Under the pieces are notes generated by a model that did not search any database, was not told the DNA's origin, and saw only the letters and a program-made list of their open reading frames with translations. Of a stretch of 64,000 nucleotides of DNA, positions 1 through 64,000 are shown one piece after another. The stretch is from Acidobacteriota bacterium (GTDB lineage Bacteria > Acidobacteriota > Terriglobia > Acidiferrales > UBA7541), in contig QHYK01000071.1 of the NCBI GenBank assembly GCA_003224085.1, positions 1 to 64,000 on the forward strand. Direction: 5' to 3'. The translations under genes were made by a program, and so were the position numbers. How positions within the stretch are numbered: position 1 is the stretch's first letter; each line of letters starts with the position of its first letter.

Positions 1-100
1 CACGCTCGACGGCCCTTGCCGACAAACTCCTGGCTCGCGCCAGCGCCTGAAGTTGACTGCGGTCTTCCTCGCTTAGCTGAACGGGGGGTGCAATTCGCAT
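1..100 (-). CDS. IS630-type transposase, N-terminal fragment cut by window edge
   Basis: Only the first 33 residues are visible because the gene runs off the left edge. They begin MRIAPPVQLSEEDRSQLQAL and continue into a helix rich in Ala and Arg. This is the typical start of IS630/Tc1-like transposases, where a helix-turn-helix DNA-binding region precedes the DDE catalytic domain. A good ribosome binding site (GGAGG) lies about 6 bases before the ATG at 100. The catalytic part cannot be judged, so the copy may be intact or broken. It fits the accessory character of the left end of the window. Confidence 0.65.
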   Translation of the reverse strand, partial: MRIAPPVQLSEEDRSQLQALARARSLSARAVER

Positions 101-160
101 AAGCCGCCTCCATATTGTATTGGACGCGGCCCGATAATAAACGTCTCTATTTATGACGCA

Positions 161-367
161 CTACACTAGCAGCCCGAAAAGGTAAGCATCAGTGTCGTCT
201 GGGTCTCTTGCTGGGGGTCCAAAACGCCTCCAGAGGGACATGCCGACAAGAAGCCCACCGAATCCCAACAGACACGCCGTTATAAGGGAGAAGAGGACTG
301 CCGATGCACGTCTGCGTTGGAGAGAGTTCACCATTACGGGTAGCGTCCTGACGCCAGTATATGCCAT
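161..367 (-). CDS. Possible small membrane protein
   Basis: A 68-residue frame with one convincing hydrophobic segment (roughly residues 18 to 38, Leu/Ala/Gly/Ile rich) followed by WRRFGPP and an acidic tail. That pattern is typical of a single-pass membrane protein with a basic stop-transfer flank. The open frame extends further upstream, but that part looks non-coding and includes a peptide encoded by a simple repeat, so I chose the ATG at 367. No convincing ribosome binding site is seen and I recognise no family. It could be a chance open frame. Confidence 0.3.
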   Translation of the reverse strand: MAYTGVRTLPVMVNSLQRRRASAVLFSLITACLLGFGGLLVGMSLWRRFGPPARDPDDTDAYLFGLLV

Positions 368-526
368 CCCAATGCCCAAGTTTCCGACAACCCCGTTGGG
401 ACGTAGCCGCCCCGCGAAAGCGACCATGAGCGGTTCGCAGACCGATGGTCGAGGACAAACCTTGCGGTCGGTTCCGGCCAGGTTTATAGGATTCCAAATA
501 ACAACTCGATGAGGCATTCGATGAAG

Positions 527-553
527 AATTCGAGCAATTCGAGCAATTCGAGC
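527..553. repeat. Three tandem 9-bp repeats (AATTCGAGC)
   Basis: The 9-mer AATTCGAGC occurs three times head to tail. It is a short simple repeat in apparently non-coding DNA. Nothing else is recognisable between 368 and 783. Confidence 0.7.
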
Positions 554-783
554 AAGGCCCATTCCGCCACCGAGTCGAGAAGGGGTTTGGGCGACTCTTC
601 GAAGTACGTCAGGGGCGCGGTACGCATCGCAAGATTCCTTCAATAGCATTTACGCGGGGTAACGCGGGAATGTTGCGAGGAACAGGCGTAGGACCGATTT
701 CAGGGGCTTCCTTGCGTATTCCGGCGAAGGCGATCACCTATTCCGAGCTGATCCCGATCAGCGTTCCGGCCACTCGCCAAAAG

Positions 784-896
784 TGATCGGCTTCAGATCG
801 AGTTCCTGATCGGCATCAGTCCGGAACCGTGATCGGCATCACTTCGGACTGCTGATCGGGATGGCTTCGGACTCGTGATCGCCATGCCCCGGAATA
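784..896. repeat. Array of five 23-bp tandem repeats (left copy)
   Basis: Five imperfect units begin with TGATCGG or TGATCGC and share a core like GCATCA-N-TTCGGA. They start at 784, 807, 830, 853 and 876, and the array ends at CCCCGGAATA. A diverged copy in the same orientation lies at 63371 to 63484, and similarity extends about 40 bp upstream in both. The regular spacing suggests multiple protein-binding sites such as those at the ends of IS21-like elements, but no istA or istB gene is present. It is best called a relic of a transposon end or an unassigned repeat family. Confidence 0.7.
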
Positions 897-934
897 TGCA
901 GCTTCCTAAGGCCCGTGGTGGTAGGCTGGCGGGG

Positions 935-1150
935 ATGGAGCACATATTCGCCATATTCCATTGGCTAATCATTCTTGCTGTTTTCGGCAGCAGGAAGATT
1001 GCCGACCTGTTCAACAACTTTAGGGGCGGCGGTCGTGGCGGTGGGCCGCATCCACTTCCGGCAACGGGTGGCGTGGAGAGTTCCCGTGGTTCGGCCAACC
1101 CCAAAGAATCAAGACCAGTCGGCCCAGACAGAAGACAATGGCCGACGTAG
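935..1150 (+). CDS. TatA/Hcf106-like small protein with a short membrane helix
   Basis: A 71-residue protein. Residues 3 to 16 are hydrophobic (IFAIFHWLIILAVF), followed by GSRKIADLFNNF and a Gly-rich tail. This resembles TatA/MttA proteins, in which a short N-terminal helix is followed by an FGxxKLPEL-like hinge and an amphipathic helix. TatA forms the pore of the twin-arginine export system. Here the hydrophobic stretch looks a few residues shorter than usual and no tatC is near, so function is doubtful. The start is the ATG at 935; the upstream ribosome binding site is weak. It may be a stray paralogue or a decaying copy. Confidence 0.45.
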   Translation: MEHIFAIFHWLIILAVFGSRKIADLFNNFRGGGRGGGPHPLPATGGVESSRGSANPKESRPVGPDRRQWPT

Positions 1151-1189
1151 CGCGGCATAATACCCTTTGGGAACTATTTTAGTGTGGGC

Positions 1190-1410
1190 ATGAGACTGGT
1201 TCCGAAGAATTGGGATGAATATAATCCTGTCCTCGTAATGATGGGAGGGGGTTTCGTGTTCGTTGGTGGCTATGCGTTGTCCTTTAAGGGCCACTAATCA
1301 TTTGGCTAGTTTGCGGAATCTTTGCCATCCCCGTTGCGATAGGCGCAATAGTCCTCGTCAGGCAGTTTCAGCTTCGGAGAAGGCAACGGACTCGAAAGAA
1401 TTCAACCTGA
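1190..1410 (+). pseudogene. Small two-helix membrane protein split by a frameshift
   Basis: The first part, from the ATG at 1190, reads MRLVPKNWDEYNP and then a Gly/Val-rich hydrophobic stretch, stopping at 1297. The next frame, from 1288, gives a second hydrophobic helix (IIWLVCGIFAIPVAIG) and a strongly basic tail (RRRQRTRKNS), stopping at 1410. One extra G in the GGG run at 1288 to 1290 would join them into a protein of about 73 residues with two membrane segments. Either the gene is broken or the base is a sequencing error. The family is not recognised. Confidence 0.45.
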
Positions 1411-1444
1411 CACAACATCCCGCAAGAACCGCGTCAAAACCGTC

Positions 1445-1533
1445 CGTTTTTGGCGCACTTATTGTTAAACAAAAACCCCGCCGAATCCAAAGGACTTAGC
1501 GGGCGGTTTCGGAAGGACGTTTTTGGCGCACTT
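1445..1533. repeat. 16-bp direct repeats flanking the recombinase terminator
   Basis: The 16-mer CGTTTTTGGCGCACTT occurs at 1445 to 1460 and again at 1518 to 1533, both copies followed by a similar TTGTTAA tail. The pair brackets the hairpin downstream of the serine recombinase gene. It may be a small duplication or a pair of recombination half-sites. Exact identity over 16 bases makes chance unlikely. Confidence 0.6.
1471..1503 (-). terminator. Rho-independent terminator of the recombinase gene
   Basis: On the minus strand CCCGCTAAGTCC pairs with GGATTCGGCGGG across a TTT loop (wobbles and one mismatch), followed by GTTTTTGTTT. It sits about 32 bases after the recombinase stop codon. Confidence 0.65.
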
Positions 1534-1534
1534 G

Positions 1535-2119
1535 TTAAGCAGGAGACGCCAGCAGGCGACGCACGGAACCGTCACCGATGCCGAGTTGACGGCCAATCGC
1601 TCGCAGGGAGTGTCCCTGGGCTTTCAGGCGAGCAATCTCCGCAGGTTGGACCTGGAGCCGTGGTCGACCGATTTGACGGCCCTTGGACCGAGCAATGGCG
1701 AGTCCAGCCTTGGTACGCTCCGACAGCCGGACACGCTCTTGTTTCGCAATAACGGCCAGGATCCCGATTACCGCGTCTTTAAAGATGCCGCACGAATCCA
1801 GGTATTGCTCCGTGAAGCTTTTATAGCCCACACCGTAGGATGTGAGCCTGTTGAGATGCTGTAGGGTTTCCAGGACGCCTTCACGCGATAGGCGGTCGAG
1901 AGACCAGAACAAGACTAGGTCGAACTTTCGGCGGCTCGCGTCGGCAAACATTGCTTGGAATTGAGCACGGTCAGCGGTTCCGCCAGTCTCGCGGTCAATG
2001 TATTCGCGTGTGATTTGCCAGCCTTGTTTCGCGGCAAAATCTCGCAGTTGGACAAGCTGGTTTTCTGTTTCCTGGCCCTTATCCTTGGTGGATACACGGG
2101 CATAGAGAGCGATTTTCAT
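1535..2119 (-). CDS. Serine recombinase (resolvase/invertase family)
   Basis: A 194-residue site-specific recombinase of the Tn3 resolvase/DNA invertase type. It begins MKIALYARVSTKDKGQ, with the nucleophile at Ser10 in the ARVS motif. The catalytic domain (about 1 to 140) contains DRLSRE and a late KQERVRLSERTKAG region, followed by a C-terminal helix-turn-helix (about 155 to 190) with GRPR and SLRAIGRQLGIGDGSVRRLL. Length matches the family. Its ATG overlaps the stop of the upstream small gene by four bases, so the two form one operon driven by the promoter at 2293 to 2321. It could resolve cointegrates or invert a nearby segment; no clear res site was identified. Confidence 0.9.
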   Translation of the reverse strand: MKIALYARVSTKDKGQETENQLVQLRDFAAKQGWQITREYIDRETGGTADRAQFQAMFADASRRKFDLVLFWSLDRLSREGVLETLQHLNRLTSYGVGYKSFTEQYLDSCGIFKDAVIGILAVIAKQERVRLSERTKAGLAIARSKGRQIGRPRLQVQPAEIARLKAQGHSLRAIGRQLGIGDGSVRRLLASPA

Positions 2120-2286
2120 TGTTCACCTCGAAGGCCAACCTTGAGCCTGATGTAGTCGCTAACAGATAACCGGGCTTTCTCTGCCGCTTGTTCGAGCAAT
2201 TTGTGCTCGGCAGGTGTAAGCCGGAGAGCGACCAGATGGCTGGACCGTTCTTTCGCCATTTTCTTCGGCCTGCCCATCTTTGCCAT
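2116..2286 (-). CDS. Small ribbon-helix-helix-like DNA-binding protein
   Basis: A 56-residue basic protein starting MAKMGRPKKMAKERSS. It contains LVALRLTPAEHKLLEQAA followed by LSVSDYIRLKVG. The order of a beta strand (VALRLT), a helix and a second helix with SVSDYIR is that of ribbon-helix-helix proteins such as CopG, MobC and ParD. Its stop overlaps the recombinase ATG (ATGA). The start is fixed by a near-consensus promoter whose predicted transcription start falls on the ATG, so the mRNA is probably leaderless. A role as autoregulator of the recombinase operon is plausible but inferred only from position. Confidence 0.65.
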   Translation of the reverse strand: MAKMGRPKKMAKERSSHLVALRLTPAEHKLLEQAAEKARLSVSDYIRLKVGLRGEQ

Positions 2287-2292
2287 ATTTTA

Positions 2293-2321
2293 TGTATAAC
2301 AAATAGTCGGCAAGCTGTCAA
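2293..2321 (-). promoter_or_regulatory. Sigma-70 promoter for the recombinase operon, leaderless start
   Basis: On the minus strand TTGACA (2321 to 2316), a 17-bp spacer and TATACA (2298 to 2293). Only six bases separate the -10 box from the ATG at 2286, so transcription should start at or next to the start codon. Confidence 0.75.
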
Positions 2322-2597
2322 CAGAAATCCGCAACATTTCTAAGAAAATCCGCAACCCAATCTATCGAGGTTTGGTCGGGCGAACATTGATCGTTTACCG
2401 AAGACCGTGGAGCATCCGGGCCGTTCGGATGAAGTCTTATCGAAAAAATTTCCGAGAAAGCTTTAGGGTCCCCTTTCGAGGAGGTGGGAGTCCGGCAGTG
2501 GCGGTCGCCCCCGGCCCCTGGCTTCCGTTCGTCGCAAACGACCTGATGCGAAAAATTTGGATAAATCGTCCGGTAACAACGGACGAAGAGAGGAGTG

Positions 2598-3017
2598 ATG
2601 ACAGAATGGTGCTCGACCTGTTCCTACAACCGGGTAGAACCAGGCAGAACGAAGTGCGCTGCTTGCCGAACGCGAGAATGGCGAGAGAAGAACCCGGAGA
2701 AGCAGCTAGAGCAGTACGAGACGGACAGGCTAAAGCGATTTGGAGTTGACTCTTACTGGTACGACGAGAAGCTTGCGGAGCAGCACGGGGTTTGCGCTAT
2801 TTGCGGCAAACCAGAGACTGCAAAGCGAAACGGGAAAGTCTTGCGCTTGTCCGTGGACCACGACCATAAGACAGGAAAACCACGCAGTTTGCTCTGTGCG
2901 GGTTGTAATCGTGGTATCGGCCTATTTGGGGAGGACCCGCAGCGACTTGAGGCAGCAGCGCGCTATTTGCGGCAACACCAAGACAGCCCGACAGCCACAG
3001 TCACGTCAACGAGGTAG
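2598..3017 (+). CDS. Recombination endonuclease VII-like HNH nuclease
   Basis: About 139 residues. The N-terminal part carries two CxxC pairs (CSTC and CAAC) in a short zinc-binding head. The core has CAICGK, then LSVDHDHKTGKPRSLLCAGCN and GIGLFGEDP. The DHDH-TGK-RSLLC-CN-GIGLF series is diagnostic of the phage T4 endonuclease VII family (Pfam Endonuclease_7), which cleaves Holliday junctions and branched DNA. Such genes are common in prophages and mobile islands. A GTG at 2595 is an alternative start; the GAGAGGAG stretch just upstream serves either. It lies between the recombinase operon and a tRNA fragment, consistent with remains of an integrated element. Confidence 0.85.
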   Translation: MTEWCSTCSYNRVEPGRTKCAACRTREWREKNPEKQLEQYETDRLKRFGVDSYWYDEKLAEQHGVCAICGKPETAKRNGKVLRLSVDHDHKTGKPRSLLCAGCNRGIGLFGEDPQRLEAAARYLRQHQDSPTATVTSTR

Positions 3018-3104
3018 CCGCGTGAAGGTCACGTAAAGTTTTCCCAATCCGAATCGGGGAAGTGCCCAATGCCCATCAAAGCGAGGCGCAGGTAGAGATT
3101 TTGA

Positions 3105-3149
3105 TGGACGTGAAGGGATTCGGACCCCCGCCCCTGCTTGCAAAGCAGG
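3105..3149 (-). tRNA. tRNA-Ala(TGC)-like 3' fragment, probable attachment-site remnant
   Basis: The minus strand reads CCTGCTTTGCAAGCAGG, a perfect anticodon arm with TGC in the loop. GGGGGTCCGAATCCC, a T-arm-like segment, follows, and then a 3' end ending in TCCA. No D-arm or matching acceptor strand precedes it, so this is not a working tRNA. A 3' half of a tRNA is the usual footprint left at one border of an integrative element. Confidence 0.5.
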
Positions 3150-3779
3150 TTGGGAAAAACACTAAATGCTTTCGCTGGTGTCGCTTACACGGAAAACCGA
3201 CAAAATTCCCGCTCCCCAATTGTCCCGAAGTTGTGCCGAACGTTCCGAGCGTCCTCAGTATGCTTTTTGATGTCGCATCGCTCTCCTCTGCGGTCTCCTC
3301 AGTTCACCCACAAGTCCGGCTCCGGCTGCGCAGGCATGTCGAATGATTTCTGAAGCCCTACTCGTATTTGCGCTCGAAACCCGGCCCCTAACGCAGCGGC
3401 CCTGCCTCCGATCCCGATCTTACCTGGGTACAACCAAGAGAAAAGTTGGGTGGACCAAGGGTGCAATTTGGGTGTTTTGGAAGTCAGGCTCAATTTGTGG
3501 GGGCTGTGTTTACGCCGCGTGCAGCTTCCTTCTCTTGGCCCACGCCGCTTTGATCGTAGCCTTGTGCGCAGCCGAGATATGCCGACCTTTCAGCGCGTGC
3601 TTCTTGCGCCCGTTGCGGCTGCGCCCGATGCAGCTATTCCCACCGCCGAGTGCAGAGATCCCAGAACGCAGAGTCCAAGCAGTAGAAATCGGTCTTCCTC
3701 TGTTTTCCTCTCGCTTGCTCCTGACCTGCAGAAAAGCTTAAGATTTAACGTGTTCGAGCTGCATCAACGGAGTTCATTT
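3150..3779. other. No recognisable gene
   Basis: Open frames in this stretch have no homology I recognise and no ribosome binding sites. It is most likely degraded or intergenic DNA upstream of the thioredoxin-like gene. Confidence 0.4.
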
Positions 3780-4334
3780 ATGTCCGCAAAGAACATCCCG
3801 CGAAGACTTGCAAGATGGGCGGTCGTGGCATTTGTTGCGGCTGTGTTATACGTCTTCATCACGCCGTGGTATCGACAGGGCGAACCGTCTATTGCTGGGA
3901 AGAAGGCCGAAGACTTTCCCCTCACCGTTGCAGGAAAGCAGACTCGACTCTCCGCGTTTAGAGGAAAAGTCGTTGTTCTCAACTTTTGGGCATCTTGGTG
4001 CGGTTCCTGCGTGGAAGAGATGCCAGACTTGGACCGTCTTCAAGCGCGGATCCGCTCACGTGGTGGTATTGTCCTAGCCGTTAGTGTGGATGAGAACTGT
4101 GGTAACTACGAAGACTTCCTGAAGAATTATCCTGTACGATTTTCGACTGCCTGCGAGCCGACGAACAAAGTTCCGTTGCACTACCTCTACTCCGGCCCTT
4201 TGGATGATGGCCAGATTCCCGAAACCTATATCATCGACCGTGAAGGACGCATTGTGCGAAAGGTTATTGGTCCGCAGCAATGGGACTCCGCAGCAATGAA
4301 CTCTTATTTTGATTCCATTCTGGCCGCTTCTTGA
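3780..4334 (+). CDS. TlpA/ResA-like membrane-anchored thioredoxin
   Basis: A 184-residue protein with an N-terminal membrane anchor (about 11 to 28) and a thioredoxin fold. FRGKVVVLNFWASWCGSC holds the redox-active Cys74 and Cys77, and the cis-Pro region is IPETYIID. This is the TlpA/ResA/AhpC-TSA layout of extracytoplasmic thiol-disulfide oxidoreductases, which reduce cytochrome c apoproteins or other exported thiols. The ATG at 3780 has GGAG seven bases upstream. A longer open frame upstream is not coding-like. The gene stands alone and ends directly against a tRNA-Leu remnant on the other strand. Confidence 0.88.
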   Translation: MSAKNIPRRLARWAVVAFVAAVLYVFITPWYRQGEPSIAGKKAEDFPLTVAGKQTRLSAFRGKVVVLNFWASWCGSCVEEMPDLDRLQARIRSRGGIVLAVSVDENCGNYEDFLKNYPVRFSTACEPTNKVPLHYLYSGPLDDGQIPETYIIDREGRIVRKVIGPQQWDSAAMNSYFDSILAAS

Positions 4335-4401
4335 CTCAACCTCTACGCCTTTCGGGACACGGGCCTAAGCCGTGCGCGTCTGGCAGTTCCGCCACAGCCG
4401 G
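4335..4401 (-). tRNA. tRNA-Leu(TAG) remnant, 5' two-thirds only
   Basis: On the minus strand TGGCGGAACTGCCAGACGCG is a leucine-type D-arm region. CACGG and CCGTG then form a perfect anticodon stem around CTTAGGC, anticodon TAG, and a variable arm CCCGAAAGG follows. The T-arm is lost: GAGGTT runs into the end of the TlpA gene. It is a truncated gene or att-site scar, not a functional tRNA. Its 5' end overlaps the first 17-bp repeat. Confidence 0.6.
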
Positions 4402-4445
4402 ATTCCTAACGCAGCCGGATTCCTAACGCAGCCGGATTCCTAACG
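4395..4445. repeat. Three exact 17-bp tandem repeats
   Basis: CAGCCGGATTCCTAACG is repeated exactly at 4395, 4412 and 4429, with a partial fourth copy. The first unit overlaps the 5' end of the tRNA-Leu remnant, so replication slippage probably copied the edge of the tRNA. From 4451 to 4740 no gene was recognised. Confidence 0.75.
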
Positions 4446-4904
4446 CAGCCTGACATTTCACCAGATGACTTCTCAGCTTCCCCGCGTCAACGCTCGCATC
4501 AGAACACGCATAGAAAATGCTTTGTCGCTTTCGAGCAGGAACCACGACGCCGTCTTATGCTGCGCTGATTCCGGCTCTCTCAAGGTAAGGTCATGTATGA
4601 AAGCCAGAATAGCATCCGCGTTAAGGGCCGTCGTTGACTGTGCCGTTCGCGGCGAATTTGAACAACGGATGAGGGAGGCCGGGTATGCTTCTCACGTTCA
4701 GCGATTGTATCATTAGTTCTTCCAAAGACTTCAATGGACGCTGGTTCAGGTAGTGGGCTAATTGTGTGTTGCTGCCCCCGGCCAGGTGTCTCCCGCCTTT
4801 TTCCGCGTCCGAAACACGCGGATGGTAGAGCGCAAGCGCCTAATCCGCTCCTTGGCATCTGCGATTGCGGTATCCCAACCAGACTGGTTTTGCTTTCTTT
4901 CGTC

Positions 4905-4934
4905 TTGACATTTGTAATAGGCATTGTCTATAAT
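4905..4934 (+). promoter_or_regulatory. Near-perfect sigma-70 promoter, leaderless start
   Basis: TTGACA (4905 to 4910), an 18-bp spacer and TATAAT (4929 to 4934). The ATG follows six bases later at 4941, so the mRNA is probably leaderless. It lies inside the IS element. Confidence 0.75.
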
Positions 4935-4940
4935 CTTGTT

Positions 4941-5504
4941 ATGGACACAAAGAAGAAAAGTACCGATTACTTCAAGCTGGTGCAAAAGGAGTTTGCCAAG
5001 CTTGAGAAACTTCGCCAACGGCGCGATGACCTCGACGTTGAAATCGCAAAGGCAAAACAATTCATAGCGGCAACAGCAAATATGCTGAATGACCGCCAGC
5101 GTGACATTGTGCTTCAACTTATGGGCACAATTGAGGCGGGCAAAATGATAGCGGAAGCTGGCCTCACAGAGGCGATTAGAAGTGTGCTTAAGAAAAACTA
5201 CAAACGGTGGCTTACAGTCACGCAAGTCAGAGATAGATTGGAATCTGCGGGTTTTGACTTTAGCAGCTACAAATCGAGTCCGCTTGCTTCCATTTCGACA
5301 ACCCTGAAGCGATTCAAAGCCGAGGACGTTGAAACAGCCGAGATTGACGGTGTCGCGGCATATCGTTGGATTGGAAAGATTCTCGGCACAGAATCGTCTA
5401 AGGGCTCGGCGTTTTATGGAGAACCGGCGAGAATGGGAACGCTGGCCGAAATGGGGAATCTTGCGAAATTTGTCGAGCAGTGGACCAATATGGGTAAGAA
5501 ATGA
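4941..5504 (+). CDS. Coiled-coil plus winged-helix protein, IS passenger gene
   Basis: A 187-residue protein. Residues 8 to 45 are highly charged and helical (KLEKLRQRRDDLDVEI), probably a coiled coil. Residues about 75 to 140 (LTEAIRSVLKK, WLTVTQVRDRLESAGFD, LASISTTLKRF, AYRWIG) form a winged helix-turn-helix of the kind often found in restriction-linked or regulatory proteins. The start is fixed by a consensus promoter ending six bases before the ATG. It lies inside the terminal repeats of the IS1-type element, upstream of and in the same direction as the transposase, so it moves with it. Its role is unknown; it could regulate transposition or be cargo. Confidence 0.75.
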   Translation: MDTKKKSTDYFKLVQKEFAKLEKLRQRRDDLDVEIAKAKQFIAATANMLNDRQRDIVLQLMGTIEAGKMIAEAGLTEAIRSVLKKNYKRWLTVTQVRDRLESAGFDFSSYKSSPLASISTTLKRFKAEDVETAEIDGVAAYRWIGKILGTESSKGSAFYGEPARMGTLAEMGNLAKFVEQWTNMGKK

Positions 5505-5627
5505 AAGTGCCCCGCCGCTAGTTTCAGCTAACGGCGAGGCTGAATTCAAGAGCGGACGAAGCCCGCACTCGAACCCGAGACTTTGATTGTCGGGCTTCTC
5601 CCTCAGAAAGACAAGAGGAGAAGCCAC

Positions 5628-6638
5628 ATGACCTGCCTGAGATGTAAGCACGCCGAAGCAAAGCGGTTTGGAACCTACGGACGCAAGAGAATCCAGCGGT
5701 ATCGCTGCCCTGCCTGCAATTCGACGTTCTCTGAGCCGCGCCAGCGGCCTCTTGGACGCCACTACACCGATCCCGCGACAGCGGCGCGAATCGTCAACCT
5801 CTCGCTGGAAGGAATGAGCGTTCGCGCCATTTCCCGAGTGACTGGCGTTCACAAGGGAACGATTCTCTCGCTGCTCCTCACAATTGGCGACAACTGCCGA
5901 AACCTCTTCGACAAGCGAGTGCGCGGCATCCGTCCGCGATTCGTGCAGGCCGATGAACTCTGGACATTCGTTCACACAAAAGAGGCGCATCTGTACGGCG
6001 ATACTCCTACGGAGTGGGGCGACCAGTACATTTGGATGGCGATTGACAGCGAAACAAAAATGGTTTTGTCCTACCTCATTGCGAAACGCGAGGGCACCAG
6101 CGCCTATGCGTTCATCCGAGACCTGAGCAAACGAATCACCGGGAGATTTCAGCTTACGACGGACGGTCTCCGTAGTTATGTTCCCGCCGTCGAAGAATAT
6201 TTCGGACCCGATGTTGATTTCGCTCAACTCGTGAAGTTGTACGGAACGAGTGACGGAGAAGGGCCAGACTGGTATCAGCCGTCGAAAGTCACGGCAACCA
6301 TTCCCGTCGTAATCAGCGGAGACCCGGACGAATCGCGCATCAGCACGTCGCACGTCGAACGCGCCAATCTGAGCGTGCGGACGCATCTGCGACGCTTCAC
6401 TCGCTTGAGTCTCGGATTCAGCAAAACAGTTGAGGCCTGGGATGGAAGCGGGAATCGCAGACCACATCTGGACCGTTCAAGAGCTTCTCGAATGCGCCGC
6501 TTAATCACATGGCTTGCCATCCACATCCGTCCGCCACCACCCATCAACACACAATTAGCCCACTACCCTGGTTCACGGTTTGTCCTTCCTAGGCGCGAAA
6601 GGAAACGCGATCTTCCAAATCGCATCGCTCCACTTTGA
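5628..6638 (+). pseudogene. IS1-family transposase with C-terminal deletion and frameshift
   Basis: The start MTCLRCKHAEAKRFG has a GAGGAG ribosome binding site. An N-terminal zinc ribbon (CLRC, CPAC) and a helix-turn-helix (MSVRAISRVTGVHKGTI) precede a DDE domain with Asp in VQADELW, Asp in TTDGLRSY and Glu in HVERANLSVR, as in IS1-type enzymes. After LSLGFSK the frame changes. The expected tail is still present in another frame as MEAGIADHIWTVQELL, ending at 6504, but about 25 to 30 residues between are missing. The present frame reads out through the right inverted repeat to 6638. All catalytic residues survive, but activity is doubtful. Confidence 0.8.
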
Positions 6639-6821
6639 CGGGAGAAGCCACATGATTAGGAAAAAGAACAGCCAGAACGCCAGCAATGGTCCGAGGAAGG
6701 ATTCTATTGGACCTGGAGGCTGGCAGTCCGGGCAAGGCGGAAGCGGCGGGTAAGCCTCGTTAACGCGAGCCTGAGGGTTAGGGGCGCATCGTGTTAACGC
6801 ACGGTGCGTCCCGCTCACCAA
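6573..6821 (-). CDS. Hypothetical single-pass membrane protein
   Basis: An 82-residue frame: a Pro/Cys-rich head (PPLPPCPDCQPPGP), one strong hydrophobic helix (FLGPLLAFWLFFFLIMWLL) and a basic end (FAPRKDKP). The start at 6821 is uncertain; a later start near the Pro-rich part is possible. Its stop lies within the target duplication of the IS element, so the element inserted right at its 3' end and may have altered the last residues. No family is recognised. Confidence 0.4.
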   Translation of the reverse strand: MVSGTHRALTRCAPNPQARVNEAYPPLPPCPDCQPPGPIESFLGPLLAFWLFFFLIMWLLPSKWSDAIWKIAFPFAPRKDKP

Positions 6822-6867
6822 CGCTATCGCTCAGGTGTTGTGGAAGTCAATCCATCTGTGGTTTTCG

Positions 6868-7107
6868 TTACGTGGTTCCGCAGGTTCGTCCAGAGTTTTG
6901 AAACCGTCCCATATTTTGCAACATAATTACGACTACAAGCATTATGATGACCGCGCCGAGCATGAAAATGATCTTTTCTGAGTTGGGATGTTGCTGAACT
7001 ATCTGGACTGTAGTTGTTGGCGCTGGTATAGGTTCCGGCGCAGGCTCCAAATCTTTCTTGGTGATCGGACCCGGAGCAAAACCATAAGTGACGATTTCGG
7101 TTGCCAT
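6868..7107 (-). CDS. Hypothetical small membrane protein
   Basis: 79 residues: a Pro-rich N-terminus (EPAPEPIPAPTTT), then one hydrophobic helix (IIFMLGAVIIMLVVVIML) and a short basic tail. An AGGGAG ribosome binding site lies about nine bases before the ATG at 7107. The pattern suggests an N-out or N-in single-pass protein with a flexible Pro linker. The family is not recognised and no partner is evident nearby. Confidence 0.55.
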   Translation of the reverse strand: MATEIVTYGFAPGPITKKDLEPAPEPIPAPTTTVQIVQQHPNSEKIIFMLGAVIIMLVVVIMLQNMGRFQNSGRTCGTT

Positions 7108-7221
7108 TTCAAAACTCCCTGGGAGAAGCGTACCATGCCTCTTTTGAGACCTGTCAAGTGCTCGACGGCCTTTGTGAATTCGTTTTCTGCGAAAGAGTCG
7201 TGAGATCAGAATTCACAAAAA

Positions 7222-8172
7222 CTACGGCTGCCGCTTAAAAGCATGTCTTCCAATCCACACTTCTATGTCTGTGGCATTAGGAATGACCTTTAGGGAAGCA
7301 TCAAACCCAATGGATTGCAGACCATCTCGCAAAGTCCTAGCAATGGATTCATTTTCAGCCGATGTGGTCACTGTCACCGCTTCTGGAACGGGCGGTAGAA
7401 CTGCTCCTGTAACAGTCCACCCTGGGACCAATGGAAGACATCTACGTAACTGACTCACAACGTTGGCTCCGTCAGGGTCAGAAATAAACGCGCCAACTGA
7501 AAGCTGAATTGAACCTGTGCTTCTGATTGGGGTAAGTAGCTTCCTTCAAATATCTTCAGTGATGACCCAATTCTTCTCCGGTGGCTCCGGGTTGACAATA
7601 ACCTGATTGTTGTTTCCGACTTGTGCGATGTTCGGGCTGTTTGCGCCGGATGATTGCTGGCGCATATCAATCGGACCAGTCACCGTCTCGGCAGGCTGTT
7701 GCTTGGCTTGGCCTTTTGATTTTGGATTCGACTTTGAAGATGGAATGGAAGGCTCTGCCACTTGCGCTGGTCGCTTCTGTTGTGCCTCGGCTTTCGGAAT
7801 GTCCTCTGGTTTCTTTTCAGCAGGATGTTCTAATGAGGGTGATTGGACAACTCCGGATGCAGTTTGGCGGGAAGCACTTAACCTGTGGTCTCCCCAAATC
7901 AATGCGCAGACGAGGACCAAAGCCAATCCGACAGCAAGCCCATAGGACTTGTTTCTTTTCGATCTGTCCAGTTGTTTGGTCTCTTCCCATGTCAAAAACT
8001 TCGCAGCGGCCAGAATTACGCCAGCCGAATAGAAAACATCGGCAAGCCAGGGGTGGTTGGAGGTCATAAACGCAAAACCTCCGCCGATTAGCAGAGAAAA
8101 AACAACGCCAACGACAGGCCAACTCCAGATTTGTTTCCAGAGTTCTACTTGGCGCTTCAGGATAATCACCAT
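7222..8172 (-). pseudogene. Two-helix membrane protein interrupted by an in-frame stop
   Basis: The first 208 codons, from the ATG at 8172, encode two N-terminal hydrophobic segments, a cytoplasmic link (WEETKQLDRSKRNKS), a third hydrophobic stretch, a long Lys/Pro/Gln-rich linker, and SPNIAQVGNNNQVIVN. A TGA at 7546 to 7548 then stops the frame. The same frame stays open for another 108 codons to 7222 and encodes a compact domain (IQLSVGAFISDPDGANVV, GWTVTGAVLPPVP, IEVWIGRHA). The frame and composition continue unbroken, so the TGA is probably a recent nonsense mutation, for example from CGA. The family is known to me only as uncharacterised membrane proteins with a GNNNQV motif. Confidence 0.65.
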
Positions 8173-8318
8173 GCCAACAGAATGTCACTGAGCAGCATTC
8201 TTGCCTAGTCCTTGAGGGTTCAATTTAGTTTCCGTACATCGCTTTGAACCTCGCCGCCCTCCGAATGAAAATTTGCTGCTGCCATTTGCTCCGGGCATCG
8301 GGGTCCGGGTTCAAGGTA

Positions 8319-8651
8319 TCACAGTTGCTCGTTCATGCTATGCGTGCAGTCGGTCAAGGCGAAGAGTCCGATGCATAGCCTGTCAGGATATTGTGGCCGA
8401 AAAAGCGAAATGAAAATTCTTACCCTGCTTAGTTTGGTCTTGATGCACTCAGACACTTGGGTTTTTCTTTTTCTGAGGAATTCTAACCAACTGACATGGG
8501 ATACCACGATATCGAATTTCAAAAGCTTCTTCAGGTCGAGAAGTTCTGCGAAGTCAACGCGCTCGAAACGAGACCCAAGTTCAAATAAGGCAGTGGACTC
8601 GATCACTATGATACGGGGCATCCTTGGGCGTGGGGTTTGCTGCGCTTCCAT
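8319..8651 (-). CDS. PIN-like domain fragment, last gene of the toxin-antitoxin operon
   Basis: 110 residues. The segment PRIIVIESTALFELG followed by helices (ELLDLKKLLK) and IVVSHVSWLEFLRKRK resembles the first strand and helices of PIN-like nucleases, though the usual first Asp is replaced by Glu (VIES). The last 35 residues (FRPQYPDRL onward) look non-native, so the protein is probably truncated or frameshifted after about residue 75. It starts 6 bases after the upstream stop and is transcribed with it. The PIN assignment is tentative. Confidence 0.4.
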   Translation of the reverse strand: MEAQQTPRPRMPRIIVIESTALFELGSRFERVDFAELLDLKKLLKFDIVVSHVSWLEFLRKRKTQVSECIKTKLSRVRIFISLFRPQYPDRLCIGLFALTDCTHSMNEQL

Positions 8652-8657
8652 TTTCTT

Positions 8658-9158
8658 TTAGTTCGGCATGTCAAGTTTTGAATCAGGCAGCCGACTTGTG
8701 TTGGCTCCGAGTTCCAGTTCGTGTAAATCATCAGTGAAGTCGAAAACCCCCTGGATCGGTTTTCCAGCGTTGAAATTCTGGTTGTAGCTGTCTAGGTCCA
8801 GCTTCAGTTGGCGACAATCCATCACGATCTGCTGTCGTCGGTTCGCAAAGGCTAGTTCCATGTGTTTCCTAGAAGCCGTTCGAATGTCATCCCACAGAAG
8901 CTCTGATTTGCCGTCTTTGGTAGCGTACGGAGCGACGTGCTTCGCGCGAATTCTTCTCCCCTGAGGATCATCGATGTATTCATCTCGCATCGCTTGCGCG
9001 AGTTGATCTGCGCACTGACGAACAATTTTTCCCGGATGGATTTCCCACAGTTTCTTGCTGATGGCCCATCGAGCGATCTCTATCGCGGTCACCGGCCACG
9101 GTTCGCCCGACTCTCGATACTTTGTAATGATTCGCTGCAGTTGTTCTGTATACGACAT
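8658..9158 (-). CDS. Uncharacterised protein in the toxin-antitoxin operon
   Basis: 166 residues starting MSYTEQLQRIITKYRESG at the ATG at 9158, with AGAGGA just upstream. It looks all-helical and soluble. Motifs include VTAIEIARWAISKKLWEI and RRIRAKHVAPYATKDG. The N-terminal third resembles a small helix-turn-helix, and the rest is charged. No family is recognised. It begins 8 bases after the stop of the HigA-ImmA gene and ends 6 bases before the PIN-like gene, so all belong to one transcript. Confidence 0.6.
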   Translation of the reverse strand: MSYTEQLQRIITKYRESGEPWPVTAIEIARWAISKKLWEIHPGKIVRQCADQLAQAMRDEYIDDPQGRRIRAKHVAPYATKDGKSELLWDDIRTASRKHMELAFANRRQQIVMDCRQLKLDLDSYNQNFNAGKPIQGVFDFTDDLHELELGANTSRLPDSKLDMPN

Positions 9159-9166
9159 GGTTCCTC

Positions 9167-10309
9167 TCATGCAACAGCAGGTAAAAAATGCCCCCAACCA
9201 TCAGTCACCGCGGTTGAAATGGCGAGTTCTCGAACTTTGACCAACATCTCTCGACTGTGGGACCATTCCACTTCACCACGATGTTGTAACTGCCCCAAGA
9301 CGATTGCTGGATGTACACCGATGCGCATTGCGAAATTCCTGATTTTCTGTTTCGAATAGAGCGGCGCAGTTCGGGCAATGAACTTCTCTAGTTCAGTTTG
9401 ATCAACTAAGAAGTTCCCGGCAAACTCATCTGCCTCTATTTCGGCTTGCGGTTTATCATCGCGTGAAACAGCATCATCTCCGACGAGGTTGATATCTAAG
9501 TAGGGATTGCTGCCCAGTCCGTCCTTGCGACTCACGTGTCCGCATTCGTGCCCGAGCAAGTACCAGAAGTGATCGAGTCGGTCGTATCGCAATGCCAGGG
9601 CTATCACCGGTGAAGTGTCATCAAGCCAAAAACAGATACCATCAATCTTTGTTTGGGGAAGTGGTTCAATAAGCAGGAGCCTGATGCCGCCCTCTGCGAG
9701 GGTTTTAGGAACGTGTCGCACATCCTCTGGATTGGCAAGCAACTGTTTCAACTTTCTCTGTATTTCACCCAAGGACTTGGTTGAGAACTTCTCCGCCTGG
9801 ACTCCCCTGGCGATCTTCTTTGCGCGATATAACCAAGCAATCTGTGCCGGAGTCATACTTTCGTATGAAGTCGATTTCTTTGCCGCGTGCGGCATTATCT
9901 TGGGCTTATCATCCAAGGATTTGATCTCGAAGAAACTAAGTACGCTCTCTTCAAGAACGGTCAAGTCAGTCGATCCATTAATCCAGTTGCGGCGAATCAT
10001 TTCCTTGATTGGAGCCTTTCTAAACAAATTCGCTTTGCGAGCAACAGATTCATTCGAATGAGTCTCCGAAAACAATCGGTAGCCAGTCTCCAGATTCATC
10101 CAGTACTGAGCACTGGTTCCAAATGCTGCGCCCAAATCACGAGCGATGTCAGCAGAGATTTCTCGTTTGCCGTTTACAATCGCGCTGATCGTAGCGCGAT
10201 GACGCCCAAGAATGTCAGCGAGGTCATCTTGTGTCCAGCCCCGAGCCTCAAGTTCTTCTTTGATGAATTCTCCGGGAGGGAAAACTTCAGCAACGGTGTT
10301 CGTATCCAT
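9167..10309 (-). CDS. HigA-type antitoxin fused to ImmA/IrrE metallopeptidase
   Basis: 380 residues. Residues 11 to 75 form an XRE helix-turn-helix of the HigA/VapI type (GEFIKEELEARGWTQDDLA, LGRHRATISAIVNGKREI, AAFGTSAQYWMNLE). After a helical linker, the C-terminal half is an ImmA/IrrE-like zinc peptidase with HECGH at 254 to 258 and a later ligand region EIEADEFAGNFL. Such proteins neutralise a toxin and repress their promoter; the peptidase half may cleave a partner. AGGGA precedes the ATG at 10309. It follows the HigB toxin gene by 14 bases, the toxin-first order of higBA loci. Confidence 0.88.
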   Translation of the reverse strand: MDTNTVAEVFPPGEFIKEELEARGWTQDDLADILGRHRATISAIVNGKREISADIARDLGAAFGTSAQYWMNLETGYRLFSETHSNESVARKANLFRKAPIKEMIRRNWINGSTDLTVLEESVLSFFEIKSLDDKPKIMPHAAKKSTSYESMTPAQIAWLYRAKKIARGVQAEKFSTKSLGEIQRKLKQLLANPEDVRHVPKTLAEGGIRLLLIEPLPQTKIDGICFWLDDTSPVIALALRYDRLDHFWYLLGHECGHVSRKDGLGSNPYLDINLVGDDAVSRDDKPQAEIEADEFAGNFLVDQTELEKFIARTAPLYSKQKIRNFAMRIGVHPAIVLGQLQHRGEVEWSHSREMLVKVRELAISTAVTDGWGHFLPAVA

Positions 10310-10323
10310 TCTGTGTCCCTCCT

Positions 10324-10626
10324 TCAGTGGTAATCTTCGATTGCAACCACAATGACTTTCTTGGTTTTTCCTGTTTCTTGAATCTCCAGAATCAGTCTCC
10401 ACTGATCGTTTAGTCGCATCGAGTATTGATGGCTTCGGCCTCCTTTGAGTTTTTCAAAGTTCAAGGACCTAAGTGCGAAGAAGTCTCGCTCGTCACTGGC
10501 CGCACGAATCTGCTGCATTCGCTTCCGGAAAGCCTTAACGATGCCCTCTGGATAACCGGCACTGTATTCAGCTTTTTGCTCCAGTTTTGCGAGGGACTCA
10601 TCTTTGAATCCCACTTCAAGAGCCAT
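10324..10626 (-). CDS. higB: HigB-type mRNA interferase toxin (RelE/ParE superfamily)
   Basis: 100 residues with the HigB layout: an N-terminal strand and helices (FKDESLAKLEQ, GIVKAFRKRMQQIRAA), then FFALRSLNFEKLKGGRSHQYSMRL, NDQWRLILEI and a final strand KKVIVVAIEDYH. SLNFEKLKG and DQWRL are family signatures. HigB toxins cleave mRNA on the ribosome. It is the first gene of a four-gene operon and precedes its antitoxin by 14 bases. The ATG at 10626 lies six bases after a TATAAT box, so translation is probably leaderless. A near-palindrome upstream is a likely HigA operator. Confidence 0.88.
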   Translation of the reverse strand: MALEVGFKDESLAKLEQKAEYSAGYPEGIVKAFRKRMQQIRAASDERDFFALRSLNFEKLKGGRSHQYSMRLNDQWRLILEIQETGKTKKVIVVAIEDYH

Positions 10627-10632
10627 GAACAG

Positions 10633-10660
10633 ATTATAGGTGGGGCCGGGCTGTTGTCAA
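10633..10660 (-). promoter_or_regulatory. Sigma-70 promoter of the toxin-antitoxin operon
   Basis: Minus strand TTGACA (10660 to 10655), a 16-bp spacer and TATAAT (10638 to 10633). The ATG of higB is six bases further, so transcription should start at or next to the start codon. Confidence 0.8.
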
Positions 10661-10667
10661 GTACAGT

Positions 10668-10693
10668 TTTCACATTTTCATGAAAACATGAAA
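10668..10693. promoter_or_regulatory. 26-bp near-palindrome, putative HigA operator
   Basis: The core TTTTCATGAAAA is a perfect 12-bp palindrome. It is extended on both sides by TTTCA and TGAAA, so 22 of 26 positions are symmetric. It lies 7 bp upstream of the -35 box of the operon. Autorepression by the XRE domain of the antitoxin is the likely use. Confidence 0.65.
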
Positions 10694-10718
10694 GTCCACA
10701 ATTTCAACCCCGGTAGAT

Positions 10719-11033
10719 TTGGTCTACGTGGCTCGTGCGCGCAATGGCTTTGTCCCGGCGTCGCGCCCGGCAGGTCTTCGAGAAAATTCGTCATCTGGTC
10801 TCGCCCGCGACGCCCTTCGTCAATCTGCCGGACACGCACAAATCTCGTTGGGGCGACGGAATTGACCGCTGAGAAAATGAAGGAATGCGTTTGGCTGCGC
10901 CCCGAGGCTGTTGCTCAGGTTGAGTTTTTGGATTGGACAGAGGCGGATCGGCAACGGCATTCGAAGTTTGCCAGGGCTGCGAGACGACAAGAATCCAAGA
11001 GACGTTGGTGTGAAAGAACACCTCAGAGACCTA
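10719..11033 (+). pseudogene. ligD: ATP-dependent DNA ligase D, C-terminal remnant
   Basis: Fragments in successive frames match the OB-fold end of LigD-type ATP-dependent DNA ligases: VYVARARNGFVPASR, then RQVFEKIRHLV, PFVNLPDTHKSRWGDG, then TAEKMKECVWLRPEAVAQVE, FLDWTEADRQRHSKF, then GLRDDKNPRDVGVKEH. At least three frame changes (near 10763, 10860 and 10975) break it. LigD takes part in bacterial non-homologous end joining. No Ku or polymerase domain is nearby. It is the tail of a lost gene, wedged between the toxin operon and the TIR-like gene. Confidence 0.75.
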
Positions 11034-11933
11034 CACGCCGGTGATTTGTCGATTTCTGAAGTCCACCTGAACTGTTCGTGTTTCCTCGAAGTCTCTTTCT
11101 ATGCCCAATATCTCGCATCGAAGCTCAACACGGACTTCAATCTCGAACTGTCGGGCAAAGCCAACTTTCTTTGCCGTCCAGCGTTCAATATCTTCTGGGT
11201 ATCCGGCGAGTTGCCACAATCGCTGTGCCACATCTTCTTGAGCGTCAAATTGAATGGGGACAGTTCTGTGCGCCGGAACGGACCAGCGAACATTTTCAGG
11301 CGGAAATGAAGGCTTGCTAACTTTCTGTTTTTCATTCCACAAGGTGATGCACTTGACTTCGACATCGAACTTTGAATGATTCTCTATTTGAACCGTGTAG
11401 TTACGGTGGTGTCCGTTGTCTGTTTTGATTGAGAGCATGACGGAGGCGGCAATCTTCTGGCGCTCCTCATCTCCAATGTATAGCGGCTCCTTCCACTTAG
11501 GCAGAATCTCCCGAAGCCGAGCGATAACTTCGTCGTTGTTCGTAAACTCGATGGAATTCAATTGGATTTGTTGACGAATACCTTCGATGGCGATTCCGTG
11601 CTGAATGAAAAGCGCAACGTGCAAGGGCCGACCGAGTATTTGTTGCATCAGCGTCGCCATTGCGATTTCCTGCTCGATCCAGACGGATGCACGAATTACG
11701 TTGCGGCCCTCAATCTTTCCCCGATGGTGCATTATCACGATGAGGCCGACAGATTCGTATAAGCGGCGAAGGATATTTTCGGAAAGGGTTTCTAGAGTTG
11801 TTTGATCTTGGGCGAAATACCCCTCGAAAGCGGTACTACTCGTAACGAGATCGGATATACGTTTCCCCAACTCTCGTTCTTCCTCGGTGTACTGTCCGCA
11901 AGAGATGAAAACTGTTTTCCGCTGCTCGGCCAT
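11031..11933 (-). CDS. TIR-like domain protein, possible defence effector
   Basis: 300 residues. The N-terminal half starts RKTVFISCGQYTEEERELG and continues with VGLIVIMHHRG and SVWIEQEIAMATLM. This matches bacterial TIR-like (Toll/interleukin-1 receptor-type, nucleotide-binding) domains, with the conserved Glu probably in the WIEQE helix. Residues 165 to 300 are rich in beta strands (HRNYTVQIENHSKFDVEVKC), like an Ig-type sandwich, and I cannot assign them. Bacterial TIR proteins often degrade NAD or make cyclic nucleotides during phage infection. No partner gene of a known system is adjacent. A GTG at 11954 is an alternative start. Confidence 0.65.
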   Translation of the reverse strand: MAEQRKTVFISCGQYTEEERELGKRISDLVTSSTAFEGYFAQDQTTLETLSENILRRLYESVGLIVIMHHRGKIEGRNVIRASVWIEQEIAMATLMQQILGRPLHVALFIQHGIAIEGIRQQIQLNSIEFTNNDEVIARLREILPKWKEPLYIGDEERQKIAASVMLSIKTDNGHHRNYTVQIENHSKFDVEVKCITLWNEKQKVSKPSFPPENVRWSVPAHRTVPIQFDAQEDVAQRLWQLAGYPEDIERWTAKKVGFARQFEIEVRVELRCEILGIERDFEETRTVQVDFRNRQITGV

Positions 11934-12061
11934 GCTTGGCAGTCTATCAGGCACACAGGAATCGCATGAAACGCCATGGGGAATATTTGCATGAACGAAC
12001 GGCGCTCGCCGCGCCCTTATTTCGATTTCCTGAACTGCTTTACGCGCTCACGCTGGCTCGG

Positions 12062-12256
12062 TTAGCTTTGTCGGTTATTCTGGGTTCGGGCTGCTGGGGA
12101 CGATCCCGGTGAGGCATTTTCATCATCATCGGCGCGAAGCGCGACTCCACACTGCCTGCATTTTGGATTCTGCTTCCATTCCGCGACGGCATAGCGCTTG
12201 CCGCAGCTTGGGCACCGATAACGCCTCGTGAGTAGCCAATCTTTCGCGGTATCCAT
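12062..12256 (-). CDS. Small zinc-ribbon protein
   Basis: 64 residues. YRCPSCGKRYAVAEWKQN followed by PKCRQCGVAL gives two CxxC pairs spaced as in a zinc ribbon. The C-terminal third is polar and disordered. The start ATG at 12256 has no strong ribosome binding site. It could bind nucleic acid or be structural. No operon partner is seen. Confidence 0.5.
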   Translation of the reverse strand: MDTAKDWLLTRRYRCPSCGKRYAVAEWKQNPKCRQCGVALRADDDENASPGSSPAARTQNNRQS

Positions 12257-12379
12257 GACGGCGCGATTCTAAGGAACCTCCAAGCGGTCAAAATGGTGGG
12301 CGGAGGCCCTCAGTGGCGTGATATTTTACTTCTTCTCCCTCCGCAAATCCAAGAAGAGTCTCACTGCTCTCACTGCTCC

Positions 12380-12529
12380 TCACTGCTTACCCCTCTTCGC
12401 TGCTCTAAGCTTTGCCCACCGCTCTTTTGTTGCCTTCCCAATCTTCGCCCTTGCGGCGGCAGACATCTTCCTGTCAATCCGTTTACCGCTGCTGGTTACT
12501 CTACCGGCTAGAATCTTTATCGCCGCACG
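12380..12529 (-). pseudogene. Truncated small Lys/Ala-rich protein
   Basis: The frame ends with KRIDRKMSAAARAKIGKATK and ERWAKLRAAKRGKQ. This is the same C-terminal motif (KMSAxAxAKIxKAxxxRWAK) as the intact 80-residue protein at 27451 to 27693. The N-terminal coiled-coil part and a proper start codon are absent, and the frame closes at a stop at 12530. It is probably a decayed paralogue. Confidence 0.5.
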
Positions 12530-12618
12530 TTAGGCGACGGGCCTTAGCCGCAAAGCGCGATGCAGGATAACGACCAGATGAGAAAGAAACAGCAACGAAA
12601 GCTCGCGAAACCGTTGAA

Positions 12619-13704
12619 TCACTGGCTCTTCTTATCGGGCGCAACACCGCAAGCTGCCAAAGCAGTTTGCAGATTCCAAACGTTTATCGAGTTCGCTCCG
12701 TGTACTATTCCTCCCGCCAGCCAGCGGCCATCCGGGCTAATCGCCGTGGTGCCGTTTCCTATGTGCGGCTTGGAGCAGTATCGCTTTCCAGAGGAATCCC
12801 ATACGCTAAAACCTTCGCTGGTATAGGTAAAGATGAGTGTCCCGCTCTCATTGAAAGCCGCGAAATGGGTGAACCCAGTCCCTACTCTTGCGAGTTCCTC
12901 TCCGGAAATGAGTCTTAAGAGTCGAGCCATCTCCGAACTTCCGACCACGACCAAATCCTTCTCAGGAAACGTTGCTATTGCTGTTACATAACCGTGGCTG
13001 TTCGGAAAGTCGCTAACCTTGCTCCAATCCTTGGTGCGCCAGACAATCAAGTGCTTGGAATTGCCTCCGATCAACAATGCCCCGTCCCTTGAAAAACTTG
13101 CGTGCTTAGTATCCGTGAGAGTAGCCAACTGCTTCCCCGAAGATACGTCATAGACCAGATCGTCTTCGCCATTCGCAGTCACATCAAGGAAGGTCGCGGT
13201 TGGATCAACTTCAAGCCTCTGGATTGTGTTATCCGTCTTCTTCGTGGGCCTTTCTATCTTCCGGATCACTTGCCCCGAGGCCAGGTCATAGATTTCGATG
13301 CCATTGCCATCTTTCGCGAGTAGTCGTCCGTCCATGGTTAAACTGACCGAGGAACCGCCCTCAAAAGTCCGGAACTTCTTGTGATTTTCCACGTCCCACA
13401 AATCAACACTCCCCGGCGTGCTTCCGACGGCCAGCAACTTGGCGTCACCACTAAAAGACAAACTGCTTACCTCAATCTGCAATCCTCCTCCATATATGGC
13501 AAACGAGCCTTTTGTTCCTCCCTTGCCATCACTTTGCGGGGGACCTAATACCATCCCACTTTTTTGTGGTTTTAGGTCTTTGTCGCGGAGTACGAAATCC
13601 GGTCCCGGAAACACCTTTGGAGCGCCTTGTCCTGGGGATGAGGTTTCTTGGCCAGAAACAGGAAGCAACAAAAGCAATAGTGCGCCAGAAAGTAGCAATT
13701 TCAT
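12619..13704 (-). CDS. Secreted WD40-like beta-propeller protein
   Basis: 361 residues. A clear signal peptide (MKLLLSGALLLLLLPVSGQE) is followed by repeated blades typical of WD40 or quinoprotein-type propellers: SLSFSGDAKLLAVGSTPGSV, DLWDVENHKKFRTF, HLIVWRTKDWSKV, VWDSSGK, AISPDGRWLAGG and INVWNLQTA. About six blades can be traced. Such proteins are protein-binding scaffolds, here probably periplasmic. It is a single gene with no obvious operon partner. The start is chosen because the signal peptide begins there; an upstream extension in frame is not coding-like. Confidence 0.8.
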   Translation of the reverse strand: MKLLLSGALLLLLLPVSGQETSSPGQGAPKVFPGPDFVLRDKDLKPQKSGMVLGPPQSDGKGGTKGSFAIYGGGLQIEVSSLSFSGDAKLLAVGSTPGSVDLWDVENHKKFRTFEGGSSVSLTMDGRLLAKDGNGIEIYDLASGQVIRKIERPTKKTDNTIQRLEVDPTATFLDVTANGEDDLVYDVSSGKQLATLTDTKHASFSRDGALLIGGNSKHLIVWRTKDWSKVSDFPNSHGYVTAIATFPEKDLVVVGSSEMARLLRLISGEELARVGTGFTHFAAFNESGTLIFTYTSEGFSVWDSSGKRYCSKPHIGNGTTAISPDGRWLAGGIVHGANSINVWNLQTALAACGVAPDKKSQ

Positions 13705-13780
13705 ACGTGGTATCGTAGCCCGAAAAAAATAATCTGAACAGCCGTAAAATGAAGCCAAGTTTGCCAAATACGCTGGGGCT

Positions 13781-14089
13781 TCACCGTCGTGCTTGATAAA
13801 CGTTAGCAGCTTCTGGATTCCAAGCCTCCCGCACTTTACCGATTGGAAGCGCATCGGTTTCAGAGTCGATTCCAGCGAACGTTAAAAGCACCTCCGCAAC
13901 TTGCGGCTCTGCCTCATGACGTAATGGACTCAATTGCCGCGCTGCTGCTATTACGCCAAGTTGCCCCGCAACCAGTTGCTTTGCGACATCCAGAATCTGA
14001 AATCTGACATTTGCTTCGCGTCCCGAAAGCTGCTTGTTGTCGCGTTCGCTCACACATTTACAATACTGCTTGTTGGACACAAGTCCCAA
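13781..14089 (-). CDS. Conserved hypothetical protein
   Basis: 102 residues. The body reads FQILDVAKQLVAGQLGVIAA, ARQLSPLRHEA, VAEVLLTFAGIDSETDALPI and GKVREAWNPEA. I recognise the LRHE and FxGIDSETDxLPxGxVRxxW pattern from small uncharacterised proteins in many bacteria. The N-terminal 25 residues look less typical, so the real start may be further in. It may be the C-terminal part of a slightly longer original gene. Confidence 0.55.
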   Translation of the reverse strand: MGLVSNKQYCKCVSERDNKQLSGREANVRFQILDVAKQLVAGQLGVIAAARQLSPLRHEAEPQVAEVLLTFAGIDSETDALPIGKVREAWNPEAANVYQARR

Positions 14090-14195
14090 ATCGTGGCCCC
14101 GGCAACAGTCAAACTGTTCATGGACTTGTGGGACAAGAAAAAGTAAGCTGGTTTCTCCCGATTCTCCTACCTAATCTCAACTTTCGAGTTCATCA

Positions 14196-14493
14196 TGTCC
14201 ATCAGCAGGTGCATTGTCCGGTTGAAGGACAGCCACATACCGAACACAGCGTCGAAGTTTACGCAGAATCGTTGTACGAGGCCGTCCTTCGCGGATTGAA
14301 CCGCTTGCAAGATGTGGGGTGGGAATCCGATACGAACGAGACAATAAAGCGAGTCGAGGTTGAAATTCACCAGGAGCCTACCCGACACATAGTCGATGTG
14401 CCGAAGCTGTTGAAGTGGATTGAAGAGAAATCGACGTATCCTGCGCAAGAAACCAGGAAAGCAAAGTTGCGGAAATTACTCGGCACACAGTAG
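14196..14493 (+). pseudogene. Small hypothetical protein with a frameshift
   Basis: From the ATG at 14196 the frame gives MSISRCIVRLKDSH. The match then continues in another frame with TEHSVEVYAESLYEAVLRGL, then ETIKRVEVEIHQEPTRHIVD and KLLKWIEEK. The pattern VRLKDS-EHSVEVxAESLYEA recalls a small family I know only as hypothetical proteins that adopt a ferredoxin-like or antitoxin-like layout. A shift near 14240 breaks the gene or reflects a base error. Confidence 0.45.
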
Positions 14494-14681
14494 GAGGAGG
14501 ACTTGAACAAAAAGGCGACTCAGGGGCTTTAACAGCTCACTGCGGTTACACCTACAGTAACAGTGCCTAAATCTTTTATGCTGTGAGACTTATACATGTC
14601 CTATCATACCTCCATCGACCAACGGCCTAGGCATGGGGCATGATCGACCACAAAAGAAGTAACGACGGAGGTGAACCTTTC

Positions 14682-15155
14682 ATGAGAAAACTGATGTTAT
14701 TTGCTTGTATGGTCTTGCTTGCCATCCGTGTCTCAGCGAATGGTCCAGCACAACAAATCAAAATTGAACAGGTCATGACTTCTCAGGAGATCCGAGACTC
14801 CGGCATAACAACTCTTACTTTAGCCCAGAGGCAAGCCCTTAATAATTGGCTAAAGCGTTATACACTTAAGATACTGCGAGCAGCTATCCAGAAAGAAGAG
14901 ACACTTTCGGAAACTCCGCTTGTGCGGTCCTCCTGTTCGCCAGTAATAGAGAGCACGATTTCGGGCGAGATCGAGGGGTGGGACGGAGACACGATCTTCA
15001 AACTAGATAATGGTCAAATCTGGCAGCAGGCCGGGTATGACTACACGTACTTTTATGCGTATCGACCCGACGTCACAATCTATCAGACAAGTGCGGGCTG
15101 CCGGATGAAGGTTGAAGATGAGACCGAAACTGTCCTCGTGAGGCGCATCAAGTAG
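14682..15155 (+). CDS. Secreted hypothetical protein
   Basis: 157 residues with a signal peptide (MRKLMLFACMVLLAIRVSA) and an excellent ribosome binding site (GGAGGTGA, nine bases before the ATG). The mature part has a helical half (LTLAQRQALNNWLKRYTLKI) and a beta-rich half (STISGEIEGWDGDTIFKLDN, IWQQAGYDYTYF, VTIYQTSAGCRMKVE). The second half resembles a small SH3-like barrel seen in other exported bacterial proteins. No function is proposed. Confidence 0.7.
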   Translation: MRKLMLFACMVLLAIRVSANGPAQQIKIEQVMTSQEIRDSGITTLTLAQRQALNNWLKRYTLKILRAAIQKEETLSETPLVRSSCSPVIESTISGEIEGWDGDTIFKLDNGQIWQQAGYDYTYFYAYRPDVTIYQTSAGCRMKVEDETETVLVRRIK

Positions 15156-15206
15156 TGATAGTGTGAGGGGTCTTAACACAAAGAAAATCAGCGCCGACCA
15201 TCTATT

Positions 15207-15500
15207 TCACTGACCGATTGTTATTTGCTTCGGATCATCCGCAACAATCTCAGGTACTCCCCGATACTCTGCGATCTTCCCGCTGACGCAGACTTGCTTT
15301 TCTTTGTAATCGACCTCCGGCCTGACAAACTTGCTCCGGTTGCTTCCCCGGAACACGAATCGTGAACACTTGATTCGGGTACGGCTTATCCGAGTTGAGG
15401 AACGTCGGCTGCCCTTTTGTTGAGGCTGCATGCGGCGTGCTGACCACGTTTCCGCAAACAGTTGCCGTTTCGCCGGGTTGCACACGGGGATGGGCGTAGC
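15207..15500 (-). pseudogene. OB-fold-like domain protein, frameshifted
   Basis: One frame reads PGETATVCGNVVSTPHA, GQPTFLNSDKPYPNQVFTIR. A second frame continues SKFVRPEVDYKEKQVCVSGK, IAEYRGVPEIVADDPKQITI, ending at 15207. Together they match a small OB-fold domain (the GExATVCGxV, PTFLNxDKPYPNxVFTI, YRGVPEI pattern) found in exported nucleic-acid-binding or hypothetical proteins. A shift near 15340 and the lack of a start upstream mark it as decayed. Nothing convincing was found between 15500 and 15743. Confidence 0.55.
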
Positions 15501-15743
15501 GCTCTGGTGTAATCCGTGAGCCTTCCGTTCCGGTTCTTCTCTAAGGGATCGGGAACGGGCTTGTATGAAATCCCGGATGTGCCCGATGAAATGCTCTGCG
15601 ATTGCGGCCATCCAAGAAAGCTGCACGCAAAAAGTTTGAGAGGGCATAATATAGTAATCATTAAAACAAATAGGCCAAGGAGGCGACTTTCTTGTCGTTA
15701 GTACGTGCTAATGTAACGACAATCGGAATGGACAGGAGGTGCT

Positions 15744-16850
15744 ATGCATCGCCTCGTACGGTTGCTACTAACAACGGTCCTACTCACGGCGACAACTCAA
15801 GTGCAAGCGCGTCCGCAAGCAGCCTCGCAGCCGTTTGATTCGGCTCAAATCACCAAGAAAATCTCACCCGCGGTAGTGCTGATTAAAGGAACGGCGGGTT
15901 CTGGCGAGATTCTCGGAACCGGATTCATCATTTCGAGCGATGGAAAGATCGCAACGAACTTGCATGTTGTTGAGAGTCTTAAGAACGGCGGCGTTCAACT
16001 CGCCTCCGGGGAGAAATTTGATTCGTTCTCAGTTTTGGCTTTCGACACACGGAAAGACATCGCAATCATAAAGATTCCTGGGTTTGACCTGCCGACGATG
16101 GCGTTGGGCAATTCAAACAACGTGCAGGTTGGAGAGCCTGTCCTGGCTGTCGGCAGTCCGCTCGGATTGCAAGGTACGGTCACAACTGGTGTCGTCAGTT
16201 CGTTGCGCGACGACCCTACAGGTGGCGGATTCAAGGTATTGCAGACAGACGCGGCAGTCAATCCCGGCAACAGTGGTGGTCCGCTGGTCAATCGCCAAGC
16301 TGAAGTGATCGGCATTGTGACGTTCAAAATCCGAGGCGGCGAGAACCTGAATTTTGCGGTCCCCATCAACTATCTGCGCGGACTAGTTGATTCTCCCGGT
16401 GCCGCTATGTCTTTGGATGAATTGCGTGTGAAATTGAGCAGCGGCGGTTCCGACGTATTCAAGTCTGATTCTTTCCCTCCCCGTTGGAAGTCCCTACTGT
16501 CAGGCACAACCAAAGTTCTGCGACGTGACGGCGACAGGATATATGTCGAAACGGTGATGTCAGAGGCGAAGAAAAATGCGGGGTGTTTCATCCTGTCCGA
16601 CCTACAAAAGAAGGGCGACATTTTCAGTGGCACTACGCGGAACAGTTGCGTTTGTGAATACACGCGTTATGCCCGGACTTTCACAAATCGTGTGACCGAC
16701 GAGACCTCCATCGAAATCACCAGCATAACTCCTACGCGCATTGAAGGCCGTCTCATGGTTCGGCGGAAAGGAACCAAGTTCGACTGCGAGAAAGGAGAAT
16801 TCAGCGAACCACGGAGCGAGTGGGAGAACTTCGCTTGGATACCCGAGTGA
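15744..16850 (+). CDS. Secreted trypsin-like serine protease (S1C/DegP-like, no PDZ)
   Basis: 368 residues. A signal peptide (about 1 to 22) is followed by a chymotrypsin fold with the triad His74 (ATNLHVV), Asp105 (TRKDIAII) and Ser177 (NPGNSGGP). GTGFIISSDG and AVGSPLGL are family features of DegP/HtrA proteases. No PDZ domain follows. Instead there is an unassigned C-terminal region of about 130 residues with Cys pairs (AGCFIL, RNSCVCEY). The ribosome binding site is GGAGGTG. It should act in the periplasm or outside. A second protease of the same type lies at 20908 to 22125. Confidence 0.85.
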   Translation: MHRLVRLLLTTVLLTATTQVQARPQAASQPFDSAQITKKISPAVVLIKGTAGSGEILGTGFIISSDGKIATNLHVVESLKNGGVQLASGEKFDSFSVLAFDTRKDIAIIKIPGFDLPTMALGNSNNVQVGEPVLAVGSPLGLQGTVTTGVVSSLRDDPTGGGFKVLQTDAAVNPGNSGGPLVNRQAEVIGIVTFKIRGGENLNFAVPINYLRGLVDSPGAAMSLDELRVKLSSGGSDVFKSDSFPPRWKSLLSGTTKVLRRDGDRIYVETVMSEAKKNAGCFILSDLQKKGDIFSGTTRNSCVCEYTRYARTFTNRVTDETSIEITSITPTRIEGRLMVRRKGTKFDCEKGEFSEPRSEWENFAWIPE

Positions 16851-16953
16851 GTGGAAATGTCATTCCAGGGTTTGGCCCATTGTGACGAACCTATTGGTCG
16901 GTCCAGGAACCAAAGACTGAGTTCCCAGGGTGATCTCGGACGCTGGAGTCGGA

Positions 16954-17934
16954 ATGCGATATTGGTGGGTCAACCAAAATCAAACATTCCGCCAAGAGCT
17001 TGCAGGTGGCTATCTTTGGTCTCCCAAACACAACACCAACGGTGGACGTAATCCGTTCTACGAGTCGATGCGAGAAGTTGCTCCCGGCGATTTGATCTTT
17101 TCATTTGTCGACACCAGAATCGCGGCTATCGGCATTGCCAAGTCCAACTGTTGGGAGTGCCCGAAGCCGACGGAATTTGGCTCTGCAGGGCGAAACTGGG
17201 AGAACATCGGATGGCGCGTGACCGTGTCGTTTGTTCCTCTCCTCAACAAAATCCGTCCAAAAGATCACATGGGAGTTTTGAGAACAGTTTTGCCTCAACG
17301 CTACTCACCTCTGCAAGCTAACGGAAATGGTATCCAGTCAATCTATCTGACGGAACTTTCTCAGAATTTCGCTGAGGTCCTGAGCGGCTTGATCGGAGAA
17401 GAGGCCCAACTTTTGCTTACGGGCACTGCGGCTGATGCTGTTGTTAAAAATAATAGGATTGTGACGGGCGATGATCTCGACGTTTGGGAACGAAGGCTCG
17501 AAGAACAAGTCGAGAGGGATGAATCGGTAAATGAAACAGATCGAGAAGCAATCGTCCGAGCACGGCGGGGTCAAGGTCTTTTCAAGCAACGCGTGATGGA
17601 GATCGAAACGCACTGTCGAATCACGGGAGTTGAAAGTCTGAGTCATCTGCTGGCCAGCCATTGCAAACCGTGGCGGGATTCCACCAATGAAGAACGATTG
17701 AACGGAGAAAATGGCTTGCTGTTGACTCCCAGCATTGACCATTTATTCGACCGGGGATTCATTGGGTTTGAGGATTCGGGCGATCTCATCATCTCGCCCG
17801 TTGCTCACAGGCCTTCGTTGCAGAAGATGGGTGTCGAGACGAACGGCTCACTTAACGTCGGGAATTTCACCGAAGGTCAGCGTCAATTCCTCGACTATCA
17901 CCGTAAAAACGTTTTGCTGCAGATCAGCCGATGA
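16954..17934 (+). CDS. EVE-like plus HNH endonuclease, probable modification-dependent nuclease
   Basis: 326 residues. The N-terminal part begins MRYWWVNQNQTF and contains GGYLWSPKHN and GDLIFSFVDTRIAAIGIAKS, a layout like EVE/PUA-type domains that read modified bases. The C-terminal part has CRITGV, LLASHCKPWRDSTNEERLN, NGLLLTPSIDHLFDRG and FIGFEDSG, the HNH-type nuclease motif seen in restriction-like proteins. The combination suggests cleavage of modified foreign DNA. GGAG lies seven bases before the ATG. It stands alone between secreted-protein genes and has no methylase nearby, as expected for a type IV-like enzyme. Confidence 0.78.
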   Translation: MRYWWVNQNQTFRQELAGGYLWSPKHNTNGGRNPFYESMREVAPGDLIFSFVDTRIAAIGIAKSNCWECPKPTEFGSAGRNWENIGWRVTVSFVPLLNKIRPKDHMGVLRTVLPQRYSPLQANGNGIQSIYLTELSQNFAEVLSGLIGEEAQLLLTGTAADAVVKNNRIVTGDDLDVWERRLEEQVERDESVNETDREAIVRARRGQGLFKQRVMEIETHCRITGVESLSHLLASHCKPWRDSTNEERLNGENGLLLTPSIDHLFDRGFIGFEDSGDLIISPVAHRPSLQKMGVETNGSLNVGNFTEGQRQFLDYHRKNVLLQISR

Positions 17935-18050
17935 CCTTACTTTGTGGCAGTTACCGATTCGACTATGATTGCTTCCTGTTGCCCGCGTCCAAGTCTCGCG
18001 TGGGATTCGGCAGGTAATCGCGTAGAAAGTCTGACCCGGAGGTGTGGAAT

Positions 18051-18319
18051 ATGCGGCGTGCAACGCTCGCAGTTATCGTTCTCCTTGGAATACTTGCGTG
18101 TGCGGTGCCAGCAAGACACTTGAATAGTCCGGTAGCGCAGGCAGCACAAGCGAAGACCCAAAAGAAAGAAGTCAAGGTGTGGGTGAACACGGCCAGCGGG
18201 GCCCCTACCACTGCCCCGGCACTCGTTGGTACGGAAGCACAAAGCAGGGTGAATACATGACGCAAAAGAAGGCCCGAGACGGAGGATACCGTCCAGCATA
18301 TGGGAAGGTTTGCCAGTAG
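18051..18319 (+). pseudogene. YHCPGTRWYG-domain secreted protein, frameshifted
   Basis: A signal peptide (MRRATLAVIVLLGILACAVP) and KKEVKVWVNTASG lie in one frame. After the GGGGCCCC run near 18200, the expected domain continues in another frame as YHCPGTRWYGSTKQGEYMTQ, GGYRPAYGKVCQ, ending at 18319. The DNA of this second part is nearly the same as the 3' end of the gene at 20244 to 20747. The domain recalls short Cys/His motifs of the Ada-like metal-binding type (YHxPG..Y...GYrpa.gkxC). Confidence 0.7.
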
Positions 18320-18415
18320 AACCTCGCGGTACGTTAGTCCTTGACACCCTTCTACTTTGGGTAGATTGTGGTTGCAGTTAATCCTCGCAACAGACTACGA
18401 ACGGAGGCCCAGCCC

Positions 18416-19333
18416 ATGAGAGTGGCTTGCTCATTCGTTCTTTCCGCATTACTGCTCTTTTCGAACATTTTGCAGTCTGCTGCGCAATCAAAACAGGACG
18501 CTAAGGATCAGCAGCCTGTTCAAAAGCCAGAGGCTCCGCCACTCAAGCAGCCGCTTGCGTTCGGCTTAGAGGACGGCACTCCAATTAAACTTCGACTCAC
18601 TAGAAATCTGTCTTCTGCGGATGCGACCACGGGTGACCGAGTGGATTTCGAAGTGCTCGAAGATGTCAAAGTAAAGGACGTGATAGTGGTTCCGCGTGGT
18701 GGACTTGCTCTGGCGACAATAACAGAAGCAGAGCACAAACGTCGAATGGCTCGCGGCGGCAAATTGAACGTAAACATTGACGATGTGCGTCTTGCAGACG
18801 GAGAAAAAGCGCCCTTGCGAGCAGTCAAAGAGGCAAAGGGTGGTGGACATACTGGAGCAATGACGGGTGCGATTGTGGGAACCGCCATAGTATTTTTCCC
18901 TGCCGCTCCTCTCTTTCTTTTCATGCATGGTAAGGACATCACGATTCCAAAGGGCACTGAAATTACTGCTTACATCAACGGGGATATTCCACTCGACCCG
19001 AAGAGATTTGTTTCCCAAATGACAGCCACTCCTGAAGCAGGTGCAGCACCCGGTCAGCCGACAGCCAGCGCAACAGCCGCGCAAAATGGAAGTGCGGCGG
19101 ACCCCGCACTCTCGACAGTTGATCTCAAATCAACGCCCGATGGGGCAGAGATCACAGTAGACGAGAAGTTCATGGGCAGCACGCCTTCATCATTGAGACT
19201 TGCAGCAGGCGAGCACAAGATCAAGCTGGAGAAGTCAGGCTTCAAGACTTGGGAAAGAACGATGACGGTGAGTGCAGGAGCAACCGTGACAGTAAACGCC
19301 ACGCTTGAAAAACAGGGTGATAGAACCTTTTAA
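18416..19333 (+). CDS. Secreted PEGA-domain protein
   Basis: 305 residues with a signal peptide (to about residue 24) and a Pro/Gln-rich linker. A central beta-rich domain (DGTPIKLRLTRNLSSADATT, VIVVPRGGLALATIT) resembles TrbI/conjugal or export-associated stabilising modules. A short hydrophobic loop follows (TGAMTGAIVGTAIVFFP). The C-terminal 75 residues are a PEGA domain: STPDGAEITVDEKFMGSTPS, AGEHKIKLEKSGFKTWERTM. PEGA domains bind cell-surface polymers or proteins. A good GGAGG site lies upstream. The next gene begins 15 bases downstream, suggesting co-transcription. Confidence 0.8.
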   Translation: MRVACSFVLSALLLFSNILQSAAQSKQDAKDQQPVQKPEAPPLKQPLAFGLEDGTPIKLRLTRNLSSADATTGDRVDFEVLEDVKVKDVIVVPRGGLALATITEAEHKRRMARGGKLNVNIDDVRLADGEKAPLRAVKEAKGGGHTGAMTGAIVGTAIVFFPAAPLFLFMHGKDITIPKGTEITAYINGDIPLDPKRFVSQMTATPEAGAAPGQPTASATAAQNGSAADPALSTVDLKSTPDGAEITVDEKFMGSTPSSLRLAAGEHKIKLEKSGFKTWERTMTVSAGATVTVNATLEKQGDRTF

Positions 19334-19348
19334 TCGGAGGGCCAGCCT

Positions 19349-20167
19349 ATGAAAAAGACGGCGGCTCCAGCGCGAGCGAGTTGGATGTTCCGAGGGAGGA
19401 ATGCGATCCGTGCCACGATGATCCTGGCGATCTTAGGCCCCTGTCCTGCAATTGCTCAAAACAATCGGTTGCTCGCCTCGGCTCGGTCTGTCCTCGTGCA
19501 GTCTGACGTCGTCTTCAATAAGCACCGCAGATTCGACTCCGATGCAGTCCCTTTCTCCTATATTTATCTATCAGGATTACTGAAGAGTTTCCGTCAAGTC
19601 ACCGTCAATCCCGATATCATCATAAAATTCCATAAAGACGTTTTCTTAATCGGTGATGAGAAGATTTCTCTTTCCGTTTTTGATGCTGATGATAATAGTG
19701 TCCTTTATTCAGAGGAACGAAAACTCGTCGACGAAGAGAATGACGTCAATCGATTGGTTGCACATTTTCTCGCACGGGTTAAGGTGGAGAGGGATGCGAT
19801 AGCTGCGGAAGTGACCGCCCAGGTAGAACAAGAAAAGAAGAGAAACACAGCGGAACGAGATTCAAAGGCTTTAAAAGAAGCTGAAGTCATCGTCTCGATC
19901 TATTCGTCATCGGACTCCCTTTTGCAAGCCATCATAGAAGCAAATAGAAGCAAACCAAATGAGTGTCACGTCTTTCTTCGTGACGTATCAAGACAAGACG
20001 ATGCTGATGTTGTGCTCAGCGAAAACGTAAAAAAGGGCATTTACACGCTTACTCTAACATCACGCGGAACCGACGAGATTCTTCATGCGGAGGTCGTCCC
20101 GGAAATATCTGCCAAGCGTGCGATTGCCCTAATGTCCAAATGGATTACTTCTACTCCGTGGGAATAG
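19349..20167 (+). CDS. Exported hypothetical protein
   Basis: 272 residues with a long N-region and a hydrophobic signal segment (ATMILAILGPCPAIA). The mature part has a strand-rich first half (QVTVNPDIIIKFHKDVFLIG, EKISLSVFDADDNSVLYSEE), a charged helix of about 40 residues (coiled-coil-like, KVERDAIAAEVTAQVEQEKK), and a second strand-rich half ending ITSTPWE. I do not recognise the family. It follows the PEGA gene by 15 bases and is preceded by GGAGGGCC, so the two are probably one operon. Confidence 0.65.
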   Translation: MKKTAAPARASWMFRGRNAIRATMILAILGPCPAIAQNNRLLASARSVLVQSDVVFNKHRRFDSDAVPFSYIYLSGLLKSFRQVTVNPDIIIKFHKDVFLIGDEKISLSVFDADDNSVLYSEERKLVDEENDVNRLVAHFLARVKVERDAIAAEVTAQVEQEKKRNTAERDSKALKEAEVIVSIYSSSDSLLQAIIEANRSKPNECHVFLRDVSRQDDADVVLSENVKKGIYTLTLTSRGTDEILHAEVVPEISAKRAIALMSKWITSTPWE

Positions 20168-20243
20168 CACGGAGAGAGATCAGGACCTGGCGATGGTTAT
20201 CCCCTGTAGGGACACGCTCCCAGTAACCTGAAGGAGAAAAACC

Positions 20244-20747
20244 ATGAAGCGTCTGCATTTGTTTGTGATGGTCTCGCTGGTGGGCCTGTTCCTGTCGACT
20301 TCGGGAACGTACCTGCCTCCTTCATCGGCGTGCGTGGCCCAGTCACAATCCGAAAGGAAAGAAGTAAAAGTATGGGTCAACACCAGCAGCCGCGTCTACC
20401 ACTGCCCCGGCACTCGCTGGTACGGGAGTACGAAGCACGGGAAATACGTAGGTGAATGTGCGGCGATCCAGGATGGGAATCGGCCTGCATACGGGAAGGC
20501 GTGTGGTTCGGACTGCCAGTCAGGGCAAACGACGGCTCCTGCTTCCTCACCTTCAGCCGAGGAGAAAACGGCGCCCGCGCAGCAAGCGGGGAATCCAGAC
20601 GCAAAAGTCTGGGTCAACACAAACTCCGGCGTGTACCACTGTCCGGGGACTCGGTGGTACGGAAGCACAAAGCAGGGCGAATACATGACACAAAAAAAGG
20701 CCCGAGAGGGAGGATACCGTCCGGCGTATGGGAAGGTCTGCCAGTAG
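20244..20747 (+). CDS. Secreted protein with two YHCPGTRWYG domains
   Basis: 167 residues: a signal peptide followed by two copies of a domain of about 45 residues, KVWVNT-S-xVYHCPGTRWYG-STK-G-Y, ending AYGKxC. They are separated by a Pro/Ala/Glu linker (residues about 94 to 118). A Cys/His set with a GYRPA end recalls the Ada-type metal-binding fold or surface nuclease tails. The second copy is nearly the same at the DNA level as the broken gene at 18051 to 18319. A ribosome binding site (AAGGAG) lies upstream. Function is unknown; export is clear. Confidence 0.75.
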   Translation: MKRLHLFVMVSLVGLFLSTSGTYLPPSSACVAQSQSERKEVKVWVNTSSRVYHCPGTRWYGSTKHGKYVGECAAIQDGNRPAYGKACGSDCQSGQTTAPASSPSAEEKTAPAQQAGNPDAKVWVNTNSGVYHCPGTRWYGSTKQGEYMTQKKAREGGYRPAYGKVCQ

Positions 20748-20907
20748 AATTTGGCTTGCCCAACTCCGAAAGCCGCCGATCAAGTTTTTTGGCTGGTGCC
20801 GTGCAAGAAAGTTCGAGCCCTCCGTTCAGGGAAGTATCATCTCGGTAAAACTCGGGCTTTGGAGCCGGAATCCATGCTGTGCCGAATCGTTCGGACGTAG
20901 GAGGCCT

Positions 20908-22125
20908 ATGTTATTGAAATTTCGAAACCCAGTGGGAACTCTTGGACTGGGGTTATTCGCACTTCTTGTATTTGGCGTGGAGTCTAACTGTCAATCGACG
21001 TCATCCACACCACCGTCTTTGGAGTCCCTGAAAGCCATTGAATACGCAAAACAGAGCGACGAAGGGCAGAACGAAGTGGTCAGCTACTCCGAACTTCTCG
21101 CTCTCATCAACAGCTGCCGCGCCTACTCGAAGGGTCTTAGCGTCCTGCCGGAATTTCACGAGCCTATATTAACGAGGGGTGAGACGGGCATTGCCGTTTT
21201 CAGGAAGGTCTCTCCGAGTGTTGTTCTGGTGATGATGGCAAAATTTAAGGATGACAAAGTATCTGACATGGGCCTGGGTACGGGGGTCATCTTAGACGCT
21301 TCTGGTTATGTTCTAACCAACTGGCACGTTGTCGCCGGATATGAATCGGGTGTCATCTTTCTCAAGCCAACTTTTGGGACCGAGCCTCCCAAAAACAGCG
21401 CCTTCGGGATGAGATTGATTGCCCTGAATAAGCAGGCTGATTTGGCACTGCTGAAGATCGAGAGACCCCCAACTGGATTGGTCCCAGTAAAGCTTGGTGA
21501 TATATCCTCAGTTCAGGTCGCCGAGGATATACACATCATCGGTCACCCGCACGGTCAGTTGTGGTCATACAGCACTGGGGTTGTAAGCCAAATCCGTGAC
21601 AACTACGACTGGAAATACGAGGACGGCTCCGAACATCTTGCAAAGGTCCTCCAAATGCAAACAGCCATCAATCCCGGAAATTCGGGCGGGCCAGTCCTCG
21701 ACAACAACGCAAGTATGCTTGGCCTGGTAGCTATGAGCGAAGAAGGTCAGAACCTCAACTATGCAGTAGCAATCGACGTAATCAGGGGCTTTGTCAATCG
21801 GTCAATGACGGCGTCCCCGTCGAGAGGGTCTGAGGCCAATATTCACAGTCCGAAGGGCAAGCAATATTTCGGTGGCGCTGCTGGCGGATTGTCCATAACA
21901 AAGACGGTCTACCCGGAGTTCGTCGCCTACACAGTCCGCGACGCCAAGGGATTGCTGATAGAATTGATCGCCGAAACTGCAGATGGAGCAGTTCTGACGG
22001 GCATCAAGCCTAATGCCTTCGGTGGTTTTGCAGAATGGTTGTACAAGCTGCCGAATGGCAAGACCTTCGCTGTTAAATCGGAAGGAACAGCCCCCGAGTT
22101 GATAACAGCAGGTGCTGCAAATTGA
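20908..22125 (+). CDS. Second secreted trypsin-like serine protease (S1C type)
   Basis: 405 residues with a signal peptide (to about residue 28). The triad is His140 (LTNWHVV), Asp178 (NKQADLALLKI) and Ser259 (NPGNSGGP). GTGVILDASGYVLT and IGHPHGQLWS are family features. No PDZ follows; a C-terminal domain of about 95 residues (FGGAAGGLSI to the end) is unassigned. The ribosome binding site is TAGGAGG. It converges with the TPR-CHAT gene, with only 7 bases between the two stops. Both are exported and both carry proteolytic domains, so a functional link is possible but not shown. Confidence 0.85.
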   Translation: MLLKFRNPVGTLGLGLFALLVFGVESNCQSTSSTPPSLESLKAIEYAKQSDEGQNEVVSYSELLALINSCRAYSKGLSVLPEFHEPILTRGETGIAVFRKVSPSVVLVMMAKFKDDKVSDMGLGTGVILDASGYVLTNWHVVAGYESGVIFLKPTFGTEPPKNSAFGMRLIALNKQADLALLKIERPPTGLVPVKLGDISSVQVAEDIHIIGHPHGQLWSYSTGVVSQIRDNYDWKYEDGSEHLAKVLQMQTAINPGNSGGPVLDNNASMLGLVAMSEEGQNLNYAVAIDVIRGFVNRSMTASPSRGSEANIHSPKGKQYFGGAAGGLSITKTVYPEFVAYTVRDAKGLLIELIAETADGAVLTGIKPNAFGGFAEWLYKLPNGKTFAVKSEGTAPELITAGAAN

Positions 22126-22132
22126 GATTCCC

Positions 22133-25100
22133 TTACTCGCCGATCAAAATAAATGGTGCCCAGAAGTATGGGTTCTTGAAGCCTTTTGCAAAAACAGCGT
22201 GTCGAGCCTCGGCGAGTGCGACACTCTTTTTCTTGCCGCTTATGAGGGTTCGGTAGTATTCCTCCATCAAGACGGCGGTAGATTCGTCTGAAACCTGCCA
22301 CAAACTCACCGTGACGCTAGAAGAGCCTGCGGCAAGAAATGCGCGGCCAAGGCTCATTACTCCTTCCGCTCTGCTTATGCTGCCGCTGCCTGTGTTGCAC
22401 GCCGACAGCACGACGGACTCAGAACGAAGCCTCAATCCCAAAATTTCCGACATCGACAGAAACATATGAGTAGGTGCTACGCCATCGTACGAAAGAACGA
22501 GTGCGGGCTCTTTAATGCTTGTATCGACCGGCAATACGCCATGCGTAGCAAAATGCACGAACCGAAATTTAGACAGGTCTGTATCAAGCAATTCATTTTT
22601 CGTCGCGTCGGCACCGATGCGAACCTCGATTGTTTCGTTCGCCTTCTGCAATAATGCGGCGATACTACGGACCTCAATTGCAGTACCTGGGAGGCGCTCA
22701 AATGTAAACCCTCTGGCCTTAAGACTACCGGGGTCGGTGGACGGAACGTCGTGGCTTTCTGCATTGCCTTCTGTAGACTGTATGACCCCGGTAGCGATTG
22801 CCTTTGCAGCTTCAAATCTATCGTCTTCAGGGGAGGTTATCGGATCGGCCAATCCAAGAAATGCTTCCTGCCAGTTTGAGGCATGCGTGGCGGTTCTTGC
22901 GAGTCGAAAAGAGAGCGCCGACGGATAGTACGTTGATGCTTTCCTCAAGAAAATAAAGTCGCCCTTCGAGGCTGTTGGGGAAAATAACTCGAACGGAAGC
23001 GCAAACAAGACGTCATCAGGAATGAATATGAGGCTTTCAGATTTAGTGAGAATCGCAGATGCATCTTGGGGAAACAGCGCATGGAAGATTTCTTCAGAAA
23101 TCTCCCAGTCAATTGTCTCTGGGTGTCCCGAATTGAGTGCCTTCCTGAGAGGAGAAACGCGATCTAGGAACCATTTACGGGAAAACGGTATTTTATAGAA
23201 TGAGACCAATTGATTGCCGCCGCCCTTTCGATCTTGCAAAACCCATGCGAAGGCCGCGTCATCGGCCAATTTGAACTCGACAAGGCTCTCGCCTTCCCTC
23301 AGAGGAAGGTCGGCAACCTGAATTACCTCAGGGTATGCCACTGCGGCATATTGAGGTGCTGTACCTCTTAACTCTTGGAGAAAACCAGCAATTTCCGTCT
23401 GGACGCTTGCAAGCTCTGCTTCCATCTGTTCCTTCTTGATCTTCGCCGGAGGCTCACCAGCAGTGTTGGATGATCCATTCAGTTGAGCCAGAATTTGCTC
23501 ACGCTTCGAGAATAGGGATCGCTCGACCTCTTGCGTGCTGGCTGGGAGTGACCGCCGCATTTGATCCACAAACGTACGCCCCCAGGACGTCGCAAATTGC
23601 CTCGCTTTGTTTATCTCGGCATATTCCAAAGCTTCGGAAGCGAATCTCAGTTGATCGCGACCACCCTGCTTACTCATGGAGTAAAGCAGGGACACGAGCT
23701 CGTCATAGATAAATCCGTAGGTCTCAGCGAGTGCCTTTTGCTCGTTTGCATCTAGTGTGCCTTTTACCGTCTCGATAAGCGAGATCACTTGCTTGTACGA
23801 TGCCAGGGCCTCACTAAATTTGCCCTCGGACTTGAGTTGTCGGGCTTCGCCATATAAGAGACGTCCTTTTAAGTAGAAATCTTCAGACTTCGATACCAGC
23901 GTTCGCGCCTGGTTCAGTGCCGATCTTGCTGCCTTTATCTCGCCATTCAGCCTTTGAGCTTCAGAAAGGCTTAAGAGGCCATGTGCTTGACATTCAAAGT
24001 CTCCAGCTTTTATGCAACGCTGAATGTTGGCATTCGCAATCTGGGCGGCGTCAGAGTATCTCCCGGTCTGAAGATGTATTTCCATCAGATCGAGCTGAAG
24101 ACTTTCACCGTAGCCCAGTTCCTCCGCTTTCCTGTAACACTGTTGAGCCTTGTCAAAATCCTTCAGAGAAGAGCTCCTGTCGCTGTAAATACCCGTCAAA
24201 GCAGCCCAACTGGCAGCTTGACCGTTTTTATCGCCGATGTCCTGAAAGAGCTTGAGTGCCGTTTCTGATTCCTGGACTGCATATTCCCATTGTCCGATGA
24301 GGCTGTCTAATTCGGCTACCGAGAGATGAGAGTAAGCACAATGTTCTACGTCGCCTGCTCGCTTTGTGATTTCTACTGTCTCCCGGAATATCGCTAAGGA
24401 TTTCTCGAATTGGCCCTGTTCCCTGTAAAATCCGCCCAGGTGAAGATTTGCAAAATACTGGCTGAGAGCTGGTCCTAGTTCCGCCACCTTTTTTGCCTCT
24501 ATAAACGATGACAGACTCTCGTCAAACTTGTGCATTGCCGCATAATCTCTTCCGAGATTCTCAAGGCAGAACGCTTCGAGGCCGGGATTTTTTAATTCGT
24601 GGTAAGTTGCAGCCGCTCTCTTGTGAAGGTCGCTGGCCTTGGCGAACTCTTTTTCGCCGAAGTACGCATTCCCCAAGTCAGATAATGTATTTCCCAGGAT
24701 GTCCTTGCGTCCAACCTTCTGGGCTAGACTGTATGCTTTTTCGAATTGGTCAATGGCCGTCTTGACCTTCGAGAGTTTTACGTAGTACTCCCCGAGGGCA
24801 TTCAGAGTTCCAGCTTCCTCAGCCTCAGCGTTAAGCTCGTGATAGATGCGCTGACCGAACTTCAGGTATTGCAATTGTAGCTCTTGTGCCTTCGGCGAGC
24901 TGTCAGAATTTAGCGCGTTGGCCACTCGCACATAGGCTCCCGCAGCGGTCTTACTATCCCCTTTGGACATAAATTTCGAGACTGCGAGGTCAAGTGTGGA
25001 AACTGCTGTTTCGTAACGTCTGCTGTTCGCCAGGGACACCGCTAGCTCTACTTGTAACTCTGAGTTGTTAGGCAGTCTCGCGAGGAGGTGCTCTAGCGAT

Positions 25101-27274
25101 TCTCTGGCAGGCCCAGGGTCTCCGATGCTGGTCTGCACAAAAGCACTCGCCATAGCCGCGAAGTTCAAACTTTGTTCGTCATTTGCTTCCTTCGCAAGCT
25201 TCGAGCATTCATTCAATTTAGATTTTGCAAGAGAGTTTTTGAATTCGCGCGAATATGCAATTGCTAGAAGGCAGGCACTTTCTACTCTTAGAGCAGTCAC
25301 GTTGGCGGTTGAACTGCTTACAACTTCCTCCGACCGAAGGGCGTATTTCTCTGCCAAGGAGGGGTCATTAACTGTTGTTATGTAATACCGGGCGAGGGCA
25401 TCTAGCATTGCGGTCTTCGGAAAGCCGAGAAACGAATCCACTTGTTCCAGGAGTTCAGCGAGGGCTTTAGCCCCCTCAGGCGTCTGCGCGATCTGGAAAG
25501 GGAGAGTAAGAAGTCTGTTCCAGTTGGAATCGTCCTCCCCTGCTTTGGGCACACCGTCATGTATGTACAAGATGCAGGCATAGAGCAATGATTCAGCGAG
25601 TTGCCCCTCTTTCTGCCGTTGGCTGACCAACTCTCTTATTTTCAAATCTTTCAGTCTTTGATCTAGATAGGCAACTATATTCCCTTGGACTTTTTCATCC
25701 TTGAGATGGACAGCGACGAAAAAAGCCTTATCAATCGCAACCAGTTCGCGGGTGGGAATCTTGAGCGCTCTGTAAACGTCGGCAAGTCTGAAGTAATCCT
25801 CCAGCACAAGATGATTGTCGATTTCTTCATCAAACGGGCCTGGCCGAACGAGAGAAAGGGCTTTTTCCAATGCATCTCGGGCTCGCGTCAGATCGCCACT
25901 CGGCTGATAGATTTCCGCAAGCACGCCATGCGCGACAACCTCAGCCCCGCGAAGGCCGTGTCGCTTCGCGTAGGAAGCAACCTCCTCTTCGAGTGGGAGC
26001 GCTTCCGTTCCACGGCCAATTCGTATGAGTAGCAATGACTGGGAAACTTGGACCTGAGAGAGCAAAGGTTCATTTTGGAGTTTCCTGTACAGGTCAGCTG
26101 CGATTGTGTAGTACTTCAGGGCCTCGTCATTTTTCTTGAGCTGTTCATCCAAATTGCCTGCTTTTTGTGCTGCTTCAGCCTCCCCAAAGAAGATGCCATG
26201 GTCATGACTGAACGAATAGGCTTCCTGCCAAATCTCTAGTTCCTTCTCTTTTTGATTCGCAGCTTCAAATACATTTGTCAGACCTTCGAGCAATATAAGG
26301 TGGAGCACCGGGAGCTTGAGAGCTGACGTCAGGCAGCCTTGTGCCTTGGAATCCTGAATGAACTTCTGAAAGTCACCTTGTTTAATGAGGAGCACCTCTG
26401 CAATAGCCTCATCCGCTCTTCCTTTTTGGATCAAGCCGAATGCATAGGAATTCTCAGCCATGATGAAGGTGTACGTGTCTCTAACAGCCAGGGCTTTAGT
26501 CTTCGCTTGGGCCAGGGTATCGATAGCTTGATCTGGCTTTTGTGTCACCCCCAGGTAGTAGCCGCGGTATAAAAGATGGAGGCCTTCAAATCTATAGCCA
26601 TTTAGCTTGTCGATTTCTAATGCCTCATTGATTGACTGCGCCGCTTCACCGCTCTTGCCAAGCAAGAGCTTCATTCTTCCCAACTCGCCAAGCGCTCGGG
26701 ACTTCTCGTACAGGCTCGCGTTTTTCTCCGAAATGCTTAGCGCCCTCGAAATGAGATTTGTCGATTCTAACGTGTTACCCTTCAGCTGTGCCTCCGAGGC
26801 AAGCGATATCAGGATGTCAGCTTCCAAAACTCCGTTCTTTGAGTCGATGGCGTCTTGCAAAGCTTTTTGGAACGTCGTGAAGGCGAGGTCAATCTCCGCT
26901 TGCCCTATGTAGGCAGATGCCAACGTAGCCTCGGCAAGCGCTCTGTCGCCTACTAAACCGCGACTGTCAGCAATGCTTAATGCCTTCTGCGCCCTTTCGA
27001 TCACATCATTTATGTTGAACTGGTCACAGGCAGCGGCAGTTGTATCCAGGAGGCTCCGAATTTCAGGGTCAGCAGCTTCTAGTTCGGGGGGCTTCCATAC
27101 AGAGCTTCTTTGGTCATCCTGGGCGCAAGTTGAAGGAATGAATGGAGAAAAAAGGCAGCATATGTAAAGAGCCAGAAATGTTGCCGCACGCGCCTCCCGG
27201 TACGTTAGTCTGTGCGAAAATTTCGAGAGCTGGTCTATGTTTCTCCGCGCACGAGCTTCGGGGCTGTCTGGCAT
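22133..27274 (-). CDS. Giant exported TPR-CHAT protein (caspase-like peptidase)
   Basis: 1713 residues. A signal-type hydrophobic segment (about 30 to 50) is followed by roughly 1200 residues of TPR-like helical repeats (for example GNTLSDLGNAYFGEKEFAKA, EAFCLENLGRDYAAMHKFDE). The C-terminal 350 residues are a CHAT domain (caspase HetF associated with TPRs), with catalytic His near residue 1575 (FVHFATHG) and Cys near 1624 (VVLSACNTGSG). CHAT peptidases act in bacterial signalling and cell-death systems, but this copy carries an export signal. Its promoter region holds a TATAAT box with a palindrome over the -35 position and a further site upstream. Confidence 0.88.
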   Translation of the reverse strand: MPDSPEARARRNIDQLSKFSHRLTYREARAATFLALYICCLFSPFIPSTCAQDDQRSSVWKPPELEAADPEIRSLLDTTAAACDQFNINDVIERAQKALSIADSRGLVGDRALAEATLASAYIGQAEIDLAFTTFQKALQDAIDSKNGVLEADILISLASEAQLKGNTLESTNLISRALSISEKNASLYEKSRALGELGRMKLLLGKSGEAAQSINEALEIDKLNGYRFEGLHLLYRGYYLGVTQKPDQAIDTLAQAKTKALAVRDTYTFIMAENSYAFGLIQKGRADEAIAEVLLIKQGDFQKFIQDSKAQGCLTSALKLPVLHLILLEGLTNVFEAANQKEKELEIWQEAYSFSHDHGIFFGEAEAAQKAGNLDEQLKKNDEALKYYTIAADLYRKLQNEPLLSQVQVSQSLLLIRIGRGTEALPLEEEVASYAKRHGLRGAEVVAHGVLAEIYQPSGDLTRARDALEKALSLVRPGPFDEEIDNHLVLEDYFRLADVYRALKIPTRELVAIDKAFFVAVHLKDEKVQGNIVAYLDQRLKDLKIRELVSQRQKEGQLAESLLYACILYIHDGVPKAGEDDSNWNRLLTLPFQIAQTPEGAKALAELLEQVDSFLGFPKTAMLDALARYYITTVNDPSLAEKYALRSEEVVSSSTANVTALRVESACLLAIAYSREFKNSLAKSKLNECSKLAKEANDEQSLNFAAMASAFVQTSIGDPGPARESLEHLLARLPNNSELQVELAVSLANSRRYETAVSTLDLAVSKFMSKGDSKTAAGAYVRVANALNSDSSPKAQELQLQYLKFGQRIYHELNAEAEEAGTLNALGEYYVKLSKVKTAIDQFEKAYSLAQKVGRKDILGNTLSDLGNAYFGEKEFAKASDLHKRAAATYHELKNPGLEAFCLENLGRDYAAMHKFDESLSSFIEAKKVAELGPALSQYFANLHLGGFYREQGQFEKSLAIFRETVEITKRAGDVEHCAYSHLSVAELDSLIGQWEYAVQESETALKLFQDIGDKNGQAASWAALTGIYSDRSSSLKDFDKAQQCYRKAEELGYGESLQLDLMEIHLQTGRYSDAAQIANANIQRCIKAGDFECQAHGLLSLSEAQRLNGEIKAARSALNQARTLVSKSEDFYLKGRLLYGEARQLKSEGKFSEALASYKQVISLIETVKGTLDANEQKALAETYGFIYDELVSLLYSMSKQGGRDQLRFASEALEYAEINKARQFATSWGRTFVDQMRRSLPASTQEVERSLFSKREQILAQLNGSSNTAGEPPAKIKKEQMEAELASVQTEIAGFLQELRGTAPQYAAVAYPEVIQVADLPLREGESLVEFKLADDAAFAWVLQDRKGGGNQLVSFYKIPFSRKWFLDRVSPLRKALNSGHPETIDWEISEEIFHALFPQDASAILTKSESLIFIPDDVLFALPFELFSPTASKGDFIFLRKASTYYPSALSFRLARTATHASNWQEAFLGLADPITSPEDDRFEAAKAIATGVIQSTEGNAESHDVPSTDPGSLKARGFTFERLPGTAIEVRSIAALLQKANETIEVRIGADATKNELLDTDLSKFRFVHFATHGVLPVDTSIKEPALVLSYDGVAPTHMFLSMSEILGLRLRSESVVLSACNTGSGSISRAEGVMSLGRAFLAAGSSSVTVSLWQVSDESTAVLMEEYYRTLISGKKKSVALAEARHAVFAKGFKNPYFWAPFILIGE

Positions 27275-27287
27275 GGTTTCAATGCAG

Positions 27288-27317
27288 ATTATACGCGCAA
27301 CGGTAGGGCCACCCTAC
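27288..27317 (-). promoter_or_regulatory. Promoter of the TPR-CHAT gene with a palindrome over the -35 region
   Basis: Minus strand TATAAT at 27293 to 27288, with no TTGACA at the right distance. In its place sits GTAGGG-TGG-CCCTAC (27317 to 27303). A weak -35 overlapped by a palindrome suggests an activator- or repressor-controlled promoter. Confidence 0.5.
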
Positions 27318-27360
27318 TGCGACTGTTAACGTTTTGGCTACGATAAATAACTCGTTCAGA

Positions 27361-27378
27361 TAGGGCCCACTTTCCCTA
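27361..27378. promoter_or_regulatory. TAGGG-N8-CCCTA site upstream of the TPR-CHAT gene
   Basis: An inverted repeat with the same arms and the same 8-bp spacing as the one at 59844 to 59861, which abuts the promoter of the LuxR-type gene. It lies 87 bp upstream of the TPR-CHAT start codon. It is a possible binding site for the same regulator. Confidence 0.45.
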
Positions 27379-27450
27379 CAGGCATGTCCAGATAATCATA
27401 AGGCTCGCCAGGGATTGCTCCAGGGTCGGTTGTCCATCTCATTGCGACAC

Positions 27451-27693
27451 CTACCCGGTTTTCTTCGCCGCATGAATTTTCGCCCATCTTCGGCGTTGAG
27501 CCTTCGCGATACGTGCTTTTGCGGAAGCAGACATATGCCGCTTTCTCTTTTTTCGGCCATTAGCAGAATCAGCAGCTAGAGTACTACCAAAAGCTTTCAC
27601 AGCCGCACTGATTGCATTCAACTGCCGTTCCAGGCTGGCTTTCGCCTTTGTGAGTTTTCGTGCTTCCTTTTGCAATGCTGCTAGTAGTTTCAT
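27451..27693 (-). CDS. Small basic coiled-coil protein
   Basis: 80 residues. The first 35 are a charged helix (LAALQKEARKLTKAKASLER), likely a coiled coil. The C-terminal half is Lys/Arg/Ala-rich (RKKRKRHMSASAKARIAKAQ, RRRWAKIHAAKK), like histone H1-type or nucleoid-associated tails. GGGAGGG lies just before the ATG at 27693. Small proteins of this form recur in this lineage; a truncated relative is at 12380 to 12529. DNA binding is likely from charge, but unproven. Confidence 0.65.
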   Translation of the reverse strand: MKLLAALQKEARKLTKAKASLERQLNAISAAVKAFGSTLAADSANGRKKRKRHMSASAKARIAKAQRRRWAKIHAAKKTG

Positions 27694-27730
27694 TCGGACC
27701 CTCCCGGCGACACCCTACGCTAAGTGGCCC

Positions 27731-27766
27731 AAAAAGAACAGCCGAAGGTTTCTTCCTTCGGCTGTT
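27731..27766 (-). terminator. Rho-independent terminator
   Basis: Minus strand AACAGCCGAAGG pairs perfectly with CCTTCGGCTGTT across a 6-base loop and is followed by CTTTTT. It ends the small frameshifted gene upstream (27782 to 27951). Confidence 0.8.
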
Positions 27767-27781
27767 GTCCGCTGGTTTGGT

Positions 27782-27951
27782 TCAGTTTTCGACATCTTCA
27801 TTCAGCTTTCGTGCCGCAATGATGAGCGGTCGATATTCTTCACGACCTGAGCCATGACGGTGAGCAATCGTTCGAGGGACGGCAACTTTCCTTCACGAAT
27901 CAAGCGTTGTGTCTCTTCTTCCAACTCGGATGGTGTGATTTTCTTTTTCAT
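27782..27951 (-). pseudogene. Small hypothetical protein with a one-base frameshift
   Basis: The frame from the ATG at 27951 gives MKKKITPSELEEETQRLI, REGKLPSLERLLTVMAQV and then ends out of register at 27802. Adding one base after GTC would continue the natural reading REEYRPLIIAARKLNEDVEN and end at 27782. The natural form would be about 55 residues, helical and charged. A terminator follows directly. It is a recent lesion or a base error. Confidence 0.5.
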
Positions 27952-28214
27952 TGCCCTCCGATTCAACCTAGCATCAATGCACTACGGGGACGTTGGGCGC
28001 GGCATCCACACTTTGCTTTGCCCGAAGAGTTGGTTTCCATGGTTTCCTCGATTGCCTCGGTGTGAAACGGAATTCGGCACTAATTTCTGTGACCAATCTG
28101 TGACCAATTTCGCTCAATTTGTTCCAATGACGACCAACGAGCACCAAGAACAAATGTTGTGTTTTCAAGGGTTTGTGTTGATGGCAAAGGGCTTGCCTGG
28201 TAGTGTGTTCTTGC

Positions 28215-28253
28215 TCCTAAGTCTTGCGCGTCTGCCAGTTCCGCCACTCCCGC
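28215..28253 (-). tRNA. tRNA-Leu 5' fragment, probable integrase attachment site
   Basis: Minus strand: acceptor strand GCGGGAG, then TGGCGGAACTGGCAGACGCG and CAAGACTTAGGA. This is the 5' half of a leucine tRNA (anticodon TAG in the loop) up to the anticodon loop. The following bases do not close the anticodon stem, so the gene is cut there. Tyrosine integrases often recombine in the anticodon loop. An integrase fragment lies directly upstream and its frame runs through this sequence. Confidence 0.6.
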
Positions 28254-28574
28254 ACCGAAGGCTAACTCACTGAATTGTAACAGGTTCGCCATTTTGTGTC
28301 TCTTCCCTTGCTGCGTTTCGGAGTTTTTAGCTTGTCTATAGCTTAACTCGATTTTACGGGCCGCATCCTGCAAGTCACGCTCGGAAGTAATGTTGTACCT
28401 GTCGAACACGTTGCGCGTCTTGTGGCCCGAAACCCGCATGCACACCGTTTCAGGGATCCCCGCGCGGACCATGTTGCGGACGGCGCTCCGGCGCAGATCG
28501 TGAAACAGCAGTGTTACGGGTGGGCGCAAAGTCAAAAGCTGCTCAAAAGGCCCGAATTTACAGCCTTTCTCCAA
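28254..28574 (-). pseudogene. Tyrosine integrase, C-terminal catalytic fragment
   Basis: The frame contains [44 protein letters not shown] supplies His and Arg, SGHKT the second His, and DRYNI the nucleophilic Tyr of phage-type integrases. The N-terminal arm-binding and core-binding parts and the first catalytic Arg are absent, so this is a remnant. The frame has no stop before the tRNA-Leu fragment and reads through it as [13 protein letters not shown]. An integrase gene abutting a tRNA fragment marks the edge of a former genomic island. Confidence 0.75.
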
Positions 28575-28986
28575 CCTCTCTGGCTAAAGCGCAGTTTTTC
28601 ACTCCACGCTCCGCTTCAAAACAACGGTGTTTGCAGGGAGAAAGAAAACTGAACAATTACGACTTTACGTAAGACGACACTTGGTGCAAGTAGTTGATAC
28701 TCTGTCACTTACGGACAGCCAACCGATCTTTGACGCCGAGGGTCATCACAGTATGCTTGCGGGCATGAAACCCAAGACTACCGAGGTAGCTTGTCGGACA
28801 GCCTCGAAGCTCTCAGCGTGTTGAAGACGAACATTGAGATGTTAAATTTCCGTGGATGTCCGGCGGACCCTGATTTGCACTTTACACCTGTACGAAATCT
28901 GGACCTCTCACCAGTATCCCCGGCCATACTCCGACGCGTAGGCTCGGCCCAAGGAGCATGTGCATCTGAGAATGTGTGTTCAATCT
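28575..28986. other. No recognisable gene
   Basis: Short frames here lack known motifs. The stretch separates the integrase remnant from the block of large secreted proteins and may mark the border of the accessory region. Confidence 0.4.
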
Positions 28987-29806
28987 ATGGAGTCGCGAAC
29001 GCGGACCCGAGTCCAGGGAAAGGGAAGCGCCTCATGCCTGAGCCAAGTGCTCTTATTGGTCGTAACGATCTTAACGTCGATTGGAATCTGGGGATGCACC
29101 GGCTCAGTTAGCGGACAAAATCTTCAATCTGCACCGCCTCCGAATAGCGCCTACAGCATTTCCGGGACGATCAGTCCAACGGCGGGCGGGAGTGGGGCGA
29201 CGGCCACGCTCAGCGGCGCGAACAGTGCGAGCACCACCACGAACAGCTCTGGCAGTTACACGTTCACGGGCTTGGCAAATGGGACGTACACGGTGACCCC
29301 GAGCAACACGGGATACACCTTTAGCCCGGGCAGTCAGAGTGTGACGCTCAGCGGGAGCAACGACGGTCACGCTCAGCGGCGCGAGCAGTGCGAGCACCAC
29401 CACGAACAGCTCTGGCAGTTACACGTTCACGGGCTTGGCAAATGGGACGTACACGGTGACCCCGAGCAACACGGGATACACCTTTAGCCCGGGCAGTCAG
29501 AGTGTGACGCTCAGCGGGAGCAACGTCACGGGCGTGAATTTCACGGCCACGGCGCAGGTCGCTCACTCGGTAACGTTGAGCTGGGCCGCCGGCACATCCA
29601 CCGTTGTCGGATACAACATCTATAGAAGTTCGGTGTCGGGTGGGCCCTATACGAGGATGAATTCGAGTCTCATCACCGTGCTCACTTACTCGGATACAAC
29701 CGTGCTGGCAGGGCACGTTTACTACTATGTTGCGACTTTGGTGAACTCGAGCAATGTGGAGAGTAGCTACTCGAATGAACTTTCGGCAACGATTCCGACA
29801 CCCTAG
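28987..29806 (+). pseudogene. Lipoprotein with fibronectin type III-like end, broken by tandem duplication
   Basis: The N-terminus (from MESRTRTRVQG) has a hydrophobic signal with a lipobox-like IGIWGC. A carboxypeptidase-regulatory-type module follows (YSISGTISPTAGGSGA, SGSYTFTGLANGTYTVTPSN). A 163-bp exact-type duplication then shifts the frame. The original C-terminus continues in another frame with the same module, VTGVNFTATAQ, and a fibronectin type III-like domain (SVTLSWAAGTSTVVGYNIYR, HVYYYVATLVNSS), ending at 29806. Without the duplication the protein would be a surface lipoprotein of about 220 residues. Confidence 0.7.
29198..29523. repeat. 163-bp tandem duplication
   Basis: Units 29198 to 29360 and 29361 to 29523 are nearly identical. 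The length is not a multiple of three, so the second unit is read out of frame. Confidence 0.85.
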
Positions 29807-29877
29807 AGGATTGAAGGAGGGCCTCCCCGAGGTCGGGGTTCGGACTAGATGCATCTGAGAAATCCCTGGAGGGATCT

Positions 29878-31173
29878 GTGAACGTTTCCAAGCCGTTGGA
29901 TACGCTTGGCGCGCAGCTTGCGACGGCGAAGAATTATGGCGATACGCGCCATGCTGGAATACTTTTCGGCAGTCCCCCGGTGACAAGACCTGCCGATCGT
30001 GCCCATGAACGTGCATTTAAAATCGTACTCAGCCTCTTGTTCGTGATGTTTTCGATGGCACGCGAATCTGCTGCCCAAACCCCGTCAGGTCCGGTGAATA
30101 TCAGCGGACAGAACGGCACGGTCATAGATGATCTCCACATCACCAATCCAAATGGCGACTGCCTGACAATCACAAACTCGACGAACATCACCGTGCGCCG
30201 TTCGGAGATAGGACCCTGTGGAGGAAACGGGATCAACATTTCGGGCGGGGGCACGATCAACATCTATGACAGTTATATCCATCCCGAAACGCCGCTCTCA
30301 ACGAGCTGCTGCGATACTCACGATGGAATTCTCGTCACGGGAACATCTGGCCTCACGATCCAAGGCAACGTGATCGCTTATGGCGAGACCAACATAGAAG
30401 CCAACAACGTGAACAACGTCAGCGTAATCGGAAATCTTCTATTGAACCCGATCAACTCCGATCCGTCACAACCTGCTTTCAACCAGAACCGCGGTCAGAA
30501 TTTTCAAGTCTACTATGGAAGTTCGAATGTGACCGTGCAGAACAACTATGCTTTGTCCAGCATGGACACAACGAAATACCTGTTCCCCGAGAACCAAGAA
30601 GACTCTATAAACTTCGGCGTCACCACAGGCATCATCGCCAGTGGAAACTATGTCACCGGCGGCCACAGCAACTCGGGCTGTGGAATCATTGCTGACGATT
30701 CAGCGAATAACGCACAGTTTAGGTCAAACGTCCTCGTGAATACCGGGCAGTGCGGAATCAGCATCGCGGACGGCACGAATCAGGTGGTCGATGGGAACAA
30801 GATTCTTGACGCGACGCCTGTCGCTGGCGGAGGCAACACAGCAATATCCGTATGGAAGCAGTACAGTTCGCCGTGTGGTCCTGTGCAGGTATCAAATAAC
30901 ATCGCGAGCGCCGTGGACACAAGCGGCAACCCAAATAGTTATTTCGACGGTGGTGGGTGTGATCCTGTGACGGTTACGAACAACGTCTTTGACGTGGCCG
31001 CGGCGACCCTGCTCCAGCCAGTCTCCACAAATTTGCCGCCACCACCGATTCCGCCGCAGCCGTTTGCTTGCCTCGTTGTTTCGCCATATACGAATAACAC
31101 GAGCCTGCCCTCTTGTGGCGGATCAAGCGGGGCACCATCGCCGCCAACGCTGCTAACGGTCACGGTGCATTGA
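29878..31173 (+). CDS. Secreted parallel beta-helix protein
   Basis: 431 residues from a GTG at 29878 with GGAGGG upstream. After a long N-region and a signal segment (FKIVLSLLFVMFSMARESAA), the mature part is a chain of short Asn/Gly-rich rungs: DDLHITNPNGDCLTITNST, NITVRRSEIG, GTINIYDSYIHP, LTIQGNVIAYG, NVSVIGNLLL, NVTVQNNYAL and VTVTNNVFDV. This is the pattern of right-handed parallel beta-helix proteins (pectate lyase-like, NosD/PbH1 repeats). Many such proteins bind or cleave polysaccharides. No catalytic residues can be assigned with confidence. The Pro-rich end (PPPPIPPQP) may be a linker. Confidence 0.75.
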   Translation: MNVSKPLDTLGAQLATAKNYGDTRHAGILFGSPPVTRPADRAHERAFKIVLSLLFVMFSMARESAAQTPSGPVNISGQNGTVIDDLHITNPNGDCLTITNSTNITVRRSEIGPCGGNGINISGGGTINIYDSYIHPETPLSTSCCDTHDGILVTGTSGLTIQGNVIAYGETNIEANNVNNVSVIGNLLLNPINSDPSQPAFNQNRGQNFQVYYGSSNVTVQNNYALSSMDTTKYLFPENQEDSINFGVTTGIIASGNYVTGGHSNSGCGIIADDSANNAQFRSNVLVNTGQCGISIADGTNQVVDGNKILDATPVAGGGNTAISVWKQYSSPCGPVQVSNNIASAVDTSGNPNSYFDGGGCDPVTVTNNVFDVAAATLLQPVSTNLPPPPIPPQPFACLVVSPYTNNTSLPSCGGSSGAPSPPTLLTVTVH

Positions 31174-31325
31174 ACGTGGGTCGAGTCACAACCCCTGTAC
31201 TTGCCCTGTACTTGGATACAACTAATATTCTGGCTCATTTAGGAACCACTGACCACTAGCTTCGCTCGGTTTGACTAGATTTAGATTGGCGTCAAGTTCT
31301 CTACGGCGTGTTGGGGGAGGCAGTA

Positions 31326-33455
31326 ATGTCCAAACGAAGCGCGAAGTTCAAAATTAACTTTGGACTCGCCTTGCTATTCCTCATCGTAACGAGAACTTCT
31401 CTTGCGCAGGTTCCCCAAGTCCCGCATGTCTTGATCGTGGTGGAAGAGAACACCGATTATGCCGATGTCTGCGGGCCGAACAATATCAGCATGCCGTTTT
31501 TGTGTGGCCTGAAGAGCCTGGGCAGTTTTTCGGCCAACTACTACGCGCCAACACACCCGTCCATTGGCAACTACGTTGACCTGGGTTGGGGCGTGATCAC
31601 GACGAACGACGATGGCTGTGATCCTAGCTCCTGTGGATTTCCCTACACTGGAGATAATATTGTTCGGGAGTTAAACGCAGCCGGCAAAACGTGGAAGGGT
31701 TATGCGGAAAGCCTGCCGAGCACCTGCTATTTTGGGGGAGACAGCGGCCAGTACGCTGTGCGGCATAGCCCGATTCCCTACATCTCTGACGTGCAGAGCA
31801 ACTGTATGAACGGCTACGTTGCCTTCGAAGACCCCAATTTGGGGTTTGCTCACGATCTCGCGGCTAACACGTTGCCAAAGTATGCGTTCATTACTCCCAA
31901 CCTATGCGACGACGCTCACGACTGCACCATACCTGGGAGTCTTATCCCGGATCAATGGCTCCAAAATAATGTGATTCAGTCCCTGCTTAACGGCGGACAC
32001 CTAGACCCAACGACCGGTGACACCGTCCTCATCGTCACCTTTGATGAGTCCAATGCCGACAACACGAACGGAGGTGGCCTAGTCTATTGGTTTATGATGG
32101 GCAAGAACGTCAAGCAGAACTACCAGTCCACCGGGCCTGGCCCATCTCCTGGATTTTACTCCCATGAAAGCACTTTGCGAGTAATAGCCGAGATGCTGGG
32201 AGCCAACTTTAGTGGATTGGGTGGCGCTGCAAGCGCTCCTGATATGACAGAGTTCTTTGGGACCTCTTCTTCAAACCCGGGGGCGAGCGTCTCGCCCACG
32301 TCGCTGACCTTTGGAAGTCAGACGGTGGGGACCACCAGTGCCGCACAAACGGTGACGCTGTCGAACACGGGCAGCGCGGCGCTGACGATCACCAGCATTG
32401 TGGCCAGCGGCGATTTTGCTGCGACTAACACGTGCGGGGGTTCGCTGGCAGCAGGGGGGAATTGCAGCATCAGCGTCACGTTCACGCCGACGGCATCGGG
32501 GACGTGGACGGGGAGCTTGAGTGTTACGGACAATGTCACGGGGAGCCCGCAGACGGTGAGCCTGAGGGGCACGGGGGCTTCGGCGGGGACGCCGGGGGCG
32601 AGCGTTTCCCCCACGTCGCTAACCTTTGGAAATCAGACGGTGGGGACCAGCAGTGCCGCACAAACGGTGACGGTGTCGAACACGGGCAGCGCGGCGCTGA
32701 CGATCACCAGCATTGTGGCCAGCGGCGATTTTGCTGCGAGCAACACGTGCGGGGGTTCGCTGGCAGCAGGGGGGAATTGCAGCATCAGCGTCACGCTCAC
32801 GCCGACGGCGTCGGGGACGCGGACCGGGAGCTTGAGTGTTACGGACAATGCCACCGGGAGCCCGCAGACGGTGAGCCTGACGGGTACCGGCTCAAGCACT
32901 GCGGCGGATTTCTCCCTCTCCGTCTCCCCAACTTCAGGAACCATTACCGCAGGTCAGTCGGCCACGTTTACTTTGAGCGTGACGCCGTCGGGCGGCTTCA
33001 ATCAAACGGTAAGCCTGAGTTGCGGCGGGGCTCCCCAAGCGGGGACGTGCGCGATCTCGCCGGGTGCGGTGACCCCGAACGGATCTAGTGCTTCGACGGC
33101 AACCATCTCACTGACCACGACAGCCCGCGGAATGGTCGTGCCAGGACAGTGGCCGCGGTGGATTTCTCCTCCCCTGGGCGACCAGATGGAACTCACAAAG
33201 ATACTGTGGCTGATTGCAGCGCTTGCTCTGCTCGCGACCATCGTTGTGGGCAGACGGCGGCAAGTGCGTCTGACGCTGGGACTTGCGATGCTGATGGTTG
33301 TGCTGGGGGCTGGATGCACCGGAGTTGTCAAGAGCACAACCACCTCTGGCGCCGGAACCCCGGTAGGCACCTACACCTTGACACTGACGGGGACGTCAGG
33401 AACAGGCTCGAGCGCGCTAGCCCACTCCGTCACTGTAAATCTAACCGTTAATTGA
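31326..33455 (+). CDS. Secreted phosphoesterase with choice-of-anchor-D repeats
   Basis: 709 residues. A signal peptide (to about residue 28) precedes an alkaline phosphatase/phospholipase C-like phosphoesterase of about 300 residues: HVLIVVEENTDYADVCG, NYYAPTHPSIGNYVDL, LIVTFDESNADN and GFYSHESTLRVIAEML. Two choice-of-anchor-D modules of 105 residues follow (PTSLTFGSQTVGTTSAAQTV), then an Ig-like domain (FSLSVSPTSGTITAGQSATF). The C-terminus has a membrane helix (ILWLIAALALLATIVVG), a basic flank, and a second hydrophobic stretch before a final Ser/Thr-rich part. It is probably a cell-surface phosphatase. GGAGG precedes the ATG. Confidence 0.82.
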   Translation: MSKRSAKFKINFGLALLFLIVTRTSLAQVPQVPHVLIVVEENTDYADVCGPNNISMPFLCGLKSLGSFSANYYAPTHPSIGNYVDLGWGVITTNDDGCDPSSCGFPYTGDNIVRELNAAGKTWKGYAESLPSTCYFGGDSGQYAVRHSPIPYISDVQSNCMNGYVAFEDPNLGFAHDLAANTLPKYAFITPNLCDDAHDCTIPGSLIPDQWLQNNVIQSLLNGGHLDPTTGDTVLIVTFDESNADNTNGGGLVYWFMMGKNVKQNYQSTGPGPSPGFYSHESTLRVIAEMLGANFSGLGGAASAPDMTEFFGTSSSNPGASVSPTSLTFGSQTVGTTSAAQTVTLSNTGSAALTITSIVASGDFAATNTCGGSLAAGGNCSISVTFTPTASGTWTGSLSVTDNVTGSPQTVSLRGTGASAGTPGASVSPTSLTFGNQTVGTSSAAQTVTVSNTGSAALTITSIVASGDFAASNTCGGSLAAGGNCSISVTLTPTASGTRTGSLSVTDNATGSPQTVSLTGTGSSTAADFSLSVSPTSGTITAGQSATFTLSVTPSGGFNQTVSLSCGGAPQAGTCAISPGAVTPNGSSASTATISLTTTARGMVVPGQWPRWISPPLGDQMELTKILWLIAALALLATIVVGRRRQVRLTLGLAMLMVVLGAGCTGVVKSTTTSGAGTPVGTYTLTLTGTSGTGSSALAHSVTVNLTVN
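32277..32888. repeat. Two 315-bp in-frame repeats inside the phosphoesterase gene
   Basis: Units begin at 32277 and 32592 and are close to identical over most of their length. They encode two choice-of-anchor-D domains of 105 residues. Confidence 0.85.
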
Positions 33456-33517
33456 CTCAGATTTTCGGTAAGCCACTGGTTCGAGCGGTGAGAACGGAGA
33501 GGTTTGACCGTTCCGGC

Positions 33518-33570
33518 ATAACATCCTCCCCCATGGCTTGGTGAGAACCATGAAAAAAGGAGGACGTTAT
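33518..33570. terminator. Long hairpin between convergent genes
   Basis: ATAACATCCTCC (33518 to 33529) pairs with GGAGGACGTTAT (33559 to 33570), with a single G-T wobble and a 29-base loop. It sits between two convergent genes and may act as a bidirectional terminator, though it lacks a clear T tract. Confidence 0.4.
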
Positions 33571-33595
33571 ATCTGAAATTTAGTCGGTTCCTCCT

Positions 33596-34960
33596 TCACT
33601 TCCTGGGCGCAGATTTCCTGGCGGGCGGACGGGGTACTGGACCGGCGGTTAGGAGCACGGGTTTGCCTCCAATACGAATCGTGCCTCCGGAAAGCTGTGT
33701 GATGTTGCCATCCAGGTCGGTGCAGTGCATAAAATTCGGCGCAGGACTAAACGATATCGTCTCAGGAAGTTTGACCGCGGCGTTCCAAAGGATTTGGCCA
33801 GGTGTTCCTCCGGCGAGTGTCAAATTGCACGTCCAAGTCGACTCTCTGCTCGCGGAGCAAGGCGCGGTCAGGACGGCCCCCACCAGCCAACTCTCCACCT
33901 GAGCATATGCCCTGCCTGCTTTCTCGACCGTCGCCGTGCCGTAGTTGAAAAGCGTGCCGTAGGACTTATCGTTCCAGGCATACCAGTAGAAGCGTTGTAC
34001 GCCTTTCGACCACTGTAGAATATAGTGCCGTGCCACAAAGGCCATCCGCGCATCGTCCCCGGTGAGGTGGTTCGACGGTCCCCAACTTCCCTCCGTATCC
34101 CACAAGGGCTTGCCACGCTGGCCGTGCGCAGCCATGACGCTTTGCACGGCGTCCACGATGCCATTGACGCTTTCAGGGCGCGCGGGAATCGAATTCACGT
34201 AGCCGTGGAAAGCCACGCCGTCCACAAATGAGCCTGCACCTGTGGCAAAGAACTCGTCGAGGAAGGTGGAGATGTTCATGCCGCCACCCACCGCTGAAGG
34301 CGCAAAAATCATGGCGCTTGGGGAAATCGACTTGATGATCTCTGAAGCGTGTTGTGTCATCGTCGCCAGTGCGGGGATGCCCCCACTCCAATATTCATGC
34401 TGGTTCGCTTCATTCCACATCTCCCAGTATTTGATCTTGCCACCAGCGTGAGTGGCAATCGCCAGGACAAAGTTATCCCAATCTTGTATATCTCTCGGTG
34501 GATAACACGCTCCACGATTGTAATCACACTTTGCAGTCGGATGAGAGGACGCCCAAGTCGGCGTAGCGCCAAAAGTGTAAATTACGTCCACATCGTGTTG
34601 TTGGGCAGCGTCGAGCCATCGGTCGAGTGCTGGCCAATTGAAAATCCCTGGAGAGGGATTAAGATCGTTCCAAGTGGTGTAGGTGTCCCACAATCTCATG
34701 CTGCCGAAGGAAATCGTGGGCCAGGGCATCCCGGAGAAAAGCTCCGACTGGACATGCATTGAAAACAGCGTAAGAGGAGTCCCGCCCGTGGAAGGAACTG
34801 CAGCACCGCCCTGGGTGCCCTTGGCGAGTGCGGTGTTCACCGAAAATCCCTGTTTCGGTGCTCGGTTGTTGCCTGTAGACTGCGCCTGAGAGGCAGGCAA
34901 GAAAGCAAAAACTACAAAAGGTAGCAAGATGGATGCCGAGGTTATGACTCGATCAGCCAC
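33596..34960 (-). CDS. Secreted glycoside hydrolase, clan GH-A (GH39-like)
   Basis: About 454 residues from a GTG at 34960, chosen because a signal peptide starts there (DRVITSASILLPFVVFAFLP); an open frame extends to 35197. The TIM-barrel pattern includes SMRLWDTYTTWNDLNPSPG, IYTFGATPTWASS, IKYWEMWNEANQHEYW and PLWDTEGSWG. The acid/base Glu is in WNE (near residue 183) and the nucleophile Glu in DTEG (near 288), as in clan GH-A enzymes such as GH39. The substrate is unknown; beta-xylosides or other plant or microbial glycans are possible. It lies between secreted-protein genes and near the exopolysaccharide locus. Confidence 0.78.
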   Translation of the reverse strand: MADRVITSASILLPFVVFAFLPASQAQSTGNNRAPKQGFSVNTALAKGTQGGAAVPSTGGTPLTLFSMHVQSELFSGMPWPTISFGSMRLWDTYTTWNDLNPSPGIFNWPALDRWLDAAQQHDVDVIYTFGATPTWASSHPTAKCDYNRGACYPPRDIQDWDNFVLAIATHAGGKIKYWEMWNEANQHEYWSGGIPALATMTQHASEIIKSISPSAMIFAPSAVGGGMNISTFLDEFFATGAGSFVDGVAFHGYVNSIPARPESVNGIVDAVQSVMAAHGQRGKPLWDTEGSWGPSNHLTGDDARMAFVARHYILQWSKGVQRFYWYAWNDKSYGTLFNYGTATVEKAGRAYAQVESWLVGAVLTAPCSASRESTWTCNLTLAGGTPGQILWNAAVKLPETISFSPAPNFMHCTDLDGNITQLSGGTIRIGGKPVLLTAGPVPRPPARKSAPRK

Positions 34961-35368
34961 CCCTGGGGAATCTGCCTGCGAGGACGGTCTTCGAAACAGC
35001 TGGTGCGAGATGCCCCAGGACTGTAGGGCCGAAAAGAACACCCGCCAAAATCTCTCCAACGACGCGGGGCTGGCACGTCCTGCCGAAAAGCCAGCCCACC
35101 CAGTGCGCAGTGGCGAGCAACAGGAACAGGTGAAAGGTGAGAGAGCCGAACTCAGCGTTGCCAAAGTTTTTGCTCTGTTTCTCCGTTCAGCCACCAATCA
35201 CGACGCAAGCAGCTTTCTTCGCTTGCGGCGGCAGCGGACGCCGGTGGGCCTTGATGCTTCGGGTGAAATAAGGAAATTTCTTGAAGGAAATTGAAGTAAA
35301 TCAATCGCGTTGCGGGGATGATCCTTGCCTGTTCTTTGATATAGTTCGCTCGACGATATTCGTTGCTA
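34961..35368. other. Intergenic stretch without a clear gene
   Basis: It contains only the uncertain upstream extension of the hydrolase frame and an AT-rich stretch near 35270 to 35370. No known site was found. Confidence 0.4.
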
Positions 35369-38300
35369 TCACTGAATGGTGAAATTGATTCCGGTCACGC
35401 TAGCTCCGTTCACGTTCACTGCCCGGCTGGCCGGACTGAATGTGAAACCTGCCTTGGCCGGTGTGACCGCACGGCTCCCATTCGTCACATTGGTGAAAGT
35501 GTAGGTGCCATCCGGTTGCGCAGTCACCGTCTGGAGAGGGGCTGGGGCAAGGGCGATTAACTGGATGGCCCATTGACCGACCGCTGGCGATGAACTGGCC
35601 GTGGCGTTCCAGGTCCCGGCGCTCGTCGCGCTGCGCGTCTCGGTCAGGTTGGCCCATCCGCTGCCGCCAGAGAGGCTCGGGTTGTCGGCTGCGCTGTCGG
35701 TCGTATAACCTGTCCCGTTCCCGGTCGAGGTGTAGGATTCGTTTGAATCCCAACTCGTGGCCACCAGCGTCGTGTTTGCCACCATAGTAGTCAGGTTCCC
35801 GGTCACCGGGGAGCCGATACTGACCGTGCCCGTTCCGTAGGCAGTCGCATTGACGGGGTGGATAGGGTCGACACCCGAGTACTCAACCGCAGCCAGGTAA
35901 ATGTCGTGCGTCGAACTGCCCGAAAGAGTGACCGTTATAGTCAGTCTGCTCCCGCCGGTGATGTTGCTGGCGACGAAGACCTGCGCCCAGCGGTCGGTCG
36001 CTTCCGGTGCCGCACCCCATTGCGTTGGGCCCAACACAGAGGTGTAGGTGTTGCTCCCGCCCGCTTGGTCGTCAGTGACCCTTGAGATAGTGGCGCCGCC
36101 GAAGCGCACGAAAAGCACGATGGTGTCCTTTGCAGCACTAGCCGCACCGAAGGTGGCTTTCGCGGAGCTATTGCCGGTGAAGTTCGAGCCACGAGCGCTG
36201 CGCACTAGCACGGGGGGGACACCGCTTAGCGTCACTGTCGATCCAGTGCCGCTAGCCGCTGGAGTGATAGTACCGGAGATCGAATAGGTCACTGTAAAGT
36301 TCGTCGCGCTGGTTCCCGCGCCCACCGAGTTCGTCACCGTGACCTTCCCGGTGGTGGCTCCCGTCGGCACCGTGGCACTGATCTGCGTGTCCGAGTTCAC
36401 GGTGAATGTCGTCGCCGCCGTGCCGTTGAAGCTCACCCCCGTGGCCCCCGTAAAGCCTGTGCCTGTCAGCGTCACGCTCGCCCCTGCCGGCCCACTCACT
36501 GGAGTGAACGAGGTGATGCTGGGTACCACCATGACCGTCACCGTGAAGCTTGCCGCGCTCGTCCCTGTCCCTGCTGAGTTGGTCACCGCGATCCTTCCGG
36601 TGGTGGCCCCCGTCGGCACCGTGGCACTGATCTGCGTATCGGAATTCACGGTGAATGTCGTCGCCGCCGTTCCATTGAAGCTCACCCCCGTGGCCCCCGT
36701 AAAGCCTGTGCCTGTCAGCGTCACGCTCGCCCCTACCGGCCCGCTTGTGGGCGCAAACGAGGAGATCAGCGGTGCCGAATTCACCATAAAGCTCGTCGCG
36801 CTCGTCCCTGTCCCGGCCGCGTTCGTCACCGTGATCTTCCCAGTGGTGGCCCCTGTCGGCTCCGTGGCACTGATCTGCGTGTCGGAATTCACCGTGAATG
36901 TCGTTGCCGCCGTGCTGTTGAAGCTCACCCCCGTGGCCCCTGTAAAGCCTGTGCCCGTCAGCGTCACGCTCGTCCCTGTCGGCCCACTCACTGGAGTGAA
37001 CGAGGTGATGCTGGGCACCACCGTCACCGTGAAGCTTGTCGCGCTCGTGCCGGTCCCGGCCGCGTTCGTCACCGTGATCTTCCCGCTCGTGGCCCCCGTC
37101 GGCACCGTGGCACTGATCTGCGTGTCCGAGTTCACGGTGAATGTCGTCGCCGCCGTGCTGTTGAAGCTCACCCCCGTGGTCCCCGTAAAGCCTGTGCCTG
37201 TCAGCGTCACGCTCGTCCCTGTCGGCCCACTCACTGGAGTGAACGAGGTGATGCTGGGCACCACCGTCACCGTGAAGCTTGTCGCGCTCGTCCCTGTCCC
37301 GGCCGCGTTCGTCACCGTAATCTTCCCAGTGGTGGCCCCTGTCGGCACCGTGGCACTGATCTGCGTGTCGGAATTCACGGTGAATGTCGTCGCCGCCGTG
37401 CTGTTGAAGCTCACCCCCGTGGCCCCTGTAAAGCCCGTGCCCGTCAGCGTCGCGCTCGTCCCTGTCGGCCCGCTTGTGGGCGCAAACGAGGAGATCAGCG
37501 GTGCCGAATTCACCAGAAAGCTCGTCGCGCTCGTCCCTGTCCCGGCCGCGTTCGTCACCGTGATCTTCCCAGTGGTGGCCCCTGTCGGCACCGTGGCACT
37601 GATCTGCGTGTCGGAATTCACGGTGAATGTCGTCGCCGCCGTGCTGTTGAAGCTCACCCCCGTGGCCCCTGTAAAGCCTGTGCCCGTCAGCGTCACGCTC
37701 GTCCCTGTCGGCCCACTCACTGGAGTGAACGAGGTGATGCTGGGCACCACCGTCACCGTGAAGTTTGTCGCACTCGTCCCAGTCCCTGCTGAGCTGGTCA
37801 CCGCGATCTTCCCAGTGGTGGCCCCTGTCGGCACCGTGGCACTGATCTGCGTGTCGGAATTCACGGTGAATGTCGTCGCCGCCGTGCTGTTGAAGCTCAC
37901 CCCCGTGGCCCCCGTGAATCCCGTGCCCGTCAGCGTCACGCTCGTCCCTGTCGGCCCACTCACTGGAGTGAACGAGGTGATGCTGGGCACCACCGTCACC
38001 GTGAAGTTTGTCGCGCTCGTCCCGGTCCCTGCTGAGTTGGTCACCGCGATCCTCCCGGTGGTGGCCCCCGTCGGCACCGTGGCACTGATCTGCGTGTCGG
38101 AATTCACGGTCAATGTCGTCGCCGCCGTGCTGTTGAAGCTCACCCCCGTGGCCCCCGTAAAGCCCGTGCCTGTCAGCGTCACGCTCGTCCCTGCCGGCCC
38201 ACTCACTGGAGTGAACGAGGTGATGCTGGGCACCACCGTCACCGTGAAGCTCGTCGCGCTCGTCCCTGTCCCGGCTGAGTTGGTCACCGCGATCCTCCCG

Positions 38301-41300
38301 GTGGTGGCCCCCGTCGGCACCGTGGCACTGATCTGCGTGTCCGAGTTCACCGTGAATGTCGTCGCCGCCGTGCTGTTGAAGCTCACCCCCGTGGCCCCCG
38401 TAAAGCCTGTGCCTGTCAGCGTCACGCTCGCCCCTGCCGGCCCACTCACTGGAGTGAACGAGGTGATGCTGGGCACCACCGTCATCGTGAAGCTCGTCGT
38501 GCTCGTCCCTGTCCCGGCTGAGCTGGTCACCGTGATCTTCCCGCTCGTGGCCCCCGTCGGCACCGTGGCACTGATCTGCGTGTCGGAATTCACGGTGAAT
38601 GTCGTCGCCGCCGTGCCGTTGAAGCTCACCCCCGTGGCCCCCGTAAAGCCCGTGCCTGTCAGGGTCACGCTCGTCCCTGCCGGCCCACTCACTGGAGTGA
38701 ACGAGGTGATGCTGGGCACCACCGTCACCGTGAAGCTTGTCGCGCTCGTCCCGGTCCCGGCCGCGTTCGTCACCGTGATCTTCCCGCTCGTGGCCCCCGT
38801 CGGCACCGTGGCGCTGATCTGCGTGTCCGAGTTCACCGTGAACGTCGTCGCCGCGGTGCCGTTGAAGCTCACCCCCGTGGCCCCCGTGAATCCCGTGCCC
38901 GTCAGCGTCACGCTCGTCGCCACCGGCCCGCTCGCGGGAGTGAACGACGTTATGCTCGGCGGAGTCACGAAATTGATGCCGGTCGCGTTGGCTCCGCTCA
39001 CCGTCACCGTCCGACTCGCCGGACTAAACGTGAAGCTTGTCTTGGTCGGTGTGACCAAATAGCTGCCGTTGGGCAGCCCCGTGAAGGAATAGTTGCCATT
39101 CGCATCCCCCGTCACTGTCTGGGAGGGGACCGGCGCGAGCGCGATCAACTGGATGGCCCAATCGGCGACCGCTGGCAATGAACTGGCCGTGGCGTTCCAG
39201 GTTCCAGCGGTTGTTGCGGTGCGGTCCTCGGTCAGGTTGGCCCATCCTGTGCCCCCGCCGATGCTGGGGGCCCCGGCCGCTGTGTTGGTCGTGTACCCGC
39301 TCCCATTTCCAGTCGAGGTGTAGGACTCGTTCGAGTCCCAACTCGTAGCGACCAGCTTCGTGTTGGTCAGGGTGGTCGTAAGGTTGCCAGTTGTCGGGGC
39401 GCCGTTCACGTTGACCGTTCCGGTTCCAACGGCCGTCGCGCTGACCGGATTGGCAGGGTCCACGCCCGAGTATTCAACCGCGACCATGTAAGTGTTGTGT
39501 GTCGTGCTCCCCGAACCCCCCGAAAAGCTAACCGTTATGGTCAGCGTGCTGCCACCAGTGATGTCCTTTGCGACGAAGACCTGCGCCCACCGGTCGGTCA
39601 CGTTCGGCGCGACACCCCACTGCGTCGGCCCCAGCACCGAGCCATAGCTGTTGCTCCCACTCGGTTGGTTGTCAGTGACGCTAGAGATCGTGGTGCCGCC
39701 GAAACGAACGAAAAGCACGATCGTGTCCCCAGCGGCGCTGGGGGCGCGGAAGGAGACGGTGCCCGAGCTATTGCCGGTGGAGCTCGAGCCATGAGCGCTT
39801 TGCACGAGGACGGGAACGGGAGCAGTGGGGTTCAGCGTTACCATCGCTCCGTTGCCAACCGACGTTGGATTGATCGTACCTGAGATCGAGTAGACCGGAG
39901 CGGCGATACCGGTACCAGTCAAGCTAACCGTCTGCGGACTGCCCGTGGCGTCGTCTGTAATCGTGATCGCTCCGGTCCGTGTCCCCGGCGCTGTGGGCGT
40001 GAACGTCACACTGATTGTGCAGGTGGCTCCGCGCGCCAGCATTGCACCGCACGTCGTCATGTCCGCATAATCCCCGCTTGGCACAATGCTCGTGACGTTT
40101 AGTGTTCCGGTCCCTGAGTTGGTCAGCGTTACGTTTTGGGTTACGCTCGCGGTATTTACCGCCTGATTCCCAAAACCAACACTTGAAGGATTCAAAGCTA
40201 CTGCCGGAGCGGTAACAGTCGCGCCCGAGCCTGTCAGACTGACCGTCTGCGGACTGCCCGAGGCACTGTCCGTAATCGTGATTGCTCCCGTCCTCGTCCC
40301 AGTCGCAGTGGGCGTAAACGTCACGCTGATCGTGCAGTTCGCGCCTGCCCCCACGGAAGTGCCGCAGGTGTTTGTCTGCCCGAAATCGCCGCTCGGCGCG
40401 ATGCTCGTAATGCCCAGTGTCGCATTGCCCGTATTCCTTAGTGTCACGCTCTGCGTTGCGCTGGTCGTGCTGATCTGCTGGTATCCAAACGTCAGACTCG
40501 TGGGCGACAGGCTCACCATAGGTCCCGTGCCTGTGCCCGTCAGGCTAATCGTGTGCGGGCTGCCTGAAGCCGTGTCCGTAATCGTGATTGTCCCCGTGAA
40601 TGTTCCCGCCGCCGCCGGGGTGAACGTCACACTGATCGTGCAGTTCGCTGCCGGCGCCAGGGTCGCTCCGCACGTCGTCGTCTCCGCATAATCTGCACTA
40701 GGAGTAATGCTGTTAATGTTCAGCGTTCCCGTCCCTGTGTTGCTTAGGGTCACGCTTTGCGCTGAGCTCGTCGTGTTGATCGGCTGGCTCGCGAACGTGA
40801 GACTCGTTGGCGAGAGGCTAACGGCCGAGGGCGAGCCCATCGTTGTGAATGACCAGACAGGGCTGGTGGTCTCGCCACCGGGTCCATCGATCGTTGCATA
40901 CCAATCGTAGGAGGTGTCGGCCGAGAGGTTACCCCAAACAACGTTAGCCGTCGCGCCCGAAGGAACTGACACCCTCCCGAGCACGGGGAAACCGTTGCCG
41001 GGACCCTGCATCGGGTAGGTGAAGGTGAAATCACCCGCCGAGGTGTTCTCAAATTGGTTCAGCGTCGGCGAAAACGTCTGTACGTGGACGGAGTTGTTGG
41101 CCGGCGAAAACGTCATAATCCGCAACCAGCCATTTCCGCCATTTGGCAGCTCCTGATAGTCGGAATGTATCGAGACAACGCGGTTGCCGTTGGAGGTGTC
41201 TTGCCTCCAGCCTTCAGGCGGGGTGTAGTGCCCTCCCAGCATCAGGAAAAAATTTGGATTCCCCTTCAGCCCGTTGTAAATGGCCTGCCCCTGTGTACTA

Positions 41301-42289
41301 AAGGCAGCATTGAAACCGTCATCGCATACGTAGTGCGTGACTACGATGGCGCGCCGGTTCGGGAAGGACTGCAGGATGGAGTTGGCCCACGTTATGAATT
41401 CGGGGTGGGCTACGTTTTCGTCCCACTCGAGGTTGACAACCAGAAAATCCATACCGCTTGCGCTGAACAGCTCGTAGTGATTGTTGTTGTCGCTACCGTA
41501 GTACCCGCCATAGTACGACCGCCCACTGAAGCGCGAGATGCCGAAATACTGATTGTAAAAACTAGTGCTGGAGTCCACACCACCGTTACCCGTGGACCCT
41601 TGGTCGTGGTTCCCCACGTCTAAGCCATAGGGAATGCCCTGCGGCAGCCCGGTAGCCACAGGATCTTCCAGCATACTGTAGGAATGGTTGGCGTTCTGCC
41701 ACTCGATAGGATTTCCGTTGTTATCGCCATCCTGCACGATGTCGCCCAGGCCCAACACGAAGGCAATGTTCAGCGGCACGCGATTGTTGACAATCCATTG
41801 CATTTGGGTGTCCAACATGGCTGGGAAGCCACCACGCAAACTGGAGACGTAGTACTGCGTATCCGAAACCGGGATGATGGTGAAGCTCGGCCCAAGGTTG
41901 GGCGAGGCGACATGCTGTCGTCCGTAAAAAGTCACTGTGACATTCCCCCCGTTCGGATCCGTGGCCGTCACGCTCAGCGTGGGCGAGGTCCCAACGTTCG
42001 TTGCTCCGTTCGCGGGGGAGTTCAAGCTGGGCGGAATAAGCGGCGTTGACGACGAAGCCGGTGGCGGGGACGCCGGGCGCGCCGCGGCCAGCGCAACCTT
42101 GCTCGATGCTCCGCGAGAGGCCCGTGCGGCGTATTTCGCCGCGGAAACTTCGCGCCTGTTGGCCGACCGGTTTTTGGCCCACGATGTTCCAAGGCCGAAC
42201 TTCCGACCGGACCCCACCACCGCAGCCACCATCAAGAAACCCGCCAGGAGACGCGCGAGATCCTGCGCCCTCGGTTTCGGAAACTTCAT
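35369..42289 (-). CDS. Giant secreted metallophosphoesterase with Ig-like and IPT/TIG repeats
   Basis: 2306 residues with a hydrophobic export segment (LARLLAGFLMVAAVVG). A calcineurin-like phosphoesterase domain (about 125 to 400) shows SDTQYY, LGLGDIVQDGD, DVGNHDQG, VVTHYV and LGGHYTPPE. Three or four choice-of-anchor-D modules follow (VSLSPTSLTFASQPINTTS). Next is a jelly-roll-like module (DTIVLFVRFGGTTISSVTDN), then eleven IPT/TIG repeats of 81 residues (PSITSFTPVSGPAGTSVTLT), a second jelly-roll-like module, and a regulatory-type end (YTFTNVTNGSRAVTPAK). It is probably a large surface enzyme or adhesin. It precedes the exopolysaccharide genes in coordinate order but is separated from them by 318 bases. 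Confidence 0.85.
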   Translation of the reverse strand: MKFPKPRAQDLARLLAGFLMVAAVVGSGRKFGLGTSWAKNRSANRREVSAAKYAARASRGASSKVALAAARPASPPPASSSTPLIPPSLNSPANGATNVGTSPTLSVTATDPNGGNVTVTFYGRQHVASPNLGPSFTIIPVSDTQYYVSSLRGGFPAMLDTQMQWIVNNRVPLNIAFVLGLGDIVQDGDNNGNPIEWQNANHSYSMLEDPVATGLPQGIPYGLDVGNHDQGSTGNGGVDSSTSFYNQYFGISRFSGRSYYGGYYGSDNNNHYELFSASGMDFLVVNLEWDENVAHPEFITWANSILQSFPNRRAIVVTHYVCDDGFNAAFSTQGQAIYNGLKGNPNFFLMLGGHYTPPEGWRQDTSNGNRVVSIHSDYQELPNGGNGWLRIMTFSPANNSVHVQTFSPTLNQFENTSAGDFTFTYPMQGPGNGFPVLGRVSVPSGATANVVWGNLSADTSYDWYATIDGPGGETTSPVWSFTTMGSPSAVSLSPTSLTFASQPINTTSSAQSVTLSNTGTGTLNINSITPSADYAETTTCGATLAPAANCTISVTFTPAAAGTFTGTITITDTASGSPHTISLTGTGTGPMVSLSPTSLTFGYQQISTTSATQSVTLRNTGNATLGITSIAPSGDFGQTNTCGTSVGAGANCTISVTFTPTATGTRTGAITITDSASGSPQTVSLTGSGATVTAPAVALNPSSVGFGNQAVNTASVTQNVTLTNSGTGTLNVTSIVPSGDYADMTTCGAMLARGATCTISVTFTPTAPGTRTGAITITDDATGSPQTVSLTGTGIAAPVYSISGTINPTSVGNGAMVTLNPTAPVPVLVQSAHGSSSTGNSSGTVSFRAPSAAGDTIVLFVRFGGTTISSVTDNQPSGSNSYGSVLGPTQWGVAPNVTDRWAQVFVAKDITGGSTLTITVSFSGGSGSTTHNTYMVAVEYSGVDPANPVSATAVGTGTVNVNGAPTTGNLTTTLTNTKLVATSWDSNESYTSTGNGSGYTTNTAAGAPSIGGGTGWANLTEDRTATTAGTWNATASSLPAVADWAIQLIALAPVPSQTVTGDANGNYSFTGLPNGSYLVTPTKTSFTFSPASRTVTVSGANATGINFVTPPSITSFTPASGPVATSVTLTGTGFTGATGVSFNGTAATTFTVNSDTQISATVPTGATSGKITVTNAAGTGTSATSFTVTVVPSITSFTPVSGPAGTSVTLTGTGFTGATGVSFNGTAATTFTVNSDTQISATVPTGATSGKITVTSSAGTGTSTTSFTMTVVPSITSFTPVSGPAGASVTLTGTGFTGATGVSFNSTAATTFTVNSDTQISATVPTGATTGRIAVTNSAGTGTSATSFTVTVVPSITSFTPVSGPAGTSVTLTGTGFTGATGVSFNSTAATTLTVNSDTQISATVPTGATTGRIAVTNSAGTGTSATNFTVTVVPSITSFTPVSGPTGTSVTLTGTGFTGATGVSFNSTAATTFTVNSDTQISATVPTGATTGKIAVTSSAGTGTSATNFTVTVVPSITSFTPVSGPTGTSVTLTGTGFTGATGVSFNSTAATTFTVNSDTQISATVPTGATTGKITVTNAAGTGTSATSFLVNSAPLISSFAPTSGPTGTSATLTGTGFTGATGVSFNSTAATTFTVNSDTQISATVPTGATTGKITVTNAAGTGTSATSFTVTVVPSITSFTPVSGPTGTSVTLTGTGFTGTTGVSFNSTAATTFTVNSDTQISATVPTGATSGKITVTNAAGTGTSATSFTVTVVPSITSFTPVSGPTGTSVTLTGTGFTGATGVSFNSTAATTFTVNSDTQISATEPTGATTGKITVTNAAGTGTSATSFMVNSAPLISSFAPTSGPVGASVTLTGTGFTGATGVSFNGTAATTFTVNSDTQISATVPTGATTGRIAVTNSAGTGTSAASFTVTVMVVPSITSFTPVSGPAGASVTLTGTGFTGATGVSFNGTAATTFTVNSDTQISATVPTGATTGKVTVTNSVGAGTSATNFTVTYSISGTITPAASGTGSTVTLSGVPPVLVRSARGSNFTGNSSAKATFGAASAAKDTIVLFVRFGGATISRVTDDQAGGSNTYTSVLGPTQWGAAPEATDRWAQVFVASNITGGSRLTITVTLSGSSTHDIYLAAVEYSGVDPIHPVNATAYGTGTVSIGSPVTGNLTTMVANTTLVATSWDSNESYTSTGNGTGYTTDSAADNPSLSGGSGWANLTETRSATSAGTWNATASSSPAVGQWAIQLIALAPAPLQTVTAQPDGTYTFTNVTNGSRAVTPAKAGFTFSPASRAVNVNGASVTGINFTIQ
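36285..38962. repeat. Eleven 243-bp tandem repeats encoding IPT/TIG domains
   Basis: Eleven units, each 81 codons except one of 83, with near-identical DNA. The period is a multiple of three, which keeps all frames open and produces a 907-codon artefact frame on the opposite strand. Confidence 0.9.
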
Positions 42290-42607
42290 CGGACCTTCTT
42301 ACTTATGAAATCAAGTGTGTTGGAGAGGGTTATGCATGCCATGAAGCTGCCGCTTCCCTGGACTCGGCGAGACCTACCGGATGGAACGCGACCGAACCCT
42401 TCGGTTCAGGAGGGTTAAGAGTTTTGAAACACAGCGCGCAGCCTGTCACTTCTCTCGCTCGATGCATCAAACTCGTGACGGGAGTCCTTGAACGAGCAAA
42501 CCCGGTTCAGGTGAAGGCTGGCGACCTGAAGACCGAACGTTACTCACGTCTTCTCCTAGATTTCCGGGAGCCAATCCCGTTCGCTTGCGATTGCCTCGTA
42601 CAACCGG
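42290..42607. other. Intergenic gap between the exopolysaccharide genes and the giant phosphoesterase
   Basis: 318 bases without a credible gene. It should hold the 3' end signal of the exopolysaccharide operon and the promoter of the giant gene on the minus strand, but no clear hairpin or consensus boxes were found. Confidence 0.4.
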
Positions 42608-43396
42608 TTAAACGGGGGCGTATTTCGATAGGCCTAGGATTTGCGATGTCATCTTGAAAACAAACAAAGGATTGTTATAGAGATACCGCTTCCACAGACG
42701 CCGTGGCTCCTGACCCAGGCGATGAAGCCACTGAAGCCCCGCGTTTTTCATCCAGTCAGGAGCGTCTTGGATGCGGCCCGTGTGCACGTCGAAAGCGGCA
42801 CCAACTCCGACCATCACCCGGGTTTCCAGCAGCGACAGGTACTCGGCCATGAACCGCTCTTGCTTCGGAGTACTAAGACCGACCCAGAAGATATCTGGTT
42901 TCACTGCTGACACTTGTGCGCAGAGGTTCTTTTTCTCGGCTTCATTCAACGGACGAAAGGGTGGGGTGTAGGTACCTACAATCCGCAGCCCCGGGAATTT
43001 GCGCAGAAGGGAAGCCTTTAGCTGTTCGGCCACGCCTCCCGCGCCCCCATAGAGAAAGTGCGTGTAGCCCTTGGCGAGAGACAAGGCGCAGACTTCGAGC
43101 ATCAAGTCGGGACCGAAGACACGCTTCATCTGTGAGTAACCCTGCCACCTGCCCACCCAGACGGTGGGCACGCCATCGGGAGTGGTTAGCAGAGAACGAT
43201 TCAGGATGGTCCGGAACTCGGGATCCTTCTGCGCCTCCATGATGCCGTGCACCCCCGTGACGCAAACATAGCCTTTGCGGCGTTGTTCCACTGTGCGCTG
43301 AAAGACTTCCAGCGCCCGACCCATGTCGATTGCATGTACGCCGACACCCAACACGTTGACGCGTGGGAGTCCTCGAAGACGGGAGTTTTCAGGCAT
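42608..43396 (-). CDS. WecG/TagA/CpsF-family glycosyltransferase
   Basis: 262 residues with the family core: VNVLGVGVHAIDM, YVCVTGVHGIMEAQKDPEFR, LLTTPDGVPTVWVGR, RVFGPDLMLEVC, THFLYGGAGGVAEQL, PDIFWVGLSTPKQERFMAEY and VGVGAAFDVHTGRIQDAPDW. These enzymes (GT26) add N-acetylmannosaminuronic acid or N-acetylmannosamine to lipid-linked sugars. The Asp in TPDG is the likely base. It is the last gene of the exopolysaccharide operon and starts 9 bases after the epimerase stop. Confidence 0.9.
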   Translation of the reverse strand: MPENSRLRGLPRVNVLGVGVHAIDMGRALEVFQRTVEQRRKGYVCVTGVHGIMEAQKDPEFRTILNRSLLTTPDGVPTVWVGRWQGYSQMKRVFGPDLMLEVCALSLAKGYTHFLYGGAGGVAEQLKASLLRKFPGLRIVGTYTPPFRPLNEAEKKNLCAQVSAVKPDIFWVGLSTPKQERFMAEYLSLLETRVMVGVGAAFDVHTGRIQDAPDWMKNAGLQWLHRLGQEPRRLWKRYLYNNPLFVFKMTSQILGLSKYAPV

Positions 43397-43405
43397 CGCT
43401 ATACT

Positions 43406-44398
43406 CTAGGTTGCCGTGGCGGCCAGAGCCTCTTTTCCCTTAGTGATTTCACTTTCGATCCACTTATAGGTGATCGCGAGTCCGTGCTCGAGAGGAATAC
43501 CGGGTTCCCAGCCAAGGACCTCTCGGAGCCGGGAGTTGTCGCTGTTTCTACCGCGGACACCCTGAGGTTTGGTCAGGTCGTGGCGCTTGCGCAGGCGTTT
43601 TCCGGCAACGGCGCACACCATATCCACCAACTCATTAATGGTCACCAACTGATCGGTTCCGAGATTGAGGGGTTCGTGGTGGTTGGAGTGCATTAGACGG
43701 ATCAGCCCGGCGACACAGTCATCGATGTACATGAAGGAACGCGTCTGCTCCCCATCGCCCCAGACCTCGATTTCATCTCCGTCACGGGACAACGCCACCT
43801 TGCGCGAGATCGCCGCGGGAGCCTTCTCCTTGCCCCCGTCGTAAGTGCCCAATGGACCGTACACGTTGTGGAAACGAACGATTCTGGTTTCGAGCTTGTA
43901 GTCCTTGCGGAAGTAACGGCAGAGCTCCTCGGCCCAAAGTTTCTCCCATCCGTAACCTGGTTCCGGATCAGCCGGGTAGGCGTCCTCTTCCCTTAGGGGG
44001 GTCACGTCCGCACTCCGTTGCTTGGACTGTGCATAGACGCAGGCGGATGAGGAGAACAGAAACCTCGCAACGCCACTCAGGCGGCTGGCTTCCAACATGT
44101 GGGCGTTAATAAGAGTGTTGTTGCAGGAGATACTGGCTAGATAAGCGGTGATGTATCCGATGCCGCCCATGTCCGCCGCCAGGTTGTACACCTGATCTAC
44201 GTTTCGCGTCGCTACTAGGCAGTTATCGAACTTCCGGAGATCCAGCAGCTCGAACTCGTCGGCAACTGAATCCTCATATTCGGGATGCTTAATGTCCACA
44301 CCCCGGACCCAGTATCCATCGGACTTCAGCCGGCGGACGAGGTGGTGGCCGATGAATCCGCCGGCCCCGGTAACAAGGATGCGCTTCTCAATGCTCAT
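43406..44398 (-). CDS. NAD-dependent epimerase, GDP-mannose 3,5-epimerase-like
   Basis: 330 residues of the extended short-chain dehydrogenase type. The Rossmann motif is GAGGFIG (11 to 17) and the catalytic pair is Tyr149 and Lys153 (YGWEK), with SSSACVY before it. MGGIGYITAYLASISCNNT, EEDAYPADPEPGYGWEKL, RFHNVYGPLGTYDGGKEKAP and FMYIDDCVAGLIRLM closely follow GDP-mannose 3,5-epimerases, which make GDP-galactose and GDP-gulose. Sugar specificity cannot be fixed by reading alone. It probably supplies an activated sugar for the exopolysaccharide repeat unit. GGAGG lies just upstream. Confidence 0.88.
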   Translation of the reverse strand: MSIEKRILVTGAGGFIGHHLVRRLKSDGYWVRGVDIKHPEYEDSVADEFELLDLRKFDNCLVATRNVDQVYNLAADMGGIGYITAYLASISCNNTLINAHMLEASRLSGVARFLFSSSACVYAQSKQRSADVTPLREEDAYPADPEPGYGWEKLWAEELCRYFRKDYKLETRIVRFHNVYGPLGTYDGGKEKAPAAISRKVALSRDGDEIEVWGDGEQTRSFMYIDDCVAGLIRLMHSNHHEPLNLGTDQLVTINELVDMVCAVAGKRLRKRHDLTKPQGVRGRNSDNSRLREVLGWEPGIPLEHGLAITYKWIESEITKGKEALAATAT

Positions 44399-44533
44399 TG
44401 TAGACTCCTCCTTTATAACAAGGCGTATTTGCAGCTCGGGCTTCCAACTGGTTCGTAGCGGAAACGGGAACAGGGCGCCCCGGAAATGGAAGCAGGCTGT
44501 TGAAAACCGCCCGATTCGAACCCCGCTTCAGAT

Positions 44534-45604
44534 TCAACCCCCTGAAACGGACCTTCGAACGCCGAGAGCCGTTTGTACTAGGGCCCGGCTGGAACTCCGT
44601 TCCAATGGAATTCGTTTCGCAAGCCTGCGCGCAAAGAGCACATGGAGTGCTCTCGTGCCAGTGATGATCCGTCGGTCCTTGAAGAGTTCTTCTAGGCGGA
44701 CGTCTTCTGGCCGCAAAAACCACGAGCGTATTGGATGATCCCGCTCGCTGTCGAGCAACCAATCTATGTCATATCCAAGAGCCCTCAAATGTCTCAGAAG
44801 CCCGAGGATGGCATTCGCACCGGCCACATGGGGGTGAAGTTCGACCAATAGCCGCGGGCTGTAGTTTTCAATCGTTTTCCCCATACCGTGAATAACTTCG
44901 ACTTCGTAGCCTTCGAGGTCCATGCGAATCAGGTCCACCGAACGGAGATTGTGCTGGGCCAGCAGGGCGTCTAAAGTCGAGACGGCCACGGTAATCTCTC
45001 GCGTCTTCCAGGGCACGGGATAAAGAGCGTGCCAGTTAGACTTCTTGCCAATGTACATCGTCGCGGCGCCGTTCATCGCCCCGACGGCCACATTGTGCAA
45101 GAGGATGTTGCCATAGCCATTGGCGTAAACATTCTTCGATAATTGTGCAAAGTTGGCTGCGAAAGGCTCGATGGCAATCACGCGCCCGGCATTGCCGACT
45201 GTCCGGGCTTCCAGTAAAGCGTAGTAGCCTAGGTTGCCGCCAATGTCCACTACGTTCATTCCCGGCTTAAGGAACTGTTGGAGGAGCTTAGAGGCCAGCG
45301 GTTCATGCGTCCGGTAGGCTGCCAACTCCCGCGAGATCCCATGATCCCCAGCCAACACAGTGAGCACACTGCCGTGCACCTTAAAACAGAGGTAGCCACT
45401 GGCACAACTCCACCGCCACGCCAAAGATTCATAAACCTTCAGCAGTGGCTTGAGCCCCTGACAGAATATCTCCCAAACGAGTACCCAGAATCCCTCACTC
45501 CGCAGTACCCGGCGGGCCATTCTCCATTTCCGAGCCAGGACGGATCGCATAGCGTTTGTCTCCGAGAATCGCTTCAAAAGTAGTTGAGTTCCTGTTTGTT
45601 CCAT
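44534..45604 (-). CDS. FkbM-family methyltransferase
   Basis: 356 residues. A helical N-terminal part is followed by an S-adenosylmethionine-dependent methyltransferase fold: PGMNVVDIGGNLGYYALLEA (motif I), VIAIEPFAANFAQL, NILLHNVAVGA and VDLIRMDLEGYEVEVIHGM. This is the FkbM layout. Such enzymes O-methylate sugars in exopolysaccharides. The ATG at 45604 gives a start just after the upstream nucleotidyltransferase stop at 45627. Confidence 0.85.
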   Translation of the reverse strand: MEQTGTQLLLKRFSETNAMRSVLARKWRMARRVLRSEGFWVLVWEIFCQGLKPLLKVYESLAWRWSCASGYLCFKVHGSVLTVLAGDHGISRELAAYRTHEPLASKLLQQFLKPGMNVVDIGGNLGYYALLEARTVGNAGRVIAIEPFAANFAQLSKNVYANGYGNILLHNVAVGAMNGAATMYIGKKSNWHALYPVPWKTREITVAVSTLDALLAQHNLRSVDLIRMDLEGYEVEVIHGMGKTIENYSPRLLVELHPHVAGANAILGLLRHLRALGYDIDWLLDSERDHPIRSWFLRPEDVRLEELFKDRRIITGTRALHVLFARRLAKRIPLERSSSRALVQTALGVRRSVSGG

Positions 45605-45626
45605 AAAAAGAGCCCCCAAAGCGCGG

Positions 45627-46709
45627 TCACCAGATCCTGTCGCTGCTGCCAGCAACTGCGTAAGCCAGAGCTGCCACGCCAGCCAAAGGAGGCAAAAGGC
45701 TCAACCGCGCAGTCCCAGGGACGTTTCCGTTTCGCGCAAGGTGTGCAAGCTGGTTTGCATAGAGGGCGAAGCCGTGCGGCAGAACTCGTAAGTGGAGGAA
45801 CCTGCCGCGCGCAGACAGTTTCTCCGCCCCAAAGCTCGCGGAAGTGAGCACCTCCTGTGGCAGGTCCAGCCCCGTGCCGCGGTAGTCGCGGAGATACTCG
45901 GAGATGATCCGCAGATACGCCGCTACGCCGTCCCAAATGCCGCCAAGGTCCGCCGCAGCCCGCAGCTCTTTGTAATCCACGCATCCGGATTCGATCATCC
46001 TCGCCATGTCCGCAATGTCGCATATGCGAAAGTAAAGGTGACGGTACATGCGCTGAAGCGTGCCGACGACAATGCGCTCCTCGGGCGCGGGGGAAAGAAA
46101 GGTGTAGCCGTTGAACTCCACTGGCATGCGCCTGTCGAGGAACCGGCGCGCAAGCTCGATGTGCTCCCCTGCTTGCCCAAGCCTCCCGACGTGAATTTCA
46201 ACTTCTTGTTGAAGGCCCTCCAGCGCGAAACTCCGCTTATGGGCGAGATAGTCGCCAATTGTGCGTGTCAGCGGTCGGCCGTGGAACTTGTGTAGAAAAA
46301 TATTCTGCACAAGGCGCTCGTCCGCCATGGTGATCAGGTCGAGGTCGTTCCCAAAGTCAGGCCAGTGATCGAGTGTCTTCATCACTGCAATGGGGCAGCC
46401 GTCCGCTTCTAGTTCTCGGCAGATTTCGCTGAGGAACTTCAGACCGTTGGCGATTCGCGCATGCTCCCGGCCGAGAGCTGCGTGCGCAAACTGGGCCACC
46501 TCTCCAGCTCTTGCAGCAACAGCGGCCTGCTCTAGGGGCTCCAGGGCGCGTATTACCACGTGATGCGCATCAGCCAGCTTCAGAAAATGAGTGCGCGCCT
46601 CCAAGCTGAGTCCAGCGACGTAGGCGCACGCCTCGGCGGCCCGGACCGGACTCATCACCAGAAGCGATAGGTTATGTAGATGTGCTTTGACCTCGAGATT
46701 TCTTTCCAT
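45627..46709 (-). CDS. Nucleotidyltransferase-family protein (PF14907-like)
   Basis: 360 residues. The motif IAVMKTLDHWPDFGNDLDLI is the active-site strand of uncharacterised nucleotidyltransferases found in exopolysaccharide and antibiotic loci (G[ND]DLDLI type). The rest is helical, with VEIHVGRLGQAGEHIELARR and ICDIADMARMIESG. The role in polysaccharide assembly is unknown. It sits between the flippase and methyltransferase genes in the same direction. A further domain of similar type may be the N-terminal half of the kinase-like protein at 48232. Confidence 0.7.
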   Translation of the reverse strand: MERNLEVKAHLHNLSLLVMSPVRAAEACAYVAGLSLEARTHFLKLADAHHVVIRALEPLEQAAVAARAGEVAQFAHAALGREHARIANGLKFLSEICRELEADGCPIAVMKTLDHWPDFGNDLDLITMADERLVQNIFLHKFHGRPLTRTIGDYLAHKRSFALEGLQQEVEIHVGRLGQAGEHIELARRFLDRRMPVEFNGYTFLSPAPEERIVVGTLQRMYRHLYFRICDIADMARMIESGCVDYKELRAAADLGGIWDGVAAYLRIISEYLRDYRGTGLDLPQEVLTSASFGAEKLSARGRFLHLRVLPHGFALYANQLAHLARNGNVPGTARLSLLPPLAGVAALAYAVAGSSDRIW

Positions 46710-46822
46710 GATGTTTCCCTTTCGATCGGAAATGATTGGCCTTAGCTCGCCGCTCTACCGGGAGTCTTGCCAAATGCGCCGTAAGGCTCCGTTCTTGAGA
46801 ACGGGGATATAAGGCGCTTGTT

Positions 46823-48199
46823 TTAGGACGAGCTGCTCAATGAGGCAGGTTCCGCAATGACTGGCTCCTTAAACGTCCCCCGAGACTGCTGAGTCCGGAC
46901 ACGTCCCCGAAGAATCAGGTATCCGCTCACGAGCGCGGCGAGGCTCGAAAGAACCAACGCAACAACCGCGCCGCGCATTCCCCATGCCCAGATTGCTGGA
47001 GTGCCGACGCCTGCTGCCACTGCGCTCGAACATAGATAAATCCAACAAACCGGTGCGGGCGACTGCATCGCACGAATCACAATCGTCGGTCCCAGCAACG
47101 CGCCGCCAATGATTGACGACACCGCAACCCATGGCAGCAGCGGAATGATCTGTGTGTATCGGCCTGCGTAAAGAAACTGGACCAGTTGCCCGCTGAACAT
47201 ACAGACAAACAGCCAGTACACACCGGCGCCTGCGGCGTACACGCCTCCGATCCGTATGGCCTGCCTTTTCATTGCTTGCCAACCTTCCTGCTGACCCAGC
47301 CGCGCGGTGTACGGCAGGAAAAGCAGCGTTAGCGCCGAATGCGCCTGCGCAATCGGCAAGGCCAAGTTCAGCAAGGCCCGAAGGCTACCGGTCTCAGAAA
47401 GACCCCAAAACTTGGTCACCAGTGGATAACAGATGTTCCATGGAGCCCAAAGGAACACGGCACCGGCCAGTGCCCATCGGCCGTAATTCCAGTGTCGTCT
47501 GCTCACCTCGCGCAGGCACGAGCCCCGCGTGTCTCGTCCCAGCTTGAGGTTCAACCGCCATAATAATTGGGCACTCGCCAGTAGAGCGGAAACTCCCATG
47601 GCGGCAAAAGCGAAAAACGGCGAAAGCAGCTTCAGTCTGAGAAGGATCCCGATGCTGCCTAGCAGGAGGGGCATATACAGCATCGCCCCGCCCAGGGCCC
47701 GGCGCGGACTGAGCTCGACGTAACAGGCGCGACGCGCAAACCAGAACAAGAGCACACAGGGAGCGGCAATGGTTGCTCCTATTAGCGCCGGCCCCAGTTG
47801 CGCCGACACGCGCGCGTAGAAATAGCCCCCCCCGAGCGCACCTGCCCCGAACACCACAGCTCCCAACACCATCTGCAGCCGAACTAGGATGCCGAGATAC
47901 TGCTTTGGTGCGCTGTGATACACCGATGGTCCAAACACAGTCATAGGCTCGAGCACGAGCGATTGGTACACAATCGACACTAGGATGAATATCGCGAACG
48001 CCAGCGCGTAGGCGCCGTATTGCTCGGCGCCGATCCATCGCGCCAGCAGAATTCCCAGTAAGAAGTTCGAGCCAGAAATCAATCCTTGATCTAGAACTGC
48101 AAACATGCCTTTGATCAGCCATTTGCCCCAACCGTAGGACCGGGACGCAACCTCGTTCTTCAGATTCTGCAATGCTGAGACGAATGGAACATCGGACAT
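46823..48199 (-). CDS. Polysaccharide flippase (Wzx-like, MOP superfamily)
   Basis: 458 residues with about 12 to 14 hydrophobic helices. LDQGLISGSNFLLGILLARW, IGAEQYGAYALAFAIFILV near the N-terminus is typical of Wzx/MviN-type lipid-linked oligosaccharide flippases. The first Met of the longer open frame (48235) would overlap the preceding gene, so the ATG at 48199 is preferred, with GGAAAG about ten bases upstream. It moves the lipid-linked repeat unit across the inner membrane in the Wzx/Wzy pathway. Confidence 0.85.
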   Translation of the reverse strand: MSDVPFVSALQNLKNEVASRSYGWGKWLIKGMFAVLDQGLISGSNFLLGILLARWIGAEQYGAYALAFAIFILVSIVYQSLVLEPMTVFGPSVYHSAPKQYLGILVRLQMVLGAVVFGAGALGGGYFYARVSAQLGPALIGATIAAPCVLLFWFARRACYVELSPRRALGGAMLYMPLLLGSIGILLRLKLLSPFFAFAAMGVSALLASAQLLWRLNLKLGRDTRGSCLREVSRRHWNYGRWALAGAVFLWAPWNICYPLVTKFWGLSETGSLRALLNLALPIAQAHSALTLLFLPYTARLGQQEGWQAMKRQAIRIGGVYAAGAGVYWLFVCMFSGQLVQFLYAGRYTQIIPLLPWVAVSSIIGGALLGPTIVIRAMQSPAPVCWIYLCSSAVAAGVGTPAIWAWGMRGAVVALVLSSLAALVSGYLILRGRVRTQQSRGTFKEPVIAEPASLSSSS

Positions 48200-48231
48200 A
48201 TGTTTTTTTCTTTCCGGAAGCAGCCGCGCTT

Positions 48232-49698
48232 TCACGCAGGCATCTGCCCCGCGCAGCTCGACGCTTGCTTCTTTTTCTTTCTGGGGGGCTCCAGAGATGG
48301 AAACGACTGCCCATTTCGCTTTTTGAACCGTTGGTTCAGATAGCTCACTAGTATTCGTGACCCTTCGGCGACGCTTTGTTCGAGGTCACGGTCGGTACGA
48401 ATCACGTGCGAGTTTGGAAGTTTCTGGGCCAGCCTACGGTACTCAGTGCACTGCCGACCCACCTCCTCCGGGCTGACTTCCTGTTTGCGCTGCAATATGG
48501 TTTCGGGATCTGCTTCAAGTGTTAGAAAGACAAGCTCGTTGTGGGGCACCGTTCTTTCCACTAGGTGCAGCAGCCACAGCGGACCACCATACCGGTAGCG
48601 CTTGGTGTCCACGAGGATGTCGTGAAAGTTGCGGTCATACACCAACAAGCCGGACTGCGCGAGCAACGGCCTAATCAGCACCACCTCACCAACCCAGTAG
48701 TCCACGAGCACAGCAAGCAGCCGCAGCATCGACTCCACTCTTCCGTGTGCCGGCTTGCTGTGCGGCGGGTCGAAGACCAACGGGTTTTTCTCTGGCCGCG
48801 GCTTGATTACCTGTGGCCGCCATTGCAGCACGCGCCCGCTCGCAAACACGGGGCGAAACATTTCGAGCAGCTCCGTTGAAAAACTGCTCTTTCCCACTCC
48901 ATCCGGTCCCAAGATGGCCACCAACAACCCGTTTGGGCGGAACCAGCGACTCGGAACTTCTCCGAATGCCTTTCCGGCGTACTTCAGCAATACTCGCGGG
49001 TCGCTCGAAACGTGCCTCCACCAGAGCCGCCTTCTAAGTTCGTTCGGCAATCGGGCCCCAGCCGTAGCGGTGCGCGCTGCCTCCACTGCACTCTGCCAGT
49101 GATTTCCGAACAGGTCTTGAGCGACCCTCTTGGCTTCTTCCGGACCGAGTTCGCCGATCAGTTGCCGCAAGCGTCGCTCGTCTGTTCCCGACTTGGTTCC
49201 CTCGAGGCAGTTTTTGAACAGCCGATAACGGAATTCATCCGCGGGGGCAGCTGCCCAGGTGGTCTCGCGTTTCTCTCGCCGTTCAACGATTTCTTTGCTG
49301 GTGGGCAGAAACCGGCTCCCGGAGGGACCAAACAGTATTGTCAGTTCATGAAATGTAGGTAGCCGGGAAAGCAGACAGGCCAAACAATACCGGCGAGCTC
49401 CTGGAATGACAGTGATCCGCTCTTGCACTACGAAATAATCTTTATCCTCCAACGCGCGAAGCGTGGCGAGCAGTTTGCCACGGTCCTCAGGATGCACCGC
49501 GAGTTCCTGCACAATCGACGGCGTGTCTTCTGTCTCCTGGAGTGCGTCGAGCACACAATACCGCACGCCAAATCCGTCGAGGTGGCGGAACAGGGTTTGT
49601 GAGAAATGATCCAACCGCTGTGTTTGTTCCCTGTGCTCCGCAAGAATCTGTGGAGATGGACGAACGTCAACCTGTGAAGGAGGGTGTAGCTCGCTCAT
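48232..49698 (-). CDS. Two-domain protein: nucleotidyltransferase-like plus thymidylate kinase-like
   Basis: 488 residues. The N-terminal 200 residues (FRHLDGFGVRYCVLDALQET, RRYCLACLLSRLPTFHELT) resemble the nucleotidyltransferase-like domain of exopolysaccharide loci. The C-terminal half has a Walker A motif GPDGVGKSS near residue 265, YDRNFHDILVDTKRYRYGGP and FLTLEADPETILQRKQE, like thymidylate kinases. In this setting it more likely phosphorylates a sugar or an unknown substrate than dTMP. The C-terminus is Lys-rich (PPRKKKKQ). The start ATG at 49698 is 11 bases after the upstream glycosyltransferase stop. Confidence 0.75.
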   Translation of the reverse strand: MSELHPPSQVDVRPSPQILAEHREQTQRLDHFSQTLFRHLDGFGVRYCVLDALQETEDTPSIVQELAVHPEDRGKLLATLRALEDKDYFVVQERITVIPGARRYCLACLLSRLPTFHELTILFGPSGSRFLPTSKEIVERREKRETTWAAAPADEFRYRLFKNCLEGTKSGTDERRLRQLIGELGPEEAKRVAQDLFGNHWQSAVEAARTATAGARLPNELRRRLWWRHVSSDPRVLLKYAGKAFGEVPSRWFRPNGLLVAILGPDGVGKSSFSTELLEMFRPVFASGRVLQWRPQVIKPRPEKNPLVFDPPHSKPAHGRVESMLRLLAVLVDYWVGEVVLIRPLLAQSGLLVYDRNFHDILVDTKRYRYGGPLWLLHLVERTVPHNELVFLTLEADPETILQRKQEVSPEEVGRQCTEYRRLAQKLPNSHVIRTDRDLEQSVAEGSRILVSYLNQRFKKRNGQSFPSLEPPRKKKKQASSCAGQMPA

Positions 49699-49709
49699 TT
49701 TGACCTATG

Positions 49710-50966
49710 TCAGCAGGACGGTTCCTGGCCAGCGCCGAAACTGGACGCTGACGTCGCGAGGTCGGCTTCGAAACCCTTGGGCCTCGCATCGTGGTTTTGT
49801 ATGGCTCGATCGTAGATTTCCAATAGCATTTTATAGTTGCGTGCCGACGTGTACTTTGCTTCGTATTCACGTCGCGCGCGCTTCCCCATCTCAGCCAGAT
49901 CGCCGGGGTGCTTCCATGCCCACCGAGCCTTGCTCGCCAGATCATCGGCATCACCGGGGGTGAAGTGAAGTCCTGTCGAGCCCTCCGAAATCAGCTCCTG
50001 TCGGGAATCCATCCGCGAGGCAATGACAGGCGTGCCACAGGCAAACGCTTCAATTACCGTCATGGGGAGGCCTTCATAGCACTCGCTCGGGAACAACAAG
50101 CAGAGCGCTCCCTTCATCGCTGCGACGACCAGCTCCCACTTTAGGCTTCCCAGAAAGCGCACATTCGGAATATGCAATTGCCGGACGTATTCCTCTAGTT
50201 GGGCCTGGACAGGACCGTCGCCGATAATGTGGAGCGGCATGGAAATGCCCAGGCGTGCCCAGGCTGCAAGGAGGGTTGGTAAGCCTTTCTCGGGGGAAAG
50301 CCGTCCCACAAACAGCGCATAAGAACGTTCTCCGTTGCCATCACCAGGATCGGGATAGACGAAGTTTGGCTTAACCAGGATCTTATCAGCCGGTATTCCC
50401 CCTTCGATGAACTTGCGACGTGCGAAGGCGGTTAGAGCCAAATAATAGTCGATCATCCGGGACCACGTGCCCAAAAGCCGGTGCGTTGTGAGCATTGCAG
50501 CCACGAGGGCACTGTAGGGCCGGGAGTTGCGGTAGCAACCGTAGCGCACGCTCTGCCACACGCCTTTTTTCACGCATTCTTCACAGACCCTCCCATCGCG
50601 GAATAGTGTTCCACCGGGACAGATCAGGCGGTAGTTGTGTAGCGTCTGGATCACCGGCACGTTCGCGTCGCGGCACGCCCAGTAAACTGAAGGCGAAACC
50701 ATCAAAAAGGTGTTGTGGACGTGCACAATCTCGGGTTTCTCCCGCAAGAGCAATTGGCGGAATTCCACCCGAGTGTCGCTGGCCCAAATCGTTCGCTTGG
50801 CCAAAGCAAGCTGTCGAACGGACACGTAATGCGAAACATCATGATTACTGCGGACGTGCGCGACAACTTCGTGACCGGCCTTCGTGAGTAGATTGTATTC
50901 GTTACGGAATGCGGCATCCTCGCCGCCTGGCTGCTGGTAGGTGTTGTGTACCAAGACGATCTTCAT
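49710..50966 (-). CDS. GT4-type glycosyltransferase
   Basis: 418 residues with two Rossmann-like halves. The first begins MKIVLVHNTYQQPGGEDAAF and has EIVHVHNTFLMVSPSVYWAC and LHNYRLICPGGTLFRDGRVC. The second has YALFVGRLSPEKGLPTLLAA, LHIIGDGPVQAQLEEYV and the donor-binding motif FPSECYEGLPMTVIEAFACG. The E-x7-E type motif is typical of GT4. The ATG at 50966 overlaps the deacetylase stop by four bases (ATGA). It transfers a sugar onto the growing lipid-linked unit; donor and linkage are unknown. Confidence 0.9.
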   Translation of the reverse strand: MKIVLVHNTYQQPGGEDAAFRNEYNLLTKAGHEVVAHVRSNHDVSHYVSVRQLALAKRTIWASDTRVEFRQLLLREKPEIVHVHNTFLMVSPSVYWACRDANVPVIQTLHNYRLICPGGTLFRDGRVCEECVKKGVWQSVRYGCYRNSRPYSALVAAMLTTHRLLGTWSRMIDYYLALTAFARRKFIEGGIPADKILVKPNFVYPDPGDGNGERSYALFVGRLSPEKGLPTLLAAWARLGISMPLHIIGDGPVQAQLEEYVRQLHIPNVRFLGSLKWELVVAAMKGALCLLFPSECYEGLPMTVIEAFACGTPVIASRMDSRQELISEGSTGLHFTPGDADDLASKARWAWKHPGDLAEMGKRARREYEAKYTSARNYKMLLEIYDRAIQNHDARPKGFEADLATSASSFGAGQEPSC

Positions 50967-51727
50967 GCAGCTTCCGCAACACGGGACGTTTTCCTGCGCA
51001 TAAGCTTGATCACGTCTCCGTTGGAGGCGTAGATCACGCTCGGCTGGTGAGCAACATAATCGAGCAAATCGCCCAACTGGTGCCAAAGTCCCAGCTCTTG
51101 GATTTCCCAGGAATGGCCGTACAAGTGCCAAACGCCCCCCTCTAGCAGCACTTCATCAAAGAGCTTCTTACCCACACCAATCCACGTTTGGCACATCAAG
51201 TATTTCTGTACGTAGCGAACGATTCCGGACCAATCCCGGTGGTTGGCGAGGTTCTTCAAATAATTCAACGGCGGATGCGGGTAAGCCTGCACACTCGTCG
51301 GCATTTCAAACCGGCCGAAGTCGAGCGTGTCAGCGAGCATCCGCGTTGTCCGCGCACCCTCGAAACCTGACTGCTGAACGCAGGCGATAACTTCAGCGTC
51401 GTAACGTCCTCTCGGATAACAAAACATGTGCACTTCCGAGCCGAGCAGTTCCTCCAGCATCCGCTTCGAGTCCCGCACTTCTCTGGACAATTCCTTTTGC
51501 TCTAATCCAGAGAGAATCCGGTGCGAAACAGTGTGTGCGCCGATCTCAAATCCCCTCTTGCGGAAGGCCCGAAGCGCTTCGGCCGGGAGAACCGGCTTGC
51601 TTCCTTCGCCAGTCAGGGGAACGTAAAAAGTTGCAGGCAGGTTCCTCTCTGCGAGCTCGTCTGCTAAGCGAAGGTCGCAGGGATGTCCGTCATCCCAACT
51701 TGTGGTTACGATCGCGATTTTGTCCAA
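50963..51727 (-). CDS. Polysaccharide deacetylase (NodB-like, CE4)
   Basis: 254 residues. TTSWDDGHPCDLRLADELAE supplies Asp12 and Asp13, and FEIGAHTVSHRIL the metal-binding His65 and His69. HMFCYPRGRYD is the third conserved motif. The lid segments and HLYGHSWEI near the end complete the NodB fold. Such enzymes remove N-acetyl groups from the polymer or from lipid-linked sugars. The stop overlaps the ATG of the next glycosyltransferase gene. Confidence 0.88.
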   Translation of the reverse strand: MDKIAIVTTSWDDGHPCDLRLADELAERNLPATFYVPLTGEGSKPVLPAEALRAFRKRGFEIGAHTVSHRILSGLEQKELSREVRDSKRMLEELLGSEVHMFCYPRGRYDAEVIACVQQSGFEGARTTRMLADTLDFGRFEMPTSVQAYPHPPLNYLKNLANHRDWSGIVRYVQKYLMCQTWIGVGKKLFDEVLLEGGVWHLYGHSWEIQELGLWHQLGDLLDYVAHQPSVIYASNGDVIKLMRRKTSRVAEAA

Positions 51728-51751
51728 GATTTGCTCGCCTGTGATCGATTG

Positions 51752-53260
51752 CTACCGGCGGACCGGCTGTGCCACGGCATCAAAGAGCGGAAGGCCAGGA
51801 TTGTTTTCCAGGTTGCGCAAGACCCCGATGGACAGTCCCAGAAAGAAGTAAAAGGGAATGGCGCCGTGAGAGAACTCAAGTGCGGGCTGCACGCTGGTGA
51901 ACAACAAAGCCAGAACAAAGTATAAAAACAGCCACAGGATGAGGGGGAACCACTCTCCTAACGTGTGACCCCTACGCAGGGCCCGGATATAGCGTAACGC
52001 CGTCAAAATAATGAAGAGCACCCACATTGATAACCCCGCGAGGCCTAAGCGCCCCAGCACCGTGAGCGAGGAATTGTGCGGTTGGCGGACCGGTATACCC
52101 TCTTCGTTCTCGAAGGTTATTAGCGCTTGGCCAAAACCCTCACCCACGATTAGGTTCGACGGGCTCGATCGAACCCGATCCCAAACCTCTGCGTACCATC
52201 TGCTTCGGTCCACCTCGTGCGAAAACCGGGTATTCGCGTCCCCCACGTTTAGCACTGTCTTGGCTTGGTCGACGATGAAGGAGAACTGGACAGGCCCCAT
52301 GCGCCCCTGAAATTCTATGCCCAGCACAGAAACCGCCAACAGCAGAACAGCCAGCACACCGGTTCCCCAGGCGAGTGTGGATACAAAGCCGACCAGTTTC
52401 TTGGACTCGCCCAACAGAAGCAGGATCATAAGAACTAGAAGAATTCCCACATACATGGATCGAGCTTGTAGGATGGCTAGGCTGCCCAGTTGTGCTGCAG
52501 CCAACCCAACAAGAATCCAGCTCGGCCAGCGCTCAATCGATGGTGCAAGCCAGATACAGAACAGCGCTCCGACGAGCAAGAAAGGAGCATTTTGCCAGTA
52601 GTTTCCAAACAACGGGACCGGATGAAACACTCCCGAGGAGGGTGACCAGGCTCGGATTTGTTCACCCCAGGAAAACGTCCAGCTGTAGAGGAGGTTCAGC
52701 ACGAAAACAAAGAACATCCAGCGCAGCAGGACCTGCGTGGCACGGGGATTTATCCCCCATGCCACCCCTAGGGGCAGAAAGACCACTTCGAAGAACATGG
52801 AGCTGTCCCGCACGGCATAGAGGCCATAGCGTGGTACATCCACGATCAAGTGAGCACAAGACAAGAGCAGCAAAGCAGCCAGGCAGACCACCGAGGACTC
52901 TGCCATAATGCTGCGGACAATCCACGACTGCCTCCCCAGAAGCAGGGCTAGCGCCGCGAACATGAGTAACTCGCCCACCGGGAACTGGACGCCACCCGCT
53001 CCAACAGCAAGATTGTCGAACCCGTAGTTCAGGATCAAGTAGGGTGTCAATGCGAATAAGACAAGCACCTGCCAAAATTCTAGGCGCTCGTGACACCAGC
53101 TGAAAATTCCATATAAAGCCAGGCACACGCCTGCCGCGCCGAAAACGGCAAACGGGTAACTCGCTACCAGTACGCCCAGTGCGGTCGCCAGAGCGAAGCC
53201 AAACAAGGCCCTTACCCATAAACGTGTGTCATAGGTTCTGTCGGAGATTGGAATTGACAT
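51752..53260 (-). CDS. O-antigen ligase/polymerase-like membrane protein (Wzy-like)
   Basis: 502 residues with about 12 membrane helices. A large periplasmic loop between residues about 315 and 400 includes RSRWYAEVWDRVRSSPSNLI, VGEGFGQALITFEN and RQPHNSSLTVLGRLGLAGL. The P-H-N-S-x-L and R-x-G-L-x-G motif is characteristic of the O-antigen ligase/Wzy family (PF04932). It polymerises repeat units on the periplasmic side. A 24-base gap precedes the deacetylase gene. The open frame extends 15 codons upstream, but the ATG at 53260 fits the topology. Confidence 0.85.
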   Translation of the reverse strand: MSIPISDRTYDTRLWVRALFGFALATALGVLVASYPFAVFGAAGVCLALYGIFSWCHERLEFWQVLVLFALTPYLILNYGFDNLAVGAGGVQFPVGELLMFAALALLLGRQSWIVRSIMAESSVVCLAALLLLSCAHLIVDVPRYGLYAVRDSSMFFEVVFLPLGVAWGINPRATQVLLRWMFFVFVLNLLYSWTFSWGEQIRAWSPSSGVFHPVPLFGNYWQNAPFLLVGALFCIWLAPSIERWPSWILVGLAAAQLGSLAILQARSMYVGILLVLMILLLLGESKKLVGFVSTLAWGTGVLAVLLLAVSVLGIEFQGRMGPVQFSFIVDQAKTVLNVGDANTRFSHEVDRSRWYAEVWDRVRSSPSNLIVGEGFGQALITFENEEGIPVRQPHNSSLTVLGRLGLAGLSMWVLFIILTALRYIRALRRGHTLGEWFPLILWLFLYFVLALLFTSVQPALEFSHGAIPFYFFLGLSIGVLRNLENNPGLPLFDAVAQPVRR

Positions 53261-53344
53261 TTCAGCTTGCCGGCGCTGCGGACTCCAGAACACTCGGCGG
53301 TGCACTGCCGGTGTGTTGCTGAGTGTAAAGCCTCGCGCGAAACG

Positions 53345-54781
53345 TCAGGCCGCGCCAGAGCCTTTTAAGACCGCGGGGATGGTCCGGAACAGGATTTTGA
53401 AATCCAGCCAAATCGACCAGCGATCGATGTACTCCATGTCTAGTTCCATCCATCTTTCAAAGTGAACCGACGATCGCCCGCCAATTTGCCACAGGCAGGT
53501 GATCCCGGGGCGGACGCTGAAGCGGCGACGGTGCCAATCCTTTTCGAAACCTCGACAATCCCGCAGCGGCAACGGTCGAGGGCCGACCAAACTCATGTCC
53601 CCTTTCAATACATTAAAGAGCTGAGGAAGCTCATCGATACTCGTCTTTCGGAGAAACCTCCCAATGGCTGTAATCCGCGGATCATTCCTGATCTTGAACA
53701 CCGGTCCAGTCACCTCGTTCAAGCGTTCCAACTCAGCCTGCTTTTCCTCCGCACCCTCGACCATAGTGCGGAACTTATAGACGGAGAAGACTCTTTTGTT
53801 GAACCCCAGTCTCCTTTGAGCAAAAAACACCGGCCCCGACGAATTAAGCTTGATCAGTATGGCGGTGATCAAAAGGATTGGCGCGAAGCAAATGATGCAG
53901 GACAGCGAAATGAGCACGTCCAGGAGCCGCTTCAGGGACATCGGCTGTTCCTGCGGCGCTCCCGCGTGAATGGTAATCAGGGAATCGTAATCTAAAGACC
54001 TAGCCCTCGCGTGCGTCATTTTAAGATCAAACAGGTCAGAGAGGAAACGAGTTGCAATCCCTTGCTCCCAACAAAGGGCCGCAATTCGTGAGGACTCGGA
54101 ATAGGAGGACTTGATCGGCAGTGCAATCACTACTTCATCCACAACGCTCTCACGGAGAAAGGATGGAAAGCCATGGAGGTCGCAAAGATACGCATAATCT
54201 GTTTTGTGGAACTCCTTCATTCCTGGCCAATCCTGGTCGACAAACCCCAGAATGCGATAGCCCAGAGCGGGATGGGCTCTTAGCGTGTCTGCAAGCGTTA
54301 TGGCGCGCGGATTCGTTCCCACGATCAAGACCTCTCGGAGGTTGCGGCCCCGCAGCCTGATCTGTTCGAGCAGGAACCGCAGCAAGCGGCGGCTAAGGAC
54401 CACCGTGGTCGTGCTCACCAGCCAGAACAAAGAGAGGAACAAAGGGTGGTTCACACTCAGGCTAAAGAGACTACCCACCAAGAACAGAACTACCGTTGCA
54501 AGCGAAGTCGCCTCCAAAACGTGGAGAGCTTCCGTGCGTTTGCGCGAGAGGCGCTTGGATTCGTACAGACCCACAAAGGAGAACAGAGAATGCCAAATCA
54601 AGAGCAGACTTGCGAACAGAAAGAAGTTCCGCACTGAGACCAAGGACAGGAATTGCGCGAGCGAGGTGGCGCCGACGCTATGCAGGCTTACCACGGCGGC
54701 GGCCATGAATGAGCCTACCAGCAGCGCAATGTCGGAAAACTTGAAAAGACTCAAGAGGACGTAGCGACGTGTCAGACCCAC
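53345..54781 (-). CDS. Undecaprenyl-phosphate sugar-1-phosphate transferase (WbaP/WcaJ-like)
   Basis: 478 residues. Four N-terminal membrane helices are followed by a CoA-binding-like domain (RNLREVLIVGTNPRAITLAD). The C-terminal catalytic part starts with a re-entrant helix (SLKRLLDVLISLSCIICFAP) and has VFFAQRRLGFNKRVFSVYKF, RTMVEGAEEKQAELE, KIRNDPRITAIGRFLRKTSI and DELPQLFNVLKGDMSLVGPR. This is the initiating phosphoglycosyltransferase of exopolysaccharide synthesis. It places the first sugar phosphate on undecaprenyl phosphate. The 3' end (ITCLWQIGGRSSVHFERW) is typical. Confidence 0.92.
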   Translation of the reverse strand: MGLTRRYVLLSLFKFSDIALLVGSFMAAAVVSLHSVGATSLAQFLSLVSVRNFFLFASLLLIWHSLFSFVGLYESKRLSRKRTEALHVLEATSLATVVLFLVGSLFSLSVNHPLFLSLFWLVSTTTVVLSRRLLRFLLEQIRLRGRNLREVLIVGTNPRAITLADTLRAHPALGYRILGFVDQDWPGMKEFHKTDYAYLCDLHGFPSFLRESVVDEVVIALPIKSSYSESSRIAALCWEQGIATRFLSDLFDLKMTHARARSLDYDSLITIHAGAPQEQPMSLKRLLDVLISLSCIICFAPILLITAILIKLNSSGPVFFAQRRLGFNKRVFSVYKFRTMVEGAEEKQAELERLNEVTGPVFKIRNDPRITAIGRFLRKTSIDELPQLFNVLKGDMSLVGPRPLPLRDCRGFEKDWHRRRFSVRPGITCLWQIGGRSSVHFERWMELDMEYIDRWSIWLDFKILFRTIPAVLKGSGAA

Positions 54782-54834
54782 GCTAACTCCTCCCTACGCG
54801 TTTGCATTGGAAATTCGGATCCTATGGCGGGCAT

Positions 54835-55752
54835 TCAGGACTTCTTGCTGGTTTTCGGCCCTCTCTGAGACGAAGCCGTTTGGTTCGAGGACAGCAGCGG
54901 ACGCCGCCACAGAACAACACCGAGCAAACGGCCGCCAGCTGCCTCAATGTTCTCTTTCGCTTGCCGCGCTGCTTGCCGTGGCGTGAAGCTCGGTTGGACC
55001 AGCAAGATGACCCCATCGGCTAATGCAGCCAAACAGGAAGTGACACGGTTGCCGAGCGATGGCGGGGCATCCAGGAGTACATAGCCGAAGCCTGCAGCCA
55101 GTTCGGATATCCGCGCAGCTAGACGCCCCGAAGTAACCAGGGCGTGGGGGTCCACTTCGGCTGATCGTGCGCCTGCCGAAATCAGACGCACGCCATTCGC
55201 GCCGACCGATTGTGCGAGTTCCTGGATAGAACCCCGCTCGAGGATTCCCTCGGCCAATCCTTCTCTGTTCTCCACGCCGAAGTAGGTATGCAGCGAAGGG
55301 TTGGCCAGGTTTGCGTCTACCAGGCAAACGGATCTGCGTGCGTGGTGCGCGAGCAGTTCTGCCACTCGCGCACTAATCAAGCTAGGAGCGTTGCCCCCCT
55401 CCACGGCGCAGAACACGACAACTCGCGGAGCCTTGTCGCCGGCCGCCAGGAAAAGTCGCCGCACGAGCTGGAAGGACTCGTCGCGGAGGAATGCGAAATG
55501 CCGCGGCGTTACCAACACAGGCGCCGGGCCGGCAGCGCCCGCCAAAGCTTGCTGGCTTCTTCGGGCCTGAGAGGGGGTTTGAAAGGAGTTGGTGCTTGTC
55601 TGCTTGGCCGGCGGAATTGCCTGTTGTAGAGGCTCTTCTTCTCGCTCGGGATGGCGTAGCGCTTCAAGAGTCAGCCGCCAAGGCCTTTCCCTCTCTTCCA
55701 CCCCAGTACCCAAGTCTGGAACCTGATACATCGTTCTAAAGATTCGGCTCAT
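54835..55752 (-). CDS. BY-kinase/CpsD-like ATPase with a degenerate P-loop
   Basis: 305 residues of the CpsD/CapB/Wzc kinase-domain type. RVVVFCAVEGGNAPSL (110 to 125) stands where the Walker A motif (GEGKS/T) should be, and Lys and Ser/Thr are replaced by Ala and Pro. Walker A-prime is present (VCLVDANLANPSLHTYFG, Asp146), as is Walker B (YVLLDAPPSL). The C-terminus is Ser/Lys-rich and lacks the Tyr cluster of BY-kinases. It probably no longer hydrolyses ATP and may be a regulatory partner of the Wzz protein encoded 40 bases upstream. Confidence 0.75.
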   Translation of the reverse strand: MSRIFRTMYQVPDLGTGVEERERPWRLTLEALRHPEREEEPLQQAIPPAKQTSTNSFQTPSQARRSQQALAGAAGPAPVLVTPRHFAFLRDESFQLVRRLFLAAGDKAPRVVVFCAVEGGNAPSLISARVAELLAHHARRSVCLVDANLANPSLHTYFGVENREGLAEGILERGSIQELAQSVGANGVRLISAGARSAEVDPHALVTSGRLAARISELAAGFGYVLLDAPPSLGNRVTSCLAALADGVILLVQPSFTPRQAARQAKENIEAAGGRLLGVVLWRRPLLSSNQTASSQRGPKTSKKS

Positions 55753-55792
55753 GGCAAACGCTCAATGCAGGTAGGAATCCAACTTCAGTCCG

Positions 55793-57451
55793 CTATTTAC
55801 CTCGAAAACCTCGGTAGGATTTCTGATCAGCGAAGATGCCGCGAGCGGTGGTTCGATTGCCGTTCGCGTCTCCTCCCCCGTTGCTAGTTTCTTCATCTTC
55901 GCCCGAAGCAGGGCTCCCGTGGCGCGTACTTCCTGAGAGGGCGGACTCATCTGTAGCGTCCAACCCACCGCAGGTGGAGATCGACGCTAACACCGACACG
56001 CTCAGGAGCTCCTGAACTTCATCCAAAGTTCTCAGCGACGGACTCAAGCGTTCAGCCGCTGCCGCAGCCGCCAAGCTACCAGCTATTGCCGCCAGAAAAC
56101 CCACCGAGAGGGCCATCGGTCGAGATCGCGACGGCAGAGCGGGCACCTCCGCGGCTTCGGCCACAGCCACGTTAACGATCCGTCTGCGGTCCAATGCATC
56201 GGAAATTCGCGCCTCTTCCTGCTTTCGCAAGTAGAGGAGGTAGTTGGCTTCGTTAGCCTTTTGGTCTCTCACTAGACGCTCTTGAATGACTTCCTTCCCG
56301 TCCAGCATACTGGCTCGCTCCTGATAGGAGCGCACCGTGCGCGACAGTTCCTCGCCCCGCGTCTGCTCTGCCGCCAGTTGGGCCCACGCCTTCGTCAGCT
56401 CTGAATTGACCCATTCAGAGATGGGATTCCGGTCGGTCGTTTCATCTCGCAGCTTATCCGTACCACCAATCGCAGCCTGCGTTTGTGCAATTTGCGCGTC
56501 TACCTCTTGTACCGACCAGTAGGATGGCTCAAACTTCTGCAGCAGTTCTGTGCGCTTCAATTGCAGATTTAGAAGCGTGGTTTTCAATTGCTCGATGAGC
56601 TGAGGATTATCTGCCGTTCGGACCTGCGTGGTCATGCGAAGCGGTATGGCTTGAGCCTGCCCTTCTAGGATACGGATTCGCTTCTGGGTTTCCGCGATCG
56701 CGACCCGTGCTCGCTCCAAATCCGACTGAAATTCGGAGAGCTTCTCCAACGTGGCGGCCTTCTGTTGTCCCGGCGAAACTACGCCCTCTTTGTGACTAAA
56801 GTTGACCAGGCGGGACTCCGCTTCTTCCAACAATTGATTGTGCTGCTGGGTCTGCTGCTGGAAGAACTCAAAAGTCCCCGGGGGGCGGTGCACCGCGAGG
56901 TGTTTTTCCACATAGACATCAACAAGGGTGTGGAGCACCTGAGCGACCCGCTGGGGATTCGAATCCTCATAGGTGACAGATATTAGGTTGGTCTTTGGCA
57001 GGAGTTCAACCTTCAGGGCGCGTTCCAGATCGGGCACAGCAGTTGCGAGCGCCTTCGCGGGCGCGCCCTGTTTCCCGTAAGGCGGGAACCAGAAATGCCT
57101 TGGCGTATTCTGCAGCCCGCACTTCCTAACTACCGCTTCCAGCAAGTCTCGGCTTTTTAGCAATACCATTTCCGAGCCCAACTCGGTCTCGGTGGGACTC
57201 AAGGGAATCTGTGCCACCGCGTTAGACGCGTCGGGAGTCACTAGGGGATCCTGCCGTTCGCGTTTGACCAGAATCTTGGTGTTTGACTGATAGCGCGGCG
57301 GCATCAGGAAGGCTGTAAGCGCTGCACCCGCAAAAATGCCCAGAAAAGTTAGCGCCATCACATGTCGATGCCGGAACCCGATGACGAGCCAGTCCCGCTG
57401 TGCCGTAATCGCCGACGGCGTATCAATTCTGGCGTAGAACGTCTCTCTCAT
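55793..57451 (-). CDS. Chain-length determinant (Wzz/GNVR-type)
   Basis: 552 residues. Helix TM1 (VMALTFLGIFAGAALTAFLM) is followed by a Wzz domain (RYQSNTKILVKRERQDPLVT), a long coiled coil (about residues 190 to 460, with NQLLEEAESRLVNFSHKEGV), a GNVR-like region (EANYLLYLRKQEEARISDAL) and TM2 (GFLAAIAGSLAAAAAAERL). A Ser/Gly/Glu-rich cytoplasmic tail follows. These proteins set polymer length and link to the Wza exporter and BY-kinase. The ATG at 57451 with GAGAGG upstream is preferred over a longer frame. Confidence 0.88.
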   Translation of the reverse strand: MRETFYARIDTPSAITAQRDWLVIGFRHRHVMALTFLGIFAGAALTAFLMPPRYQSNTKILVKRERQDPLVTPDASNAVAQIPLSPTETELGSEMVLLKSRDLLEAVVRKCGLQNTPRHFWFPPYGKQGAPAKALATAVPDLERALKVELLPKTNLISVTYEDSNPQRVAQVLHTLVDVYVEKHLAVHRPPGTFEFFQQQTQQHNQLLEEAESRLVNFSHKEGVVSPGQQKAATLEKLSEFQSDLERARVAIAETQKRIRILEGQAQAIPLRMTTQVRTADNPQLIEQLKTTLLNLQLKRTELLQKFEPSYWSVQEVDAQIAQTQAAIGGTDKLRDETTDRNPISEWVNSELTKAWAQLAAEQTRGEELSRTVRSYQERASMLDGKEVIQERLVRDQKANEANYLLYLRKQEEARISDALDRRRIVNVAVAEAAEVPALPSRSRPMALSVGFLAAIAGSLAAAAAAERLSPSLRTLDEVQELLSVSVLASISTCGGLDATDESALSGSTRHGSPASGEDEETSNGGGDANGNRTTARGIFADQKSYRGFRGK

Positions 57452-57679
57452 CGAATTTACCTCTCTGTGGTGGTCGTGGCGAATTTTAGGGTATCGGTAA
57501 CCCGAAGACTGTGCTGGAGAGGAACTCCCGGATTTTGGACATTCTGTTTTTGGTTTGCGCGGCCGAAACGCCACTTCGACTAAATCGAGGAATGAGGAAG
57601 GTACGCGCGGGCTATCCACGCCGTTCCACGTTCCATAACTCACCCTCCCTGCAACTCTTTTCTCTCCCCTGGCTGACGA

Positions 57680-58405
57680 TTAGTGCATCGGGACATAGGT
57701 CCCCACCGTGCCAAGCGGGATGAAAGGTTTCATCTTCGCTAGATTGCTCTTCGGCACATACAGCATGTCTCCAGGTCGCAGGTGCAGGTCCTCGCTCAGA
57801 TTTCCCGAGCTGAGCATCTTCTTCAAGTCGAGCTTTCGGGTTTGCACCCACTCGTCGGAAATTTGGCGGAACAACCAAACTTGTGAGTGTTTCGCTCCCT
57901 CGGTAAAGCCGCCTCCGATGGCAACGGCCTGCAGCACCGTTGTGTCGCCGCGCAAGTCGTATTTTCCAGGGTGTCCTACTTCCCCACCGACTACGAAGTA
58001 TGGCTTATTAAAGTCTTTCAGATGAACAGTAATGATCGGATCATGCAAGGTTTTTGCGTAAGCCGACCGGATCGCCTCAGTTACCTCTGGCAGCGTTTTA
58101 CCCTCTACGTGAATGTCGCCGGCGGCTAACAGCGTGGCGTACCCATCTGGCTGGACCATCACGGTCTGGTTGAATTCCGGCGTCACTGCGAAATTCAGTT
58201 CCAGGACATCGCTTTTGCAGAGCCGATACCTCGGATTGCGGTGTTGCAACGCGGGACGCTGCGAATCCTCTGCATCGGTGGCACTGGGTGGGCTCGCCTG
58301 CGCCGCGCTTTGCGTCTTGCCGGCTGCGTTTGGTTCGTCAGCATAACTGAACCAGATCGTAGCGAGGACAAACAAAACAGCGCGACGTATGCGAATCTTG
58401 TTCAT
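57680..58405 (-). CDS. Polysaccharide export protein (Wza-like)
   Basis: 241 residues with a signal peptide (RRAVLFVLATIWFSYA) and no clear lipobox. The Poly_export motif is YRLCKSDVLELNFAVTPEFN, and QTVMVQPDGYATLLAAGDI, EGKTLPEVTEAIRSAYAKTL and SLBB-type IITVHLKDFNKPYFVVGGEV, VGHPGKYDLRGDTTVLQAVA follow. It forms or lines the outer-membrane channel for the polymer. It is the second gene of the operon, after the antiterminator. A 228-base gap to the Wzz gene holds no other gene. Confidence 0.88.
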   Translation of the reverse strand: MNKIRIRRAVLFVLATIWFSYADEPNAAGKTQSAAQASPPSATDAEDSQRPALQHRNPRYRLCKSDVLELNFAVTPEFNQTVMVQPDGYATLLAAGDIHVEGKTLPEVTEAIRSAYAKTLHDPIITVHLKDFNKPYFVVGGEVGHPGKYDLRGDTTVLQAVAIGGGFTEGAKHSQVWLFRQISDEWVQTRKLDLKKMLSSGNLSEDLHLRPGDMLYVPKSNLAKMKPFIPLGTVGTYVPMH

Positions 58406-58585
58406 CTGCTTTTTCTCCTAGGTTCTGAACCATTCGCCGCAGAGCGGACTCCATCAGACGTCAAATAGAGCGGGTAGCCGCGAACTCTTGACCGGCATTT
58501 CTCCCTCGAATCCCTCTGCCTTTTCAAACGCAAATCAAGGAGTCATGTACCTGAAACAGTTGACAGATTTTGGAGGCTAACCGAC

Positions 58586-59209
58586 TTACGCTGCTGACAG
58601 CGAGGCCGGCCGGCTTGCTCGGCAGGAGACGGACCTGCCTTCGAGTTCAGAACGCGTCCAAAGGTTGCCGCCAACTATGCGCTCAACACTGGCCGCGTCG
58701 ACTTCGGCGGCAGCAGATCGTCCCAACATTTCCACCGAAATGATCAAGCTAGTTCGCTTATCCTTCCGAACCAGGATACCCTCCAATCCGGCGAGAGGGC
58801 CAAACTTGATTCTTACGCAATCACCTCGTCTCAGGAAAGGATGCGGTTCTACAGACACAGTGCTCTCCACGATACGGCGAACACGTTCGATTTCCGAAAA
58901 CGGAATGACCGCAGGACGGCCCGCGCACGCGACAAAACTACATACCCCGGGCGTCTTGAGGATTTGAAGCCATCTCTCGCGCCCTTCCCCGACAAACATG
59001 TAGCCGGGGAAAAGCGGAAGAGCGACCTGCTTGATCCGGTCCTGCCACTTATGGCGCGCCGTATAAAGAGGGAGGAAAATCTCGTAGCCCTGATTCTCAA
59101 GGATTCGGGCCGCGGTTTTTTCGTGTTGGTGCCGTATGCGCAGTGCATACCAGCTTTGGTTGACGCTCTGATCTCGCGTACCGTCTACAGGTGGTTCGCA
59201 GGTAGCCAC
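58586..59209 (-). CDS. UpxY/RfaH-type transcription antiterminator (NusG-like)
   Basis: 207 residues. The NGN domain SWYALRIRHQHEKTAARILE, NQGYEIFLPLYTARHKWQDR, VALPLFPGYMFVGEGRERWL is followed by a KOW domain (FLRRGDCVRIKFGPLAGLEG, ILVRKDKRTSLIISVEMLGR). NusG paralogues of this type (UpxY, LoaP, RfaH) let RNA polymerase read through long exopolysaccharide operons. The start is a GTG at 59209 with GGAGGT nine bases upstream. It is the first gene of the operon and should act on the long leader upstream and within the operon. Confidence 0.9.
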   Translation of the reverse strand: MATCEPPVDGTRDQSVNQSWYALRIRHQHEKTAARILENQGYEIFLPLYTARHKWQDRIKQVALPLFPGYMFVGEGRERWLQILKTPGVCSFVACAGRPAVIPFSEIERVRRIVESTVSVEPHPFLRRGDCVRIKFGPLAGLEGILVRKDKRTSLIISVEMLGRSAAAEVDAASVERIVGGNLWTRSELEGRSVSCRASRPASLSAA

Positions 59210-59843
59210 GTAAGGTGACCTCCGGAATCGTATCTGAGCACCTGGCAGCCTTTCTGGCTGGGGCCGCCGGTCGCCTAGGTTTAATCGATTTCACCTAACC
59301 AAACTTTAAAGCCGCCAGAGCTCATGAAATTCGAAGGTTTGCCCGGTTGGAGTCGAAGCTGTGGATGCCTGCATCGCACCCGTGTTCGCGAGTAGAGAAA
59401 CAGTCGCGACCGTCGCCGTTGGGCGAGCAGTAGGCAAACCCCGCGTGTAGCTCCGCCCTTTGACTTACAGGGAAGCGTCGTTCCTGTCAGCGGTTTCCGG
59501 AAAGCTCAAGACCGAGGGCACTGCGATTGGGAAACGCAACGCTAGGCGATAATGACGGAATGTTATGCGAACCTCTGTGCCCCGGCAAGAGGCGCAATGT
59601 CTCACGAGTCGGGGTCAGGTGTCCTATAGGATTGTTACAAGTCGTTCACAAATACGTCACGGGTTAGGTCGGTACGAAAGTTACCAACACTAGGGACAAA
59701 GGAGAGCACCCTGCGCTTCCCAACGCGCTCAAGCGTTCTGGTACCTCGCTCAACATCACAAACATCGTTAGAGATAAATGATTCCACAGTACGAGAATCC
59801 ACAGGGCGTAAGTCTTGGACCTCGCCAAAAGGATCAGAACTGC
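59210..59843. other. Long divergent leader region
   Basis: About 630 bases without a gene between the antiterminator and the LuxR-type regulator. It should contain the promoter and leader of the exopolysaccharide operon on the minus strand. I see no clear consensus promoter there and no known recruitment (ops-like) element. Confidence 0.5.
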
Positions 59844-59861
59844 TAGGGTATTTCTACCCTA
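59844..59861. promoter_or_regulatory. TAGGG-N8-CCCTA palindrome next to the LuxR-gene promoter
   Basis: TAGGGTA-TTTC-TACCCTA, a perfect inverted repeat with 7-base arms. It touches the -35 box at 59862, a position typical of activator or autoregulation sites. An 18-bp site with the same outer arms and spacing lies upstream of the TPR-CHAT gene. Confidence 0.6.
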
Positions 59862-59890
59862 TTGAATGGAGCAGTGGCGTGGTTTATAAT
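59862..59890 (+). promoter_or_regulatory. Sigma-70-like promoter of the LuxR-type gene
   Basis: TTGAAT (59862 to 59867), a 17-bp spacer and TATAAT (59885 to 59890). The start codon is at 60051, giving a leader of about 155 bases. Confidence 0.65.
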
Positions 59891-60050
59891 CCGTTTCATA
59901 TCGAGGCATCGTTACGAATCAACTAAAACTCGGACATCGTCTCTAGGTTTGGAGATGTAGACCCCATTGTCGTTTGCCCATAAAGCTGTTGGTAACCTTG
60001 TTGTCGGTGCCGAAAATCTCCCGGTATGTTCGAGCACGGAGGTTCAGCCC

Positions 60051-60863
60051 ATGAAGCGCCGCGGAGGCCCTTCGGTCAGTGTCAATGTGTTTATCGCGGA
60101 CGCCAGTCATTTGGTGTGCGAGTTGATGGCGAAGGCGCTAAGGGACGGCCAGCAGCGGATCACTGTAGTTGGCTTGGCTACGGACTCGGCTGGGGTTCGC
60201 AAGGGGCTTAGTGAGAATTCGGCCGACGTAGCCCTTATCAGTGCGAATCTCGGTGACGGATGCAACACGGGCTTTAAGGTGGTGCGGGAGGTGCGCACTT
60301 CGCACCCGCTTGTCCGTATCATCCTGTTGGTTGATTCCGATGAGCGGTCTTCGGTCGTCGAAGCATTTCGGGCGAGGGCGGATGGCATATTCACGCGCAA
60401 CGGACCGTTTGAGATGCTATGTAAGTGTATCCATGCGGTGCACGAGGGGCAAGTCTGGGCGAACAGCAAGCAGCTGCGCTTTGTAATCGAGATATTAGGC
60501 AAGCATGAGGAACAGATCAAAAGTGCTACTGGCGCAAAGTTGTTGACAAAGAGGGAAGAAGAGTTGGCCTATTGTGTGGCCGAAGGCCTCACGAACGCGG
60601 ACATTTCCCGTCAACTGAATCTGAGCGTGCATACCGTTCGTAACTATCTGTTTCGGGTTTTTAACAAACTGGGCGTTTCGAATCGGCTGGAACTGGCCCT
60701 TTACGTTATCGGACAAAAAGAGGCGTCTCGCACTCATGCTCTGGCACGTTCCAGTGCTCCAGAGTTCAGCGGAGACGCAGCAACAGCCGGCCAGGCTCCG
60801 ACGCCGCGTTCACCTATCGTCGACGTAGCCTTTGGTTCGCGTGTACAGACTAGACTAGACTAG
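60051..60863 (+). CDS. LuxR/FixJ-type regulator with a degenerate receiver domain
   Basis: 270 residues. Residues 11 to 130 have a receiver fold (VNVFIADASHLVCELMAKAL, DVALISANLGDG, RIILLVDSDERSSVVEAF, RADGIFTRNGPFEMLC). The phosphoacceptor position is Ser64 instead of Asp, the usual Thr/Ser before the switch is changed, and the conserved Lys is Arg. Residues 165 to 225 are a LuxR helix-turn-helix: LLTKREEELAYCVAEGLTNA, DISRQLNLSVHTVRNYLFRV, FNKLGVSNRLELALYVI. It probably acts without phosphorylation. It is divergent from the exopolysaccharide operon and a likely regulator of it. The ATG has GGAGG upstream. Confidence 0.85.
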   Translation: MKRRGGPSVSVNVFIADASHLVCELMAKALRDGQQRITVVGLATDSAGVRKGLSENSADVALISANLGDGCNTGFKVVREVRTSHPLVRIILLVDSDERSSVVEAFRARADGIFTRNGPFEMLCKCIHAVHEGQVWANSKQLRFVIEILGKHEEQIKSATGAKLLTKREEELAYCVAEGLTNADISRQLNLSVHTVRNYLFRVFNKLGVSNRLELALYVIGQKEASRTHALARSSAPEFSGDAATAGQAPTPRSPIVDVAFGSRVQTRLD

Positions 60864-61347
60864 AACGTCAAGAAGGTTGAGGAGCAACCGGAAGCACTCC
60901 TTGCGCGGCTTCGGCGCGCGGACCTCAAGCATGCTGCCATCGTGACACCGGGTCGAATTGCGCGGACCTGCCTGTTGCAAAACAGCAACGCGCCCACAAT
61001 TGTCGACGTGCGGTCGGTGTCCAAAAACAAGCGCTCAACCCATGTCCAGCACCGTGCAGGAGGTGTTGCAGTGTGCCGTCGCGGGCCGCTCCACCTTTTA
61101 CTCGGAAGGCAATACGGGTGAGCAACAGGCAGTTGTGACGGTCCTCAATCAGATTTTCGAAGGGGACCTTCTGGGGTTCTCCTAAGGGTTCCGTCCCGGG
61201 CGTGAATCATGAGGAAGAAGCTGAATTGGATTTCCTATAATAGTGTTCGATTCGCCCCAAAGCACGTTCCCGAGCACGGGCCGAGCCTCAGCACTCGGCG
61301 CGGCATTCCGGACTTCAAGCGCTTTGAGAGTCTCATCGGCAGAATCC
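60864..61347. other. Gap after the LuxR-type gene
   Basis: It starts with a triple ACTAG repeat at the end of the LuxR-type gene. Open frames here show no known motif. It may hold a remnant but nothing could be assigned. Confidence 0.4.
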
Positions 61348-62337
61348 CTAACTCCGGTGGACTTGCTGCGCAGCCATGCGGTTCTGCTTCATCGCTTCAA
61401 TCAGCATATCCAGAACGGTCTTTTGCTCTTCGCCCGCTGAGGTAGTCGCGGTCACTTCCGCCGACGCGGACGCACTTGGCGAGGCCGCTAGAGCGGCCTT
61501 CTTTTCCGCGGGCAATGTCTGTTGGGCAAGCCCCAAAGACACAGCTGCTTCCTCCGCGATTTCCGGTTGGATTGTTCTCCGCTGGGTACGGAACCCTAAG
61601 GTTAAACATCCTTCGCAAATCAGGTTGATGAGACGCGGCGCGCCTCCCGAATAACGAAAAACAACTTCCAAGGTATGCGCAGGGAAGGGCGAAGACCCTT
61701 GGAATCCCGCGGCCCGCAGCCTCGCGGCCACATAATCGCCAGTTTCCGCCACGCTCAGTGGTCGAAGATGCGCCCGGGCAGCAATCCGTTGTTGCAAAGC
61801 GTTGAGTTCGCGGCGCTTCATCATCGCCAGCAGCTCTGGTTGCCCGCACAAGATAACCTGCAGTAACTTCTCCTGGCAGGTATCGGCGTTTCCCAAAAGC
61901 CGAATCTCCTCCAGCAACTCCGTGCTTAAAAGATGCGCTTCGTCTATGAACAGCACTGCCGTGCCTCCGCCGCGTTGCGTCTCAAGCAGCATCTGATGGA
62001 AAGCGATCAAGCGCCGGGACTTACTCGCTGACGGGCAATTTACCTCGAAATCCTCGAGAATCATCTCCAGGAACTCGTCGCGCGTGAGCACGGGGTTGAA
62101 CAGCAGCGCGCTGCTGATCCTTGTCTTCTTGGCGGAAATGAAGCGCATCGCGGTGTGTATCACCGTCGTCTTGCCGGTTCCAATCGGCCCGGTGACCATC
62201 ACCAGTCCCTTGCGATACAGAATCCCCTCAAGCACAACCTTGAGTGCGGCTTGGTGCGGCTCGGCGAGATGCAAAAATCGTGGGTCGTTTGTGAGGCGAA
62301 AAGGTTCGTCCTTAAGGTGGAAAAAGGAATAATACAT
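61348..62337 (-). CDS. ExeA/GspA-like AAA ATPase of the exopolysaccharide locus
   Basis: 329 residues. It starts MYYSFFHLKDEPFRLTNDPR, typical of ExeA-like ATPases. The Walker A motif is GPIGTGKTT (50 to 58) and Walker B is AVLFIDEAH (near residue 130). Sensor regions include LLQVILCGQPELLAMM and HLRPLSVAETGDYVAARLRA. The Ala/Ser-rich C-terminal 70 residues look disordered. Relatives occur in type II secretion and in exosortase-linked exopolysaccharide clusters. No exosortase or PEP-CTERM gene is in this window. It lies 2.1 kb from the operon start, in the same direction. Confidence 0.85.
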   Translation of the reverse strand: MYYSFFHLKDEPFRLTNDPRFLHLAEPHQAALKVVLEGILYRKGLVMVTGPIGTGKTTVIHTAMRFISAKKTRISSALLFNPVLTRDEFLEMILEDFEVNCPSASKSRRLIAFHQMLLETQRGGGTAVLFIDEAHLLSTELLEEIRLLGNADTCQEKLLQVILCGQPELLAMMKRRELNALQQRIAARAHLRPLSVAETGDYVAARLRAAGFQGSSPFPAHTLEVVFRYSGGAPRLINLICEGCLTLGFRTQRRTIQPEIAEEAAVSLGLAQQTLPAEKKAALAASPSASASAEVTATTSAGEEQKTVLDMLIEAMKQNRMAAQQVHRS

Positions 62338-62490
62338 TTATGGGACCATTCCGTCGGCTTCAACCCATCCCCGGACAATTGGAGCGCCAAAGCCGACCCA
62401 TCGCGCCCCTTTACAACAACTTGCGCTGGCTGCGAAGACGGCGAAGCAGCGCCCCATTAGAATATACCCGGAAGTCTTCAAGGCCAGCAA

Positions 62491-62823
62491 TCACGCAGGC
62501 CGGCGCTTAACTGCCAAAATTCTTTCGAGTGTTTGGATAGTGATCTGTTTGTAGCCGCCTTCGACGCGAACGACCATTTGATTCTTATCGCCAGCTGGCA
62601 TTTTCAGCTCCATAGGGTCGTGCTTCTCCACGACAGGGCCAGAGGCGCGGACGCTGGCATTCAGCAGGCTCTTGAGCCGCTGATTGCCATCGGCGGGAAA
62701 ATACAGAACGCCATCGTCGGTTGCGATTGCGAGAGGCACGCCGCGGGCGAGACAGGCCGCACCGCACTCCATGTGAGAGACACTCTGGCCGCTGCAACTA
62801 TGAGTCACTTCCTCTCCCGGCAA
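62491..62823 (-). CDS. Hypothetical protein, start uncertain
   Basis: 110 residues from a TTG at 62823. The core HMECGAACLARGVPLAIATD, DGVLYFPADGNQRLKS and ELKMPAGDKNQMVVRVEGGY recalls small exported proteins of this lineage whose usual form has a signal peptide and a Cys-rich head (CxxxCxxxGxPxAIxTDDGxLY). The signal peptide is not in frame here; a hydrophobic start (MLAVLTDSPAV) in another frame just upstream suggests a frameshift near the N-terminus. Function is unknown. Confidence 0.5.
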   Translation of the reverse strand: MPGEEVTHSCSGQSVSHMECGAACLARGVPLAIATDDGVLYFPADGNQRLKSLLNASVRASGPVVEKHDPMELKMPAGDKNQMVVRVEGGYKQITIQTLERILAVKRRPA

Positions 62824-63370
62824 ATAACCGCAGGAGAATCCGTCAGAACCGCCAGCATTTCTGGCAAAAATATTTCCTTCGATCTCGCTGCCTGACTACG
62901 GGGACGGGTAGACTACACCGTGGAATGAGCGAAAGCGTAAGCCCGAGAATTGCGCGTGTCAAGCGGGAACTTCGAGGAACTTCAATGTGTGCCCGCACCC
63001 TTGGGATACCGATCCTGCCTACGTACGTGGGCACGTGGGCATCCTATCCCGCCAGTTCGAGGGAACGGAGTCTGAGAAACCGAACGGGCATCAATCTGGC
63101 AACATGGGGGAAAAGACTGAGGACCGTTACATATCGTCGCCGTCATCATCCCCGCCACCATCATTCTTGCCATTGTCGTCACCGTCTCTGTGGCTATGAC
63201 CTTCGCCATGGTGCCTATTCCGACGCATGGAAAACCTTTCGGTAGGCAATGTCGTTTCCTCCCGGCTCCGGAGGAATCCGAATTGTCCCAGTGTTGTTCA
63301 GCGCCCTTCTTCGCTCCTGTGGAAATCTTTTCGGAGGATCCCGGTCGGGATTCCGACCACCGGCAAAAAG
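62824..63370. other. Gap without a recognisable gene
   Basis: Low-complexity CAT/CGT-rich DNA around 63140 to 63200 gives His-rich artefact frames. No family motif was found. From about 63330 it shows similarity to the sequence just before the left 23-bp repeat array. Confidence 0.4.
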
Positions 63371-63484
63371 TGACCGACTTGAAATCCGAATCGGTGACCG
63401 GCATCATCCCGGAATCGTGACCGGCATCATTTCGGACTGCTGACCGGGATGACTTCGGACCTGTGACCGCCCTGCCCCGGAATA
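63371..63484. repeat. Array of five 23-bp tandem repeats (right copy)
   Basis: Units begin with TGACCG at 63371, 63395, 63418, 63441 and 63464 and share the order and spacing of the left array (784 to 896). It has the same end, CCCCGGAATA. The two arrays are in direct orientation, 62.6 kb apart, and diverged mainly by T-to-C changes. Confidence 0.75.
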
Positions 63485-63490
63485 CTCACC

Positions 63491-64000
63491 ATGGTCATCG
63501 TCGTCATCGAGGACATTATCTTCGCCATGGCTGTTTACACCGGACTTAGCAAGGTCGAGTCGATATTGGCAACAGCGGCAGCACATCATCGCTTGGTGTG
63601 GATACATCCGTTCCTTGACGGTCATGGTCGGGTCGCTCGGCTGATGTCTCACGCAACCTTGTAGAAACCCTAGATACCGGAGCAATTTGGTCTGTTGCCC
63701 GTGGTTTGGCACGAAATGTTGACAGATACAAAGAACTCCTCGCGAATTGTGACCGAACACGCCGCAATGATTTGGATGGACGCGGTAATCTAAGTGAAGA
63801 GGCTCTTGTCGAATTCACACGCTTCTTTCTGAAGATTTGCATTGACCAGGTTGATTTCATGGAGAAACTCGTTCAGCCAAATGAGTTGCGTCCTCGTATT
63901 CAACTCTGGGTCGAAGAGCAGGTCAGATTTAAGCGAATCAATCAAAAAGCTGGCTTACTGCTTGATGCCATCCTCTATCGGGGAGAGGTGCCTCGCGGAG
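63491..64000 (+). pseudogene. Fic-family protein remnant, frameshifted and cut by window edge
   Basis: The first frame (from 63491, or ATG 63527) gives LSKVESILATAAAHHRLVWI then HPFLDGHGRVARLMSHATL and stops at 63664. HPFxDGxGR is the Fic active-site motif for AMP transfer, here with His in place of the usual Asn. One added base after TTG at 63661 would continue the natural reading ETLDTGAIWSVARGLARNVD, RRNDLDGRGNLSEEALVEFT, FFLKICIDQVDFMEKLV and beyond to the window edge. The N-terminal part is missing; the 23-bp array ends 7 bases before the first codon, so it may have replaced it. Confidence 0.75.

Follow-up and report, generated by a model that had tools for sequence, protein, structure and literature searches.

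Members of the IS1 family have short inverted ends and duplicate 8–9 bp of their target, and in classical IS1 the transposase is read in two frames linked by a programmed frameshift, which is believed not to be common to all the members of the family. In insertion sequences with passenger genes, an extra gene lies between the transposase and one end. Irregular tRNAs and allo-tRNAs of Acidobacteria were reportedly described by Mukai et al. in 2017. A review (PMC7609411) reports irregular tRNAs in Acidobacteria, mentions one that overlaps a transposon-related ORF and offers the guess that such tRNAs are parts of mobile elements or of toxin–antitoxin systems. Control of a transposase by its own mRNA has a counterpart in ISPpu9 of Pseudomonas putida: the transposase mRNA of ISPpu9 (PMC8450116) has a structured 5'-UTR, which likely includes the ribosome-binding site and which is opened by an antisense RNA.

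The element described here lies in a 64,000-nucleotide stretch of DNA (the whole of which is termed the window) and shares with the IS1 family an IS1-type DDE transposase, N-terminal cysteines, ends beginning with GGT, and an 8-bp duplication. It differs from classical IS1 in being twice as long, in having a one-frame transposase, and in carrying both an additional gene for a DNA-binding protein and a leader with secondary structure. As in other passenger-gene insertion sequences, the extra gene is between the transposase and one end; unlike them, the slot before the conserved leader takes, in the present lineage, varied DNA-binding genes, micro-ORFs and tRNAs. The likeness to ISPpu9 is that secondary structure likely covers the transposase ribosome-binding site (for ISPpu9, see PMC8450116), and the difference is that the opener there is an antisense RNA, whereas in the present leader it would be an arm (arm A) of the same RNA. 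The likeness to the irregular and allo-tRNAs (PMC7609411) lies in anticodons that do not fit the tRNA body and in the link with transposons. The element is of a known kind; what is new is the exchangeable cassette with its leader, together with the relatives that bear tRNAs, and no description of the leader or of cassette exchange was found in the open-access literature.

The element, its ends and its transposase

The element spans 1819 bp between its two inverted ends (Table 1), and the preliminary description of an IS1-type insertion of this length, with perfect 23-bp ends and an exact 8-bp duplication, is confirmed by the sequence. That description also called the insertion recent, which the intact ends and duplication, its sole indications of age, are consistent with; a clean empty site was not found among 36 genomes of the genus (in genome G030, conservation on the left side extends to window position 4736, and no matching right flank is obtained from the short end of the contig). 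There is one copy of the element in its own assembly (6.8 Mb, 97% complete), the whole of which contains no further copy, and the only other transposase match in this assembly is a part-match on contig C151 that is 48% identical. If up to three mismatches are allowed, 53 of the 399 genomes of the class contain the end pattern; its backward control gave no match among the matches listed for these genomes.

Table 1. Features of the element, with their positions in the window.
Feature	Position	Strand	Basis or remark
Left target duplication copy, CTGGTTCA	4741-4748	.	Read from sequence
Left inverted end	4749-4774	+	Perfect over 23 bp (4749-4771); one mismatch if extended to 26 bp
Sigma70-type promoter, TTGACA-18-TATAAT	4905-4934	+	Hexamers 4905-4910 and 4929-4934; 12/12 letters match
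Coiled-coil and winged-helix protein, 187 aa, probable regulator (putative function)	4941-5504	+	ORF, AlphaFold2 model, weak Fur/Zur-like matches
Hairpin H1, first leader part, edge of exchangeable cassette	5509-5540	+	Window fold; RNAalifold covariation
Leader arm A, possible pairing partner of B	5550-5565	+	Folding
Leader arm B, pairs with A or C	5591-5604	+	Folding
Leader arm C, holds Shine-Dalgarno-like GAGGAG	5615-5625	+	2 nt 5' of transposase ATG
IS1-type DDE transposase ORF, internal deletion and frameshift near 3' end	5628-6638	+	ATG 5628; reads beyond element right end
Out-of-frame remnant, natural transposase C-terminus	6442-6504	+	Sequence; comparison with L149
Right inverted end	6542-6567	-	6545-6567 identical to left end over 23 bp
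Right target duplication copy, CTGGTTCA, exact 8 bp	6568-6575	.	Read from sequence

In the window transposase and six relatives, D109, D179 and E244 are invariant, as are, in these seven sequences, the N-terminal zinc-binding cysteines C3, C6, C27 and C30. The protein matches PF03400 at 31.7 bits, above the gathering score of 24.1, scores 92.9 bits with the NCBIfam IS1 model, just below the cut-off of 100, and 24.7 bits with NF050000, a model of the N-terminal cysteines, below the cut-off of 28; its plasmid relatives (21 records, 22–55% identical) are annotated as IS1 family transposases. An IS1 DDE domain, N-terminal cysteines, and short inverted ends with an 8-bp duplication put the element in the family, and it is classified as IS1-related rather than as classical IS1 because its transposase is read in one open frame from the cysteines through the DDE residues.

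A transposase that keeps its DDE residues and has lost its tail, as the preliminary description had it, is indeed what is found: the relative L149, which shares 68% identity with it in the part that matches, shows that some 26–27 residues after about residue 269 have been removed by an internal deletion (about 80 bp), which has also shifted the frame. Since part of the C-terminal region is lost, this copy is probably unable to move by itself and looks defective. Help in trans from a close relative, which had been envisaged, is not evident, given the single copy and the 48% part-match elsewhere in the assembly.

Several other features of the window can be mentioned. An exact 15-base repeat, GGAGAAGCCACATGA, is present at 5617–5631, where it comprises leader arm C and the start of the transposase, and at 6641–6655, outside the element and about 70 bp past its right end; the outer copy is possibly the remnant of an older copy of the element. 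To the left of the element, at 4401–4450, a 17-base unit resembling CGCAGCCGGATTCCTAA is repeated in tandem about three times, and an ORF at 2595–3017 resembles, by eye, an HNH/endonuclease VII-type nuclease.

The winged-helix gene and its relatives

The other gene, a 187-aa coiled-coil/winged-helix passenger with a consensus promoter of its own in the preliminary description, is as described, all the hexamer letters of the promoter being matched. It is read here from the ATG at 4941 (the mechanical ORF opens upstream at 4734), and its mRNA may be leaderless because the -10 box ends 6 nt 5' of this ATG. Among 25 winged-helix genes beside leaders, 12 have a promoter with at least 9 of the 12 hexamer letters located 4–10 nt 5' of the start, compared with 0.55 expected, and the other 13 have no good promoter at the leaderless position.

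The AlphaFold2 model, based on nine sequences, predicts a long N-terminal helix followed by a winged-helix domain (mean pLDDT 78.2). The best PDB match found by Foldseek is a Fur protein, with an E value of 0.0093 and none at or below 0.001, and sequence matches in the PDB are led by coiled coils; because the Foldseek matches are weak, a winged-helix fold is considered plausible and no family is assigned. No Pfam or NCBIfam model came near its cut-off, so that none gives the protein a named family. Used as a query, it had no relative in genome_contigs and none on plasmids, and the corresponding protein of L149 found only its own contig in IMG/VR.

Relatives of the winged-helix protein are present in 29 of the 399 class genomes. 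Thirty-one winged-helix loci were read with their flanks: nine, including the window, have an IS1-type transposase downstream and 22 do not, which means that the winged-helix family is not tied to IS1-type elements. Locus L126, one of these nine, has kept the winged-helix gene and the leader with a mere remnant of the transposase, and L097 is an 863-bp element with the family ends, an exact duplication (TCTTAATC) and a winged-helix gene, inside which there is no transposase match. L117, L127 and L113, which have the winged-helix gene and lack an IS1-type transposase, are each followed by a tRNA predicted by ARAGORN, in which a long variable arm is combined with an anticodon for Ala or Cys; none of the three tRNAs reaches the Rfam gathering score. 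In L127 (G006:C60), where this tRNA is a tRNA-Ala, an opposite-strand ORF alongside resembles, by eye, an IS1595-type transposase; clear inverted ends were not found at this locus. In genome G077 (contigs C41 and C150), loci of the L093 type contain inverted pairs of the end pattern that are too close together for a transposase, and these are possibly small non-autonomous elements.

The preliminary description considered a passenger DNA-binding protein unusual in this family, and this holds for the near relatives of the transposase: 28 of their 29 loci (L010–L038) have no winged-helix match, the exception being L012, and four of the 29 (L012, L014, L015 and L028) have the leader. It does not hold for the lineage, in which such genes are recurrent and exchanged. 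In IMG/VR, four of 46 transposase loci (L149, L153, L154 and L159) have a winged-helix gene, and L153 and L154 give the same matches. Further relatives come from Acidobacteriaceae and Acidobacteria; Nitrospirae (L266), Verrucomicrobia (L269) and two others have the transposase and no winged-helix match.

The leader RNA and the DNA that precedes it

The preliminary description mentioned neither the RNA leader (5505–5630), in which H1, A, B and C follow one another, nor the tRNA-bearing relatives. The stop codon of the winged-helix gene in the window is 4 nt 5' of H1. Between the window and L126, the intergenic DNA is 81% identical, and the winged-helix proteins are just 28% identical. A covariance model built from 12 leaders matched, in the 399 class genomes, 45 genomes and 38 of 136 genera, training sequences included. 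Of its 58 matches, 48, including that in the window, were used and ten were dropped (five antisense echoes of the palindromic hairpin and five weak or partial matches); with L103, five loci from IMG/VR and seven from genome_contigs, this makes 61 leader loci, among which are the training sequences of the model, seven from the class and five from IMG/VR. The counts in this census are minimum values, since the initial scan scored only eight candidates per genome and its filters were strict. No Rfam family was found for the leader in the eight loci scanned.

Compared with shuffled sequences, the leaders fold with z values of -3.65 to -5.51 in eight of nine loci, the ninth, L107, having -2.11; the leader of L242 folds no better than shuffles. 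RNAalifold, applied to 12 sequences, found H1; at eight of its 12 pairs, one or more of the sequences have changes at both paired positions. Fifty of the 61 leaders were given for the analysis of the arms, and 49 had the CAAG landmark (L257 did not); in these 49, the mean z is -2.96 for the A-B part and -2.97 for the B-C part, both parts being below -1 in 46 leaders and each part below -2 in 40. In a survey of 47 of the 61 leaders, a B-C hairpin over the transposase ribosome-binding site is predicted in 46, with a median of 11 bp and with 42 different C arms among the 46; the method used gave no such hairpin in L269. Within these hairpins, a median of eight of the ten positions of the ribosome-binding window are predicted to be paired, and 73% of the B bases in the hairpin are also paired once C is left out. 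The comparison supports alternative A-B and B-C pairings, as predicted from sequence, and this is the arrangement to be expected of a translational on/off switch, from which we infer the switching itself.

The 61 leader loci are diverse in what accompanies the leader: a winged-helix match is present upstream in 27, a tRNA in 12 and a transposase match in 47, the order winged-helix gene, leader, transposase occurs in 23, and 20 have the transposase without a winged helix or a tRNA. In 21 of the 61, the best inverted pair is accompanied by an exact duplication of 8 or 9 bp, with spans of 1819–3502 bp, in a scan that picks the best of many pairs and that had no shuffled control. L250 and L253 have another type of end (GGCAATAA...), with exact duplications, and are 3.3–3.5 kb long.

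Transposase and winged-helix distances are uncorrelated in 17 elements (Mantel r -0.13, p 0.94). This is illustrated by L098 and L099, which belong to one genome and whose transposases are 93% identical and winged-helix proteins 21% identical; their DNA is 89.4% identical over 1049 bp from H1 onward, and L099 has a tRNA that L098 lacks. Similarity begins at leader position +4 to +9 in five of the seven pairs compared; in L106/L228 the shared part also takes in the tRNA, and in L103/L244 the onset is only at +232. From the uncorrelated distances and the edges of similarity, we conclude that the left part has been replaced as a unit. The slot is filled, judging by eye, by a ribbon-helix-helix-like ORF in L150, L232, L259 and L262, and in other leader loci by a promoter directly 5' of the leader with a small divergent gene. 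In L237 and L248, the promoter that lies between the divergent small gene and the leader has on either side, judging by eye, an inverted copy of a motif resembling ATACGTACCCCC / GGGGGTACGTAT, and these are possibly operators. Short ORFs with PP or PPP also precede leaders, e.g., MRIRIVIRFAAGQTVEITVQPPP (L267) and MPPPP (L253 and L263). A conserved micro-ORF of 23–24 aa ending in PP or PPP is located between the winged-helix gene and the leader in L267, L268, L273, L235, L241 and L257, and no PP/PPP micro-ORF was found in the window copy; a role for these micro-ORFs in ribosome stalling is a guess.

In 12 of the 61 loci, ARAGORN finds a tRNA on the same strand 6–15 nt 5' of the leader, compared with an expectation of 0.016 calculated from how densely tRNAs occur in these loci (six other tRNAs, four of them in one array); the window copy has no tRNA according to either ARAGORN or Rfam. 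Rfam tRNA scores are 61.9 bits for L099, 59.5 for L107 and 41.8 for L106, and eight more (L149, L189, L244, L249, L252, L255, L260 and L275) reach the gathering score with 41.1–67.4 bits, in a scan that left out L228 and L247. A long variable arm is characteristic of serine tRNAs in bacteria. A serine anticodon (GCU or ACU) is nevertheless carried by a body with no such arm in L099, L249, L149, L252 and L189 (the tRNA of L189 precedes another transposase), and the tRNA of L244 combines an anticodon that reads UAA with a long variable arm. The anticodon arm or loop is disturbed in L106, L228, L247 and L255; the tRNAs of L107 (Thr) and L275 (Gln) look ordinary. In the tRNAs printed by ARAGORN, the acceptor and T stems are 7/5 or 8/5 (the 5' end is cut off in L247), rather than the 8/4 or 9/3 of allo-tRNAs, and for this reason they are not filed as such. 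L246, L153 and L265 look tRNA-like by eye, and ARAGORN finds no tRNA in any of them, nor does Rfam in L246. In L107 (G344:C180), the element, which has a tRNA-Thr(TGT) of its own, is closely followed by an array of four more tRNAs, among them another tRNA-Thr(TGT).

Possible roles of the cassette

The explanation that we think probable is that of an IS1-related transposon whose control cassette is autoregulated and which also has a translational switch. This transposon of Terriglobia (Acidobacteriota) would consist of two parts: on the right, a mobile core made of the leader (H1-A-B-C) and the transposase and, on the left, from the left end to H1, an exchangeable control cassette. In the window, one strong promoter would drive the winged-helix protein, which most likely limits transcription to a low level by binding to its own promoter, and the transcript would continue into the leader. 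There, the transposase ribosome-binding site would be closed when B pairs with C and open when B pairs with A, and the choice between the two pairings could be made by the translation of the ORF that stops just 5' of H1.

A single chance capture of a host gene is ruled out as the sole reading because the order gene, leader, transposase recurs in other loci, the same two-gene layout having been sought in related genomes and found in class genomes and IMG/VR contigs. The objection foreseen in the preliminary description, that the winged-helix gene might prove to be a normal host gene at this locus in relatives lacking the inverted repeats, does not apply: the gene sits between ends flanked by the duplication, as do several of its relatives.

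The protein might instead be an accessory factor of transposition, acting in end binding, target choice or immunity rather than as a promoter repressor, and the reason for its exchange would then be that ends or hosts differ and that it has to match them. This fits a protein modelled as a coiled coil plus a winged helix, whose gene is always inside the element wherever ends are found, and the existence of L097, with its winged-helix gene as the sole one of the pair; it is less easily reconciled with the 20 of 61 leader loci that have a transposase and neither winged helix nor tRNA, or with closely related transposases that carry unrelated versions of the winged helix, which a tightly fitted partner would not easily allow, and we regard it as unlikely. 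Another explanation, that the gene is cargo, of use to the host or to a different mobile element and without a function in the transposon, could account for the 22 of 31 loci in which relatives occur without an IS1-type transposase, some of them beside tRNA genes. It would not predict, however, that the slot is always directly 5' of the leader in the counted loci, and the ribbon-helix-helix-like ORF (identified by eye) that fills the same slot elsewhere points to regulation; we give this explanation a rather small chance.

The leader could also be mainly a DNA feature, with H1 as the site of cassette exchange and the A-B-C pairing as secondary, and the onset of similarity at H1 in five of seven pairs is what one would then expect. 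This edge, though, may merely mark where conserved sequence starts, the ORF list of the window element contains no visible recombinase gene, and arm C is adjacent to the transposase start and spans the ribosome-binding window; we regard a mainly DNA-level role of the leader as very improbable. The autoregulated cassette with its translational switch can be extended, more tentatively, to the lineage as a whole, and this wider proposal is possible rather than probable: an IS1-related lineage, mainly in Terriglobia, would have a conserved leader RNA with H1 as the docking edge for swappable cassettes (winged-helix genes, ribbon-helix-helix-like genes, proline-rich micro-ORFs and tRNAs with mismatched anticodons), and the tRNAs would act in the control of the element, either through processing at the leader edge or through unusual decoding, which would explain some of the orphan irregular tRNAs of Acidobacteria.

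Through these findings, what began as a single odd IS1-type copy becomes a comparative system, in which related transposase cores are found under many natural control cassettes and which provides a compact RNA segment with two alternative predicted folds that is directly testable. The findings give a fixed place, a few bases 5' of a transposase leader, to odd tRNA genes of soil Acidobacteria, the purpose of which is guessed at and left unsettled in PMC7609411. They also suggest an unusual, modular control of transposons, in which the leader and the transposase are kept while DNA-binding genes or odd tRNA genes are swapped.
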